Assembly (NCBI RefSeq): GCF_035046485.1
Contig: NC_085138.1
Location: 290,204,256 to 290,268,255 of the forward strand
DNA length: 64,000 nucleotides
Direction: 5' to 3'
Source of the DNA: Aedes albopictus
Lineage: Eukaryota; Arthropoda; Insecta; Diptera; Culicidae
The notes under the pieces: generated by a model
Seen by the model: only the letters and a program-made list of their open reading frames with translations
Database searches by the model: none
What the model was told of the DNA's origin: nothing
Program-made: the position numbers and the translations under genes
Shown here: in pieces, positions 1 to 64,000 of the stretch
Layout of the letters: the number at the start of each line of letters is the position of its first letter
Position numbering within the stretch: the first letter of the stretch is position 1

Positions 1-1206
1 TTGTTCGTATTGTGGCAGTCTCCGCGGGTCATTCCATGGAAGCCTTCTTAGCGCAAACCTCAAAAAACTGCGTTGAACTCGTTCTAAACATTGTATCTGA
101 GTTTCATGATAAGGTGCCCAAACTGGCACAGCATATTCGAGTACACTACGCACAAAACAGCTATACAAGGTTTTGAGAGCGTACACGTCATCAAAATCGG
201 CGGCATTACGACGAACGAAGCCTAGCAGCGAGAAACCTTTAGCCGTTGTCAGAGATATATGTTCGTTGAACTTTAGCTTCGAATCCATAATCACTCCGAG
301 ATCTTTTATAGATTCAACACGTTCAATTTTGTCTCCGTCTATAGTGTATTCGAAGCTAATTAGAGGCCTAGATCTTCGGAAGCTTATTATTTTGCATTTC
401 CCAGCGTTCAACAGCATACCATTAGATACACACCAGCTATCTACGGTATCAATGTCCTGCTGCAGAGCAATGTAGTCGACGACGGAACTGATGATCCTAT
501 ACATTTTCAAGTCGTCTGCGAACATAAGGCGGTGAGAACTTATACGGTGACAGAGGTCATTAACAAACAGGATGAATATTAACGGGCCCAGATGGCTTCC
601 CTGAGGCACTCCGGAAGGCGTGGTGTAAATGTCAGATTTCGCGGAGTTCAGTTTAACGAAAGCGGATCTACCAGTTAGATAAGAACGTAACCAAGCTATG
701 AGCCACTGAGGGAATTCGTATTTCTCAAGCTTTTCCAGCGTTAAGGCGTGCGGTACTTTATCGAAAGCTTTCGCAAAATCTATATAGATGCTATCTACTT
801 GGCAATGCTTTTCAAGGCTGGTATTCAACAAACTCGTGTAGCTCATGAGGTTCGTTACGGTTGAGCGATTTTTCACAAAGCCATGCTGAAACTCGGAAAA
901 TATCGGTTTTGCGGCTGAATACATTCTATCATGAATAAGAAGTTCCAGGATTTTAGCTAAGCAACATAGTATCGATATTGGACGGTAGTTTTCTACATTA
1001 TGAATGCTGCCCGATTTGTGTATAGGAATGACTGAAGACAGTTTCCATACATCCGGAAAAACGCCTTGTTCCAGGGATAGGTTAAACAGTAGGCAAACCG
1101 GAGGCCCAAGTACTTCTGCACATTTTTTAATGAAAACAGGCGGAAGCTTATCAGGACCTGGACCCTTCGAGGCATCAACGGCGTTCAGTGAACTAATGAT
1201 CTTTGA
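1..1206 (-). mobile_element. Non-LTR retrotransposon reverse transcriptase fragment (off left edge)
   Basis: About 400 uninterrupted codons on the minus strand run from 1206 off the left edge, so the C-terminus is outside the window. In order they show YRPISILCC (987-961), the palm block DFAKAFDKV (780-754), SGVPQGSHLGPLIF (615-574), the catalytic FADD (522-511) and the thumb-like LGVIMDSKLKFNEH (300-259). These are the standard landmarks of LINE reverse transcriptase, which copies LINE RNA at the nicked target. In-frame stops at 1207-1209 and 1258-1260 bound the frame, so it is 5'-truncated or broken there. The endonuclease is absent. The wording of the motifs suggests the CR1/Jockey-like group, but the clade is not settled. 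The open frame suggests a fairly young copy. Confidence 0.9.
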
Positions 1207-2345
1207 TTATTTCATTCGCTTTTTCATGAAATGTTTCAAATAGCAGAAAGTTATGGTTTAAGGACAGTTTGCAGTTCAGAAGGATTTTTTCGGCCTATCT
1301 TGATGCATGAGAAATTCCTTGTTTGAATCGCTCAGGCAACCGTTTTTCTTCGATCGCAGTACGCAGTTCTAAAGGAATGACAATTCAAAAGACAGTCTCT
1401 GCCAGGAATCGCTCAAGAACTTTCTCGAATCCTAAACACGAAATTGGACTCTACGCAGCAACTTAAACTGTTTAAGGACAGACTTGTTAGAATCCCAAAA
1501 TGGCCGCCACAATGGCCGACTTTGGGACCTACTCACGATTTCGAGGGCACAAATCTCTTCATAAACAAAACCAGCGCACCTGATCTTCTTATTTTAAGCT
1601 TATTACAAGTGAGCAAGAACAGAATAATGAAATTCCCTGTTGTTTGAAGCTTGCTTCTTGAGATTTGTGCATTTGAAGTTCTGATGCACTGTTGAAGCGG
1701 GATTTTAGGACGTTTGTCCTTAATGGGTTCCCTTAGCGAAAAAGTTGGCTGGGCGCATGGCGGAGTTGTCATTTGTCGTGCTCGGCATTTTCAAATCAAA
1801 CCTGAAAGTCTGTAAAGAAATTCGTCAAAAATATCAGTATGATCCCCTGCAGGTGTACTTGAAAAACTTTAAGAACACCGCTACAAATTCCTACATCAAT
1901 GTCTTCAGAAATTAACTTAAAAAAAAAATAGAATTCCTTAAAAATGGGAAAATAATGTACTGAACGGAAATTACTTGAGTGATTCCATTTGAGGTCCATT
2001 CCTCGCCTTAATGGTGAATCTTTTTTTAAGAGTTCCAGTGGAAATTTAATCTATTTTAAATGGGTTTATCCAGAAACTTTTCCATGGAACAAACCTTCTA
2101 CCAAATGTGCCCGCATCGATTTCTCCTGGGATTTCCAATACTTTTATAGATATATCTCCACGTTTTCTTAAAACTTTTGCTAGTATAACCAACATCCTAT
2201 AGCATCTAATCCTGTTATTTCCCATAACTCTGCTAAAAAATCTTATCGAGAATCTAAAATGATTTTTTTAATTTTTTTTTTATATTTGTTTTCATCAGGA
2301 AATTTAACCAAAATATTATTTATGGCTCCGCATTAAAAGCATCCT
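1207..2345. repeat. No gene; decayed repeat sequence
   Basis: No convincing coding frame. Around 1495-1530 is a 'aatggccgcc..aatggccgac' phrase resembling the NGCCATCTTG-type repeat seen again near 33.2-33.4 kb. From about 1795 to 2200 the text resembles a heavily decayed form of the 'aattcctt' arrays found at 47.9, 49.4-51.5 and 61.3-62.5 kb. Both comparisons are by eye. Confidence 0.35.
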
Positions 2346-2522
2346 CCCAAGTAACACACTTGCCTTGTCACAGAAAAGTCACGGCGGCACAGGTTTTTGT
2401 TGCACAGAAGTCACTGTAACTTACTTCTAGCAAGTATGTGTTATTTTTTTAAAAGAAAGTCACGGTGACTCTGCGCAACAATAACCTGCGCCACCGTGAC
2501 TGTGATAAGTGTGTTACTTGGG
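2346..2522. mobile_element. Short TIR element (CCCAAGTAACAC MITE)
   Basis: The ends are perfect inverted repeats, CCCAAGTAACACACTTG at the left and its mirror at the right. Inner inverted blocks continue (left GTCACGGCGGCACAGG, right a matching CCTGCGCCACCGTGAC). The total is 177 bp and non-coding. The TSD is not clear (left flank agcatcct, right flank cttctgga), so the superfamily is not assigned. Confidence 0.7.
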
Positions 2523-2639
2523 CTTCTGGAAAATATGTTTATGGTAGATCCTGGATAAGAGGTATATTCGAGATTTGTTTTGTCTTTATTATAGAGACTT
2601 TCAGCCTGGCACTGGTTTGTTTCTCGATATTCGAAATTA

Positions 2640-2766
2640 TTTTATAACACTTTTCAGTAATTTCAGATTAGTAAGAACTCCGATAGATGATTTTGACATT
2701 TACATTATAAAATTATTTTCGAAATTTATTAGACATTCCGCGGAATTCCGTTTAATTTCGTCATAT
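2640..2766. repeat. Left half of a GAATTCCGCGGAATTTCG-type repeat
   Basis: 'cattccgcggaattccg' near 2735 and 'attccgcggaatttcg' near 3440 are parts of one AT-rich repeat type. The 583-bp TIR element at 2769-3351 sits between them, and the right part resumes at 3354-3500. Confidence 0.4.
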
Positions 2767-2768
2767 TA

Positions 2769-3351
2769 CACCAAAACCTCCATTTAGGTAATGGGTCGGG
2801 ACTGCCTAAATAGAATTTTACCTAAATGGATTCATTACCTAAATGGATTCAGTTCGTTACCTAAATGGAGTACAAGGTTGCAAAGAAGTTTAACTTGGGA
2901 GAGTGACTCGAATAGGAGATTAAAAGATGGTCATGCGGAGTTTCAGAGGACTTTCAAGGGAGTTTCTGTAGGGGAGGGGCGTTTTAGGGGGTTTTGGAGG
3001 GTCTCAGGTGAGAATTGTCATGCAAATGACTAGCTGGGCACGGAACACAAAAACCCTGAAAAATTCCGCCAGACTGAAAAATTGTTGAATGTCGGGTCAA
3101 TGTCGGGTAAATTTTTATCGTATGTTGGGCCACTGTTGGACCAACATCGAACAACTGTTGGGTCTATGTTGGGTTTGGAGGCCAAAATAAAAACAGGTGA
3201 ATGATAGGTTAATGTCGGGTATGACGTCATCAATCTTAAATACTCCAACTGTTCTGAACACAACCAAATTCTATTTAGGTAACGTTACCTAAATGGAGGG
3301 ACCTAAATAGATTTTACCTAAATGGATCCTACCTAAATGGAGGTTTGAGTG
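2769..3351. mobile_element. Pogo-like TA-flanked MITE with ATTTAGGTA subterminal repeats
   Basis: The left end CACCAAAACCTCCATTTAGG and the right end (read inward on the other strand) CACTCAAACCTCCATTTAGG form TIRs flanked by TA at 2767-2768 and 3352-3353. CAC..AACCTC termini with TA TSDs are characteristic of pogo/Tigger-type Tc1-mariner elements. ACCTAAATGG/CCATTTAGGT is repeated several times at both ends. The centre has a short G-rich stretch (about 2935-3010) like the filler of the larger pogo-like elements, and a 'tgttgggtc' repeat (3090-3225). No transposase is present. Confidence 0.8.
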
Positions 3352-3502
3352 TATATTTTTTGAAGGCGAAATTTTTAAAATTTGACGAAACGAAACGAAA
3401 TTCAAAATCATAAATTTCGCCTAGTTGAATTCCGTGGAATTCCGCGGAATTTCGTTTCGAGGTGTATTTGGCGAAATATTTCGGTATACCGCATACCCTT
3501 AA

Positions 3503-4233
3503 TATACGGCGAGTCGGTTGAAGAGGTTGAATTGACGGCAGCGTATGCGATAGACATAGTGGAAGGCTGGATGAGGTCGAGGCAACTGACACTTGCACAG
3601 CACAAAACGGAGGTGGTGGTGGTGAACAACCGCAAGTCTGCAAAACAGGCAGTAGTCACCACGGGCGGGTGCTCGATCAAGTAGTGTCGCTTACTGAAGC
3701 TTCTTGGAGTCATGGTCGACGACAAGTTGAACTTCAGTAGTCATGTCGAGTATGCTTGTAAGAGGGCGCGCGTGGCGATTATGGCATTATCTAGGATGAT
3801 GTCAAACAGTTCGGCAGTTGTCTCGAGTAAGCGAAAGCTGCTCGTGTCAGTAACGGTGTCCATACTACGGTAAGGTGTCGCGGCATGGTCGAACGTGAAG
3901 AGAAATGTAGACAGACTACAAAGCACACACAGGCTAATGTGTCTTAAGGTGGCCAGTGCATACAGAACCGTCTCGAAAGACGCGGTATGCGTGCTAGCGG
4001 ACATGATGCCGATAGCACTGGTGCTGGCCGTGGATGTTGATTGCTACGAAGAAAGAGGTACAAGAGGTACGCGACGAAACGCCAGAATTTCGTCCATGAT
4101 GAAATGGCAGAGAGTCTGGGACTCTTCGACCAAGGGTAGGTGGACACACAGGCTCATACCGAGCGTGTCCCGGTGGATATGTAGGCCCCATGGCGAAGTG
4201 AACTTTCGCCTGACACAGTTACTGTCGGGCCAT
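3503..4233 (+). pseudogene. R1-clade LINE reverse transcriptase, 5'-truncated, first part
   Basis: A single frame with two in-frame stops (3682-3684, 3868-3872 region) encodes the end of an R1-type RT and downstream region: WMRSRQLTLAQHKTEVVVV, then LLKLLGVMVDDKLNF, LSRMMSNSSAVVSSKRKLL, then RNVDRLQSTHRLMCLKVASAYRTVS split across the later part, ending NFRLTQLLSGH. These phrases are typical of mosquito R1-clade LINEs. The FADD active site is missing, so the copy is 5'-truncated. The frame is cut at codon His (4231-4233) by the insertion at 4234-5706 and resumes at 5709. Confidence 0.88.
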
Positions 4234-5706
4234 CCCAGTAAACCACGTATCGTAAAACGATATTCATTCAAAATCGTATTTTATTCTGTTAGAAATCGAA
4301 ATCGCAGAAAATGATAAGTGTTGCAGCAATAATATCGAAAAAACTTATATAGAAATCAGTATTGCGATGTGTTTACGATGGGCAGTAGTATGAACAGCAG
4401 AAGCCGCAAATAGAGCAAATCAAAATCGTAACTAGTCAATAAACATGCTATATCAGATATCAAGTCAGACAAGCAATGAGCGCAATCGTAATGACTTCAA
4501 TGAAATTGTCACCCAACAAACCAAGACGATAGTGAACATAAATCATTATTGCGATTCCGCCGGAAGTTTGTTGGTTTTCAATACAGGACTGAAAAAATAC
4601 TTACATGACAAAATGTTTAATTTCCACACCCTTGTAGTACATGTACGCAAGGAACAGATCAGCAGTCAATGCAATTAGCATAGCACAATCCCGCTCCCCC
4701 ACATCACTTCAACCGGTACGATGCCACCCACGATTTGGCACTTATCCTGCTTACCGCGCCGCCGTTCCCGAATCCGTTTTCACCCGAGTTTTCACCACAC
4801 AAAAAAATCTTAATTGTTCACCCTTTGATTGCAATTATAACACAAAATGATAGAAACTAGCCGGAAATCCAAATTGGGGATGATATTCACTTGATCCTTT
4901 CAAATGCTTGGGTGCTGCATATCGTTTCTCCAGCTGTATGATATTTGGATGAGGAATTCTAATCTGCACATTCTTTTTCCAGGCATACAGCGCACACCTT
5001 ACCAAAACGTTGTTGTTTTCTCTGCTGCCGATGACCGCTCCACTTAGATATTCTGGATGTTAAACGCAGCTTTCCACTAGAAACGAAAATAATTCGCGAG
5101 AAACATTTTTCCGCGACGACGGACGACGACGACGGCTGGAGCGCGACGGCACTGTTAATATGTAAACAAGACTAGTAGCATAAAGCGCAATCTTAAATCG
5201 TTCGAAGTTGTATATCTGACAGATTTTAATATTACACATCAGGTCTGAAAAGCACGAAATGAAGTCGCAAAGACTTAGAGAAAATAGCGACCAAGTCTGC
5301 ATCAGCACCATTGGGAAAATAACCAGGCTTATGATACGGGCAAGCTTTAAGTTTAAGATGGCCAAATTTCCATATTTCTCCAACAAAGATGAGTTGGTAC
5401 TGAGGTACGGTGTTGGATTCTCGAGGTTCTGTGTTCAATGCTGGATACCGGCAATGCACTTTTTTTTACTTTTCATCTATAATATGGGACATCGTATTAC
5501 TTATCACTGAAAGTCGTCTTTATTTTTCCGACGATACTTTGGGACATCATATTACTGTTCAAAGGAAGTCAAGGCAAGTCGTCAGAAGTATATATATGGC
5601 CTCCACTTTGGTACGTATATAGCCATTTCGTGCACTTTATAGGAGTATGTTGGTTCTTATATGCATATGTATTACAAAAATTATACAGACCAAAATGTTT
5701 ACTGGG
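4234..5706. mobile_element. 1.47-kb TIR element inserted in R1 (CCCAGTAAAC termini, AT TSD)
   Basis: The left end is CCCAGTAAAC (4234-4243) and the right end GTTTACTGGG (5697-5706), each flanked by AT (4232-4233, 5707-5708). Removing it restores an R1 reading LSGH-GCFR, the arrangement also visible in the R1 fragment at 14.37 kb, so the boundaries are independently supported. A 2-bp AT TSD is reported for ISL2EU-type elements, but no transposase is present and assignment is only suggestive. The interior has no recognised ORF. It contains a CGACGACG-rich stretch (5115-5150) and a duplicated TGGGACATCRTATTACT phrase (5485, 5540). Confidence 0.75.
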
Positions 5707-6010
5707 ATGGGTGCTTTAGGTGGTATACTTGCACAGGTTTGGGCATGTAGATTCGCCCTCATGTCCGGAGTGTGCAAATAGGGCGGAGGCCGCGGAACAT
5801 GTGCTCTTCCACTGCCCGCGATTTGCGGAGCAGAGGTCGAGCATATGGGAGGTATGCGGTAGGGATACATAGCAAAGAGGATATGTAAGGTGGTGGAAGA
5901 GTGGAACGCCGTGTCGGTTACGGAATCTACATTCGTACTCTACCTCCAGAGGAAATGACGGACCGACCAACAGTTAGTCGAGTTGCCCCCCTAGAGGACA
6001 GCTATATGTG
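5707..6010 (+). pseudogene. R1-clade LINE, C-terminal part and 3' end
   Basis: Resumes the R1 reading after the insertion: GCFR, then after a small frameshift YLHRFGHVDSPSCPECANR, EAAEHVLFHCPRF and, after a stop and further shifts, CKVVEEWNAVS and VLYLQRK. The C-x2-C ... H-x4-C residues are the C-terminal zinc-knuckle-like motif of R1 LINEs. The 3' UTR probably follows to about 6190. Together with 3503-4233 this is one 5'-truncated R1 copy. Confidence 0.85.
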
Positions 6011-7560
6011 ATAGCTGACGTTTGACAGTGAGGCAAGGCAAGGTTTTTCTAAGGTATTGCCAACCAACAGATTTCCTCATTCTATAAAAAAAACCTCCTA
6101 GAAGGGGAGGTGAACAAGGTGTACTACTGCAGTTGTTATGATGGCCAAAACTAAGGGCGCGCCATCACTACTGACAGTACGTGGGAAGCAGGCTTATTAG
6201 GCTAATATAGACTGTTTCAGCAATATAAATACACTTTGTTTATTAAATAAAATGAACTGTGTTGACAACTTCTTTCAGAATACATCCACATTTTTGTATT
6301 CCCTTTCAATTGTCATAATATTTTGAAGAACAGTCGAATTATCTAACAAATAACTTCATTCTCCATATTTGAATTTGTACAAAGGTGTTTTTTAATGATT
6401 TCAACATTGTTTATCACTAAATGCCAAAAATTATTTAACTTTTTTCTCATATTCGCTTTATTAACAAGTTGCAAATCTGGAAAAAATCGATGAATGAATT
6501 TCCCCAACATTTTTTCTAACATCAAGTTTCTTATTTTTTAAGGTATTCTTCGGAACATAAGAACTACCACACATTTCCTTAGCTTTTCTGAACATATTTC
6601 ATTTAAATAAATTTATTTTTTTAGTGTCTTCGATCCTTCAGATGGCAAAGCTTGGCATACCATAAGAACGAATGCAGCAAGCAGTAGTCAATACATTCGT
6701 TTGTTTAACGTTTGTTGTAGCCTTTGTTGAGAAATTTGAAACAAAAATGTTTTCATTGAGAAGGCCCGTAATGATGGTTCCTGATTAAATATTCCAGAAA
6801 AAAAAACTTTCACCAATCAAGAAATATATTTTCTTATCGACACAGTAACTTTCATTGTGTTTGAAAATCGAATATTTTACTTGTGAGATTTTTACTTCTC
6901 TACTGTGCTATATGTACATATTGACCACTTTGTGCATCTTCAAATTTTAATCATCTGGTTTTCAGAGCCCTAATTTCCAACTTTTTCAAGAAACATCAAC
7001 AAAGTTGGTTTTATTTGCTTCGTTAGAATGCTTACTATAAAAAGCTTGAAGACACTTTTTTGGATATTGTGCTGAAATTGAAATGGCAGTCAATCGTTGG
7101 TGTACTTAAAGTTTCTGAAATAGGCTATAAGCAAAACCAGCTAATTAGATCCACAGTATAATCTCCTTTGGCATACCAATAGTCCACGAAAGACAGTTTA
7201 CAGCAAGATAATAAACGCAGAAGAAATCAATATTTCAACCACCTTCAGTCTATGTACTACAATGCTCTGGAATTACTAAGTATACAAACATAATAGAAAA
7301 CCAGTTGAAGTTCTAACTGTTTCACAGATCTTTGTATTTCTGATGCAAAAATTATCCATGCCTCATTCAACGTCGCCTGACATCTATTATCGCATTAACC
7401 ATAATAATTAATCATTGTCTCGACATGACACTTTGAACAGGACACTCAAGCAAAAAAAAAATCTTTACAATTTTTAACAGCCGGCACTTCTCCCAAAGTG
7501 GTTCACAAAAACTCTCTGCCAAGCTGGGCTGTTGACCTTTTTTCCATCTTTGTGGCCCAA
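6011..7560. other. AT-rich sequence, no gene recognised
   Basis: The first ~150 bases may be R1 3' UTR. The rest is AT-rich with many stops in all frames. A short minus-strand frame (6343-6525) is lysine- and asparagine-rich and matches nothing I recognise. Confidence 0.4.
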
Positions 7561-8990
7561 TTCGATACGAACCGTTGCATGTAAATAAGGCCCAATCCGC
7601 ACCTCAACGACGAACCACATTCGGTCAAAAGGATTCCTCATTGTTACGGATCCATTTTTTTCGCTCTCGGACTGACTGGAATTCGGGGCGAAAGATCAAG
7701 AGAAAAGTAGCGTTGCGTTCGTCTTCGGAGCAATCTTTTAAAATATTTACCCATTCAACAACGATGACAACCGGGGTAACGTGTGGCTGGTTGCTGCTGC
7801 GCATACTTGACTTGCCTGCGCACCCCAGAGTGAGTTTCTCCGAATATGACGTGATGATTTTACGAAATGATTTCGGAGGGTCCAAGCCGGGTAAAAAAGT
7901 GTCGAACCCTGTTTTCGGTCATCCTTTACGTGTTGCTTTAGAAGTCACGAGTCATCATCACGGTTGACAATGTAATTGTCCTAAAACAATGCATTACTCT
8001 ACAAGAGCAGAAATCGGCTAGCAAATTTCTCATATGTAATTTTGAATTCGAATATATGTAAGACGTTCAATCACAATTGGTCTGAATCTTTAAAAGAACT
8101 GGCTCAAATAACCATCAAAACTAGCCACGAGCACAAAAAAAACGCACCCATAAGAACAAAATGCAACCCCTTCGAATTCCCACCGCTCTTCAACTGGATC
8201 TAATCAGGCACTCATCAGTTAACGATTTTTACCTGAACACGCGGCAATCTATTTCACTCAAGAGCAGTGATGCTCCGTTCCATTTTGGCCTGGGAAGAAA
8301 ACGTGGCTTGTACCAGTGGAGCAATAAATCACTCAAAATAATTCGACATGCATCATTCAGAGCGCCTTAATTCAACTAGGTACCTAGTTTAAACCCGGGT
8401 TACCATACGACCGAACGAACCCGTTTCTCCCGGTGGTGCGTCCTCGTGTCCTCACAGTCACTGCCTTCTTATCTCCTATCGTCTTGTCGTGCCGTCAGCG
8501 AAATCACCAGCATAGCTTGAACAAAACGAACGGGGACCGCGTTTCTCATCCATTGCACATATTTGTTTCTTCCTGATGGGCAATGAATTTTGTACGACCC
8601 GTAGTATGTAGTAGCATAAATAGGTACATGCGCATGCGTGTACCCATTGCACCGGAGATAAACTGGCTATCGTAATTAATTCATTGAAGTCCCTGAGCGA
8701 TGACTTTATAACCGGGGTAAATGGGATTGGTGGATTGCTGCCGCCGTGTCACAGCGCGTAGTGTACTGACGGAATCCCGGGTGGGAGGGAATTGCAAAAT
8801 GAGATCAAGATTTGGCATCCCATACTAAATTATACAAATTTCAATCGCAATGTAAAATACGGGGACGCAACCAATCACTTCCAAATTTTGCACAGTTGAT
8901 AGATTGAAAAGCATAGTTCCGGGTTGATGCGATCTAATTAAAAGTTTCTCCATACAACGTTGACTCATTCTAGTATCTAGTTTCACTAGT
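7561..8990. other. Unique-looking non-coding DNA
   Basis: Balanced composition without TIRs or LINE motifs. The plus frame 7575-7967 (130 codons) and its antisense overlap show no family signature. It could be host intron or intergenic sequence. Nothing further is supportable. Confidence 0.35.
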
Positions 8991-8994
8991 CAAA

Positions 8995-9310
8995 CAGCGT
9001 AGCAACCAACACTGGATGAGGTTGAGGAGGCAAGAAGCTGAACATCAAAAAGGCTGCTGGGAAGAACAAGATCCCGGTCGGCATTCTTAAGCATGGAAGC
9101 TAGAAGGGGCATCATTCAATAATCAATCCACAAGATATGGAACATACTTGAGTGTGTCAATTACAGAAGGATTACCCTTTTTCCGGCGTACAAGGTACTG
9201 TTGAGTGATCTCTTCAACAGACTAAGAACTTTGTCGGCGAATATCAGGCTTATTCTCACGAAGGCTGATTAATGGCGGATCAAATGTTTAACCTGCGGAT
9301 AATCCTAGAC
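8995..9310 (+). pseudogene. Heavily decayed RTE-type reverse transcriptase piece
   Basis: Phrases can be aligned by eye to the RTE copy at 22.4-22.75 kb despite stops and shifts: KKAAGKNKIPVGILKHG (NKAAGKDGIAAELLKMG there), a W-N-I-L-E block, then ITLFPAYKVLLSDLFNRL, and a Q-M-F-N-L-R-I-I-L remnant of DQIFTVRRIL. Function is lost. Confidence 0.65.
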
Positions 9311-9726
9311 TACAAATGTTGTTTGTATAGCTTGCAGACTATAAATTGATTTTAAAACATCCACACGATTCAGTGAAAAAAATGAGCATAGATCATAGAT
9401 GACCGTACAGTTCGTAGTTGCTACTCCGTGATTAACCAGAACAATCGGAATCGCACGAGGAACCAACAAACAGAGTTTAGGAGTAGCTACCGCTCTCATT
9501 GTACATTTTCGAGAATCTTAATCTTCATTGAGTCAAAAACAGCGCCGGCCACGTCCTTACGATCATCGAGGAAGGGGAGGAATGTTAGTATGACGTACGT
9601 TGCTACTAGAGACCAAGATCACCTCATCTTTTCCACGACTCACACAGGAAGGCAGAGATGCATTTGAACGTGTTCTGTTCTAAAGTTGTGTTCACGAGAG
9701 CCGCACGCTAACGCCGCGCAGCACTA

Positions 9727-9945
9727 AAGTGCATAATTTCCAGACTACACCAAAAATGTGTAACACTTGCACATTAACAAAATCAGCTCCTGTGTCCGCA
9801 AAATCGTTAAATTCGCAAAAAAAATTGTACGGCAATCTAGCTAGGTTTACTAGAGACCTTGGAAAAGACGAGCACGAGTGTACGAGCTGTTTTTGTAAAT
9901 GTGTAACTGTTACACATTTTTGTGTGGTCTGGAAATTATGCACTT
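9727..9945. mobile_element. Palindromic MITE (AAGTGCATAATTTCCAGAC)
   Basis: TIRs of over 40 bp: AAGTGCATAATTTCCAGAC at the left end and its mirror at the right, continuing inward as CACAAAAATGTGTAAC-like blocks. Total 219 bp, non-coding. TSD not resolved. Confidence 0.75.
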
Positions 9946-10566
9946 ATGAGTAGGGCTTACACATTCTAGGTGCTGAGTGGTTTTAGTGTGCGTGTTTATG
10001 TTCAAATACAAGCATGGTTTGATCACAGTGCCTCACGTGGATAGAAGCAACACATAGTAACTGTAGGTGTCGTTCAGCTATCTCTCTTGCCTCTGCTAGA
10101 CAGTGCAGGGCGTTCTATTATGACAAATAACAGTGAGGCTGACACAAATTTCGATTTTCTCTAATGTCGCCCCCCCCCCTCGAGAATTTTTGTTGGAATT
10201 CGACATTTTGAGGAGGGAACCAAATAAATTATTCAAGAAATTTAAAAATTTTAAGGTGAAATCAGAGTCGTCGAGAAATTTTCTTAACAAATCCGATGAG
10301 TTTGACGATTTTGTCTAATTGTTCTTTTGTTTGTTTGTTGTTGTTTTGTCTAATTTTTCATCAAATACATTTATTATTTATCATCCCCCCCCTTGACAAG
10401 TCTATGACCAAAGTGACAAAAGAAGAAAATGAGATTTGTTCCGGCCTAAACAGTGAATAAAGAATACGATTTCGAAAGTTAGGTGCAATGGGCAATCGCT
10501 GACATTGATCGATCGATTGAACACGATATGCTCCTATCGAAAATATCGTTCGTGGATGGTCTCATA
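9946..10566. other. No gene; includes two poly-C tracts
   Basis: Two C-homopolymer tracts (10168-10179 and 10384-10392) sit in AT-rich sequence with short asparagine/phenylalanine-rich frames only. They probably belong to a dispersed repeat, but its ends are not visible. Confidence 0.35.
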
Positions 10567-10568
10567 TA

Positions 10569-10896
10569 CCGTAAACCGGGGTCAAATTGATCAATCGCGG
10601 ACTTAATTGTAATTCCATTCTAGCAACTCTATAGATACGTCGTTATGATCATAAAGTTTTAACCTAGTTCAGTTCATGGATGCCTACAGATGAGTGTGGA
10701 CTTTTAAGTTTTTAGAAAAAGTTAGCCTTTTATTTAACTTTATGTTAAAATTTGTTGAACAAAAATTGTGCCACGTAGTTTTGTAGAGGTCCACCCAGTA
10801 CTGATTTTTCAGATGTTCTTTTGGCAATATTTGAATTGGTACTCATGTTATCAGCAAAAGTTGTTTTGAAATGTTCAATTTGACCCCGGTTTACGG
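10569..10896. mobile_element. TA-flanked MITE (CCGTAAACCGGGGTCAAATT)
   Basis: The left end CCGTAAACCGGGGTCAAATT and the mirrored right end (AATTTGACCCCGGTTTACGG) are flanked by TA at 10567-10568 and 10897-10898. It is 328 bp and has no transposase. The same terminal type bounds the larger element at 25589-26396, so they are one family. Its right TA is also the left TA of the next element. Confidence 0.85.
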
Positions 10897-10898
10897 TA

Positions 10899-12570
10899 CA
10901 CTAAAACCTCGTTTTATGCATGTTATTTTTATGCACCTTTTTTTACGCCCTGCATAAAAGTAGGGAAAGGTACTCAGAATCAATATTGTGTATAAGAATA
11001 ATTAATAATGACGGGGACTATTGCAACGGTGGCCAAGCGGTGTTTACAGAGGGAGAGCAAAGGAAGATTACAGGTTCAATTTTGGGTGTTTCCGAAGGTC
11101 TCATGTGTGTTACATGGGATCCGAGTGGGTCTTAAGAGGGTTTCGGAGTCATTTCAGGAAGTCTCAGACCATTTTAGACTGGTTTCAGAGGAGGATTTTT
11201 TGAAGCATTCTAGGATGTTTCAGACCATTTTCGGCGTGATTCAGAGGCGTTACGAAAGCATCACGGAGAAGCTTTCGGGGGATTTGGGACCTTTCAGGTG
11301 CGTTTCATGGGGTCCGGGGGAGGGAGGGGGGTTTAAGGGGAGTTTTGAAGCTATTTCAGGATGTTTCAGAGCATTTTCTGCGGGATTAGGAGGCGTTACG
11401 AAAGCGTTACGGAGGAGTTTTCGGGGTGTTTGAGGCCTCTCAGGTGCGTTACATGGAGTCCGGGGGGGGGGAGGCGGGGGGTTGTTAAGAGAGATTTTGA
11501 AGGCATTTCAGGACGTTTCAGAGCATTTTCTGCGGGATTCAGAGGCGTTACGAAAGCGTTACGGAGGAGTTTTCGGCGGGTTTTGAGTCTCTCAGGTGCG
11601 GTACATGGGGTCCGAGAGAGTTTAAGGTGGATTTTAAAGGCATTTCAGGATGTTTCAGACCATTTTTGCCGTGATTAAGAGGCGTTACGAAAATGTAACG
11701 AAGGAGTTTTCGGGGGGTAACATGGGGTCCGAGGGGGTTTAAGGAGGATTTTGAAGGCATTTCAGAACGTTTCAGAGCATTTTCTGCGGGATTAAGAGGC
11801 GTTACGAAAACGTTACGGTGGAGTTTTCGGGGGGTTTGGAGCCCCTCAGGTACGTTACATGGGGTCCAAGGGGGTCTAAGGGCAGTGTTGGTAATACTCA
11901 CTTGCGAAAAGTTATACTCACTTGCTTCTATCTCAGTCCAGAAGCATGCTATCAAAAAATGATGTTTGAAGGACTTTTAGAGTGTAGTTTAATCTAAAAG
12001 TTTGCCGAATAAAGTAAAAGTCGCAGACGCATACCAAAACCGTGAGAGAGCTGTGAGCACAAGGTGAGTATGAATTACAGGATTTTTACTCACCTCGTAC
12101 TTATGCGTCTGGTCTGGTATGCGTCTGCGACCTTTACTTTATTCGGCAAACTTTTAGATTAAACTACAATCTAAAAGCCCTTCAAACATCATTTTTTGAT
12201 AGCATGCTTCAGGACTGAGATACAAGCAAGTGAGTATCACTCTTGCAAGTGAGTATCCTCAACACTGTCTAAGGGGGATTTTGGAGGCATTTCAGGACGT
12301 TTCAGAGCCTCTTCGGTGGGATTCAGAGGCGTTACGGTAGCGTTACGGAGGAGTTTTCGGGAGGTTCGGAGCTTCTCAAGTGCGTTACATGGGGTCCGGA
12401 AAGGTTTAAGGGGGATTTTGGAGCAAGACCTGTTCTCGCGAACTAGATTGTCTAATTGAAGCACAAACTTAATTTATGCATAGATTTCCCTCTTTTTATG
12501 ACTTTTTTTAATTTATGCACATTTTTAATTTATGCAGTCCCAGCCACGTTCATAAAAAGAGGTTCCAGTG
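10899..12570. mobile_element. Pogo-like TIR element 1 with G-rich tandem filler
   Basis: TIRs are CACTAAAACCTCGTTTTATG (left) and, read inward from the right, CACTGGAACCTCTTTTTATG, flanked by TA at 10897-10898 and 12571-12572. TTTATGCA subterminal repeats are present at both ends. The interior (about 11080-11875 and 12276-12425) is a tandem array of roughly 137-bp units built on 'ggcatttcaggacgtttcagag', 'ggcgttacgaaagcgttacg' and 'gtgcgttacatggggtcc'. A hAT MITE interrupts it at 11883. ORFs here are by-products of the array. TIR style and TA TSD point to pogo-type Tc1/mariner, and no transposase is present. Confidence 0.85.
11883..12267. mobile_element. hAT-type MITE nested in the pogo-like element
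   Basis: Begins CAGTGTTGGTAATACTCACTT and ends with an imperfect mirror finishing CAACACTG, in arms of about 160 bp. The 8-bp TSD TCTAAGGG is present at 11875-11882 and 12268-12275. An 8-bp TSD with CAGTG termini is the hAT signature. The arms would fold into a long hairpin. It is 385 bp and non-coding. Confidence 0.9.
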
Positions 12571-12572
12571 TA

Positions 12573-13165
12573 CAACACATTTATCTTCTGTGTCACTGAT
12601 GCTGCCGTTGCTTTCCGTTCACAGCGATTTCTCAACTGTCTTGTAGTCAATGGAGAATTTATTGGATGATAGTTCCTGAACTATTAACACAAGAACCGCA
12701 AGACAACAACAGGTTAACAGTGGGCAGCCTACAGCTGGTTCTATTGGTAACCTCACTGATCATGCGCAGATGGAAATTTTAAAAAAGTTCCACATTTAGC
12801 AATTAGTAATTACAACGGCTCGATAGTCAGCGCAGACTTTCTGGAAAATAAAAAAGAACTTTCTCAAACATTGGCAGTCATATTTCTGCTCCAAGGGCTG
12901 TCGAATTTGAACATGCACGTAAGAGCCTAAGTGAAACACGTTTGACACCTAGTTTGACACGCTCGCGGAACATGCGCGTTCAAGGAAGGAGTTTTTGTTG
13001 GTGGGGAGGGGGGAAAGTCATATGATAATGGATTCGATTTGATAAGTTATGTGATTCATGCCATTGGCGCGGCTTCTGATGGTATTGGCGCCGTCGTTGT
13101 TTTGTTTTTATTTTATTGCCAGTTTCGATAGACGAGTAATAGAAAGGGATGTTTAGAAGTAAGTA
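12573..13165. other. No gene recognised
   Basis: Mixed sequence between two pogo-like elements. A broken frame around 12700-12900 reads SGQPTAGSIGNLTDHAQMEI in part, but I cannot assign it. Confidence 0.3.
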
Positions 13166-13494
13166 TACACTGAAACCTCTCAGGAGTCTCAGGTGGTTCA
13201 AGGGGTCTCAGGTGCACTTCAAGTGGTGTTCCAGGAAATCTTAGGATGCTTCAGGGGGTTGTAGAGGCATTTCAGGATGTCGTAAAGAAGGGATTATCTG
13301 GGTTTCAAGAGATACTTGTGTCTCAGGTGCTTTTCAGGAGGTCTCAAGAGGTAAGTGGTGTTTTCAGGGGCATTTGAGGGGGTCTCAGGAGGTCGCATGA
13401 GTGTACCAGGGCGAATAAGAATGTCTCAGAGGCGTTTTAGGGGGTTCAAAGGAACACTTGAATGTGGGGTGTGAACATAGTTTACTGTTATTCC

Positions 13495-14038
13495 CAGCGG
13501 AATTTTCGCTCATTCTCACGAAAATAGAACTCTCACGCCAATTTTCAGCGAAAAGCTGAGAAATTTCCCGCACATAGAGGAGAGTGAAAACATTTTTTCA
13601 CTCACTAACAAAGCTGCGAGAATTTGGTTTGCTCTTCGTCGGCCGATTATGTTGACTTTCTTTGACTCCTATGGCGCCGGCGATGATTGGTTTTATGCAG
13701 TTAATTTTCTACATCCTCTGTGTGGTTGGTGTGGTGGTGTGGAAAGAGTGCGCGTGTCGCAATTGTTTTTAGTAATGTTCCAGGTTCGATTCCCGTCGCG
13801 GGCAATTTTTATTAATCGGCTTTAAAAAGATTTTCATGAAAATTTGGTGAGTGAAAATTAAACAGAACGAAAATAATTATCCGCGGCATGAAGCGATTTT
13901 TAGCTATCATTGATCGCTTCTCTTGAAAAAAGTGCTGGTGGGGAAAAGTATTTGTCAAGCAAAATAATGAAAATAAGCTCTCCCGCCGTCGTGAGAACAG
14001 CTTATTTCATATCGTTGTAACGAAAATTGCAAACCCTG
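13495..14038. mobile_element. hAT-type non-autonomous element with 8-bp TSD
   Basis: Left end CAGCGGAATTTTCG; right end, read inward, CAGGGTTTGCAATTTTCG. The 8-bp TSD GTTATTCC is exact at 13487-13494 and 14039-14046. It is 544 bp with no transposase. It contains a perfect Pol III B-box-like GGTTCGATTCC (about 13784-13794) with tRNA-like context, so it may have captured a tRNA-derived fragment. Confidence 0.8.
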
Positions 14039-14359
14039 GTTATTCCGCTTGCGTGTCCGTCCCCTAGCAAGTCATCAGTGACAGCCAGCACCATGACGAC
14101 GTTGTCAGTGTGAAGCTGCCTTATTGAGGAGAGGAGCTTTGGCGGAGTAAGTCGCCTTCATCGTGTGCTTCCGGATTATGCCAAGTGATTCTACTGTAGT
14201 TAGCTAAGATGGTGTGGAACGGATCCAGTGAGTTACGCTTTGAAGATCTCAAAGGGGTTTCAGGGAATATAAGGTGGCACCTGGAGGTGCCACACGCGTT
14301 TCAGGGGTCTCATAGAGTTTCCAAAGGTTTTGAAGGGGGACATCATGGAGGTATCAGAA

Positions 14360-14690
14360 GCGTAATAACATTCCACCTGACTCAGGTCCTATCAGGCCAT
14401 GGTTGCTTCTGACAGTATCTACTCGTTCCGGTCATGCGGTTTCTCCCGAATGTCCGGTTTGTGCAGATTTAGGGTAAACGGCGGAACACGTTTTATCCGT
14501 ATGCCCGCGTTTTCGCATGCTTGCCATATGTGGGGAGGACACAACTCCGGACAATCTTGTCCAGAGGATGTGTGCTATCACCCACATCGTCTTGGAGCTA
14601 CAGAGGAGTTGCGCGTGGACTTGGTGAATGGCTAGTGCATAAGCAATACAAGAGGTGGTTCAAGGGTTCGGAGTTGGCTACGTAGGGTAT
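14360..14690 (+). pseudogene. R1-clade LINE C-terminal fragment
   Basis: Reads HLTQVLSGHGCF, then with a stop and frameshifts VMRFLPNVRFVQI, NTFYP, ICGEDTTPDNLVQRMC and KRWFKGS. This is the R1 segment equivalent to the junction of the R1 copy at 4.2/5.7 kb, and it confirms the uninterrupted LSGHGCF order. Both ends are truncated against G/C-rich filler. Confidence 0.75.
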
Positions 14691-14930
14691 ACCGGTGCTC
14701 TGCTGTTTGAGCCATTTGAAACCCTAAAACCCCTTGGAGCACCCTAAGAAGGTTTCTGACTAATCCCATTTAAACGCCCTTGAAATCCCCGTAATCAATT
14801 TAAATGCCCCTCAAACCCCTTAGAGCGCCTTAAAAAACGAAACACCATGAAGCGCCCTCGAAATGCTATCAAATACTCTTGAAACCTCTCTGAACGCCCT
14901 TCAAACGTTCCTGAAACCCCATGAAACTCT

Positions 14931-16249
14931 TGTTACCGACCGGAGTCTAGCCAAAGCTACGAAATTAAAAAACAGCCGTTCTCAAATGTTTACTCACCGG
15001 TCAGCTTCCTAATTTGTGGGTTTTACCTGTAAACAAGCTCTTCTTTCTCTAATGCCACAACTATTACAAATTCGTTTGATTTAGAAGAATAACCAAATAG
15101 CATGCTTTAAACTTTATTGCCAATTATCTACAAATTTTGCCAGTGCACTATGATCATTTTCGTTGGGGCTACTCAGGAACACCGAAAGCTTCGCATTTTC
15201 CCTCCGCAAACCGCACCACCAAATGGACTCCCGAACTCGTACCACCAGTTACTTCACCTTACCGCCGTTCTAGATCGTAATCCGGCCGTCTTGGTGTACG
15301 GTCCGCCGGAGAATCACTGTCAAACTTTTCCCGGCGAATCACTAGAACACTTGTGCAGTAATCACCGGCGGGTCTGTTAACGTGTTTCCGCGAGTTGAAA
15401 CGGTAGAAGTTCGGTTGATGTTCTACCGAGTATCTGTACTGCCACAATATCGGTTGGAGCCTACTGACTCCACACTTGGCCCAGCCCAGTTCTTCCCCTA
15501 CAAACCCCACAATTCCCAACTATTCTCGACCGCGTGTAAGGCCGGACACTGGAACAACCATGTGGTCACTCTGGGCCGTTTGCTCTGCGGGTTCAACTAT
15601 ATCGACACGTATCCCTACCCTCTATAAATACGATGAGGGGGGCTTGTTTCCGCACTGTTTGCAATAGTCGGTCCGGCTGCGCGGAGTAATAGAACGGCAC
15701 TTGCGGGGGGGGAGGGGGGGTTTGGTCTGATATCTTGGTTGTATTTCGGATCCAAATCCTTGTGGATCTTTTCTGGGCTCAGATGTCCCGTGGGCTTTAG
15801 TCACGAAATTACTTCTCGATTCGATTATTAACTACGATCGACTGCGACTTGGAGATGAACGTCCTCCTTGTTCGAGTTATCGCACGGGACTCCTGTGGAT
15901 TTCGTGGTCGAGTTCGGTGCGGGCTCCGGAGATAGGGATAGGTGCGTTTTACTCTCTCGCCAACAACGATGCTCTCCGCCTCTGCAGCCTTAACCTAGGG
16001 AGTGTGTGCGATGGAGTATTAGCTTTTGCTGCTACCACAAGCGTGGCTCTGTTGGAGTGTTAGTCTCCCTTTCGGGGACCACTCGCTTTACCGCAACGTG
16101 GTGGGACTTTGCCTCTTTTCGATTTGTTTTTGTTTCGTTGTATTAAACTAATACTCCATTGCACACCTTCCACTGCGTTAGTACCCTGGGCCGCGTCAGA
16201 CACCCAGACGTGGACCGTGCGACCCCTTAGTGGTCTGATACCAGTATCA
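14931..16249 (+). mobile_element. Solo LTR, about 1.32 kb
   Basis: Begins TGTTACCG and ends CAGTATCA (inverted TGTTAC/TGATAC), with CTCT on both sides (14927-14930, 16250-16253). Both flanks are the same C-rich filler, so the insertion lies cleanly in one array. Inside on the plus strand are a TATAAATA box (15623-15630), plausible for a U3 promoter, and ATTAAA (16142-16147), a possible poly(A) signal. No internal coding region or second LTR is present, as expected after LTR-LTR recombination. A 4-bp TSD would suit a Ty3/gypsy-type element; the family is inferred only. Confidence 0.65.
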
Positions 16250-16633
16250 CTCTCTGAAATGCCTTTTAACGCTCATCAAAGGCTTCTAAGACCCCTCTGA
16301 ATTGCTCTTAAAACGTCCCTGAAATTTCCGTAATACTATTGAAAAGTCATCGAAACCTGTCGGAGCGCCATCAAAAAGCTCCTAAAATACAATGAAACAA
16401 TTCCCTGAAATGCCCCTGGAAGCCCCTTAGAACCCACTTTTTTGGGCTCCCTGGGAACATCTTAAAAACACCCTCGGTCCAATCTCAAAAACCTAAGAGC
16501 AAACCCTGTTCTGGCGAACGAAGTTCCCTGCTTGAAGCCCTGACTCATAGTTTATGCACAGAATGATTTATAAACATGTTTAATTTATGCACCAAAAACC
16601 CTTGGCCTTGGCATAAAAAAAAGTTACAGTGTA

Positions 16634-17620
16634 CCATCTGCAAGAGCTTTGGCCACAAACGCGAGCTTGGGAAAGCTTTTGTGCGATATGCAGAGCCGGG
16701 TGTTCGATTGATGCCTCATCGGCGGAAGATTTTCCATTTACTGAATCAAAGGCTGATTTTTCATCTTAAGCTTAACCAAAATTCACAGACCATCTTTACT
16801 TTCGAGCATTGAACTTATCCGAATACACCTCCGTGGATCCTACTCAATGGGACTTGGTAACGTAGAGTGGTTCTCACCGGTGAGAATCGTGGCTTCGAGG
16901 TCATGCAGTGTTTGATATAAGTCGGAGGGCTGGGTACTGATCAAAGTGAGGGTGCTTGAGATTATTTCAAGGCCGACAGGATTCCATTGAAGTCGATGGG
17001 CTTACTAGAGAAGGCTTGGCTGGGGCACCCAAAGATCATCTTCCGCTTCCATAGACGTCTCAAGCGCAAGCAGACGGAATGGATGACTCATCGGATGTTC
17101 AACGGCGGTAAGCGGAGCACTGTGCCACTGAATCAATGCTCATAACCCTCGAACAGCCTAAAAGCATTCCTACTAGGTATCCATAAAGTGGATATTGATA
17201 TGGTTGGTAACAATACTGCAGCATGGAACTCGGCAGAATATATAATGTCACAAACAGGGGTGTAGGGCCAGTCTTATTTCGCCGGTTGCCGCACTCTTAT
17301 TCCCATGATAGCCTTGTGCATGCATGGCTCGTAACAGTCCACAGAATATTGTCATGCGACAAACAACATCGCTGGTGGGAATTGTTCACATCATCTGCTT
17401 TCGTTATGCGTTTGTACGTCATTGACTGCTTCGGATTATATCCATATCGGATCTTGCAAACCGGACTCGAAGTGGCGAAAAGCGTTGCGGTCGTGATGAA
17501 CATTTTACTCCTGTTGATCATATCAACAGGACAGACACCTTGAGAGGATGAAACTAGTTCTCCAATGCAGCACAGAACGGGAGTGCATTCCTTTCCACGC
17601 TGAGGGAAGTTATGGATGTG
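16634..17620. other. No gene recognised
   Basis: The plus-strand frame at 17223-17543 (106 codons) has no recognisable motif. Parts of 16640-17150 look like decayed coding sequence, but no family can be named. Confidence 0.3.
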
Positions 17621-17639
17621 AATTACTAGGTCAAAATCA

Positions 17640-18090
17640 ACAAAACAACTGGCATGGTATGTTTGCTGAACTCAAAATAATGGGCTCATAAATGTTGGAA
17701 ACAAATCTGCACTCCATAATAATTGAGATCTGTAGAACCGAACAGTTACCGGAGGAGTGGATAGAGCCTGGTCAATCCACAAGAAACTGGACAAGTCAAT
17801 GTATGAGAACTTGCGAACGTTCACCATAAATCGAAAAAGTGCGTAAGAAGTAAGCTGGGTAAACTACTACGAACGGCCGGTAGACAAAAGATCTGATCTT
17901 CATCGTACGGCAAGTCCTCCTGGAATACCAGGTCCCAATACATCACTGGTTCGTCGACTCCAAGGTAGCGTACAACAGTATCGAACTATGGAATGAGCTA
18001 TGGAAAATCATGCAGCAAGCTAGACTGATCACAGAAATGCAGGGTGTTGTTCAAAACTGCGTAGGAGTTTCAGGTTACGCGCTTACGATA
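17640..18090 (+). pseudogene. Decayed RTE-type reverse transcriptase
   Basis: Corresponds block by block to 22.4-22.95 kb: 'accgaacagttaccggaggagtgg', 'gaataccaggtcccaa', 'tcgactccaaggtagcgtac' (DFKAAYDS region) and 'tatggaaaatcatg', with many stops and shifts. The 3' end is lost near 18090. Confidence 0.75.
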
Positions 18091-20660
18091 CGAAACAAAT
18101 AGCCAAGTTTGTCATTCTCTTCCACCCGGGTCGTCTTCGATTCCTTCCTATACGGTTGATTTCTCACAACTACCTGAAGGTAACATGCAAGTGGAGGTGC
18201 GGCCAGCGCAACGCAATGTTGACTGACGAGATAATAAAGGTAATTTCAATCATTTCACTTTGAATTGCGATTTGATTAGTTTACTTTGGCTTAGATATGA
18301 TGGATGGATGATTTATTTATTGATCTTTCGGAGAAATAATCGTCAATTGAGGCGCATGATAGAGATGGAGACCCGTCCGTCATCCGACGACGTCGCCAGG
18401 GCTTGTTTTCTCTTCGTGTGTAAGCAAGTGATTTATTTTTGCTTTGCTACCACGGCGCGATGATGGGCGCCAGCTTGCAGGTCGCCAGGTGGTCAAGCTC
18501 CAGTTGCTGCGCAGGGGGTGCTAGAAGAGGATTCGATGTAGATTAATGGCTTCTGCTGCTGGTCCCGGGGTGGTAGGTCCCTTGGATGGATGTCGCGTCG
18601 ATTCACGTTTTGCCGCGACTTGAAGTCCCCAAACCAAGAGTCTTGGGGGCCTCAGCTCAACAGCCCAGCGGGAAGCTCCCATATGTGTCTGAACAAATAG
18701 GTTCTGCGCGCGGTTGTCAATCGTAGAAAGGGACATTTCAATAGGGTTTTTGAACGAGACGGTCTATCTGGTAATAGAGGGTATTGACTGCAGATCAATT
18801 GGATATGAGAAACGTGATTCAGCACATTACGATAAGCGATGTGGTGACGGGGAAAAGCTGCAGAAAAGAATGACGCCAATAGAAATAAGTCTGAGGCTGA
18901 GGCCACACAAGAATCATTACTTGGGGAATAATCAACTTTCAAAGAATACTCAGACCGAAAATATCGAATTTGTTTGGTTAATTAAAACAATTACCTTTCC
19001 AATAAGCTTGTACTTCAACTAAATTTTCAATAATAACGAGTATAATATATAATTGCATTTAGACTTTTTGAAAAAATATCAGAATTCTAGAATTGTTTTA
19101 ACACGGATTTTATGATCTTAAAATTGATCTCCGACTGATTATCAGATTCAGAAAGCTTTCAATTGATTTTGGACAGACTTTTTGTAGTTTTGGAATAAAA
19201 ATGACATGAATAACATCAATTTTTTAACCATACCAATTGATCCCGAGGAATTCTCGCCCACACTGCGACTCGACTTTGCTCTTCATACCTCCAATTTGTT
19301 CCACTTGTCAATCCTGGTCTCATTGATTGCACACTTGAATTAAATGCATCCCATCGACCGACCGAACGATCGCATTCAATCGAAGGTGAATGACGCGACA
19401 TTGAATATTACACTTGCGGTCACAGTCGCCGCTTCGTCGCCATCTCCATCGTCATCGTCACTGATTCGATTAAAATCTACCTTTGTGGCGGAACCGATTC
19501 CGATCCCGATTCGAGGTCGACGACCACCCAAATCGTGCTGCATGCACTTTATTCGTACGCCGGTCTTCGTACCTTCAACGGCAATCACATCGCGATTTGC
19601 GATTCGCGAGATGGGCCCGATACGATCGGACTAATTGATTTCTGATTTGTTCGTTGTTTTTGGCACTTGGCGTCGTCGTTATCGTTTTTATGTTTTTTTT
19701 ACGAAATTCGATTTGGATCATTGTGATTGGGGTCGTAATTTCCGAGGGTTTATGGTGTGTTTCCTGATTTTTTTTTTCTTTTTCATTTAACAGCCAAAAG
19801 CGTTCAGAAAATGGCAATCTAATTTGTGGTAATGGCTGTCCCGATAACACTTACACTGGCAGGCGGCACACGGTTCGGTGAAATTGTTGTAAAATATGTA
19901 TGGAAATTGACTTCAACAAGTGATGCAGGCAGCGACGAGTGTCGCGCACTCGCGGATGGGAAAATCGATGAAAGGCGTCGTCGTCGTCGTCAGTCGGTTC
20001 TCTTTCCACCATGGTGATCAGCGGGGATCAGCGAGCGGTGTGTAGCGGAGTAGCTTAATCAGAATTTATGAGTGCTTTTTAAAATGAAAAATGGCACATA
20101 TTTTACCGATCGAACAAATTCGAGCCGCCCACACGATTGCGCGAGAGCGGGAATGCGTTGAATGGTGGACACTTCGAAACAGAGCGGACGACAAGCCAAA
20201 GACGGAAAGGAATTTCGTGTGGCGTACGAAACGAAGACGTTATTGATGGGAATTAATTTTGTTTTTTTTTTTCTGTAAAGAAACTGGACGTGAGATACAA
20301 TTATGTGAATGGATTTTAGTGGTTAATTTACCATCGAGAAGTGGTTCACATTCCTCGGTGGCTTACAGTATTACGATGCATTATTTTCAGAGCTGGTTTT
20401 ACAAAGGGGGATCCCTGAGGTCACAGTATTGTGGGGGCTTTAAGTAGAGGACTAGCTGTTCCGGCAAATTTTGTCTTGTCTTGATGTGTTGGGTTGACAA
20501 CGCTGCACCGCACTCTGATTTGGTTTAATTTCTATCATGTTGATTTTCTTCCCAGCTCATGAAAAATCAGCACTTTATACATTTTCTTACTTTTCTAGTT
20601 GATTTTTATAACTTTTCAACTTATAAACACAGCCACCATTAATACGAATCGAACCGTGCC
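18091..20660. other. Unique-looking non-coding DNA with CG-rich triplet runs
   Basis: No TIRs or LINE motifs. 19425-19560 is rich in CATCTCCATCGTCATCGTC-like triplets and 19975-19995 in CGT triplets, giving low-complexity ORFs on both strands. Composition is more like host intergenic or intronic DNA than its surroundings. Confidence 0.35.
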
Positions 20661-20734
20661 AGAGTCATGCTGATCGCTTTGTTTCGTTGCCTGAGCTTTG
20701 TTGCCTCAAAGGAGCTTCAAACTCATTATGCAGA

Positions 20735-21337
20735 TAGATGCATGTTGCGCGGCACCAACGTCGACTCCGACCACTATCTGGTGATGGTCAAACTTCGCCC
20801 AAAACCCTCCGTCATCAACAATATACGGTACCTGCGACCGCCACGGTACAACCTAGAGCGACTGAAACAACCAGATGTCGCCTCAGCATACGCGCAGAAT
20901 CTCGACGCCGCGTTGCCAGATGAGGGCGAGCTCGATAAGGCCCCTCTAGAGGACTGCTGGAGTACAGTGAAAGCAGCCATCAACGTCGCAGCCGAGAGCA
21001 CCATCGGGTACGTGGAACGGAATCGACGGAACGAATGGTTCGACGAAGAGTGCAGAACGGTTTTGGTGGAGAAGAACGCAGCGAGGGCGGTAATGCTGCA
21101 GCAAGGGACCCGACTGAACGTGGAACGTTACAAACAAAAGCGGAAACAGGAGACCCGCCTTTTTCGGGAGAAAAAGCGCCGCCTGGAAGAAGCGGAGTGC
21201 AAAGAAATGGAACTGCTGTGCAGTTCCCAAGCAACACGGAAGTTCTATCAGAAGCTCAACGCATCCTGCAACGGCTTCGAGCCGCGAGCCGAAATATGCA
21301 GGGATTAAGACGGAGGCCTCTTGACGGACGGACGTGA
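20735..21337 (+). pseudogene. RTE endonuclease end and linker
   Basis: An open frame ends at 21306-21308, where the related copy at 43.6 kb reads CRNKDGGLLTDD rather than CRD-stop, so the stop is a point lesion. Start codon 20667 belongs to upstream non-RTE sequence; recognisable homology begins around RGTNVDSDHYLV. The segment continues DGGLLTDGR up to the insertion. Confidence 0.8.
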
Positions 21338-22310
21338 CCCAGACAACCAATTCACACGCATAACGAAGTTTACTTTCGAGTTATGCGTTCAACTAACCGT
21401 AAAAGTATCATCGCATAAAATGTTACAAATATGCCTTTTGCGTGCAAAAGTGGAGGCGATATACGTGCATTGACAGAACAAGGATTACGCTGTATGAGCT
21501 GAAGCGATATCCTCTGCGATAAACGATGTGTACTGTATTGCGACGTGATCAATCATTTTATGCGACTTGCCTCTATTAGGCAAAAAATAGCTCTCGTTGC
21601 TCCCAGTGTCAAACTCATTACCTTCGGATTAGCAAGCCACACCTTACACTTAACACCACACAATTCTTATGAAACTAGCTGATTAATCGCGATGACATTC
21701 TAATCCATCTCAAAGTTCTTCCTAATTAATTTGATTTACCTGTCGTGTCCAAATAACTCGCAGCTAAGAGTGATGTTCTGCTATTTATACTTACCATAAC
21801 CAGGTAAAAACTCTTCTAAACTTTATCATCGGCTCCGCTAAAACAGCTAATGAACACAACGGGATGGTTTTTCACATTAAATATTAAGAACTTCTCCGCA
21901 CCGAAACCACAGTGTGGCAACTTTTTCCTTGTTATCACATTGCAAATCATATTATGTACGCATAATAGATTCTCGCTTTTGTGAGTTTGTATGTAAACGT
22001 AAACAAAGTTGCTTTTGCATTTGTACGAGTTAATTGATACACTAATGCAAGTAGAGCTGTCATAACGAGATGAAATCCGCAAAATCATCGCAGTGCGCGG
22101 TAAATGCGAGTTCAAATGTTGTTGTGCGAGTTTGCTTGTGTGATTATGCGATTCAGTTTTGTGCATCGCTAAAAAGAATTGAAAAGTAATTTTTTGCGGT
22201 GAATTTTACACTTTGGTTGCAATTAGGGTTTACATTTATGCGATTGTGAGGTGTGTTAGTAAAAATATGATGAAATCTATGCATTTTTATGCGAGTTCTG
22301 GTTGTCTGGG
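21338..22310. mobile_element. 973-bp TIR element (CCCAGACAACCA) inserted in RTE
   Basis: TIRs CCCAGACAACCA (left) and its mirror ending GTTGTCTGGG (right). The flanking GA at 21336-21337 and 22311-22312 is a 2-bp TSD: removing the element with one GA restores the RTE codons T-D-G-R-E-V-I-E-K-W. GCATAA/TTATGC motifs recur near both ends. No transposase; family unnamed. Confidence 0.85.
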
Positions 22311-23369
22311 GAGGTGATCGAAAAGTGGAAGCAACACTTCGATCAGCACCTGAATCGCATGGAGAACGTAGGCACGGGAGACCACGGCAACGGAGGACCA
22401 TTCACCAGCTCAAAACCAACAAAGCAGCTGGTAAGGATGGTATCGCAGCTGAACTTCTCAAGATGGGCCCAGAAAAGTTGGCCACCTGGCTGCATCGGCT
22501 GATAGTCAGGATCTGGGAAACCGAACAGCTACCGGAGGAGTGGAAGGAAGGGGTAATCTGCCCCATTCACAAGAAAGGCGACCATTTGGAATGTGAGAAC
22601 TTCAGGGCGATCACTATTTTGAATGCTGCCTACAAAGTGCTATCCCAGATCATCTCCCGTCGTCTGTCACCTAAAACGAATGAGTTCGTGCGAAGTTATC
22701 AGGCTGGCTTCATCGACCACCGGTCGACAACGGATCAGATCTTCACCGTACGGCGAATCCTCCAGCAATGCCGTGAATACCAGGTCCCAACGCATCACCT
22801 GTTCATCGACTTCAAGGCGGCATACGACAGTATCGACCACGCAGAGCTATGGAAAATCATGGACGATAACGGCTTTCCTGGGAAGCTGACTAGACTGATT
22901 AAAGCAACGATGGACGGTGTGCAAAACTGCGTAAGGGTTTCGGGTGAACTATCCGGTTCATTCGAATCTCGCCGGGGACTGCGACAAGGTGTCGGACTCT
23001 CATGCCTACTCTTCGCTCTGGAAGGTGTGATGCGACGATCCGGGTTCAACAGCCGGGGACCGGTTTTCACAAAATCCGGTCAATTTGTGTGCTTTGCGGA
23101 CGACATGGACATTATCGCCAGAACATTTTAAACGGTTGCAGACTGCAGAGCTGTACACGCGAAGCAGCAAAGGTCGGACTGGTGGTGAATGCCTCAAAAA
23201 CAAAGTACATGCTGGTAGGTGGAACCGAACACGACCGGATCCGTCTGGGTAGTAATGTTACGATAGACAGGGATACTTTCGAGGTGGTGGAGGAATTCGT
23301 CCACCTCGGATGCATACTGACGGCTGACATCAACGCAAGTCGTGAATTTCGGAGGCGCATCATCAGCGG
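22311..23369 (+). pseudogene. RTE reverse transcriptase domain
   Basis: Runs from EVIEKWKQHFDQHLN through NKAAGKDGIAAELL, FRAITILNAAYKVLSQI, YQAGFIDHRSTTDQIF, FIDFKAAYDSI and FADDMDI to VVNASKTKYMLVGGTEHD and RRRIISG. It would prime cDNA synthesis on LINE RNA. A frameshift near 22390 and a stop at 23129-23131 followed by a frame change make it non-functional. The catalytic aspartates remain. Confidence 0.9.
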
Positions 23370-23647
23370 AGCCCATATAGCCGAGGCGGTAAACGCACGG
23401 GTATTCAGCATGACCATGCTGAGGGTGACGGGTTCGATTCCCGGTCGGTCCAGGATCTTTTCGTAAAGGAAATTTGCTTGACTTCCTTGGGCATAGAGTA
23501 TCTTCGTGCCTGCCACATGATATACACATGCAAAATGCTCATTGGCAGAGGAAGCTCTCAGTTAAAAACTGTGGAAGTGCTCATAGAACACTAAGCTGAG
23601 AAGCAGGCTTTGTCCCATTGAGGACGTAACGCCAAGAAGAGGAGAGG
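23370..23647 (+). mobile_element. tRNA-derived SINE (Feilai-type) inserted in RTE
   Basis: Pol III A box TAGCCGAGGCGG (23378-23389) and B box GGTTCGATTCC (23431-23441), followed by a tRNA-unrelated body ending in 'aacgccaagaagaggagagg'. The 11-bp TSD ATCATCAGCGG is exact at 23359-23369 and 23648-23658. Removing it restores RTE codons RRRIISG-NRAYCGF. From memory it resembles the Aedes Feilai family. A minus-strand relative lies at 53.5-53.6 kb. Confidence 0.92.
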
Positions 23648-24169
23648 ATCATCAGCGGAAATCGGGCCTACTGTGGATTCCAGAAGAAACTGCGGTCGAA
23701 AACGATTCACTCACGCACCAAATGCACCATGTACAAAACGCTAATACGACCGGTGGTACTCTACGGACACGAGACATGGACCATGCTCGAGGAGGACCTG
23801 CAAGCACTCGGAGTTTTCGAGCGACACGTGCTAAGAACGATCTTCGGCGGTGTGCAGGAGAACGGTGTGTGGCGGAGAAGGATGAACCACGAGCTCGCTG
23901 CACTTTACGGCGAACCCAGCATCCAGAATGTGGCGAAAGCCGGAAGGATACGGTGGGCAGGGCATGTTGCAAGAATGCCGGACAACAAACCTGCAAAGTT
24001 GGTGTTCGCGACAGATCCGGTTGGCACAAGAAGGCGTGGAGCGCAGAGAGCACGATGGGCGGACCAGGTGGAGCGTGACCTGGCGAACATTGGGCGCGAC
24101 CGAGGATGGAGAGCGGCAGCCACAAACCGAGTATTGTGGCGTACTATTGTTGATTATGTCTTGTCTTAA
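23648..24169 (+). pseudogene. RTE C-terminal region
   Basis: Open frame from the SINE TSD through SKTIHSRTKCTMYKTLIRP, ETWTMLEEDLQALGVFERH, RTIFGGVQENGVWRRRMNH, IRWAGHVARMPDNKPAKLVF and RARWADQVERDL to a stop at 24167-24169. This is the conserved post-RT domain of RTE-type LINEs. The frame is intact here. Confidence 0.9.
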
Positions 24170-24200
24170 TGATGTTGAACAAATAAATGTATGTAATGTA

Positions 24201-24565
24201 TGTATGGGTCATATTGTGCCTACCATCCGACTAGGTTTAAGGGAGTTGCATAGAAATCCATAAAGTTATGAAGGATTTTGGGGTGTCTCGAGGGCTTTTC
24301 AGAGAGACTTCGGTGGATTACAGTCAGCTTATGGAGGGCTGTGAGTGGGTTTCAGAGAGGCTTCATAAGCGGTTCAACAGTGAATGTGGGTGTTATAGAG
24401 AATATTATTTGGGGAGAGAAGTCCGTTTCGGTATTCAAATTATTAGTGCTGCTTGTGTTCCTTATTTTTTTTTCCAAGTCGTTTATTTTAAGCTCATGTG
24501 TTTAGCAAAAAACTTTACGGAGCCGATATTCTTGTTGATTAATTTCTTATTCTAAGATCAATTTG
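24201..24565. other. No gene; short G-rich filler-like stretch
   Basis: 24270-24370 resembles the 'ttttcagagagacttcgg' filler of the pogo-like elements. The remainder is unassigned. Confidence 0.35.
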
Positions 24566-24569
24566 AAAA

Positions 24570-25522
24570 CTAATAAAGAGTTCTGCGAGCGCATTTCTTT
24601 TTCACGCGAGGGCCGGATCCTGAGCTTGAGCCGGATGCTGCAAATTGAGCCCTGCGTTGATCGGCAGTCGGGTTTCCCATTACACCTTTTATCGCCTTCG
24701 CCACTTCCTCTAATTTCTCCATTTGGGTCATCGGTTGCCATTCGTCTTCAGAGCCTGCTCCGGATTCGCAAACGGCAGATTGTTCTTCTTCTTCCTCCAA
24801 TACGTTCGATATTAGCTGATCCGTGTCTTCCAACACTTCGATTATTTCGACTTCCGATGATTTCCGATTTGATGAAACCGTGTCTTCCTCTGAAACAACC
24901 GCAGCATACGAACGAGGTCCCTGGTCCTTCTGTTGTTGTTTCTTCGGCTGTTTCCGGGTTTCACGTTGAGGGCAGGAATCCTTGCGATGGCCTACCGCTC
25001 GACACATGAAACAAACATTCTTTAGTCCATCATAAAATACTCGTCCCTTCCAGTTTCCGACATCTATCGCTGGTGGTATGTCGTTTTCCACATCAATGAA
25101 CACGCCACGCACGCCATTGAAAATATGACCAAGTCCCGAGTCTGGGGGAAATTTTTCGTTGACTACTTGCTCTTTTTTCCCATATTTTTCCAGTTCCGAC
25201 GACAAACAGTCATCGCCCAGCTCCGGCGGCAAATCGAAGATTCGAACATACTGTACGTTAGCTCCAGCGACGCACATACGCACTTCTACTGTCAATCCGT
25301 GTGTATACACAAATTTCTTGTGTTATTTCTCAAGCATTCCCTCATCGCTTCCATAGACGAGAATTTTATGAACAGCGAACGGTCCTTGGCTGTTTTATAA
25401 ACCGTTTGAATTTGCATCAAATCCACATCCAACGATTTCATAAAAATCGCTGTCTCCGCCCATGACGGTCGAGGGCTACCCGGAGGGAAGCGAAATTGTG
25501 CAGTATTGATTATCTCGCACAT
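24570..25522 (-). pseudogene. LINE ORF1 (gag-like, zinc-knuckle) with one frameshift
   Basis: Start taken at MCEIINTAQFRFPPG (25522). The first frame runs to NNTRNLCIHTD and the second, overlapping by about 20 bases, begins YTHGLTVEVRMCV; a single frameshift near 25300-25310 separates them. Downstream is a zinc knuckle CFMCRAVGHRKDSCP (C-x2-C-x4-H-x4-C), then a basic stretch (RKQPKKQQQKDQG), an acidic tail (VLEEEEEQS) and a basic C-terminus ending at the stop at 24570. LINE ORF1 proteins of this type bind element RNA. ORF2 does not follow, so the 3' part is missing. Clade uncertain (Jockey or related). Confidence 0.82.
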
Positions 25523-25588
25523 TTCGATTACACCGCAGAAGCACTGACGAACGACACAACGGTGAACGACCGGGAGACAAAGCACGTA

Positions 25589-26396
25589 CCGTAATCCGGG
25601 GTAACATTGATCAGAATTTTCGATCTTTCTTGAATAATTCTTTTGTTAAAGCAAACGTCACATGTTTTATATTTTTAAAACAGGTACTGGCCCTCTGAGT
25701 ATGTGTTAAGCTACTCGAAAAAGTATTATAAAACTTTAAATCATGTTTAAATAGGCTTTTTCGTCTAATTTTTGATTTTGTTGGGGTAACATTGATTTTG
25801 TTTGGGGTAACATTGATCATGTAAGAGATCAATATTCGTTTGTGTTGAAAATACCCTTACTTACTAAATTCGGGGTCGCTGATTTCGAATATGTTGTTCA
25901 AATTCTTACAAGTGTTGTACTTTTTGAATTATTTTTGGATTAAAATCCTCCAATCCGCAAATAACGCCTAAAGGTAGGCAATGGCTTAAGGAATTTGATT
26001 GAATTGATAGCCTACTTGTAATAAATCGTATATTTTATTGAAAAATAGTATTCTCATAAGAGTTTTGGTGATTAAATCCAACTCTAGGATATCATATTGA
26101 AGTAACACAGTGATTTCGAACCTCATATTGTATCTAATATTCATGTCATGCATGATTTTTTGACAATGTATCTCATTGCGTTACGAAACACACTTATGGA
26201 AAAATCGATTTATTTCATTGTTTATGAAAATCAATTGTCGTGTATTACATGTCATTCGATAGCTGAATAATAGCAGATTACGATATACCATTCGATAGCA
26301 GAAACGGATTCAATGTAAATGCTTGTTTGAACATTTCATGAGGTCGGTCAAGCCGATCAATGTTACCCCGCTGATCAATGATACCCCGTTTTACGG
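25589..26396. mobile_element. 808-bp TA-flanked MITE (CCGTAATCCGGGGTAACATT)
   Basis: Left TIR CCGTAATCCGGGGTAACATT; the right end mirrors it (AATGATACCCCGTTTTACGG). Flanked by TA (25587-25588, 26397-26398). 'GGGGTAACATTGATC' is repeated inside both ends. Same family as 10569-10896. It sits in the probable 5' leader of the LINE ORF1. Confidence 0.85.
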
Positions 26397-26398
26397 TA

Positions 26399-27036
26399 CC
26401 GTTTGCTTTCTAAGCACAAGCGGATGGCAAAAACAAAACGAATTGCAAAGCGCACATTTGCTGCGACCGTACCGACGGCAGCTGCTATAGAACTGTGTGT
26501 TCCTTATACAGCTACTTCGAAGGAATTTCAGAGAATTTAGAAAGTGTTTTATTGTGGTTCCAGGGGGTTTCTGGTGCATTTGATGAGGGTAAAATTAGGG
26601 ATCCAGGGGGATTCTGGCGCGTTTCAATGGGTTTTCAGAAGGATTCAATGGGGCTACCTGTGACTTCAGAAGAGAATCATAAAGCTTCAAAATGGTTTCA
26701 TGGGTTCTCATGGGATTCCAGGGAGTCTCGGGGGCATTACAGGAAGCTCCAAGGTTCTTCTAAGATTATCAGGAGACTTCAGAGGAGTGTCATAGTGGTT
26801 TCAAGGGAGTTTCAGGGGCGGTATCAGGTTGACTCAAGGGATTTAAAGAGGATTTAAGGAATAATTATCAAAGATTCTAATGGGTCTTTGGAGACCAAGG
26901 GGTATTAGGAGATGTCCCAAAGGAATACTAGATAGCTCAGGAGAATTCCAGATGGTAATTATTAGGGTTCAAAGAGGCGTCATGCACAAGAAACTTTAAT
27001 AGGGGCTATCCATAAACAACATGGCCATTTTTCTGA
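26399..27036. repeat. Probable LINE leader then decayed G-rich filler
   Basis: 26399-26510 is probably the upstream leader of the minus-strand LINE. 26517-26960 repeats 'ttcagggg', 'tttcatgggtt' and 'gattccaggg' phrases like the filler of the pogo-like elements but more decayed. The 120-codon frame here is a by-product. Confidence 0.45.
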
Positions 27037-27134
27037 AAAAAGTTTTAGTATGCAAAATGTGTGCACTAAGACCAGAATAATTAATTTCGTTCACTTTTTG
27101 CCTTTCTCGTACACCAAAGTGTACTTAAAGGCTA
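27037..27134 (-). repeat. Detached half of dispersed repeat A
   Basis: Reverse-complemented, this reads 'gcctttaagtacactttggtgtacgagaaaggc', the continuation of a repeat seen whole at about 56810-56960 ('gaacatatgcgtttacagtacacttggtgtacgaaaaaggc'). The other half lies at 34370-34468, on the other side of the inverted MITE pair. Confidence 0.75.
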
Positions 27135-27136
27135 GG

Positions 27137-28044
27137 GTAATTCATGTATTTTGGACAGGCTGAGGACAACGTTGAAAAAATCGTCCCCTAGCTTTCTTAG
27201 AAAGCAATTGATTATTTTGCAAAGCTACCAATACGCTTATAATATGATTGTGATTTGCGTTCCTGGTGACAAAAACCTTAACGAAAGCATTTTAAGCTGA
27301 GAAAATCGCAATTTCCGATCGCCTGTAAGAATTGCATTTTGGACACCGAATATATGTTTTGGACACCCTCAGGTATATATAATTTGGACAGGGCAATTAT
27401 CTCAATGTTTAGCCATGAATACTGCTAAATCATGGAAGTAGCATAAATTAACAATTATTTTCTTGCAAATAATCAAATTTCTCCGCTTAACAGGCATCTA
27501 TTTTCATAATTTTTACAGTTTTTGTTAATATTGAGGAAATATCTCCAGACCCTCAGAATACGCCTCCAAGTATGCAATCGCAGTGCATCCCCATGTAGTT
27601 CGTCAGATGACCAAAATATATTAACAGTAGAAAACATGCAATGTATTTTGGACACCACCTATTTTAAGCGTTCTAGATGAATGTTAAGAGATTGGCTGCC
27701 TAGTGCTTCTTTATTGAACATGTTTCAATGCAATAAGGCTTTTAAATTTCTTACAATTATTAATTCAACGATTTTGAGGCGTATATTGTATGTGACTGCG
27801 AAGTGTATGTCGTCTTGCATACCTGTGCATTTGAGGGGTTTTAGTGAAATAATTTACATTTTCGATAATTTTGAAGTAAAATCTTAATTGTTAAGCGTAT
27901 TTTCAACGTAAGTCATCAGAATAGGGTCTATTTGATCCAATAATCGATATTGAGAAGTATCTACTTTTATTAGCTCTCCGGAACAAGGCATACATCGCAG
28001 TGCATGTCCAAATTATATACATGTCCAAATTATATTTTTCACCC
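27137..28044 (+). mobile_element. TA-flanked MITE, inverted pair copy 1
   Basis: Ends GGGTAATTCATG and TTTTTCACCC, flanked by TA (27135-27136, 28045-28046). Repeated 'ttggacac/ttggacag' motifs lie near both ends. 908 bp, no transposase. Nearly identical to 34469-35378 in the opposite orientation: a 68-codon frame is identical in both and a 61-codon frame differs at one residue. Confidence 0.9.
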
Positions 28045-28046
28045 TA

Positions 28047-28735
28047 TCTGTGCAAAATTTGAGCACGATCGGTTGCGTCTACACTTTGCGCATTGCAATT
28101 GAAATTTGTATGGGATTTTGTTTGGGAAAACATACTTTTTTGCATTTTTGTCATAAGTTGAAAAAGTTTGTCTGAAACTTTTTAACCGATACTGTGAAAT
28201 GATAGCCTATGATGTTCTGAAAAACTTTGTTGAAGACCGTAAACCGATCCGATGCTTGTGAAAATAGTTATAACCAACGAACCGCATGCATGTGTTTATG
28301 TTTTAACATGTAAAGGAATAACAATAGCAACAAAATCATGCTGTTTCGTCAAGCAATGCCAACGCTATTACTTTTTTTTATAAGCATCAGATCACTTCGC
28401 GGTCTTCGACAAAGTTTTTCAGGACACACTAGGCTATGTTTTCCTTTTATTGGTTACATGGTTTTAGACAAATTCGAGATTGTTATGAGAGAAATGCAAA
28501 AAAGTGTGTTTTCCCATGTAAAACCCCATACAAACTTCAAACGCGATGCGCAAAACGTAGACATAACCGATCGTGCCCAAATTTTGCACACTTATTTGGG
28601 TCCTGAAATGGGATCAAAAAAGCTTTGATCTGATGGGATACCATTGAATTTTTCATTTTTCCATATAAACGATGGCCCACTCTAATCCGTGAAAATCGTG
28701 AAAGGACGCGAGGGTGTGTAATCACCATCTAAATC
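28047..28735. mobile_element. Foldback repeat B (long inverted arms)
   Basis: Left arm 'tgtgcaaaatttgagcacgatcgg' ... 'ctgaaaaactttgttgaagaccg' is mirrored by the right arm 'cggtcttcgacaaagtttttcag' ... 'ccgatcgtgcccaaattttgcaca', giving arms of roughly 300 bp around a centre near 28320. The right arm continues past the point where the left arm is cut by the MITE; the missing left end is at 35381-35440. A related half-copy lies at 55890-56000. No coding potential. Confidence 0.8.
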
Positions 28736-29180
28736 AGCCAATTATTTTTAAAACAAATATAAAAAAACTTAATTAATCCACCTATCGGTAATTGTGCCTT
28801 TCGGAAACCCATTTCAATAAAACTCAAGTGACATGGCACCAGAAATCATATCGTTTATCTGGTTTTTGATGTTTGAGCCTTAAATTCCTGAAAAGTAAAG
28901 CCATAATCTTTAATTTTGTGACCCTATCTTGGATATGCTGGTCTTCATTTTGACGTAGGACTACGTCTCTCTTTTCTATACCGGGTGTCATTCTAAATTT
29001 TCAGAAATCGGCCGCGTTACGTTTGAAGTGGAGATTTTGAGGGTTAATAACTCAGCCATTTCTCGTTGAATTTTCAAAATTTTTGCTCCAATCGATTGGA
29101 AATCTTTACACCAATTATGTCCAATATTAACATTTGCTGATTTTCAATAACAAACTATTGAAAAATTGGGAAAAGTGAAC
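28736..29180. other. No gene; dispersed-repeat-like sequence
   Basis: AT-rich with a 'taggactacgtctctc' phrase near 28965. No TIR pair found and no coding frame. Confidence 0.3.
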
Positions 29181-29234
29181 CCATGTTTATTCCAGCCAAT
29201 CACGATCGAGCACATTTTGGATGCTCCCGTCGAA

Positions 29235-29271
29235 TATAAAAGCTACTGCTTCTTCGCATCTTCCCTCATTT
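29235..29271 (+). promoter_or_regulatory. TATA/Inr promoter of unit 1
   Basis: TATAAAAG (29235-29242) with arthropod initiator TCATTT (29266-29271), whose A is 33 bases from the first T. A CCAAT motif (29200-29204) lies upstream. Confidence 0.6.
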
Positions 29272-29594
29272 GCCTTTGTCGTCTCGAGGTGAACGCATCG
29301 AACGAGAGCTGCCCACTTTCTTCGTTTGCGTTTTCGCTCATTCTTCTTTGTCGGCTCGGTGGCGGTGGTTTTTGACAAGGGTGCTGTTGCACATTCACCT
29401 TCTAACCGTCTAACGCGGCAGACCATGGAAGAGTTTCAGCATCAGATTGATCGACGGTGGTGACAGAGGCAGCAGCAAAATCGGCGGGCCAATTTTCGAC
29501 GGCTTCCAGCAAACAGCACGGAGAAATCACACACACATTGCGTGGCATGATGAATTGATTTCAATTTCTTCCTAAAACCGTCCATAATTGAAAC

Positions 29595-29610
29595 GGTTCT
29601 TTTCAGAACC
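29595..29610 (+). terminator. Histone-type 3' stem-loop, unit 1
   Basis: GGTTCTTTTCAGAACC: a perfect 6-bp stem with a TTTC loop, preceded by AAAC and followed by an A-rich stretch and TAGAGAGTTG. It matches the replication-dependent histone mRNA consensus GGYYYTTTTCAGRRCC, bound by SLBP; the purine-rich element would pair with U7 snRNA. Confidence 0.75.
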
Positions 29611-29851
29611 ATCGAAAATGCTTCCTAGAGAGTTGATTGGATAAATTTCCTCCATCGGCCGAGAAAGTATAGTGAAAACAAATAGTGAAAGATTGAATTC
29701 TTGGTGGTGGTTCAGCAACAGTGAAGGCGATTACTAATCTCATCCACGGCAGCAAGCGGCGGGCCAATTTTCGTCGGCGTTCAGCAAGGAGAAATCTAAT
29801 ACGCATTGCGTGGCATGATTAATTCTGTCTGAAATCGTTCAATATTCAAAC

Positions 29852-29867
29852 GGTTCTTTTCAGGACC
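29852..29867 (+). terminator. Histone-type 3' stem-loop, unit 1b
   Basis: GGTTCTTTTCAGGACC (one G-U pair) after CAAAC, followed by CCTCAAGAGTTG. No promoter lies between it and the previous stem-loop, so the promoter part of this unit is missing. Confidence 0.72.
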
Positions 29868-30253
29868 ATAGAAAATTATTCCTCAAGAGTTGTGAATCAG
29901 ATAATTATTTCATTCCATCGCTCGGTAAAAGTGTGGTGCAACCGAAAAGTGAAAAATTGTATGCTTGGTGGCCCCGCAACAATAATGATGCCGGCCACTG
30001 ATGATTCCACCATGAATTTAGCAACGCTTTATCCTATCCAGACCATTTTTCGTGAAACATTGTTTAATTTAATCATTTTTCGAATTAAAATAATCTTCCA
30101 ATATTTTGGTAACTTTATTCGTTAAATGAAAATGTTTTCTTTTCTCGGTTGATTAACCGTTTCAAGCGTCTGGGTGCATGCGGGCGGGACATGCAAACGA
30201 AATAAACTTGAAAGCTAGCCGAATGGGGGGAGCTTCATCTGCCAATCTAGGGA

Positions 30254-30289
30254 CATAAAAGCTGTTCCCTCTGATTTCGTTCGTCATTT
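30254..30289 (+). promoter_or_regulatory. TATA-like/Inr promoter of unit 2
   Basis: CATAAAAG (30254-30261) and TCATTT (30284-30289), spacing 32. Upstream: GGGCGGG and the octamer-like ATGCAAAC. Confidence 0.6.
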
Positions 30290-30485
30290 TCGTTGGATCA
30301 GTCAGGCAGAGTGGATGTCACCTCCACAGCTGAGCAGTGCCACATCAACCCAGCCGCATCCATGGCAGAAAGCGGCGTACCAGTTTTCGGTGGCATCCTG
30401 TGTTTAGCAAGGAGAAAATCAACACACATTGCGTGACATGATGTTTTCATGCCATTTCGTTTCTAAAATCGTCAAAAAATCAAAC

Positions 30486-30501
30486 GGTCCTTTTCAGGAC
30501 C
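30486..30501 (+). terminator. Histone-type 3' stem-loop, unit 2
   Basis: GGTCCTTTTCAGGACC, a perfect stem, in context AAAC...ACCGAAAAT, with CAAGAG 17 bases downstream (30518-30523), in the range of a histone downstream element. Predicted transcript from the Inr is about 216 nt to the stem-loop end. Confidence 0.78.
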
Positions 30502-30666
30502 ACCGAAAATAATTCCTCAAGAGTTGTAAATCAGATAATTTCATTCCACCAATCGAGAAAAGTGTGGTTCAATCGAAAACTGAAAGATTGAATTCCGGTC
30601 ACTAATCGTTCCACGCAGAATTTAGCAACGCATTATCCTATCAGAACCATTTTTCGCGAAACATTG

Positions 30667-30825
30667 GGGAGCGTCCAGAAATTACGTCACGTTTAAAGAG
30701 GGGGGTCAGCAAAGTGAGACGACCCATACAAAAAATTCAGAGGTCCCATACAAAAAGTGTGACATAGGGATGAGGAGGGGTTGAAAAAGACTAGTTTTTG
30801 TGTGCCGTAATTTAAGGACGATCCC
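30667..30825. mobile_element. 159-bp MITE in unit 2/3 spacer
   Basis: TIRs GGGAGCGTCCAGAAATTACG and (read inward from the right) GGGATCGTCCTTAAATTACG, flanked by TTG (30664-30666, 30826-30828). Sibling units read 'gaaacattgtttaatt' without interruption, confirming the 3-bp TSD. This suggests a PIF/Harbinger-like MITE. Confidence 0.85.
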
Positions 30826-31025
30826 TTGTTTAATTCTAGCATTTTTCGAATTAAAATGATCTAAATCTTTTCATATTTTGGTTACTTTATTTGTTAGATG
30901 AAAATTTCTCTCATTTCTTGGTTGAAAATCGTTTGAAGCGTCCGAAGCATGCGGGGCGGGTCATGCAATCGAAATGAACTGGAGAGCCAGCCGAATGGGA
31001 GGAGCTTCATCTGATAATCTAGGGG

Positions 31026-31061
31026 CATAAAAGCTGTTCCCTCTGTTTTCTTTCGTCATTT
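31026..31061 (+). promoter_or_regulatory. TATA-like/Inr promoter of unit 3
   Basis: CATAAAAG (31026-31033) and TCATTT (31056-31061), spacing 32, same upstream block as unit 2. Confidence 0.6.
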
Positions 31062-31339
31062 TCGTTGGATCAGTCAGGGAGGGTGGAGGTGGATATCACG
31101 TCCACGGCTGCGCAGCAGTACGTCAACTGCGACGAGTGATAGCACCAGGAATCTCATCCACTGATCACGGTTGCGGTGGGCCCGGCAATGGAAGTTACCT
31201 CCGGAGCTGGGTAGCTGCGCACCAACCCAGCGACGACTCTAGACTATCTATCTGGTAGAACCAGGAATCTTATTCACGGCAGCAGGCGGCGGCAGTTTTC
31301 GATGGCTTCCCGCATTCAGTGCGGATAATTTTCAATAGT

Positions 31340-31458
31340 CTATTTTACGAAACGACAACAGTGTTGATATTGATCAACACTCACTTGGGCGCAACCTCCT
31401 GTCAAATTTTAATTCATGAAATAAGCGATCAGCTGATCCGAAACGTCTCGTAAAATAG
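31340..31458. mobile_element. 119-bp MITE in unit 3
   Basis: CTATTTTACGAAACG at the left and CGTCTCGTAAAATAG at the right form TIRs; an internal GTTGAT..ATCAAC hairpin follows the left end. TSD not resolved. It lengthens unit 3 between promoter and stem-loop. Confidence 0.65.
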
Positions 31459-31493
31459 CTCATTGTCTTTCTAAAATCAACCGTTATTTGAAC

Positions 31494-31509
31494 GGACCTT
31501 TTCAGGACC
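31494..31509 (+). terminator. Histone-type 3' stem-loop, unit 3
   Basis: GGACCTTTTCAGGACC: five of six stem pairs keep pairing (one A-A mismatch). Followed by GAGAAAATTATTCCTTAAGAG. Confidence 0.65.
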
Positions 31510-31903
31510 AGAGAAAATTATTCCTTAAGAGTTATAAATCGGTTAATTTTCGGATATATTCCATCAATCTGTAAAAGTGTAGTGCATTCGAAAAGTAAAT
31601 GGTTGAATGCTTTGTGGCTCAGCAACAGCAAAATCGATCACTAATTTTTCTACACGAAATTTAGCAACGCATTATCTTATTCGGACAATTGTGCCTGGAA
31701 CATTGTTTCATTCTAATATTTATCGAATTTAAATGATCTTAACTATGCAATACTTCATTTAGTTTATCCGTTCGATTAGAAATTGTCTCAAAGAACTGTT
31801 GATTAGTCGTTTGAAGCGTCTCACACAATGTGGGCGGGTCATGCAAACGGAATAAACTGGAAAGCCCGCCGAATGGGAGGAGCTTCATCTGCTAATCTAG
31901 GGG

Positions 31904-31946
31904 TATAACTATTAACAGTTGTTTCATCTGTTATCTTTCGTTATTT
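31904..31946 (+). promoter_or_regulatory. Decayed promoter of unit 4
   Basis: TATAACT (31904-31910) and TTATTT (31941-31946) at the equivalent places, spacing 39; the upstream block GCCGAATGGGAGGAGCTTC is conserved. Probably weakened. Confidence 0.4.
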
Positions 31947-32147
31947 TCCTTGGATCAGTAAAGGAGAAGGGAGATGTCACCTCCCAGCTAGGCAGCAGCA
32001 CACTAACTCAGCGATGACTCTCGGCTATCGTGGTGGCAGCACCAGGAATTTCATCCACGATAGCAAACGGCCGCATTCAGTATGTGTAAAGTCGCATTGC
32101 GTGATGAATTCATGCAATGTCTTGGCAAAATCTTCCATTTTATAAAC

Positions 32148-32163
32148 GGTCTTTTCCAGGATC
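32148..32163 (+). terminator. Decayed histone-type stem-loop, unit 4
   Basis: GGTCTTTTCCAGGATC retains the context AAAC...AGCGAAAATG but the stem has mismatches and the loop is shifted. About 221 nt from the unit 4 Inr. Confidence 0.45.
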
Positions 32164-32258
32164 AGCGAAAATGATTCCTCGAGAGTTATGATTCGGACAA
32201 TTAATAGCGACAGACTAAAAGCTTGGTAGTTCAGCAATAGTGAAGTCGGCCACTTATA

Positions 32259-32663
32259 TCGTCGGTTTCCTGCAATAGGGGCACAACTCAAAAAATGTGA
32301 ATTTTCAGAATGAGCGTTTGAAAATTGGCAATCTCGAAGCACCTCCTACAAGTTCACTTATTTCTCTCATTATCCGACAAAAGTAAACGAATTTTGATTG
32401 TTGTATCATGGAAAGGGACTGAAGTACTATCTTTTTCATAAATTTAGGATTTATATTTTTCATCGACTATTGAAAAAGTTGACTGATTTTAAGTTGTGCC
32501 TTTATTGCGGAAAACTGGTGAAAATGCAAAAATCTCGCGTTTCTCAACGAATTTCGTAACGGGTCTTTGTGAGATGAAAGTTAACATAGTTTTTCATCAT
32601 TTGCCATCAAAATCTCAAAAATGACAAATTTTGAGTTGTGCCCCTATTGCAGGAAACCGACGA
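32259..32663. mobile_element. 405-bp TA-flanked MITE
   Basis: TIRs TCGTCGGTTTCCTGCAATAG... at the left and the exact mirror ending CCGACGA at the right, over 35 bp; TA flanks at 32257-32258 and 32664-32665. Inserted in the 3' spacer of the last unit. Confidence 0.85.
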
Positions 32664-32850
32664 TATTTTCTTCCCGGATGAACACAACGTATTGTCGAAA
32701 GAGTTTCACGTTAAACTTTAGTTGAAAAGATCTATCTAACGCCGTTCAATTATCTAATAATTTTATCCGCTCGATGAAAATTCTCTCGTAGAACAGTAAT
32801 TTGACCATTTCTCTTCAAAACGAAATAACTCTTGAACTAGTCAACATCTT

Positions 32851-34369
32851 TCCAAGTAGCCGAACCAGCTGAATAACAGCTTCTTGAGCTAAAGTTAGCT
32901 TAAGAATGATTTGTTTTACTCTTATACAGCAAAAATGTTTGTTGGGTTATGAATGCGTTCAGCGAAAGCGATCACACAACAACTTTACTCAACACATCAG
33001 TCCACCATTTGTATTATCATAACAACAAACATTGTATTATGGAAATATAAAAGTCGGAATCTCGTTCCAACCTTTGTCCTACGTCAACATTGCGGTTATG
33101 CCTCAGACATTACCCACTCCTAGTTTTTGGACTCCCGACATATTCCCCATATCAAATACACCCATATTGCATGGTTCTAGAGCCTAAAACAATATTAAAC
33201 AGCCACCATCTTGAATTTGGAGCCGCCGTCTTTGATTTTAGAGCGCCAGACATCTTCTTCATACTAAAATATACCAACTATTGCATGGTTTTAGAGCCTA
33301 AAACTCTATGAAATAGCCGCCATCTTGAATTTGGAGCCGCAATCTTAAATATAAGGCAACCATCTTGAATTTTTGACCGGCATCGTGGAATTTCTGGTCT
33401 CCAGTGTTGATCTCCGCACAAAATTCATCAACCATGCTTGATGTTACGAAAATCGTCGCAGTTTGATGTGTCGCATGATGGGGTTTGGCTCAATTTTATA
33501 AACAATGGGCCAATGGGAAGTGCCTTAAAAGTGAGTAACATTTTATGAACACGCACACACGCACACATGCATTATTACGAAACAAAAATGGAGCACTACA
33601 AATGCACACTAAAATATGGCAAATTGTAGTGGAACATTACAAATGCGTAATAAAATAGGACATCACATATGGACATATAAAACACAAAACACAGATTGTT
33701 TTGCCCTGTTACCCTAGTGGATAACGATTTTCAATGACAGGATGACGAGGTTTCATTAATGTTGATGGTCCATGAGTCAATCCTGTATCGTATTCCGTCT
33801 GGCATTCATTCGCAACATTAGTTGCTTTCATAGCTTGAGTTTTTGCATAGGAATTTCTAACCCTAAGGGGGCATCCTTGATTCAGGTGAAGACCACATTA
33901 TCAAGAAGACTTGCAGCACTGCTGAAAATCGGGAGTCACTGCTAGCAGCCCACCACGGATGAAGGTGGCACTATTTATGATAGTGTGTGTAAATTTTCAT
34001 ATTCGAACCAATGTACTCTTACACTTTTACACAAAGGTACCACCTTAGCTAACCAGGCGGCGGTGCCGTCGGTGACGCTTGCGTTGGTATGAGAACAGAG
34101 TTGCATATGTCTTCTTGATAAAGTAGTCTTCGATTCAGGGTTCAATACGAGACGTTAACACTTTGATGTCCCTATTAGGGAACGATTCACTTAATTCATA
34201 GTTGATTTTTGCCCGAAATGGCCTGAAAGTAGGCCATCAAAATGAGATTGAAGAGATCTCATGGTGCTCTTTTGTTTCAGAGCACTATAAATGTACATTA
34301 AACTTAGGAACATGTTAACATTTTAAAATAGCACATTCAACACAAAAATAAAACTTGTAATAGCATACA
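32851..34369. repeat. No gene; GCCATCTTGAATTT repeats and unassigned DNA
   Basis: 33160-33400 holds two or more copies of 'agcctaaaac..gccrccatcttgaatttggagccgc', a dispersed tandem-like repeat. 33540-33570 is a CACACGCACACA run. The remainder is unassigned and non-coding. Confidence 0.4.
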
Positions 34370-34466
34370 CACAGACATCATCTCAATTCGTTGAACTGAG
34401 TTGATTGGTATGTGCGACTTGACCCTCCGAGCCTTCTATGGAAAATTTCTTTTTGAAATGAACATA
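34370..34466 (+). repeat. Other half of dispersed repeat A
   Basis: 'cacacagacatcatctcaattcgttgaactgagttgattgg' ... 'gaacata' matches the first part of the repeat seen whole at 56810-56960; its continuation is in inverted orientation at 27037-27134. Confidence 0.75.
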
Positions 34467-34468
34467 TA

Positions 34469-35378
34469 GGGTGAAAAATATAATTTGGACATGTATATAA
34501 TTTGGACATGCACTGCGATGTATGCCTTGTTCCGGAGAGCTAATAAAAGTAGATACTTCTCAATATCGATTATTGGATCAAATAGACCCTATTCTGATGA
34601 CTTACGTTGAAAATACGCTTAACAATTAAGATTTTACTTCAAAATTATCGAAAATGTAAATTATTTCACTAAAACCCCTCAAATGCACAGGTATGCAAGA
34701 CGACATACACTTCGCAGTCACATACAATATACGCCTCAAAATCGTTGAATTAATAATTGTAAGAAATTTAAAAGCCTTATTGCATTGAAACATGTTCAAT
34801 AAAGAAGCACTAGGCAGCCAATCTCTTAACATTCATCTAGAACGCTTAAAATAGGTGGTGTCCAAAATACATTGCATATTTTCTACTGTTAATATATTTT
34901 GGTCATCTGACGAACTACATGGGGATGCACTGCGATTGCATACTTGGAGGCGTATTCTGAGGGTCTGGAGATATTTCCTCAATATTAACAAAAACTGTAA
35001 AAATTATGAAAATAGATGCCTGTTAAGCGGAGAAATTTGATTATTTGCAAGAAAATAATTGTTAATTTATGCTACTTCCATGATTTAGCAGTATTCATGG
35101 CTAAACATTGAGATAATTGCCCTGTCCAAATTATATATACCTGAGGGTGTCCAAAACATATATTCGGTGTCCAAAATGCAATTCTTACAGGCGATCGGAA
35201 ATTGCGATTTTCTCAGCTTAAAATGCTTTCGTTAAGGTTTTTGTCACCAGGAACGCAAATCACAATCATATTATAAGCGTATTGGTAGCTTTGCAAAATA
35301 ATCAATTGCTTTCTAAGAAAGCTAGGGGACGATTTTTTCAACGTTGTCCTCAGCCTGTCCAAAATACATGAATTACCC
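34469..35378 (-). mobile_element. TA-flanked MITE, inverted pair copy 2
   Basis: GGGTGAAAAATATAATTTGG at the left and AATTACCC at the right, TA at 34467-34468 and 35379-35380. Reverse complement of 27137-28044 with very few differences, implying recent common origin or gene conversion. Confidence 0.9.
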
Positions 35379-35554
35379 TACTCAGGACCCGAAACGGAAC
35401 CAAAAAAGCTTTGATCTGAGAAAACGGTTCCGATGACCCACGCTAGGATATATACTTACAAGAGTTTAACAGTCTGGAATAACAAATGAACCCAAACGGC
35501 GTGCGTTACCTGGAATAAACAATAAAGTGTAGGGATTATTTTAGTGGAAATATA

Positions 35555-36475
35555 GGGTAGGTAATCAAAAGATGAACCAAATTGAGGCTTTCCGAAGTAG
35601 CGCAAATTTTGAGTGATTTTTCCTCCCACATGGAAATAATTTACTACGACAAAATCTTATGTACATGAAAGCCACGGGTATAAGCTTTCTGTTAAGTGGT
35701 AAAAAGTTTGTATTTGCACCGAATTTCATTGAAAAATTCGATTATTCGTCAACAATAATTTTAATCTTAATTTGAACCATCGTAATCATAATTTGAACTA
35801 CTGGCGGCAGCAGCTCGAGCATCTTCCACAACAGCCAATTTCGTGCTGAACAATAGAAAAACACATGGATCTGCTATTTCCCATAGCTAAGTTTCATTAG
35901 GCAGTGGAATTTCAACTTAGAATGTTCTAAACTCTTCAGGAACTTGGAAACTAAATTTGGAATTTTTCACCCTTCAAGAGTAAACAAAACAACCACTAGC
36001 GCAGTCTGCAGGCCAATACTAGAAGCTCGCCCCCGTTTACTAGTTCAAATTTAGATTACAAATGGTTCAACTTAAGATAACATTCTCCAAGTAAGAATTA
36101 CTTAAATTTGATAATTTTATGACAAATAATGCGGAATATTATTCGGTTGGTCGATTCTACGATAAATAAGGTTCCATTTGACGTGTTCACATATTGCGTG
36201 TGATACAATGCATGAGCTGTACGAGTGCACCGAAAATGTACTTTCTCTGGGGGGAAATGGGTTAAATCACATTCATTTTTCAATTGCCTGTTTTCCATGA
36301 CAAAAACGCTTTTTTCAATGCTTCTAAAGTCCATGTTATCAGGTTATATTACGGATAGCTGTTTAACATCTTTTTCGGGACAATATTTGCCTAAAAATTA
36401 CGTCGTTTTAATCAATTTCGAAATGGTTCAAATTAAGATTACAATTTGACTAGTTCAAAGTTTGATTTCTTACCC
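35555..36475. mobile_element. 921-bp TA-flanked TIR element (GGGTARGWAATCAAA)
   Basis: Left GGGTAGGTAATCAAA, right (read inward) GGGTAAGAAATCAAA, TA at 35553-35554 and 36476-36477. Internal 'taattgaac/ttgaacyatt' phrases repeat near both ends. No transposase. Confidence 0.75.
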
Positions 36476-36477
36476 TA

Positions 36478-38598
36478 AATGCAGTGACAAAAATATGATT
36501 CTACGACAATTCATTCAAATAGAAGCACTAACTTGAAAGTTACTCAAGCTTCTAAAGTACGACTCGCATGTTTTGAAAACTTTAGTGAACTGTTACAGAC
36601 ATTGATTCTCCAAACTAGTTTAAGAGCATAATTTGTTTTCCATCATGGCATAAAATTTCCACAGAGAAAAGGCACACTTCTCAACCTAATGCTCATCGAG
36701 TACGCTCACTGTTTTTCTTGAGAGCTTGCTCTGACAGTTGATTATTTTGGATTAGTATAGCGTCTAGTTAGTAGGCACAAAAATCTGCGTCCAAGGAAGT
36801 GAAGCAAATATCTATGACAAAAGATTCTGGTCTTCTACAGGAATAGAGCTACACCGCTATGACCCTTTCTTAGTATGACTGCTACAGTAGTCGAACGTAT
36901 ATTTAATTTATAAAAATACAAAATTCATTGCAATTCCAAGACAAATTTAAAATATTTCAAAACTTTTAAAATTAAAAAATTATTTTTGTTTTGATATGAA
37001 TAAACAACGGAGTGTGGTTCGCCAATGTAGAATTTCATTACTAACCTGCTAAGCACAAGCACAACCTTCAAAGTGGAAGAGAAATGAATCACCAAGTCAT
37101 TAGCATATTATTCATTCACACTTCTCTAACGAACACCAAAGCATCCGCGAATCACCAAGTTGATGGAATAAAAGAGCAGTGATTACTTCCAGAGCAATCT
37201 CAATCACTGTAATTATTGTGAAAACAGTGATTTCAGGCTCCATCAAGCTTTTCATTATATAGTTCACAGTATCAATTCAAAATAATCATTTGCAGTCATA
37301 AACAATGGGATTAAGCTACTTATCTAGATAACAGTGCTTCTCTAGGAACCTGACAGACGTTCCTGTATCCACACAATCCCGGATCTCCCGGGCAGGCAAA
37401 TCTCACCGCCGCGCCGAGCTTAAGCGTGATCTGATGAGCAAGCGTGTCACCGCTAATAGCACAACAACTGGCAGAACCGGTCCTCCACTCGGCGTTGATG
37501 AGTGATCCTACCGCATGGGATCGCTGCTAATCGTTGTCGTCAGGTCCGCGCACAGTCAGTCACCAGTCACACACAGATCTAAAATTGGACTTCACCTATG
37601 GTCCATTTACATATTTTATTACCGCTGGATGCTCTTTTCAAAGCTCACTCGCGATCGGTGTTCCGCCGACCGACGGCTGAGCAACAGGCTGTTTGCCCTG
37701 GGTGACAAGTTTACCGCCAAGTCACACAGCCTCTCTAACACCTCCGATATCGATTTTAATATGGTCGCTATTGGTGGCTTTTGCCGCCGTAGCAGCAGCA
37801 GCAGCTGTTAGACAGGAGATGTTTGTTATGATCGTTCTGTCACCTTTATCGGACGGACCGCTTGTGTAGCACGGCAGTGGTTGTCAATCTTCTAATATTG
37901 TAGCTACGAATGCAATAATTTTGGTGAACGAAGTGAAATTCTATCTATATTCAACCTCGGTTGAAAACCGCTGCCCTAACTGTTGACAAGATTTCACTGT
38001 TTCCATATTGAGAAACGTATCAAACGCGAATCAGGTTTCCCATAAAGCATGGGATAGAATTCTTTTCGGCCGTTTTTTGATTACGATGACGATGATTATC
38101 GCGAGCATTTGGGATGACTCGGCCTCTCAATACGAAGCCCAATAAAAATAACTGTTAATAATCGCAATAATATAGGTAATAAAAACCTTTAAAATTTTAC
38201 ACATCCTCTTTTTTTTCCTTAAATGGATCGCGAATGGTCATCCCGAGTGGGCATGGTTGGACGCAATAAAACCAACACCGCCGCCGAAACCGGACAAGGG
38301 CAATCTGAAAGAATGCACATTGACATTGGGTCGATGCAGTGAGCATTCTGTGTTTATCGGCAAACGTTGTTTGATGGGGTCGGGTTGCACAGTGGGAGAA
38401 TACGACGATTTGAACGAAAAGTCTTCCTGGGGTTAGTTTTCATATTTTCGATTCAATGAAAAACTAAGTTTCATTTTATGGTTGACATACACTTTTTACA
38501 AAATAAGTTGGTAATTTATCAGGAGCAGATTTAGCTGGCAGTCTATTAGCTGGTGAAAAATATGCGCTACTCAAGAACCATGCACACGAATGCTTCGT
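36478..38598. other. AT-rich DNA with a GC-richer unique island
   Basis: 36480-37300 is AT-rich and featureless. 37370-37860 is GC-richer with TCAGTC motifs (37552-37565) and a run of AGC triplets (37788-37806); it may be host regulatory or leader DNA, but no ORF is convincing. 38210-38430 is likewise unique-looking. Confidence 0.3.
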
Positions 38599-38993
38599 AA
38601 ATGTGTATGTACATTTATTTGCTCAATATCACCCTTAACCCTTTGAAGCCGGAATTTTTCCAAGCGTTATCATTTTTTTCTGCATTTTTTTGTAGTTTTG
38701 GTGGTCAATAGCATAAAAACGGTAGAATATTATGCAGAATATTTTTCTGGATATCCTGGGTCATCCAGACTATTCTTGAGTTTAGATCCTAAAATCTAAG
38801 AGAGTAACGGTAACATCCTTCATTATACAAAGCTATAATTTGTAATCTTTCATGTCCATTTAGTCTTCTGAAAGGTTAATAGACAATATCAGATCAGTTG
38901 GGATATCCTAGGTCATCCAAACTGTTCTTGAGTTCAGATCCTTAAGTCTACGGGTGTAACGGTAACTTCTTTTATTATACAAAGCTACGATAT

Positions 38994-39174
38994 TGTTGTA
39001 ACCCGTCTGCAAGTGTACCTCAAATGAGAGCCTGTGCAAGTAGAGAGTACACGATCTGAATAAATAAAGATAACGAGTCGTATCGTAACAACTGACTGAA
39101 CAACATGTCTTTTACTGTCGCTCCCGTCCTCCCTATAGTTGCCTTCGCCTTAGACCATTTTGATGGTTACTTCA
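38994..39174 (+). repeat. 5' LTR of miniature element
   Basis: TGTTGTAACC ... GGTTACTTCA, with AATAAA/AATAAAG in the middle as a possible poly(A) signal. Confidence 0.92.
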
Positions 39175-40363
39175 ACTGGCGAACGAGGATGAATATTTTA
39201 GAAAAATTGTGAAGTGGTTTTTAGTGTTGCGTGCATAACTGTGAAGTACAATAATTTTGTGAACCTAAATGTTTTTTTTTTTTTATACTTTTGGTTCATT
39301 TTTTGTGTTTCGGCGTTTTTGTTGTATTCATGGCGAATGGCATTTTTACTATTAAAACAGTTGCTTTTCTACGAATATTTCAAACTTGTGTACCAGGGTT
39401 TGTGAAGAGATTTCCATGTAACCATTGCAAGCATGCAATAGAAAGTTTTTTTTATGTGGCTATTCTTATGTTTTGTGTGTTTTATTTTTTGTTCATGGAT
39501 TTCTATTTTTTGTTGGTACATTTTGGAGGACACTGTGACAGTGGTGATTTGACGGCACGTACTAAGGACCAGTGAAAGATGGCTTACAGTAGTAGGCAGA
39601 AAAGTGATGCGCGAAAGCCCCTTTAGTGGCGGTCGTTTTGTATAGTTCCATCATTTGGCAAACATTTGTGTCGAGTTTTGCTTTTGCAAAATGCTGTATG
39701 GCTTTTTTCCGACACTTTTTCTTTAAGTTTGCCATACGAGATGCGTATTACATTTTGTCCCAAAGAAGCCTACCTTAGTGCATGATTTTGTGTCGATTTT
39801 AGTCCGCCAAGCATTTATTGGTCGTAATATTTTACCAGCACTGTATATTTTTTTCTTTGTGGCGCCTGGCTTTAAACGACAAAAGACCAATAATTACGGT
39901 CCAGCGGGCCAATACTATGCGCTTTTTTTTCCTCAAAAGGGGAGAATACCAGTACTGCTAGATGCATTATTCGAATACCATGGCCATCTGAATGAGAGCG
40001 AGAGTCACTCCGATGAGATTGGAGAGCGTGAGTCACCCCGTTGAGATTCAGCTTGGAGAGCATGAGTTACGCAGTTTGGCAGAAATCATCAATATGGACA
40101 TTTTAAGCCTACGACGATTTGCAAATGTATGCAGTTAAACTCGTCCAGTACAACGGACACACTAGATTCAGGTCATAATGTAAATGGTACATTGGATAAA
40201 TCTACGTTTTATTATTACAGATAGAGCTTACTTTTGTTATATTATATACATTGTGTCAAGCGTTTTAATGTACTAATATGTTTTAAATATGTTCCTATGC
40301 ATAATAGGGTTCTGAAAAACAAATAATAATTAGTTGTATTCGAAAACCAATGGGTGAAGGAGT

Positions 40364-40544
40364 TGTTGTAACCCGTCTGCAAGTGTACCTCAAATGAGAG
40401 CCTGTGCAAGTAGAGAGTACACGATCTGAATAAATAAAGATAACGAGTCGTATCGTAACAACTGACTGAACAACATGTCTTTTACTGTCGCTCCCGTCCT
40501 CCCTATAGTTGCCTTCGCCTTAGACCATTTTGATGGTTACTTCA
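40364..40544 (+). repeat. 3' LTR of miniature element
   Basis: Same 181-bp sequence as the 5' LTR; I see no mismatch, implying a young insertion. Confidence 0.92.
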
Positions 40545-40643
40545 GATATGTAATCCATCATGTACAGTAAGTCTTCTGAAAGGTTAATAGACAGTATTCT
40601 AGGTCATCCAAATTGTTGTTGAGTTTAGATCCTAAAGTCTACG

Positions 40644-40875
40644 CTGCCCATATTCGCATAGTCGATGTAAGCGCCACTGCACTTTTCAACATACTTTTGG
40701 AATTTTATCAATGAATAAATATAAAGTTCACGATTTTTTCCGCGTTGACATCTAAGGGTTAGATCTGGTGATCTTTTGAATAAAACTGGTCACAAATATG
40801 CACACGCGTTAGATATTAGCTTTTGTACGGTGGCATTGCCAATGGTGGTTACATCGACTATGCGAATATGGGCAG
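40644..40875. mobile_element. 232-bp MITE with perfect 27-bp TIRs
   Basis: CTGCCCATATTCGCATAGTC... at the left is perfectly mirrored at the right. It interrupts the 165-bp tandem repeat at 'tctacg|ggtgtaac'; ACG flanks both sides (one extra A on the right). Confidence 0.85.
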
Positions 40876-42339
40876 AACGGGTGTAACGGTAACTTCTTTC
40901 ATTATACAAAGCTACGATTTGTAATCTATCATGTGCAGTAAGTCTTCTGAAAGGTTAATAGACAGTATCAGATCAGTCGGGATATCCTAGGTCATCTAAA
41001 CTGTTCTTGAGTTTATATCCTAAAGTCTACGGGTGTAACCGTAACTTCTTTCATTAAATGCTACGATATGTAATCTATGTATCATGTCCAGTGAGTCTTC
41101 TGAAAGTTACAGTGATTGTTTTTATCATCTAAGCTTCATAGCACTAAGGAAGCCCATAATATCCCAAAAATATATATCAACGCTTATTGTTCCTTTAACT
41201 ACTTAGGTAAGTATAGTGGATTATGTAACACCACTTAACGTAGTGGTAAAAGCTATGGTATTCGGACTAATGTTGTTGATCTGGAATATCTCACAACTAT
41301 CTTGAAATGACTCATGATATGCCAGGGGGATTACAGATTACAGTTCAAAGTTCATTGTGAGAATAAATACTGTTACTATCAAGAGCAAAACTTGGGGATA
41401 GTTTGGACGACCCTTAATATTCCAAATGTTCATAATAATATATAGTAGACTTCAGGTTGGTCCAGTCACCGCGATTGATTACGAAACATTACTCAGTATG
41501 TCAGATATAGCTGATGTTACGAGAGTAGACCTGAAGGATAGTTTGGCAGACCTGGAACATTCCTATAGTGTTTCTAAATGACATTTGCGATTTGAAGAGT
41601 TTCACGGATCTCAACAGATTATGCTCTGCTATTATTTATGGAGAAAACACATAGTTTTTCTTGTAGATTTGAACGACTTATTTATACAACAGTTTGGTCG
41701 GTCCTGAATGTCCCAAAGGTTTATAATAAGCTAGTAGACTTCAGGTTGCTCCAGTAACTGCGGTTGATTATGCAACGTTACTTAGTATAATAGATTTGGC
41801 TACTGTTACGAGTGTAGACCTGAAGTTCTGAACTCCAAGGTAGTTTGGCTGACCTGGAATATCCCTGTAGTGTCTATAAATGACATTGTAGATATTAAGA
41901 GCTTCACGGATCCCAGTAGGTTATACAATGTCATTACTTGTGCCGAAAATACATAAAATTATTCTTGTTGATTTGAAGGAATTTACTATATGACAGATTG
42001 GAACACCTTGAACATCCCAGAATATAAATCACTTTTTTATATTCTTGACGAAGGCTTAATGGATACATATAAAATAGCCCATATCCAAGTTCAGCTTTTA
42101 GAACAACTGGTATGTCAATTATATCGTTTTTCTAAATTTCATGGTATTCAGGATGTTCTAGGTTACCAATGTTCTAGGTTACCAAAGTCCCAAATTCAAA
42201 TATTTCAATTTTTCCCTAATAGAGCACACAATTTGCAACAACTTTGCCAAAGACATTCTGTTTTATCGAATGGGTGAATTTATACAGCCATTTCTATGTT
42301 GGGGTCATATATGACCCCTCCGGCTCCAAAGGGTTAAGA

Positions 42340-43600
42340 TAAGACATAATCAACAGTAATTGACCATAATCGGTTCGTGGCTGCCGCTCTCCATCCTCGA
42401 CCACGCTTAGATAACGCTCCACCTGCTCCGCCCATCGTGCTCTCTGCACTCCACGTCCTCTTGTGCCATCCGGATCAGTCGCGAACACTAACTTTGCAGG
42501 GTTGTTGTCCGGCATTTTTGCATCAAGCTCTACCAGCCACATCTTTCTGGCTTTGGCCACCTTCTAGACGCTGAGTTCATCGTAGAGCGCAACGAGCTCG
42601 TGGTTCATCATTCTCCGCCACACACCATTCTCCTGCAAACCGCTTAAGATCGTCTACCTAGACAGACCCGCTCGTCTTCAGTTCCACCTGCCAGAATGTA
42701 CTTTGTTTTGGACGCATTCACCACCAGTTTGACCTTTGCTTCTTCGCGTTGCAGCCGGGTGTACAGTTCTGCCGCCGTTCCAAATGTTCTGGCGATAATG
42801 TCCATGACGTCCGCAAAGCACACAATTTGACCGAATTTTGTGAAAATCGTACCTCGACCTCTCGCATTATACCTTCCAGAGCGATGTTGAAGAGTGGACA
42901 TGAGAGTCCGTCACCTTGTCGCAGTCCCCGGCGAGATTCGAATGATCTGGATAGTTTATCCGAAGCCCAGAAACGTAGTTTTGTTCACCGTCCATCGTTG
43001 CTTTAACCAGTCCAATCAGCTTCCCAGAATAGCCGGTTTCATCCACGATTTTCCATAGCTCTGTGCGGTCGATACTGTCGTATGCCACTTTGAAGTAGAT
43101 GAACAGGTGATGCGTCGGGGCTTGGTATTCACGGCATTTCTAGAAGATTTTCCGTACTGTGAAGGTCTGCTCCGTTGTCGACCGTCCGTCGATGAAGCCG
43201 GCTCGATAACTTCCCACGAGTTCATTCGTTTCATGTAGCAGACTATGAAAGATGATCTGGAATAGCACTTTGTTGGCAGCATTCAAAATGGTGATCGCTC
43301 TGACGTTCTCACATTCCAAACGGTCGCCTTTCTAGTGAATCGGGAAGATTATGGCTTCCTTTCACTCCTCCGGTAGCTGTTCAGTTTCCCAGTTCTATCA
43401 ACCGGTACAGACAGTTGCAAACATTTTCTGGGCCCATCTTGATGAATTCAACTGTGATACCATCCTTACCAGCTTTTTTGTTGATTTTGAAATGGTGAAT
43501 GCCATCCTTAACTATCCTCTGCTTCATTAGGGTAGTCGTTCCCTCCGTTGTCGTGGACTCCCGTGCTTACGTCCTCCACGCCATTCAGGTGCTCGTCAAA
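42340..43600 (-). pseudogene. RTE copy 2: RT and C-terminal coding remnants
   Basis: Minus-strand pieces in changing frames: ECENVRAITILNAANKVL, GRSTTEQTFTVRKIF, HHLFIYFKVAYDSIDRTELW, the FADVMDIIARTF block where the catalytic FADD is changed to FADV, KVKLVVNASKTKYILAGG, and MPDNNPAKLVFATDP near 42500. Non-functional. Confidence 0.85.
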
Positions 43601-44740
43601 GTGCTGCTTTCATCTTTAGATCATTTCACGTCGTCCGTCAAGAGGCCTCCATCCTTATTCCTGCACATTTCGGCTCGCGGCACGAAGCCGTTGCGAGATG
43701 CTTTGAGCTTCTGATAGAACTTTCGTATTTCTTGGGAACGGCACAGCAGTTCCATTTCTTTGCACTCCGCTTCTTCCAGGCAGCGCTTTTTCCCTGAAAG
43801 GGGTGAGTCTGCTGTTTCCGCTTCTGTTTGTAACGTTCTTCTTTCTGCCGGGTTCCTTGCTGCAGCATTACCGCCCGTGCTGCGTTCTTCTTCTTCAAAA
43901 TCATTCTGCACTCCTCGTCGACTCCTTTCCATGTACCCGATGGTGCTCTCGGCAGCATCGTTGATGGCTGCTTTTACTGTTCTCCAGCAGTCCTCTAGAG
44001 GGGGCCCATCAAGCTCGTCATCTTCTGGCAACGCGGCGTCGAGATTCTGTGCGTTTGCTGAGGCGACATCCGGTTGCTTCAGCCGTTCAAGGTTGTACCG
44101 TGTCGATTGCCGGCACCGTGCATTACATTATTGATGACGGAATGTTTTGGGCGCAGTTTAACCATCACCAGATAGAGGTCGGAAACGACGGTAGCGCCGT
44201 AGCGCCATGATCGGTCCTGACGTCGATAATGTCAGAGAAGTACCGTCCAGCAATCAGATTGTGGTCGGTTGATCGGTTACCTGACGGTGAACCTTACGTT
44301 CTGGCTTGGACAGCAGCGGTCGTACTCGCGTTAAATGCGTCTTTGTCATCATCAGCGCTTCCGGGATAAGGATTGTGCATGTTTATTATGCTGATGTTGA
44401 AGAATCCGTCCTTGATCCTCAACCTGCACATTCTTTCGTCGATCGGCCACCAAACGATCACGCACCTCTGCATGTCGTCAATTATGATAAAAGCTGTTCC
44501 CAGCTCACGTGTGTTGCCGCAGCACTGATAGATGGTTTGATTACCTTTAAACGTTCGCTCATTGCATCCAGTCCAACACACCTCCTGAAGCGCTACGTTG
44601 CCGAACTCGTGGTCCTTCAGTAGATCGGCGAGTACACGGGTACTCCCAATGAAATTGGGAGATCGGCAGTGCCTCGTACCGAGTTTCCAAACGCAAGTCC
44701 TTTTTGTTCGCTGGGGTCGTTGCCGACCCAACCCCAGAGG
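43601..44740 (-). pseudogene. RTE copy 2: endonuclease and linker remnants
   Basis: 44731-44294 encodes LADLLKDHEFGNVALQEVCW (AP-endonuclease start, catalytic E), RCVIVWWPIDERMCRLRIK and SIINMHNPYPGS. 44030-43621 encodes the linker PPLEDCWRTVKAAINDAAES and CRNKDGGLLTDD. The SDH block lies in the broken stretch 44290-44130. Confidence 0.85.
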
Positions 44741-44880
44741 ACAAAGGAGTAAACAAGATGAGATTAGCCGCTCCTAATATGGGGATCAGACGCTGTTGCT
44801 AGCCGATCCTCTTGGAGCACAGACGCTCAGGTTTCCCTGTCAGTCTGAGGTGTTGGTAACCCGATGCTCGCAGGTTGATT

Positions 44881-46185
44881 GATGTCACGCAGAGGTAGAG
44901 ATTTGAGTTGCTGGGAATGGAATCTTTATTGCGCGAATTACCCAGCCTTTGCCGTGTCTAAAGACACAACCGATTGTATATTTTTGCCATCGAAAATATT
45001 CGCATGCACCAGTATGCATTATCGCAGCTTCCCAGGAGAAACGATGAGCTCGAGATGGATCAGGTGCACCGCTGCTGGCGCGCGGTCATCCCAAATTCGA
45101 GCACATTTCGACTCGATAATTTGCCATTTTCTCATTTTATCGAAAATTAATCTTCGGGGACGATCTTAACGACAGCCCTCTACTGTGATGGCTATTGGAC
45201 CGTCGCCATCGCCCAGCAAAAATCAAGAAGATTCCCAGCAAAAATTAAACCACCCGAAATTGGAATCAAATTTTACGATCGTAACCACGGCATTCGGGTC
45301 CGGCTGCCTAATAAAACTATAAAAACCCATCGCGCTTGAAAGCTCGCCCCGTAACCACCGGGTCGCCAGCCACCAGCCAAGGGCACCCCGATTGTGTGGA
45401 TTCACTTGTTGCAATTCAAACGACGACCCAGCCAGGACAACCCCGCATTGAATCGCGAGTGACCAACAAGGCCTTCATCTCGTGGCCCCGCAGAGACTCA
45501 TTACTTGCAACGATCGATTGGTACCTCCCAGGATATGGCTCGTTACCAATTTGCATAATGATCGCCCGAAATGCGGTCGTTAAGCTGCACTGAATTAGTT
45601 CTTTAAAAAACCATCCCCAAAACGTGAATGGCTCTCCCCGGCTGTGAGTGTTTTCGGTTTTCGGTGCCATTTTATGGCCATCACTGCTTCTTTGCTGCAA
45701 CAGCATGAGTTCCTCCTCGGTTTTTCGAGGGGCCAAACATCAGGCGGTGGTGGTGGCGAATCATTAGCCGAGGCTCACTGGAGGTTTCGGGGGTCTGTTG
45801 TCCCCTCAAGGATTGGTCAAATTTCTTCCGCTCCGGAGCGGAGGAGCAGTCGATAAACAACGAAAATTATTAATCGTAAAAATGCAAATAAATTGTTGTT
45901 CCAGCTCGTCATGAGTGACGCCTTGAATTTGGATTTCGTTTCATTCATTCCGGTAGGTCGACGCGACGCTGCGGTCGTGTGAGTCACATTATCAGCAGGT
46001 TCCAGCTGGTTTAGGCAAAGAGGTGAGAAATGGAAGGTAACCGTATTGGTTGATGTTATGATAAGCACCAAAAATGTCCGCTTTCATACTTGATAGTTGG
46101 TAGACTACTATTTGGTTCGTTGAATCTACGCCAAATGAAGAATCCCTCTCCACTGGATTCTGGTCTGCATCATTCACCTAAAGTG
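44881..46185. other. Unique-looking non-coding DNA
   Basis: No TIRs or LINE motifs. Includes 'aaaactataaaaaccc' (45315-45330), TATA-like but without supporting elements. ORFs up to 106 codons overlap on both strands and match nothing recognised. Confidence 0.3.
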
Positions 46186-46385
46186 GGGTATCAAGCCACT
46201 TGGACAGCGGCTTCTATTTTGGGCTCTCTTCCGCTACAACTCAGTCAATTTTGAAACAGTTCACGAAGTTTTGTACAAGGCCAAATACACCGCGTTCCAC
46301 AAATTGTGTCAATTAGTCCAAAATTGACTGAGTTACAGCGGAAAGTGCTTGAAATGGAAGCTACTGCCCAAGTGCCTCGGTTCCC
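46186..46385. mobile_element. Hairpin MITE, family C copy 1
   Basis: GGGTATCAAGCCACTTGGAC ... mirrored by 'cccaagtgcctcggttccc'; arms include CTCAGTCAATTTTGA. Right TA at 46386-46387; left flank TG instead of TA. Same family as 53890-54104. Confidence 0.75.
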
Positions 46386-46554
46386 TAAATAACACAGCGT
46401 AACAAAAATTAACTTTTTATCTGTATCAAGAGCAAACACACTTAGAAATTCTGAAATTCTGAAACGGAATCACGTTAACGGTTGCGTTAAATGTCAACAA
46501 ATTCGTTTCACCAGAAACGTAGAAGCAGTATCACGTTCATCAGCCACCTTCTAA

Positions 46555-46640
46555 CTCGGTGAAATAGCCGAGAGGTAAGAGATGTGGCTCACGATCAGGA
46601 GATCCGGTGTTCGAATCCATGCATGGCGTCATTTTACTTT
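46555..46640 (+). mobile_element. tRNA-like SINE head
   Basis: A box TAGCCGAGAGG (46565-46575) and B box TGTTCGAATCC (46608-46618) at tRNA spacing. Flanks do not form an acceptor stem, so it is a tRNA-derived repeat rather than a tRNA gene. Confidence 0.6.
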
Positions 46641-47239
46641 TCTATGTTTTATCTGTCAAATCGGTTTTAGCGATTGCTAGACGCTAAGAAAAAAAAAAAT
46701 AAGTTTTATTTTGGGGTGTCTTGAAAGACGTAAATTTACATGTTTCAACCAAGGTTTCAACCTCTAAATTTGTGTTTTTGGAGATGCTCGTATATGTCAC
46801 GTTCAGGACACTTAAAATTACATGATATTTTCTAGGTGTGAACTTATGTGTCTCCGAAGGATTTTGGGCCGCTGAATCCGAATCCGGGTTCAGATTTGCT
46901 CTAACACGTCACAATTTCGAGCTATACCTCAATTTATAGGGCAAAATATGTGATTTTGGGCTTTTTTGACTGCAAGCCATTAAGCAATGAAATATTTTTT
47001 TTAAGCAAACAAAAGGTTAATTGGTCAATCAACATCTGAATTAACGACGCATGCAAAATAGTTCGTTTTACCACATCGAATTTGATAGTTTATTTAGAAA
47101 TATTTTAATTTTTATTTTTTTCATGGAGAATTAAATTTTTCGTATATTTTAAGGCAAAAACAATTTTTGAGTGATATTTTAATGAAACTTAACATATACA
47201 CATACATACACGATAAAAAAAGGATAAATTATTAGTGAA

Positions 47240-47548
47240 ATTCCGAAAAAAATCCACAGCTCAGGTGAGATTTGAATTCACGACCAGGGATGCCATATAT
47301 ACAGATTTATCTGTATTATACAGATTTTTGAGCATCCGTACAGATTTTATTTTATATGAGATACGGATTTTTGAGATGGAGGGGCTATTTTATTTTTGTA
47401 TGGGATACAGATTTTTCACCCAAATTTTGTATGGGATACTGATTTTTGAAAAGTGCGATACATAAATTTCAAAAAATTATCTGGCATCCCTGCTCACGAC
47501 CCTTATTCGCTAGACAAGTGCTTTTCCAACTAAGCTACCGAGCCAATT
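47240..47548 (-). mobile_element. tRNA-derived SINE head, split by a hAT MITE
   Basis: On the minus strand: GGCTCGGTAGCTTAGTTGG (A box TAGCTTAGTTGG, plus-strand 47526-47537), ACTTGTCTAGCGAATAAGGG, then after the insertion TTCAAATCTCACCTGAG. Removing the MITE joins A- and B-box regions at tRNA spacing. Confidence 0.75.
47285..47492. mobile_element. 208-bp hAT MITE
   Basis: Ends CAGGGATGCCA and TGGCATCCCTG, with 8-bp TSD TTCACGAC (47277-47284) / CTCACGAC (47493-47500), one mismatch. Repeated 'tacagattttt' and 'gggatac' inside. Confidence 0.85.
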
Positions 47549-47859
47549 AATGACATGGCATTTTAGTTGTCATAAGGTAATCCAAATCTCATCGATCATG
47601 TTTCATCCTTCCCTTAACTTGCATCGCAAATATATCCATCTCTTATGATCATATGTATATGAAGAGCGAGAGCAATTTATTTAGTGTTGAATCTGTTGCC
47701 TATTTTACAGGCGTCTTTTTCCCATCCACTTAATGAGGAAGAACAAATGAAACCTGGAAGGCCATCAATAGATAGGCAAATCACTTTTCCTTACGCCTTG
47801 TCAAATTTAGAAAAATTGCCCACACATTCTGTAGGCCCTTACAAATTAAAAAAAATACC

Positions 47860-48075
47860 TGATTCTTTCAGAAATTCTTCGAGTGATTCCTCTAAAAACT
47901 TATCGATGGATTTATTTAGAAAACCATTAATTAAAGTGAAAATCCATTATTTAAAGTAAAGTATCAAAATCTTCAGAAACTTCTCACTGGATTTCTAAAA
48001 AAAAGCCTTCAGCTATTACTTCAGAAAATCTTCCAGGTAATTAAGAAATTCTGACAGGAATACATACGGATATAT
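47860..48075. repeat. Short AATTCC-type array
   Basis: 'ttctttcagaaattcttcgag', 'tcttcagaaacttctc', 'aaaatcttccagg': the same degenerate repeat as 49430-51540. Confidence 0.6.
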
Positions 48076-48079
48076 CACA

Positions 48080-48674
48080 ATACGCGCGACCTGAGACGAG
48101 ACATAACACTTATAGTTCTTACTATCGTCAAGATATTAAAAATTACCTTTCGTCGACCGGTTTCGAGCTCGATGTCGCCCATCAACAGGACAATGTCCGA
48201 CTGATTGCGTTCAGTTTTCGTACGACCTTCGTACACGTCCGAAGAGAAGAGATGCTACTGAGATTCCGTGTCTACCATATTGAAAATACACGACACGATG
48301 GGAGGGTCGTCTTCATTCATCAACGGTCTTCGCGTGTTGCTGATAAACATTGACTCCCAAGCGTTTAAGTGCAATGTCACGCCTTCGACGAGTTTTGCGT
48401 TTCCCCAGTCGATTTCGTGGTGGGAGTCTGCTACGTGCGCTGCCACGCTTGATTCGGTTGATTTGTTAGATTGGACAGCATTTTTGTGTTCTTTTAAGCG
48501 AACCTTCATTTTCCGGCGAGTTTGACCAATGTAAACTGCCGGACAGTCTTTACATGGTATCTCGTATATTCCGGATTTTTCATCCGGTGATACCTTGTCC
48601 TTAAGGTTGCATAAAAGATCTCGTAGGGTCTTGTCGCTTTTGTGCACAACGGAAAGCGCATCAATCATTTTCAA
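48080..48674 (-). pseudogene. Penelope-like element, GIY-YIG endonuclease end
   Basis: The 139-codon minus frame (48674-48255) contains SGIYEIPCKDCPAVYIGQT with the GIY and YIG motifs and the C-x2-C insert typical of Penelope elements, then RRKMKVRLKEHKNAV (catalytic R and EH) and AAHVADSHHEIDW. In Penelope elements this domain nicks DNA for reverse transcription. The RT is absent, so it is 5'-truncated near 48674, where foldback sequence starts. The 3' flank continues to about 48080 ('gagctcgaaaccggtcgacgaaagg' on the minus strand). The domain frame itself is open. Confidence 0.9.
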
Positions 48675-49400
48675 ATTTTTACTGTAAGTTGGTGATCTAG
48701 TTGCCTATATATGGTCCAAATATGAGAAAGATCGGGCCATTCTACATGAAATTAGAAAATATTGTAGTAAACGACATGATTATCCGATAGTCAACTTTGA
48801 ACTGTTATATTCCGAATTCAATGAACCGAATGCAATGGAATTTTGAGCATTTAAGACTTATATAATGATCTTTGAAAAACGTTTGACTTGAATTAAAATT
48901 GTTCATCAGAAAAAAAGTTATAGTAATTTAATTTATAATATGATTTTTTGTAAATTGATCTTTTTTTTAACATACACCCCTACTTCCTTTCAAAACATAT
49001 TAATATTCATGTCAATTAGAGGGAATTAAAATGAACTATAATAACCATCTTGAATGTCGAAGCGATGTTAAAATTTTGGCTAATTTAGAATTTTTTTAAT
49101 GGAAAAATAAGTCAAAAGATTTTCGAAGTTCATTATATAAGTCTCAAGTGCTCAAAATTTCATTTCATTCGGTTTATTGAATCCGGAGTTACAGAAGCTC
49201 AAAGTAAGCTATCGGATAATTCTGCCTTTTACTTAAAAGTTTTCTAAATTCGTGTAGAATAGTCCTATCTTTCTTAAATTAGGACAATTGATAGAGAACT
49301 GTTTCTCCAACTTTTAGTTAAAATTTGAGAATTTTCGATGCACTTCTCGAAAAGATACAGCTAGTTAACTATTTTTTGAAACGTAAAAATTTGGCCTGTA
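48675..49400. repeat. Foldback sequence with ~185-bp inverted arms
   Basis: 48725-48885 ('gagaaagatcgggccattctac' ... 'agacttatataatgatcttt') is mirrored at 49105-49275 ('gaagttcattatataagtctc' ... 'gtagaatagtcctatctttc'). The left end is cut near the Penelope boundary. Non-coding. Confidence 0.75.
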
Positions 49401-49429
49401 CCGATCATTTTGTCTATCCCCTGTAGATG

Positions 49430-51540
49430 CTATCTATGAGGATTCTAGAGGATCATCCAGATTTCATATTTCAAGAACTCCTCTAGAAAAGCATCACAGG
49501 TTTCCTCGGAATTCCTTCATAGATTAAAAAAAAATTACGAGTATTACTTCAGCGATTTCTTCAGAACACCGAAAGTTCAGAACTGCTTCAGCAATAATTC
49601 CAGGGATTCCTTTGAGAATCTTCTATGGATTCCATCCCATATATGCTCCATGGATTCCTTAAGAAATTACTCCAGGAATTTTGTCTGCAGAAACTCTTTC
49701 GGTGGTCTCTTTGGAAATCCTCCACAGAATCTTTAAGAAATATCTCAAGAGCTTCCTGCAGTTCTTCTCTTAAGATTTTTTCCAGGAATTTATCTAAAAA
49801 TATTTTTGATTATTCCTACTGAATCACTGATGGTGGATTACTATATAAATATTTATATTAATTCATTTAAAAAATCCCTTGGTAATTTCTCCATGGACTC
49901 CTTCAGAGTTTTCTATAGTCTACATACAGAAATTCTTTCAAAACTTCTCTCATAAATTATTCCAATGGTTCTTCAGAAAATCTTCCAGAGATTCCTTCGA
50001 TTACTAGTACAAATATTTCTTCAAGAAGTTTACCAAAGATTTGTTCAGGAATTATTCTAGGAATTGCATTGAAAATTCCTGCAGACTTGCGTCCAGGAAT
50101 TTATACAGAGATACATCCATGAAATCCTGTAATTATTCTTCCAAAGACTATTCTATTATTACTTGCAGCAATTCAGGCAAAAATTCCTCCAGAGATTTCT
50201 TCAGAATATCCTCTAGATGTTCCTCCACGTATTTCCTCCGGAATTTCGCTAATAATTCCTCCATGGAATTGTTAAGGAATTTATTCAGAAATATTTCCTA
50301 GGAATATCGTCAGAACTCTTTTAAAAATAATCCAACCGTTTTTTTTTTCTAGGGATATTTACAAATAGGTATTCCTTCAAAAAAACGTCCACATTATGCT
50401 CCAGGAATTCTTTCAGAATGATTATTACAAAAAGATTTCTTCTGAAATAATCCTAACGATCCCTAAATATACTTTTCGAGGAATTCAGTCAAAGCCCTTG
50501 GAAACAAGATTCCTTCAAAAATCCTCAAGAGAATCATTCAAATGTACTTCAACAGGAGATTTTTTCAGAAATTCTTTCGGAAATTCTTTAAGAAATCCTT
50601 GCTTGGATTCCATTTTTAAATCCTTCAGAGATTCCATCAAAAATATGTATCTCCAAAGACTTTTTTAGATTTTTATGGTTTTTCACAGGAATTTCAGTAA
50701 GGGATTATTTTAAAAGTTCTTCTATGGAGTTAGCTGGAATTCTTCTAAAAGTTTCTTCGTAAATCTTGAAGAAGTTTCTTGAAAGACTTAAGTATTAAAT
50801 AAAAATTCTTGAAAGAATCCTTATAGAAATATCTAAAGAATCCCATAAAAATTTCTTGTGATATCTTAAACAATTTCTGGAGGAAATTCTTGTATAAAAT
50901 AATTGAGGTGATTTCTGAAATTATGTTTGCAAAAACACTTGGAAAATGCCTGGCAGAATACATGAACCAACTTCTTAGATGACCTCCTTAATTCCTAATA
51001 AAAAATCAAGAGCAACTTGTGGAGAAACTGTGGAAGTAATTCGAAGGAAAAGTTGCATGTGAAATTCTGGAGAAGAAAACCGTAGAGAGTTTCTGGAAGA
51101 AGTTCTTACAAATGTCCACAGATCCCTGCAGAAATTGCAGACAAAGGTACTGGTTGTATCCTTGGAGAAATTTCTTAGTAAATTTCATAATGATCCCTGG
51201 AGAGTTTTTTGAAGCAATTTCAGTAGAATTTGTTTCAAAATTTTTGAAGTGGTTAGTGCAGAAATCTCACTAGGACCCTAGGACGAGTTTGTAAACGATT
51301 TTCTAAAGAAATTCGTGGTGTAGATTCAAGATAAAATTTCGAGAAATTTCTTGCGAAACTGCTGTAGCAGATCCAAGCAAAGTTCTTGAAGAATGTTTAT
51401 AGAAATACATGATCAGTAAAACATTCTAAAGGGACACCTGGAGGAATCTGTGAAAATATTCTTGCAGAAATTATTCTACGATACCCTGCAAAAATCTTCT
51501 TTCGATTTCTGAAAGAATCCCTAAGTTACGTCTCAACTGG
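49430..51540. repeat. Long degenerate AATTCC array with strand switch
   Basis: 49440-50740 repeats T-rich phrases ('aattccttcagaaattcctcc'-like, Ser/Arg/Asn-rich frames). From about 50745 the same phrases appear reverse-complemented ('ttcttgaagaaatttctgg'-like). So the array is two inverted halves. Spacing is roughly 15 or 30 bases and very degenerate. The short ORFs are by-products. Confidence 0.8.
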
Positions 51541-53113
51541 ATCAAAGCTCAATAATGTCAAGGAAACTATCACTACGATAAGAGTATGGATCGACCGATA
51601 ATCGAATACGTCACCGCCAGCATGGTTTAACCGAATACCTACGCGTTTAAAGCTACAGCTACTGAACCCTTTCGATTACATGATGTAATTTACATCATAA
51701 ATCGTAGAGCTTCTCCATGTTCTCCAACTCCACGATTCGACAGGTGACAGCTTCCCCGCTCGCTCTAGGACGTGGCTTGCGTGCCCGAAACCGATTGTGA
51801 CACCTCAAACGCCGCACGCCACGTCTAATGCCAAAATAATCGCATCAATTATCGAGTCAACACCTTCGTCGGCTTCATAAATAAAGTCTCAGCCGCCGGG
51901 CCAGCTGCTCGCACACTCACAATCCGGACCGTCATGTGACCGTTTGTCGTCCAGTTCTTTCCCGTTCCCACCACCGATAGATGGTGCCGGCCAAAGTCGT
52001 CGTCGTCGTCCATCAGGTGGTAGTACTACCTTTCTAAACGTTTCCCTGTCTTAGCACACGTACCGAGAGTTTTGCGAAAACCTGATGGCCGCTGCGATGG
52101 AAGGGGGAGCAAATGCGCCCGCTTGTGGTCAGTAATTTATCACCACTTTTACACCATTTAATGCTTCGCTGCTTCTCACATTGTTCCCTCGAAGAAAACT
52201 CGGCTGCTCGGCGCGCTGCGGCTGCCTTCTAGCGAAGCGAAGCGATGGTTGCTCTACCTTAGATGAGGTTCGTCGTCTCTAGGTGGCAAGTCTCCACTGA
52301 GCCACGTAGCATCGATGTCGTTCGGAAAGTAACGAATGCATAAAACATAAACGCAAATAAATTAATGCAAAATAGGTGGTGCGAGCGGCTCTGATACTCT
52401 GATAGAAAGAGAGCCGAAAGTGTTTACCCACCGCAAGATCGATGGCAGTGCGACACACGCACGCAATCGCTCTCTGGCTAGGCTGGATCGAGCCGGGGGA
52501 TAATTAATAATTGTAATTTAATCTGTATTAAGTATAGGCTTTTATTGAAATTACATGAGCATGTGTCGAGAGTGGAATGATTGAGTTGCACGCGGCGGGT
52601 TCTGTGTTATCCTTCTGCAGAGCAGTTTGCGTGCGGCTAGTGGTGTAGGCAACTATCGAGATCATCGGCAAGAAAACGAATAGGTGCAAGAGATAGCACT
52701 TTGCTTCTTCAGGATCGACCGAGGGTTCCGCGCAGCAATTTCTTCATCTAGATCTGCATCTTGGTCGGGGTGATCTGTAGCTGCAAGCTGTACCGCCCGG
52801 ACTGTTGGCAACTAACAAATCAATTGGCACACACAAGGCAGGGGGTAGGTAGGTTTTTGCCTCTAGTTGTCTGTCGACCGATGCGATGCGAAAGATATGG
52901 GCGAGTAGAGTGCATGCGTTCGCCTCCGTAGCTTATGAAGTTGTTCAACGAAGGAGATAATGATTATGTTTCCAGATCAATAGAACAAGCATGTTCACGC
53001 CTCCGGTTTTTATTATCGTTAGTCTGCTTTTAGCGTCTTACGAAGTGGTTCGACTTGGGTTTCCACAGCGACTAGTGAGGTGGTTCGTCCTAGCCATTTG
53101 ACTGATTAGGTTA
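51541..53113. other. GC-richer unique-looking DNA
   Basis: No TIRs, no LINE motifs and no convincing ORF across 51700-52950. Homeodomain-like TAATTA (52501-52510) and clustered CG-containing words could be host regulatory sequence, but this is not established. Confidence 0.3.
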
Positions 53114-53115
53114 TA

Positions 53116-53350
53116 TCGCCCCCTTAATGCTAGAACTAGGTAACTCGTTTTGGGAAGTACGGGAAAAAACGGCTGGTAAAACTTATCCTGCTATAAAACA
53201 AACGCTTTGTTGGTCTTAAAAGAAGAATCATTATGTGTTTTTGTAGTTTCAATCGACAAACTTTTGTTTATTGTGGTAAACGTTCAGATGTAAACAAATT
53301 GCTCGCGAATTCGCAAAACCAGTTACCTAGTTCTAGCATTAAGGGGACGA
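53116..53350. mobile_element. 235-bp TA-flanked MITE
   Basis: TCGCCCCCTTAATGCTAGAA... at the left, mirrored at the right (TTCTAGCATTAAGGGGACGA), arms over 35 bp; TA at 53114-53115 and 53351-53352. Confidence 0.87.
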
Positions 53351-53499
53351 TATGATAATGGAACATGATTACAAAGTTCATTCAATTTTCTTAAATATTC
53401 GAAATGTGGATCTTCAAAATAGAAGGTTATCGCGACAATGTCAAGCTAAAATTTAAAAATTCTCCATAAATAATGAACACTTAGACAATTAAAATTTGC

Positions 53500-53626
53500 A
53501 ACTTCACCCACACAAATACACTATAAAAATAGATTTTCAAGACAGAAATTCGAAAAATCGAACCCGCCACCCTCATTATGGTCATGCTGAATACTCACGC
53601 TTTCACAACTCTGGCTATATGAGCCC
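53500..53626 (-). mobile_element. Feilai-type SINE fragment
   Basis: On the minus strand: GGCTCATATAGCCAGAG, 'gtgagtattcagcatgaccat', GCGGGTTCGATTTT: the same order and wording as the SINE at 23370, truncated after the B box. Interior A box TAGCCAGAGTTG. Confidence 0.75.
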
Positions 53627-53889
53627 TTTTATTCATCATATTGCTGTTTATTGGACTACCAAACTAACAAAAGGTCATAAAAAAGTTGTTTCAAAATTTC
53701 CATCAATTGCCTAACAGAATTATGGAAATGGTAGAAATCCACTGATTGTTCTCTAAAAAAAACAACGACGCAAGTCGAAATGTTCCTGAATACTTCATTT
53801 AGAAAAGTAAGAATTCCATCAAAGTCATCATCGAATTGGGAAACTTATCCATGGCACTTATGTTCAACGTAGGGGCAGAACTGAAAATA

Positions 53890-54104
53890 GGGAATCGCGC
53901 TACTTGGGCGGTGGCTTCTATATTCGTCTGTTTTCCACTATAACTCAGTCAAATTTGAACCAATTGACACAACTTTTGGAATGTGGTGAGATAGGTATAG
54001 TATCTACCAGTGTACAACATTTCAAGTCAATTGGTTAAAAATTGACTGAATTATAGTGGAAAACAGACGAATATAGAAGCCACCGCCCAAGTGGCACGAT
54101 ACCC
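53890..54104. mobile_element. Hairpin MITE, family C copy 2
   Basis: GGGAATCGCGCTACTTGGGC... mirrored by 'gcccaagtggcacgataccc'; arms of about 80 bp, TA at 53888-53889 and 54105-54106. More complete than 46186-46385. Confidence 0.85.
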
Positions 54105-54109
54105 TATAA

Positions 54110-54640
54110 GCCTTTCGTAATTCCGGCGAAGCACCTAACGTTTCTTTTGTAATACCACCGGTTGTGATCTGAACCTGTTTTCATGCTAACCGTTCATCAG
54201 GTTATCGAAAAAGCTGTTATTTACGTGCCGTATGCATAGGTTTGATTCACTGTTACATTTGGTCACTTCCAGCGGAACACCCGGAACTAGTAACACTACC
54301 GGTAGTTACTTATGTGAACTGTGCCTATTTTTTATTATCTGTTCATCAAGCGATTCGATGTACCGGTTTTGGGTCATTTTCATATTTAATTAATTCCGGC
54401 GGGACATCCGGAACTGGTTGTGGAACACTAGCGATAGTCTCTAATGTGATATGAGACTATTTTTTTTTTTTTTCTGAAAACCGTTTATAAGGTTATCGAA
54501 AAAGCCGAGATTTGATGTGCCGTATGTAAAGCTTTGGCTCCCTTCTACATTAGACCACTTCCGAAGGGACACCAGGAACTGATTCCGGGACATGCATATT
54601 ATGCGTGCATGCCCTGGAAGAAATCATTGTACCTGATAGT
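54110..54640 (+). repeat. ~180-bp tandem repeat, block 1
   Basis: Repeats of 'accgttcatcaggttatcgaaaaagc', 'gtgccgtatgcataggttt', 'cacttccagcggaacacccggaac' and 'ggaacactagcgatagtctc'. The same repeat continues at 56150-56640 after other sequence. Confidence 0.7.
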
Positions 54641-55444
54641 GGGATTTTGTAACTTTTTTTTTTTCAAAATACTTTTAAGGCAGAGAATTTCACTCAAATC
54701 TTTAAGCTGTCAGTGTCATTTTAACTCAAAATTTTCCAATCTTTCCGAAAAAAATACTTTTGAAACTGGAGAAACACGGAGTACATCCGAAAAGGGCTAA
54801 AACTTATTAAGTTATCAAAAAAATCAATATTAAATTAGTAATATCTTCTAAACGGTGCATCTTAGAAAAATGTTACCGAAGTACTTTTTTCTTGCAATTT
54901 TGATGTACTTTCATAAAATTAGGGCGACAAACTTTTTTGACTTTACTTAATAGCTTTTTTTGAAAACCGTAATTTTTTAATACATTTTTTTTTCATTGTA
55001 ACCTATTTTTCTCCAGAACAACCTACTGTGCACAAGATAGCATTTTCAGTCAGCTATAATATAAGGATAATAAAAAAATATTGACATGTCACTTTTGAGG
55101 GAAAATCTATATTTTAGTTCAAATCACAAAAACCAAACATTTTTTTTACCGTGCATATTTTCTCCATATAGCACCAACAATTGTCTAAAACTTCGCCGAA
55201 GACACCAAACCGATCGGACAAACAGTTTTCGAGATACAATTTTTTGAAGATATCATGTACATTTTTCATAGGCCCTTCTCATAAGTAAGGCTAGATTCAA
55301 AATTTCGAACCAAGCATGCAAAACGGCGTCTTTGCTCCCCAAATACTTGTATGCAAGGTTTCATGCAAATAAAAAAATACAAAAAATAAAAACTGGAAAA
55401 ATTTCTCACTTGTTCGTGGAATCGCTCTAAATATAAGCTGTTCC
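54641..55444. other. AT-rich dispersed-repeat sequence, no gene
   Basis: Includes 'ttcgccgaagacaccaaaccgatcgg' (55190-55215), reminiscent of the 'gaagaccgtaaaccgatccg' part of foldback repeat B. No coding frame. Confidence 0.35.
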
Positions 55445-55445
55445 G

Positions 55446-55770
55446 GGGCCCGTGGCGCAAGTGGTCACACGTTTGCTTCATAAGCAGATGGTCATGGATA
55501 CGATCCCAGCCCTGGCACTTTTGTCAGTTGCTCTTTCCGCCTGAGATCAGCTAACATTGACCCTCTTCTGAGCCCATGGCTCAAACGGACCCGGATACTT
55601 GGACATCGGCGAACGGCAACTCATAATGGACCCCCAGCCGGACTGTAAAAAGAACAACCAACATCACAGCCACACATCAACTTTCTCGTGCTCATCATTC
55701 TAACATGATAAGGTAGAAAGTGAAAGCAGCGCGAAAAGCAACCAGTTCGATATAGTAAAATAATAGAATA
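55446..55770 (+). mobile_element. tRNA-derived SINE
   Basis: Head GGGGCCCGTGGCGCAAGTGG with A box TGGCGCAAGTGG (55453-55464), a CAT-containing anticodon-like stem-loop (GCTTCATAAGC) and a decayed B box GGATACGATCCC. A tRNA-unrelated body follows, ending in 'agtaaaataatag'. No acceptor stem pairs, so it is a SINE. Confidence 0.65.
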
Positions 55771-55889
55771 CATTTAGGCGCTGTAAGAAAGTGGAAGTAC
55801 AGCTGCCAATTGGAATCGCTCACGTAGTGCCCTAGTGGACAAAGTTGTAAATTAGGTTAAGTGGCTAAAAATTTAAAAAAACATATAAG

Positions 55890-56110
55890 CTAGGATATAG
55901 CTTTTTCAGAATCACAGATCTCTTTGCGGTCTGCGACAAAGTATTTCCTGCACACTTTGCGCTATATTTTATTTTGGTTACAAGATTCATGTAAAATTTG
56001 ACATAAAAAAAGCAAGCAAATGAAATTGTTTATACTAAATCGCATTTACATTTCAACCACATTACAGAGCGCGGGGCGCAACCAATCGCATAAAAATTTT
56101 GATGTTTTTT
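55890..56110. repeat. Half-copy of foldback repeat B
   Basis: 'cagatctctttgcggtctgcgacaaagtatttcctgcacactttgcgctat' parallels the right arm of repeat B at 28388-28440. No partner arm is nearby. Confidence 0.5.
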
Positions 56111-56149
56111 TTCTGAGATGGCCAAATTTTGATCTACGAGGTTTATGAA

Positions 56150-56640
56150 CAGCCCCTAATCGTTCATCAGATTATGAAAAAAGCCGCGGTATGATGCATA
56201 GGTTGGTTTACTTTTATATTTGACCACTTCCGGCGGGACACCCGGATCCGATTCCGGAACACTGCCAGTTCAGATATGGTCTGGAAATATTTTTCTGCTT
56301 ACCGTTCATTAGACTATCGAAAAAGCCGTTATTCGATGTGTCGCTTACATGGTTTTGGTTCCTATTTGAATTTGGCCACTTCAGGCGGGACACTTGGAAC
56401 TGGTTTCGGAACGCTACTGGTTGTCCCAAGTATGGGCTGAAACTATTCTCTTGTTAATTCTTCGTCAGGTTAACTAAGGATCCACGATTTAATGTGTCGC
56501 ATGCATGGGTTTGATCAACTTTTATATTTGGCCTCTTCCGGCGGGACACCTGGAGTTCCTTTCGGAGCACTACCGATTCAGATATGGTGAGTGACTATTT
56601 TATCAGGTTATTGAAAATGCCGCGGTTTGATGTGAACACA
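56150..56640 (+). repeat. ~180-bp tandem repeat, block 2
   Basis: Three units with 'gaccacttccggcgggacacccgga', 'cgttcattagactatcgaaaaagcc' and 'tttgatgtgtcgyatgcatggg'. Same family as 54110-54640. Confidence 0.75.
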
Positions 56641-56649
56641 TAAATAGCT

Positions 56650-56965
56650 ATAGCTCCGGAAAGGATTGACTGATTTGAACTATTTTCAATAGGAAATAAT
56701 GGAATCAGATTCCCCTTCGAATAAACCATCGGTCTTTAAAATCGGTTGAGATTTAGTGCAAAAAAATGACGTGAGTATTTTTGTACACATACACACATAC
56801 AAACATAACTTAACACACACACAGACATCACTTTAATTCGTTGAGCTGAGTTGATTGGTATATGTTACTCGACCCTCCGGGCCTTCTATCAAGAAGTCAT
56901 TTTTGGAGTGAACATATGCGTTTACAGTACACTTGGTGTACGAAAAAGGCAAAAATGTGAAAAAC
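56650..56965 (+). repeat. Dispersed repeat A, unbroken copy
   Basis: 'ggaaaggattgactgatttgaac' ... 'cacacacacagacatcactttaattcgttgagctgagttgattgg' ... 'gaacatatgcgtttacag' ... 'gtgtacgaaaaaggc'. It serves as the reference for the copy split between 27.1 and 34.4 kb. Confidence 0.7.
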
Positions 56966-58898
56966 TAGATAATATAGTGTGTAGTGTAGAAGCATATACC
57001 AAATGTACAAAGAAGTTAATAGTGGGAATGTCGGAAGCAAGAATTACAAAAACAAACCAGCAAACCAAGTAGAATTAAATTACTTTGTGGGCGGTCATGA
57101 ATGCACTGGATGCACGTGGTTAAAGATGACCCTAAAACTTTGGGGAGAACTAAAAAAATATCGAACAAGATAAAGATGATGTTCTGCTCTAAGCTCGGCG
57201 CTGGATTAAAGTTGCCTTGTAACCAGAAAGGTAAGATAAGAATCACATTTACTTTTAGCAGAACATGTGTACTGCTCGGGAAGTACATTGACCAACACTT
57301 TCGGTCCGAAAAAAAAAGGATAATACTAAATCTCTATATCCTATCATTTGCCCTCTTTTTGCCCATGCACACTGTATTACTGATTCGAAGAAGCCTTCTC
57401 TGACATACAATTAGAGTGTTTTTACATAGCGATAGTTTTTTGGGGTAGAAATAACCTTGTCGGTAGTCATAATCACTTTAACAAGTGTATCCAACTTCTA
57501 CAAAAGCATGTAATTTAGACCGGCTTGTTAGAAGTAGCTCACTCGAAGAGTTTCATTACGCACAATTTGCTCTGCCCTGCAGGTCACGATTTTTTTCCCT
57601 TCGCTCACCACTCTTGAACCAGGCCGAAACCCTCTCATCAACCATCGTACACAACGAACCCGAATCTATCAATTACCCCCATGGACGCTGATTAACAAGT
57701 GCACTGCCAACCATCAGCTGACGACGACCGATCGACCGACCATCCGACCGAGGTAAGCCAAATTGATCACACCACCCCCCTAAAATCCGACCATTCAATT
57801 ATTCGACAGAGCCTCCAAAAATCTCACAGCTCGTTAACCTGGCAGCACCGACCGACTCCGGAGAACGCCGAATCTAACACCAAATTAAGATATCGTGATT
57901 CGCTTTTCCCACACATTTCGGCAGTTCTGCAGCCACCGCCGCCGGTCAAAGATTAACCAAACCGGAGGAAACCTGTCATCGTTTGATCTACATTACACAA
58001 GCACCTTTCACGCGCGAGCTGAGCTGGGGCTCTCGCCTCGGCTGAACTGATGATACAGATATACATCTCGCCGTCCGAAATGAGTTTCCAGTCAATCAAG
58101 GCTCGTTACTCTTCTTATATCATTTCGGCGATCGCCGAACCTTGTTACACATTGGGACGTGTTCGGTGGACACCGGGAGGAAATTGGATCAAAAAACGAT
58201 GCAAAAAATCATAGGGGGAAAACCGAAAACAAAACTGACAATCAAACGATTTTGGGTTTGGATCTGGTTGGTGGCTGCGGCGCGAACAGGTATAGAGAGC
58301 GAGTGGGATAAATTAACGAGCGTGCTCCCAGCGAAAAGGGAAGGTGTTGAAATGTGTTTGATTCGATGGCGGGGGGAGGAGGGGTCGGGGGCGTTTGCCT
58401 ACTCGATGAGTGTGGCTATGCGGCCACGTTGTTCACGATCTCCTCCTACTTTGACGCCTCGTCAGCTTGTTCGTCGCATTCGATCGGTTGCCCCTTCCTG
58501 TTATGACGTCTTAATAATGATCGAATGGTATCGATTTCGTGAATCAATATTTGTTAAGACTTTGCTCTACTTCTGTATTGCTTTTCGTGTTTTCTCAACG
58601 CATGTCCAGGGACCGTGTTTCTTCGGGGCACTGATTGTGATCAGTATGGAGCAGGGCTGCCAGTTTTTGACCTTTTCCACAGAAAGCTTGCTGTGACCTA
58701 GCTTACAGGACTAACTCAAGATTTTTAAAATTAGTACATAAATATTTACTCTTTGCGAAACATCAATCATCAGTTTTTAATTGCTCTTTGATTATAATCT
58801 TAGAAAAAATAGTTAAAATAGTACCCGGTTAAAATAGAGTATGGGCAACTTTTTCTTCCAACATTCGCATTATCTGACGAGACCACTGAAGTCTGCCG
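56966..58898. other. Unique-looking DNA, possible host leader exon
   Basis: 57480-58700 is GC-richer and repeat-poor. 'tgctctgccctgcag' (to 57582) and 'gaccgag|gtaagcc' (57752/57753) would bound a 170-bp exon with no long ORF. A 184-codon frame at 58142-58696 shows no domain or coding-like composition. No gene is claimed. Confidence 0.25.
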
Positions 58899-58900
58899 TA

Positions 58901-60278
58901 CACGGGTAAAATTCTGCTCCCAAAAATCATAAAAACGACTCATGATTTCATGAGCCTAGTACATTTTCGTTTTATAAAAATACACCATGATTTGTAATCA
59001 TGATAGTATGAGCCATTGTCCCGTAACGTTACCAATGCGTTACTTTTTTCCTGAAATCATAAAGCTAAATCATATTTTTGAGATTTTGAATCATGGTTTC
59101 GGGTGCGCATTGCTTATGAATCTGAGAACCATAAAGCTAAATCATTTTATTGGATTTCGACTCATGGGTTCGGGTGCGCTTCGCTTATAAATCTGACAGA
59201 TTTTCTAGGACCATGAAGCTAAATCATGTTTTGGAGATTTCGAATCATGGTTTCGGGTGCGCATCGCTTATGAGTCTGGTGGATTTAAATAAAATAAAAA
59301 CAATTGCCGCCATTTCGGAGGTGGTTTAATGATGACCCAAAAGCAAAATATGCTTCTATAGTAATCATGATGAAGATTTTTTTTTTGTCTTTATTAACGT
59401 GGTTTTTCGTCCTAGGCGAGTTCGCCACGAAAAACGAAGAATATTCAATAGCACAGAAAGATGCGATTAGGATGGTGCTGGTGTCGTTTGACCGGAACAG
59501 AAACGAAGCCGTAACGGGATCGAACGGATCCGGGGCGAGGAATGACAGCCGCAGCCGGTTGAGCTGGAATGAGAATGATGGCGTACAATTGAATGTTACT
59601 TACACATTATTTTTTTCAATCATTAGAAAGAAATTTCAACACACTTTTTTACTCACGCTTCGCTAAACGGAGCCGGTACAGGAATAGAATCAGACACTAC
59701 CGGGACGGTGCCTGCGTCGTTTTTTATGCAGCCGAAACTATGTAGTCGAGATGGAGCTGGTGTCGTTTGACGGCGCCGGAACTGGAAACAAACGAAGTCG
59801 GAACGGAATGGGACAAAGAATGGCAGCCACGTTTGAGCTAGAACAAGAACTATGGTGTGCAATCGAATTTAGAAATGAGTAAAAACAACGTAAGAAAACA
59901 TTTTCGGCACATTTTACTTACCAGTTTCTTTGAGAGAATGGTTTCACGAAGAACACACTGGAACGCTAATAACACAAAAAGTGACATAACTATTGTATTT
60001 TAAACTATATTTCAATTAAAATCATAGCTTTTTTCATTTTTTCCACCAATCACCAATGATACCACACACTGAATGATCACATTTTGACAGGTGTGCGGAG
60101 TACGCGTAACGCTTGATAATTTTCATGAGTTCAAGCTCATAAAAATGGTTGCAACGAATCATGATATTAGTTGCTCAGATTATGAAATTATGATTCGTGA
60201 TCATGATTTCATAAAATGGCAAATCTTTATGTTTTATGATTTGTGAATCATAAAAACAGGATCAGATTTGTTTCCGTG
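58901..60278. mobile_element. 1.38-kb TA-flanked TIR element with tandem repeats
   Basis: Left CACGGGTAAAATTCTGCTCC; right, read inward, CACGGAAACAAATCTGATCC; TA at 58899-58900 and 60279-60280. Both ends carry CATGATT/AATCATG repeats. Inside are three ~85-bp repeats ('ccataaagctaaatcat', 'gaatcatggtttcgggtgcgc', 59045-59280) and two related ~200-bp blocks ('gctggtgtcgtttgac' near 59478 and 59757). No transposase. Confidence 0.8.
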
Positions 60279-60280
60279 TA

Positions 60281-60865
60281 AGTTATACAAATCACATTCT
60301 ACGCTTCTTTGTACAGTTGATACAACTCATGACACATGTACCTGCACCACTTACTATTTTCTTAAATTTTGCTGAGAATTATCTACAGGTTGTTATGTTA
60401 AAAAACTACGAAAGCTTTTCGGCTAACCTACTTTTACCGCTGATGAGTGTCACTGGAAACATCAGCGTTTTATGCAGAGCGAACTCCGCTTGGGTTTGCA
60501 AGTAACGGGGCCTAAGCTGGTGCAATACGTCTTTCTACTTCACATGAAACGTCATCGCCACACGTTACAAATGTTTCCACACACCCAAACTCTTGAACAT
60601 CATCCTTATCAATCAACACCTCAGCACTAACACCACTGGATATTGATCGAGTTTATTGTCAAGCATTCTTCACTGTCTCTCTTTTCAGAGGAGCAAAACC
60701 TTCCTCCACAGGTCTACAGTCGATGTAGATGAGATCAATATCATCCGTGAAACAGAGAAGCATGGGCGATCTTGTGATGTAGTGACATTTCTCTGTATAC
60801 CAGACCTCATGATTGCTACTTTGAGTGCAATGTAGAACAGTTAATTTGAACAAGCATCACTGTTA
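60281..60865. other. No gene recognised
   Basis: Unassigned sequence between the TA element and the tRNA-like pair; only short frames. Confidence 0.3.
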
Positions 60866-60935
60866 TGGTGGGATTCGAACCCACGACTCCGTATCGTTAG
60901 TCCGGCGCTTTAACCAGGTAAGACACGGCACAAGT
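60866..60935 (-). mobile_element. tRNA-like sequence, minus orientation
   Basis: Minus strand: GTCTTACCTGGTTAAAGC, an anticodon-like arm around CTAACGA and a perfect T arm GTGGGTTCGAATCCCAC. No acceptor stem can be built, so it is tRNA-derived rather than a tRNA gene. Confidence 0.6.
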
Positions 60936-61047
60936 TACAATTGCCCCATAAGACGAAAAAGAGATAAAATTGTGAAAGACGAACCCGATCAGGGTGGTGC
61001 TTCGAATACAGTTTGACTTTCTATTTCACAGAATCGCCACTTGCTCT

Positions 61048-61107
61048 GTGGCTTACTTGGTTAAAGCACCGTACTAGCGATACGGAGTCCAGGGTTCGGA
61101 TCCCACC
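61048..61107 (+). mobile_element. tRNA-like sequence, plus orientation
   Basis: A box TGGCTTACTTGG, anticodon-like arm CCGTACTAGCGATACGG (perfect 5-bp stem, AGC in the loop), B box GGTTCGGATCC. Sister of the minus-strand copy at 60866-60935, in inverted arrangement. No acceptor stem in the expected place. Confidence 0.6.
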
Positions 61108-61319
61108 ACAACAAGTGATAATTTTTTTTTACAAATTCATCTCTCAATTAGTCAATTAAACACACACTGTGTCTTTAAAATTTGAGTTTTTTGAGCCGAT
61201 AGGTTCAGCCGGTAAAGCGCAATAAAATTATCTGCTTGGATTCTGGACTCTAGCATGCGCAGCTTTTTATTTTTTCTCACTCACTCTAGTAAACAAACAC
61301 GTGAAAGAAACAGATAATA
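61108..61319. other. No gene recognised
   Basis: AT-rich; 'ggttcagccggtaaagcgc' (61201-61219) is weakly tRNA-like. Confidence 0.25.
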
Positions 61320-62545
61320 GGGGAGGGCACTTTGAAGGGATCCCGGGAGGAATACATGCAGCCATCCCTGAAGGAATTCCAGAAGGATCCCGAGATAAAT
61401 CATAATAAAAATCGTGGGACAGATTCTTGATAATAAAAAAAATCAGGGAGAAATCCCAATGGAAAATCTAAAAAAAATCAAAAGTAATACATTGGAGAAC
61501 GCTGGAAATCTCCTGGAAGGATCGTTAAAAGAATCAAGGAAGGGCTCCGTGAAGCATTCATAAAATAATCCCAGCAAGAATCCATTAAGAAGCCCGTAAG
61601 AAATTGCTTAAGGAATCCCGGGAGATATGAATTCCGGCAGAAATTTATGAAAGAATACTTCGAATAATTTTAAAGTAATCTCTGAAAGAATTTCAAAAGA
61701 AGTCCCTTATGATGAAAAAGTACCTGAAAGAATTCCGAGATAAATGTCTGAATCGAGATCTCTGAAACAATCCTGGGAAATATTCCTGGAGGAATCCCAA
61801 AAGGAATAAATGTAGGAACACCAGGCGAAATCCTTAGTAGAATCCTGAAAGGAGTGCCTGATAAAATCTCGGAAGGAAACCTTGAGCAATTCTCGGAAGA
61901 AATCCCGCAAGGAATCCCGAGAAAAAACCTGAGAAATCATCAAAAGAATCTCAGAAGCAATACTGGGATTAATTCATAAAGGAAACCTGGGAAAATCAAT
62001 TATAGAACAATTTCAGGAAGAATCCCTGAAAAGATCCAGGGGGGATGAAGGAAGCCCTAGAGCAATCACTGAAGGAATTCCGGAAGTCCGCAGAACTCTG
62101 AAGGAATTCCGGCAGAAATATTCAAAAGAATCCTCGAAATAATTTTGGATTATTCAAAAAAAAAATGACTCTTCAGAATATACATATCTGAAATTTCAAA
62201 TTCCTTGAAAGAATCCCGCGAGACATCTAAATATGAAAGAATCCTAGATGAATTACTGAAAGTATCCTCGATGAATTCCCTGAAGGAAAATCTAGGTTGG
62301 GAATTTATAAAAAAAAAAAACCGGGAGAAATCCCAGAAAGAATTCCAAAAGGAGTTCCTGATTGAGTCCCGAAAGGAATCTCTGCACAAATCTCGGGAGG
62401 AATCTTAAAAAAACTGAAGGGAATCCCGAGAAAACCCCAAAAGGAGTCCCTGAAGAAGTTCCAATAGAAATCCCTGCAGGAATCCTGGAAGAAATCCCGG
62501 GAAATGCCTGAGAAATCATCACAAGAATCTTAGAAGGATTTCTGG
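61320..62545. repeat. Degenerate GGAATCCC array, single orientation
   Basis: Repeats of 'gaaggaatcccgagaaa', 'ggaggaatcccaaaagg', 'gaaggaattccgg' about every 15 bases over 1.2 kb. It is the complement of the T-rich half of 49430-51540. The frames are by-products. Confidence 0.78.
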
Positions 62546-62552
62546 AGGAATA

Positions 62553-64000
62553 CACTGAACCCTCTTTTTATGCATGTTATTTTTATGCACATTTAATTTA
62601 TGCACCTTTTTTATGCCCTGCATAAAAAGAGGGAAAGCTACTCAGAACCAATATTGTGCATAAGAATATTTAATAATGATATTAACTATTGCAACGGCGG
62701 CCAAGAGGTGTTTACAGAGGAGAGCAAAGGAAGGCTACAGGCTCGTTTTTGGGTGTTTCCGAAGGTCTCTTGTGCGTTATATGGGGCCCGAGTGGGTCTT
62801 AAGGGGGTTTCGGAGTCATTTCAGGAAGTCTCAGAGCATTTTAGGCTGCTTTCAGAGGCATTACGGAGGCGTTTTTAGTCGTTTTGGTTTAGGAGGATTT
62901 TTTGTGGCATTTCAGGATGTTTCAGACCATTTTCAGCGTGATTCAGAGGCGTTACGGAAGCGTTACGGAGGAGTTTTCGGGGTGTTCGGAGCTTCTCAGA
63001 TGCGTTACATGGGGTTCGAGGGGGTTTAAGGGGGATTTTGGAGGCATTTCAAGCCGTTTCAGAGCATTTTTGGCGGGATGCAGAGGCGTTACTTAAGCGT
63101 TACGAGGAGTTTTCGTGGGGTTCGGAGCCTTTCAGGTGCGTTACATGGGGTCCGAGGGGGTTTAAGGGGGATTTGGAAGGCATTTCAGGACGTTTCAGAG
63201 CATTTTCTGCGGAATTAAGAGGCGTTATGAAAGCGTTACGGAGGAGTTTTCGGGGTGATCGAAGCTTCTCAGGTGCGTTACATGGGGTCCGAGGGGGTTT
63301 AAGGGGGATTTTGGAAACATTTCAGAATGTTTCAGACCATTTTCGGCGTGATTAAGAGGCGTTACGAAAGCGTTACGGAGCAGTTTTATGGGGTTTGGAG
63401 CCTCTCAGGTGCCTTACATGGAGTCCGGGGAGGTCTAAGGAGGATTTTGGAGGCATTTCAGGACATTTCAGAGTCTCTTCGGTGGGATTCAGAGGCGTTA
63501 CAGAAGCGTTACGGAGGAGTTCTCAGGATTTCCGAAGCCTCTCAGGTGCGTTACATGGGGTCCCCGGGGGGTTTAAGGGAGATATTTGAGGCATTTCAGG
63601 ACGTTTCAGAGCAGACTCTGAAAAACCTTAAAACGCCCCTCAAACCTCCTGCAACGCCCTTTAAAGGCTTCTGAGATCCCTTGAATTGCCCCTAAAGCCT
63701 CTTGGAACGCCCCTGAAACCCACTTAATACTTTTGAAATACCCTAGAATTCCCCGTAATCCCATGAAAACACCAAAAAATCTTGACAGAACACCCTTAAA
63801 AGGCTCCTCAAATCCCCTGAATCAACCCCTTAAAACGCCCCTGAAGCCCCTTGGAACCCCTTTTTGGGCTCTTTGGGATCTTTCTGGAAACCCCCTTAGC
63901 CTCACCTGATTTGCCCAGGAGCAAGACCTGTTCTCGCGAACTAGATTCTCTAATTGAAGCCCGAACTTAATTTATGCATAAATTTCCCTCTTTTTATGCC
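62553..64000. mobile_element. Pogo-like TIR element 4 (off right edge)
   Basis: TA at 62551-62552 then CACTGAACCCTCTTTTTATG and TTTATGCA repeats. G-rich ~137-bp tandem units at 62750-63605 ('gcgttacatggggt' near 63002, 63139, 63276, 63413, 63550), then the filler switches to C-rich reverse orientation (63606-63905), then 'agcaagacctgttctcgcgaac' as at 12425. The right TIR is cut by the window edge. Confidence 0.85.

What the first reader, a model, noticed from the sequence alone, without database searches (positions are those of the whole stretch)
29190..32850. Array of short TATA/Inr units ending in histone-type 3' stem-loops but with no histone ORF
Seen directly: five stem-loops fit or nearly fit the replication-dependent histone mRNA consensus (29595, 29852, 30486, 31494, 32148). 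The first four are well kept, and all are followed by a conserved purine-rich CAAGAG-like element where U7 snRNA would pair. Four upstream promoter blocks place TATAAAAG/CATAAAAG 32-33 bases before TCATTT initiators in the three best. Two spans from initiator to stem-loop are about 220 nt, too short for any core histone. Known: SLBP and U7 normally act on histone mRNAs. Inference: these are either histone-derived genes that lost their coding part while both signals stayed, or a family of short, non-polyadenylated, S-phase RNAs. Conservation of promoter and 3' signal rather than middle sequence favours selection on, or amplification of, a transcription unit.
Basis: partly seen in the sequence, partly recalled or inferred. 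Interest (0 to 1): 0.88.

Follow-up and report, generated by a model that had tools for sequence, protein, structure and literature searches.

The report
Transposons ending transcripts like histone genes
The array is part of a rolling-circle jumping element scattered through this insect genome, and the element's relatives that still carry transposase genes appear to end those messages with the special stem-loop that animals otherwise keep for histone messages, which would tie a transposon to DNA replication in the cell cycle.

Summary
Five histone-type stem-loops (SL) lie where stated, each with AGAGTT exactly 19 nt behind the stem; two stems (31494, 32148) are weak. The array is not a host gene cluster. 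It is the inside of a 4.18 kb dispersed element (28948-33128) with the ends of a non-autonomous Helentron (HINE). Its 33-nt 5' end has 474 exact copies. Promoters of units 3-5 align best to H2B promoters; no histone coding sequence was found. Helentrons of the same genome that still carry helicase-endonuclease (transposase) genes, in open frames up to 1,703 aa, have the same SL plus purine element behind that gene: 36 of 37 exact SL sites lie within 1.3 kb downstream of it on the same strand. One of them shares the window element's 3' end; in the 640 nt compared, only that end and the SL block are alike. Another Helentron has three SLs, one behind a degenerate H2B gene. Best reading: these Helentrons captured H2B signals and form transposase mRNA 3' ends by the SLBP/U7 route; the window units are leftovers of promoter plus SL. 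RNA processing is inferred, not shown. I found no report of this; histone-gene capture by a Culex Helentron is known.

The parts
28948..33128 (+). Whole non-autonomous Helentron (HINE) copy that contains the array
   Evidence: Besides the window, 20 5' ends and 10 3' ends at these points were read in the fetched loci, with unrelated flanks
28952..28967 (.). 5' palindromic subterminal repeat GACGTAGGACTACGTC, preceded by TTTT
   Evidence: 33-nt 5' end pattern has 474 exact genome matches, reversed control 0
29032..29348 (+). 5' promoter block shared with the Helentron in L010 (71% of 339 columns)
   Evidence: unit 1 promoter also aligns to the 200 nt upstream of the H2B-like genes of L017 and L010, z 17.6 and 12.0
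29235..29271 (+). Unit 1 core promoter: TATAAAAG 29235, TCATTT 29266
29595..29634 (+). Unit 1 histone-type stem-loop (29595-29610) and downstream element AGAGTT (29629-29634)
   Evidence: RF00032 27.9 bits
29852..29891 (+). Unit 2 stem-loop (29852-29867) and AGAGTT (29886-29891); no promoter of its own
   Evidence: RF00032 28.1 bits
30182..30310 (+). Unit 3 H2B-type promoter: CATGCAAACG 30190, CATAAAAG 30254, TCATTT 30284
   Evidence: the six best alignments of 21 promoters compared are the six H2B promoters, z 3.5 to 11.9; best other z 3.2
30486..30525 (+). Unit 3 stem-loop (30486-30501) and AGAGTT (30520-30525)
   Evidence: RF00032 36.7 bits, over gathering score
30954..31085 (+). Unit 4 H2B-type promoter: CATAAAAG 31026, TCATTT 31056
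   Evidence: z 12.9 to the L017 H2B promoter
31342..31461 (.). Nested insertion with 22-nt inverted arms in unit 4, absent from other copies aligned there
31494..31533 (+). Unit 4 stem-loop (one mismatch) and AGAGTT
   Evidence: RF00032 15.6 bits, E 2.7
31832..31960 (+). Unit 5 decayed H2B-type promoter (GTATAACTAT 31903)
   Evidence: z 10.7 to host H2B promoter in L012
32148..32187 (+). Unit 5 stem-loop (wobble pairs, loop TTCC) and AGAGTT
   Evidence: not in the Rfam table
32260..32662 (.). Nested insertion with 54-nt inverted arms, absent from other copies aligned there
33076..33087 (.). 3' subterminal repeat GTCCTACGTCAA, inverted copy of 28950-28961
33094..33128 (.). 3' palindrome (33094-33114), CTAG end (33120-33123) and T-run
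   Evidence: palindrome carries one change in this copy and folds weakly

Best explanation
The array is the interior of a non-autonomous Helentron (HINE). The Helentrons of this genome carry histone-type expression signals: promoters like those of H2B genes and histone stem-loops with a U7-type downstream element at gene ends. They most likely took these from a captured H2B gene, which survives as a degenerate H2B-like gene in one Helentron family. In copies with a transposase gene the signals would give the helicase-endonuclease mRNA an SLBP-bound, non-polyadenylated 3' end made by the histone cleavage machinery and so limit transposase to S phase. Shown from sequence: element identity, 3' end shared with a transposase-bearing element, SL plus AGAGTT a short way behind transposase genes in several Helentron groups, H2B-like promoters. 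Inferred: U7/SLBP processing, S-phase timing, rolling-circle spread, and that the window units (promoter plus SL, no ORF) are reduced genes that may still give short SL-ended RNAs.
For: Common ends with unrelated flanks, T-runs, palindromic subterminal repeats and 3' palindrome fit the Helentron description in PMC4067079. 5' end: 474 exact genome copies, control 0. L056, behind a 1574-aa open frame, has an SL of 36.7 bits and the same 3' end as the window element; between L056:1-640 and the window element the matches at E < 1e-3 are the 3' end (93% of 55 nt) and the SL blocks (90% of 51 nt to unit 3; 76-82% to the other four). Exact SL sites downstream of the transposase match on the same strand: 27 of 28, of which 22 at 189 nt, 4 at 316, 1 at 1298, and 9 of 9 of a one-base variant at 186 nt (by hand). 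L059, behind a 66% group, has three SLs within 340 nt; L024 has one 0.54 kb behind (36.7 bits, position), L039 one 1.0 kb behind. The element in L010, L055, L054, L025 has SLs of 38.9, 37.2 and 30.3 bits: after an H2B-like gene, 8.6 kb behind the transposase match beyond tandem repeats, and 26 nt after a second endonuclease-like ORF. Unit promoters are H2B-like. Stem covariation: 38 double-change cells against 12.4 in shuffles, 97.3% paired over 79 rows. Among 20 unit copies under 85% alike, identity is 0.82 in the stem-loop, 0.73 in the downstream element, at most 0.615 in any other 16-nt window. SL plus AGAGTT pattern: 785 genome matches, reversed control 0.
Against: No RNA data: processing, missing poly(A) tail and cell-cycle timing are all untested. 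AATAAA occurs downstream of the SL in L024 and L025 (sequence) and the window element has four AATAAA/ATTAAA sites, so polyadenylation is open; L056 has none between stop and element end. In several loci the nearest scored SL is far behind the transposase match (2.5-12.6 kb for L024's second, L025, L026, L029, L031, L040, L041), so its link to that gene is less sure. In the L010-L025 element the transposase lies in three separate frames, so that copy may be dead; a 98% copy has a 1689-aa frame. Two window stems are weak. Two of five covariation measures do not exceed shuffles (pairs with double change 54/500 and 111/500, further pair types 485/500 and 482/500), and relatedness inflates the others. 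Rfam U7 search found nothing (said to be uninformative). The 5' end of the element of L056 was not read, and by eye no transposase match on C1 has a listed exact HINE 5' end a few kb upstream in the same orientation. 46 of 100 listed SL-pattern sites on C1 could not be tied to a HINE 5' end or a transposase.
Confidence: 0.78

Rival explanations
1. Passive cargo: the signals were dragged along with a captured H2B gene and amplified by transposition; no Helentron transcript is now ended by them.
For: HINE copies multiply whatever they carry; two of five window stems are weak; a Culex Helentron carries histone gene fragments (PMC4067079).
Against: SL and downstream element stand behind transposases that are only 66-68% identical to that of L055, show compensatory changes (with the limits told above), and are the only interior block shared by L056:1-640 and the window element.
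Confidence: 0.16
2. The window units are functional in their own right: short SL-ended non-coding RNAs that Helentron or host uses, for example as SLBP decoys or as templates in transposition.
For: Two weak SL matches without recognised ORF lie at the 5' side of the element in L010 (model R1, 31.8 and 30.9 bits), and two transposase-bearing elements on C1 each have two SL sites 6.8-9.4 kb upstream of the end of the transposase match; TATA and initiator are kept in three units.
Against: Unit number and spacing vary between copies; no other strongly conserved block was seen in the units; no RNA data.
Confidence: 0.2
3. The hairpin acts as DNA, as an internal stop or nick signal in rolling-circle transposition, not as RNA.
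For: Helentrons have a palindrome near their 3' end (PMC4067079); the SL is a hairpin inside the element.
Against: It has loop, flanks and downstream element like the host's own histone genes, lies behind genes on the sense strand, and the element has a separate 3' palindrome at its end.
Confidence: 0.04
4. A local cluster of histone pseudogenes.
For: Histone promoters and 3' signals without ORF.
Against: The array recurs with the same ends and unrelated flanks across the genome and has no histone coding remnant.
Confidence: 0.01

Closest known systems
Helentron-Cq-32A of Culex quinquefasciatus and HINE elements (Thomas et al. 2014, PMC4067079; passages read)
   Same: Palindromic subterminal repeats, 3' palindrome, T-strings at the ends, tandem repeats in non-autonomous copies, captured histone gene fragments (there H4 and H1/H5).
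   Different: Word searches of its main text give no 'stem-loop', 'promoter', 'UTR' or 'polyadenylation'; here histone signals stand behind transposase genes and the captured gene is H2B-like.
Replication-dependent histone genes (Rfam RF00032 3' stem-loop, U7-type downstream element)
   Same: Stem-loop; spacing to the purine element (17-18 nt to AAAGA in the six distinct true stem-loops printed, 15 in the L003 H2B by eye; 19 nt to AGAGTT in the window); TATA plus initiator; stop-to-stem 21 and 26 nt in the H2B-like and second endonuclease genes (by hand).
   Different: No histone product in the window units; the transposase gene appears to have short introns in its 5' part (inferred from L057).
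DINE-1/INE-1 of Drosophila (PMC4067079)
   Same: Non-autonomous Helentron-type ends and internal repeats.
   Different: No histone signals are mentioned in the passages read.

Membership tests
Helentron/HINE | Palindromic subterminal repeat a few nt from the 5' end | tested here: met
   GACGTAGGACTACGTC at 28952-28967, 4 nt from the end
Helentron/HINE | Inverted subterminal repeat about 38-60 bp from the 3' end (range given for mite elements) | tested here: met
   GTCCTACGTCAA ends 36 nt before the end of CTAG and 41 nt before the T-run end; range from PMC4067079
Helentron/HINE | Palindrome near the 3' end | tested here: met
   GGTTATGTCTCAGACATTACC in 9 of 10 other 3' ends read; one change and weak fold in the window copy
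Helentron/HINE | T-strings at both boundaries, T-rich target | tested here: met
   TTTT at 18 of 20 other 5' ends and TTTTT at 9 of 10 other 3' ends read
Helentron/HINE | Autonomous partner with Rep/helicase plus endonuclease and shared ends | tested here: inconclusive
   3' end shared with L056, 93% of 55 nt, behind a helicase-endonuclease frame; Rep domain scanned only in L055; 5' end of the L056 element not read
Helentron/HINE | Rolling-circle transposition | not testable with these tools
   inferred from structure
Replication-dependent histone 3' end | Stem-loop of the metazoan consensus | tested here: met
   RF00032: window unit 3 36.7 bits, L056 36.7, L010 38.9, L025 37.2 and 30.3; window units 1, 2, 4 below gathering score, unit 5 not listed
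Replication-dependent histone 3' end | Downstream purine element at fixed distance, pairing to U7 | tested here: inconclusive
   Element and distance met; a U7-like AACTCTTTTAGGAATTTGTCTAG is present, but Rfam U7 found nothing
Replication-dependent histone 3' end | SLBP binding, cleavage, no poly(A) tail | not testable with these tools
   needs RNA and protein data
Histone gene | Histone coding sequence between promoter and stem-loop | tested here: not met
   No match better than E 0.24 with five histones

The most novel reading that the evidence does not exclude
Helentrons have taken over the histone mRNA route: their genes, transposase included, end in SLBP/U7-processed stem-loops, so transposase appears only in S phase and in egg cytoplasm stocked with histone-type mRNAs. 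An LTR retrotransposon (BEL/Pao type as I recall) of the same genome has independently placed a canonical histone stem-loop in its LTR, so use of this route by mobile elements may be a general tactic.
Probability: 0.5. Interest if true: 0.93.

Novelty: new variant of a known kind. Interest (0 to 1): 0.85.

Why it matters
The histone stem-loop is held (from general knowledge) to be nearly exclusive to replication-dependent histone mRNAs. Its place behind transposase genes would be a mobile element using the cell's poly(A)-independent mRNA 3' end, and would give a direct way to tie rolling-circle transposition to DNA replication. It would also explain why poly(A)-selected RNA-seq could miss such transposase messages, and gives natural, diverse non-histone substrates for SLBP and U7.

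Tried and rejected
Histone pseudogene cluster or local host gene family: rejected, since the array recurs with the same ends and different flanks. Broken histone CDS in the middle: rejected. Short conserved peptide in the units: by eye the ATGs in the units give no shared frame (no statistics). U7 gene: RF00066 gave nothing and the tool calls this uninformative; the pattern AACTCTT-N(3,20)-AATTTGTCTNG gave 15 matches against 1 in the reversed control, letters shown for only some, one with the U7 arrangement as I recall it; left open. Rfam hits other than RF00032 are below gathering score and were ignored. Pfam found no histone domain in the H2B-like ORFs of L010 and L017. Literature: no paper with helitron + histone stem-loop or helitron + SLBP; helentron + histone gave 17 papers (15 listed), of which I read passages of PMC4067079 only. 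The other searches were seen only as listings with starts of abstracts (20 of 40 papers listed); nothing on transposons with histone-type ends showed there. The library lacks most subscription journals.
Full report
Check of the observation. Rfam's own histone model finds four, one over its gathering score. A shuffle control gives 4 such sites in 100 shuffled windows against 5 in the real one. Units 4 and 5 fold weakly.

What it is. I sort them as 31 in histone gene arrays (15 in fetched loci with histone ORFs; 16 not fetched, assigned because they lie in the arrays C201 and C1234), 34 in Helentron-type loci and 8 in an LTR element; the assignment of L036 among the 34 is weak, and the LTR loci were grouped by shared SL flanks or by their open frames, of which one was scanned. 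Of the sites scored, the two best (L001, L002, 40.6 bits) are relatives of the window array, not histone genes. The array recurs with the same ends (window 28948 and 33128) and unrelated flanks: 20 further 5' ends and 10 further 3' ends were read. The ends match the Helentron/HINE description: T-runs, palindromic subterminal repeat, its inverted copy 36-41 nt from the 3' end, 3' palindrome (PMC4067079). The 33-nt 5' end has 474 exact copies, control 0. The window copy bears two nested insertions, 31342-31461 and 32260-32662, absent from the other copies aligned there.

Where the signals come from. Promoters of units 3, 4 and 5 align best to H2B promoters (21 promoters compared, 200 single-base shuffles each). 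The five best of six H2B promoters gave z 6.1-11.9, 6.6-12.9 and 6.6-10.7; the sixth, L008, 3.5, 4.6 and 4.5. The best promoter of another histone gave 3.2, 3.2 and 2.1; the H2B-like genes of L010 and L017 gave at most 2.5. The unit 1 promoter instead aligns with the 200 nt upstream of the H2B-like genes of L017 and L010 (z 17.6, 12.0) and with a 5' block of L010 (71%). Short ORFs in L010 and L017 are 36% and 42% identical to the N-terminal part of H2B (E 1e-7 and 7e-9 in a comparison with 4 histones), though Pfam finds no histone domain in them. L017 also holds a near-intact H2B (92% over 121 aa; 87% DNA to a host H2B) whose frame runs on through its stem-loop; whether it lies inside the element was not determined.

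Helentrons with transposase genes. On C1, minus strand, four neighbouring stretches (L010, L055, L054, L025) hold in order two weak SL matches without recognised ORF, an H2B-like gene with SL (38.9 bits), a transposase gene with Helitron_like_N (1.4e-23), PIF1 (2.1e-27) and Exo_endo_phos (1.6e-9) domains, tandem repeats, an SL (37.2 bits) 8.6 kb behind the transposase match, a second endonuclease-like ORF (Exo_endo_phos 0.0033, below cut-off) and an SL (30.3 bits) 26 nt after its stop. The transposase of this copy is in three frames; a 98% copy on C3 has a 1689-aa frame. Another group (68% identical, open frames up to 1703 aa) has its SL 163 nt after the stop in L056. The exact SL string of L056 occurs 28 times in the genome, 27 of them downstream of a transposase match on the same strand (22 at 189 nt, 4 at 316, 1 at 1298); the 28th lies on a small contig without a listed match. 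The variant of L058 occurs 9 times, 9 of 9 at 186 nt (by hand). L059, behind a 66% group, has three SLs, each with a wobble first pair. In L024 one SL stands 0.54 kb and one 2.5 kb behind the transposase match; in L039 1.0 kb; in L025, L026, L029, L031, L040 and L041 the site scored is 2.8-12.6 kb behind.

Link to the window. L056 ends with the same 3' terminus as the window element (93% of 55 nt). Apart from that the only matches at E < 1e-3 between L056:1-640 and the window element are its five stem-loop blocks. Of the first 100 listed sites, all on C1, of the 785 SL-plus-AGAGTT matches, 44 lie within 6 kb downstream of an exact HINE 5' end on the same strand, 10 are linked to a transposase match, and 46 are unassigned.

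Selection. Six-pair stem: 99.1% paired cells in 18 diverse sequences, 97.3% in 79 distinct rows with 38 double-change cells against 12.4 in shuffles (alignment fitted to the model, rows related). The counts of pairs with double change and of further pair types do not exceed shuffles in either call. Among 20 units under 85% alike, out of 28 taken, the stem-loop (0.82) and downstream element (0.73) exceed every other 16-nt window (0.615).

Mechanism. Best supported: the signals form histone-type 3' ends on Helentron mRNAs and so couple transposase to S phase (inference; nothing on RNA was available). HINE units are reduced genes with promoter and terminator. Against: AATAAA after the SL in L024 and L025, four AATAAA/ATTAAA sites in the window element, weak stems in two window units, unproved U7.

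Novelty. Histone gene capture by a Culex Helentron is published (PMC4067079, passages read). Histone 3' processing of a transposon's own genes was not found, which cover only the open-access library. I rate it a new variant of a known kind, with a mechanism that would be new for transposons if confirmed.

Noticed in passing
L049 (two copies, minus strand 959 and 7860), L050, also L038, L042, L043, L047: An LTR retrotransposon (DUF5641 and a sub-cut-off integrase match in one frame of L050; BEL/Pao type as I recall) has a canonical histone stem-loop CCAAAGGCTCTTTTCAGAGCC with GAGAGTT behind it inside its LTR, downstream of a TATAAAAG. RF00032 31.7 bits, E 1.7e-4 genome-wide, in L047, L049, L050; 33.6-35.3 bits in L038, L042, L043.
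   Followed up: partly
L017, minus strand 146-605: Near-intact H2B gene close to Helentron sequence whose frame has no stop before its own histone stem-loop, so the protein would end in an extra tail.
   Followed up: partly
L013 6441-6471 and L004 604-634 (minus strand): A sequence 87% like the HINE 5' end over 31 nt, and in L012/L013 one 76% like window 32862-32947 over 87 nt, lie inside the host's own histone gene repeat, a possible trace of Helentron insertion where histone genes could be captured.
   Followed up: partly
L039 2390-2465 and L059 187-340: Tandem duplications of the stem-loop, up to three in a row and some imperfect, behind transposase genes.
   Followed up: partly
window 22289-23131: Reverse transcriptase ORF (RVT_1, 1.6e-22), probably of a non-LTR retrotransposon.
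   Followed up: no
window 60860-60932 (-) and 61042-61114 (+): Two tRNA-like genes facing away from each other, just over the Rfam cut-off (32 and 33.9 bits against 29).
   Followed up: no
L057 and L010/L055: The Helentron transposase gene seems to have short introns in its 5' part, unusual for a message with a histone-type end.
   Followed up: no
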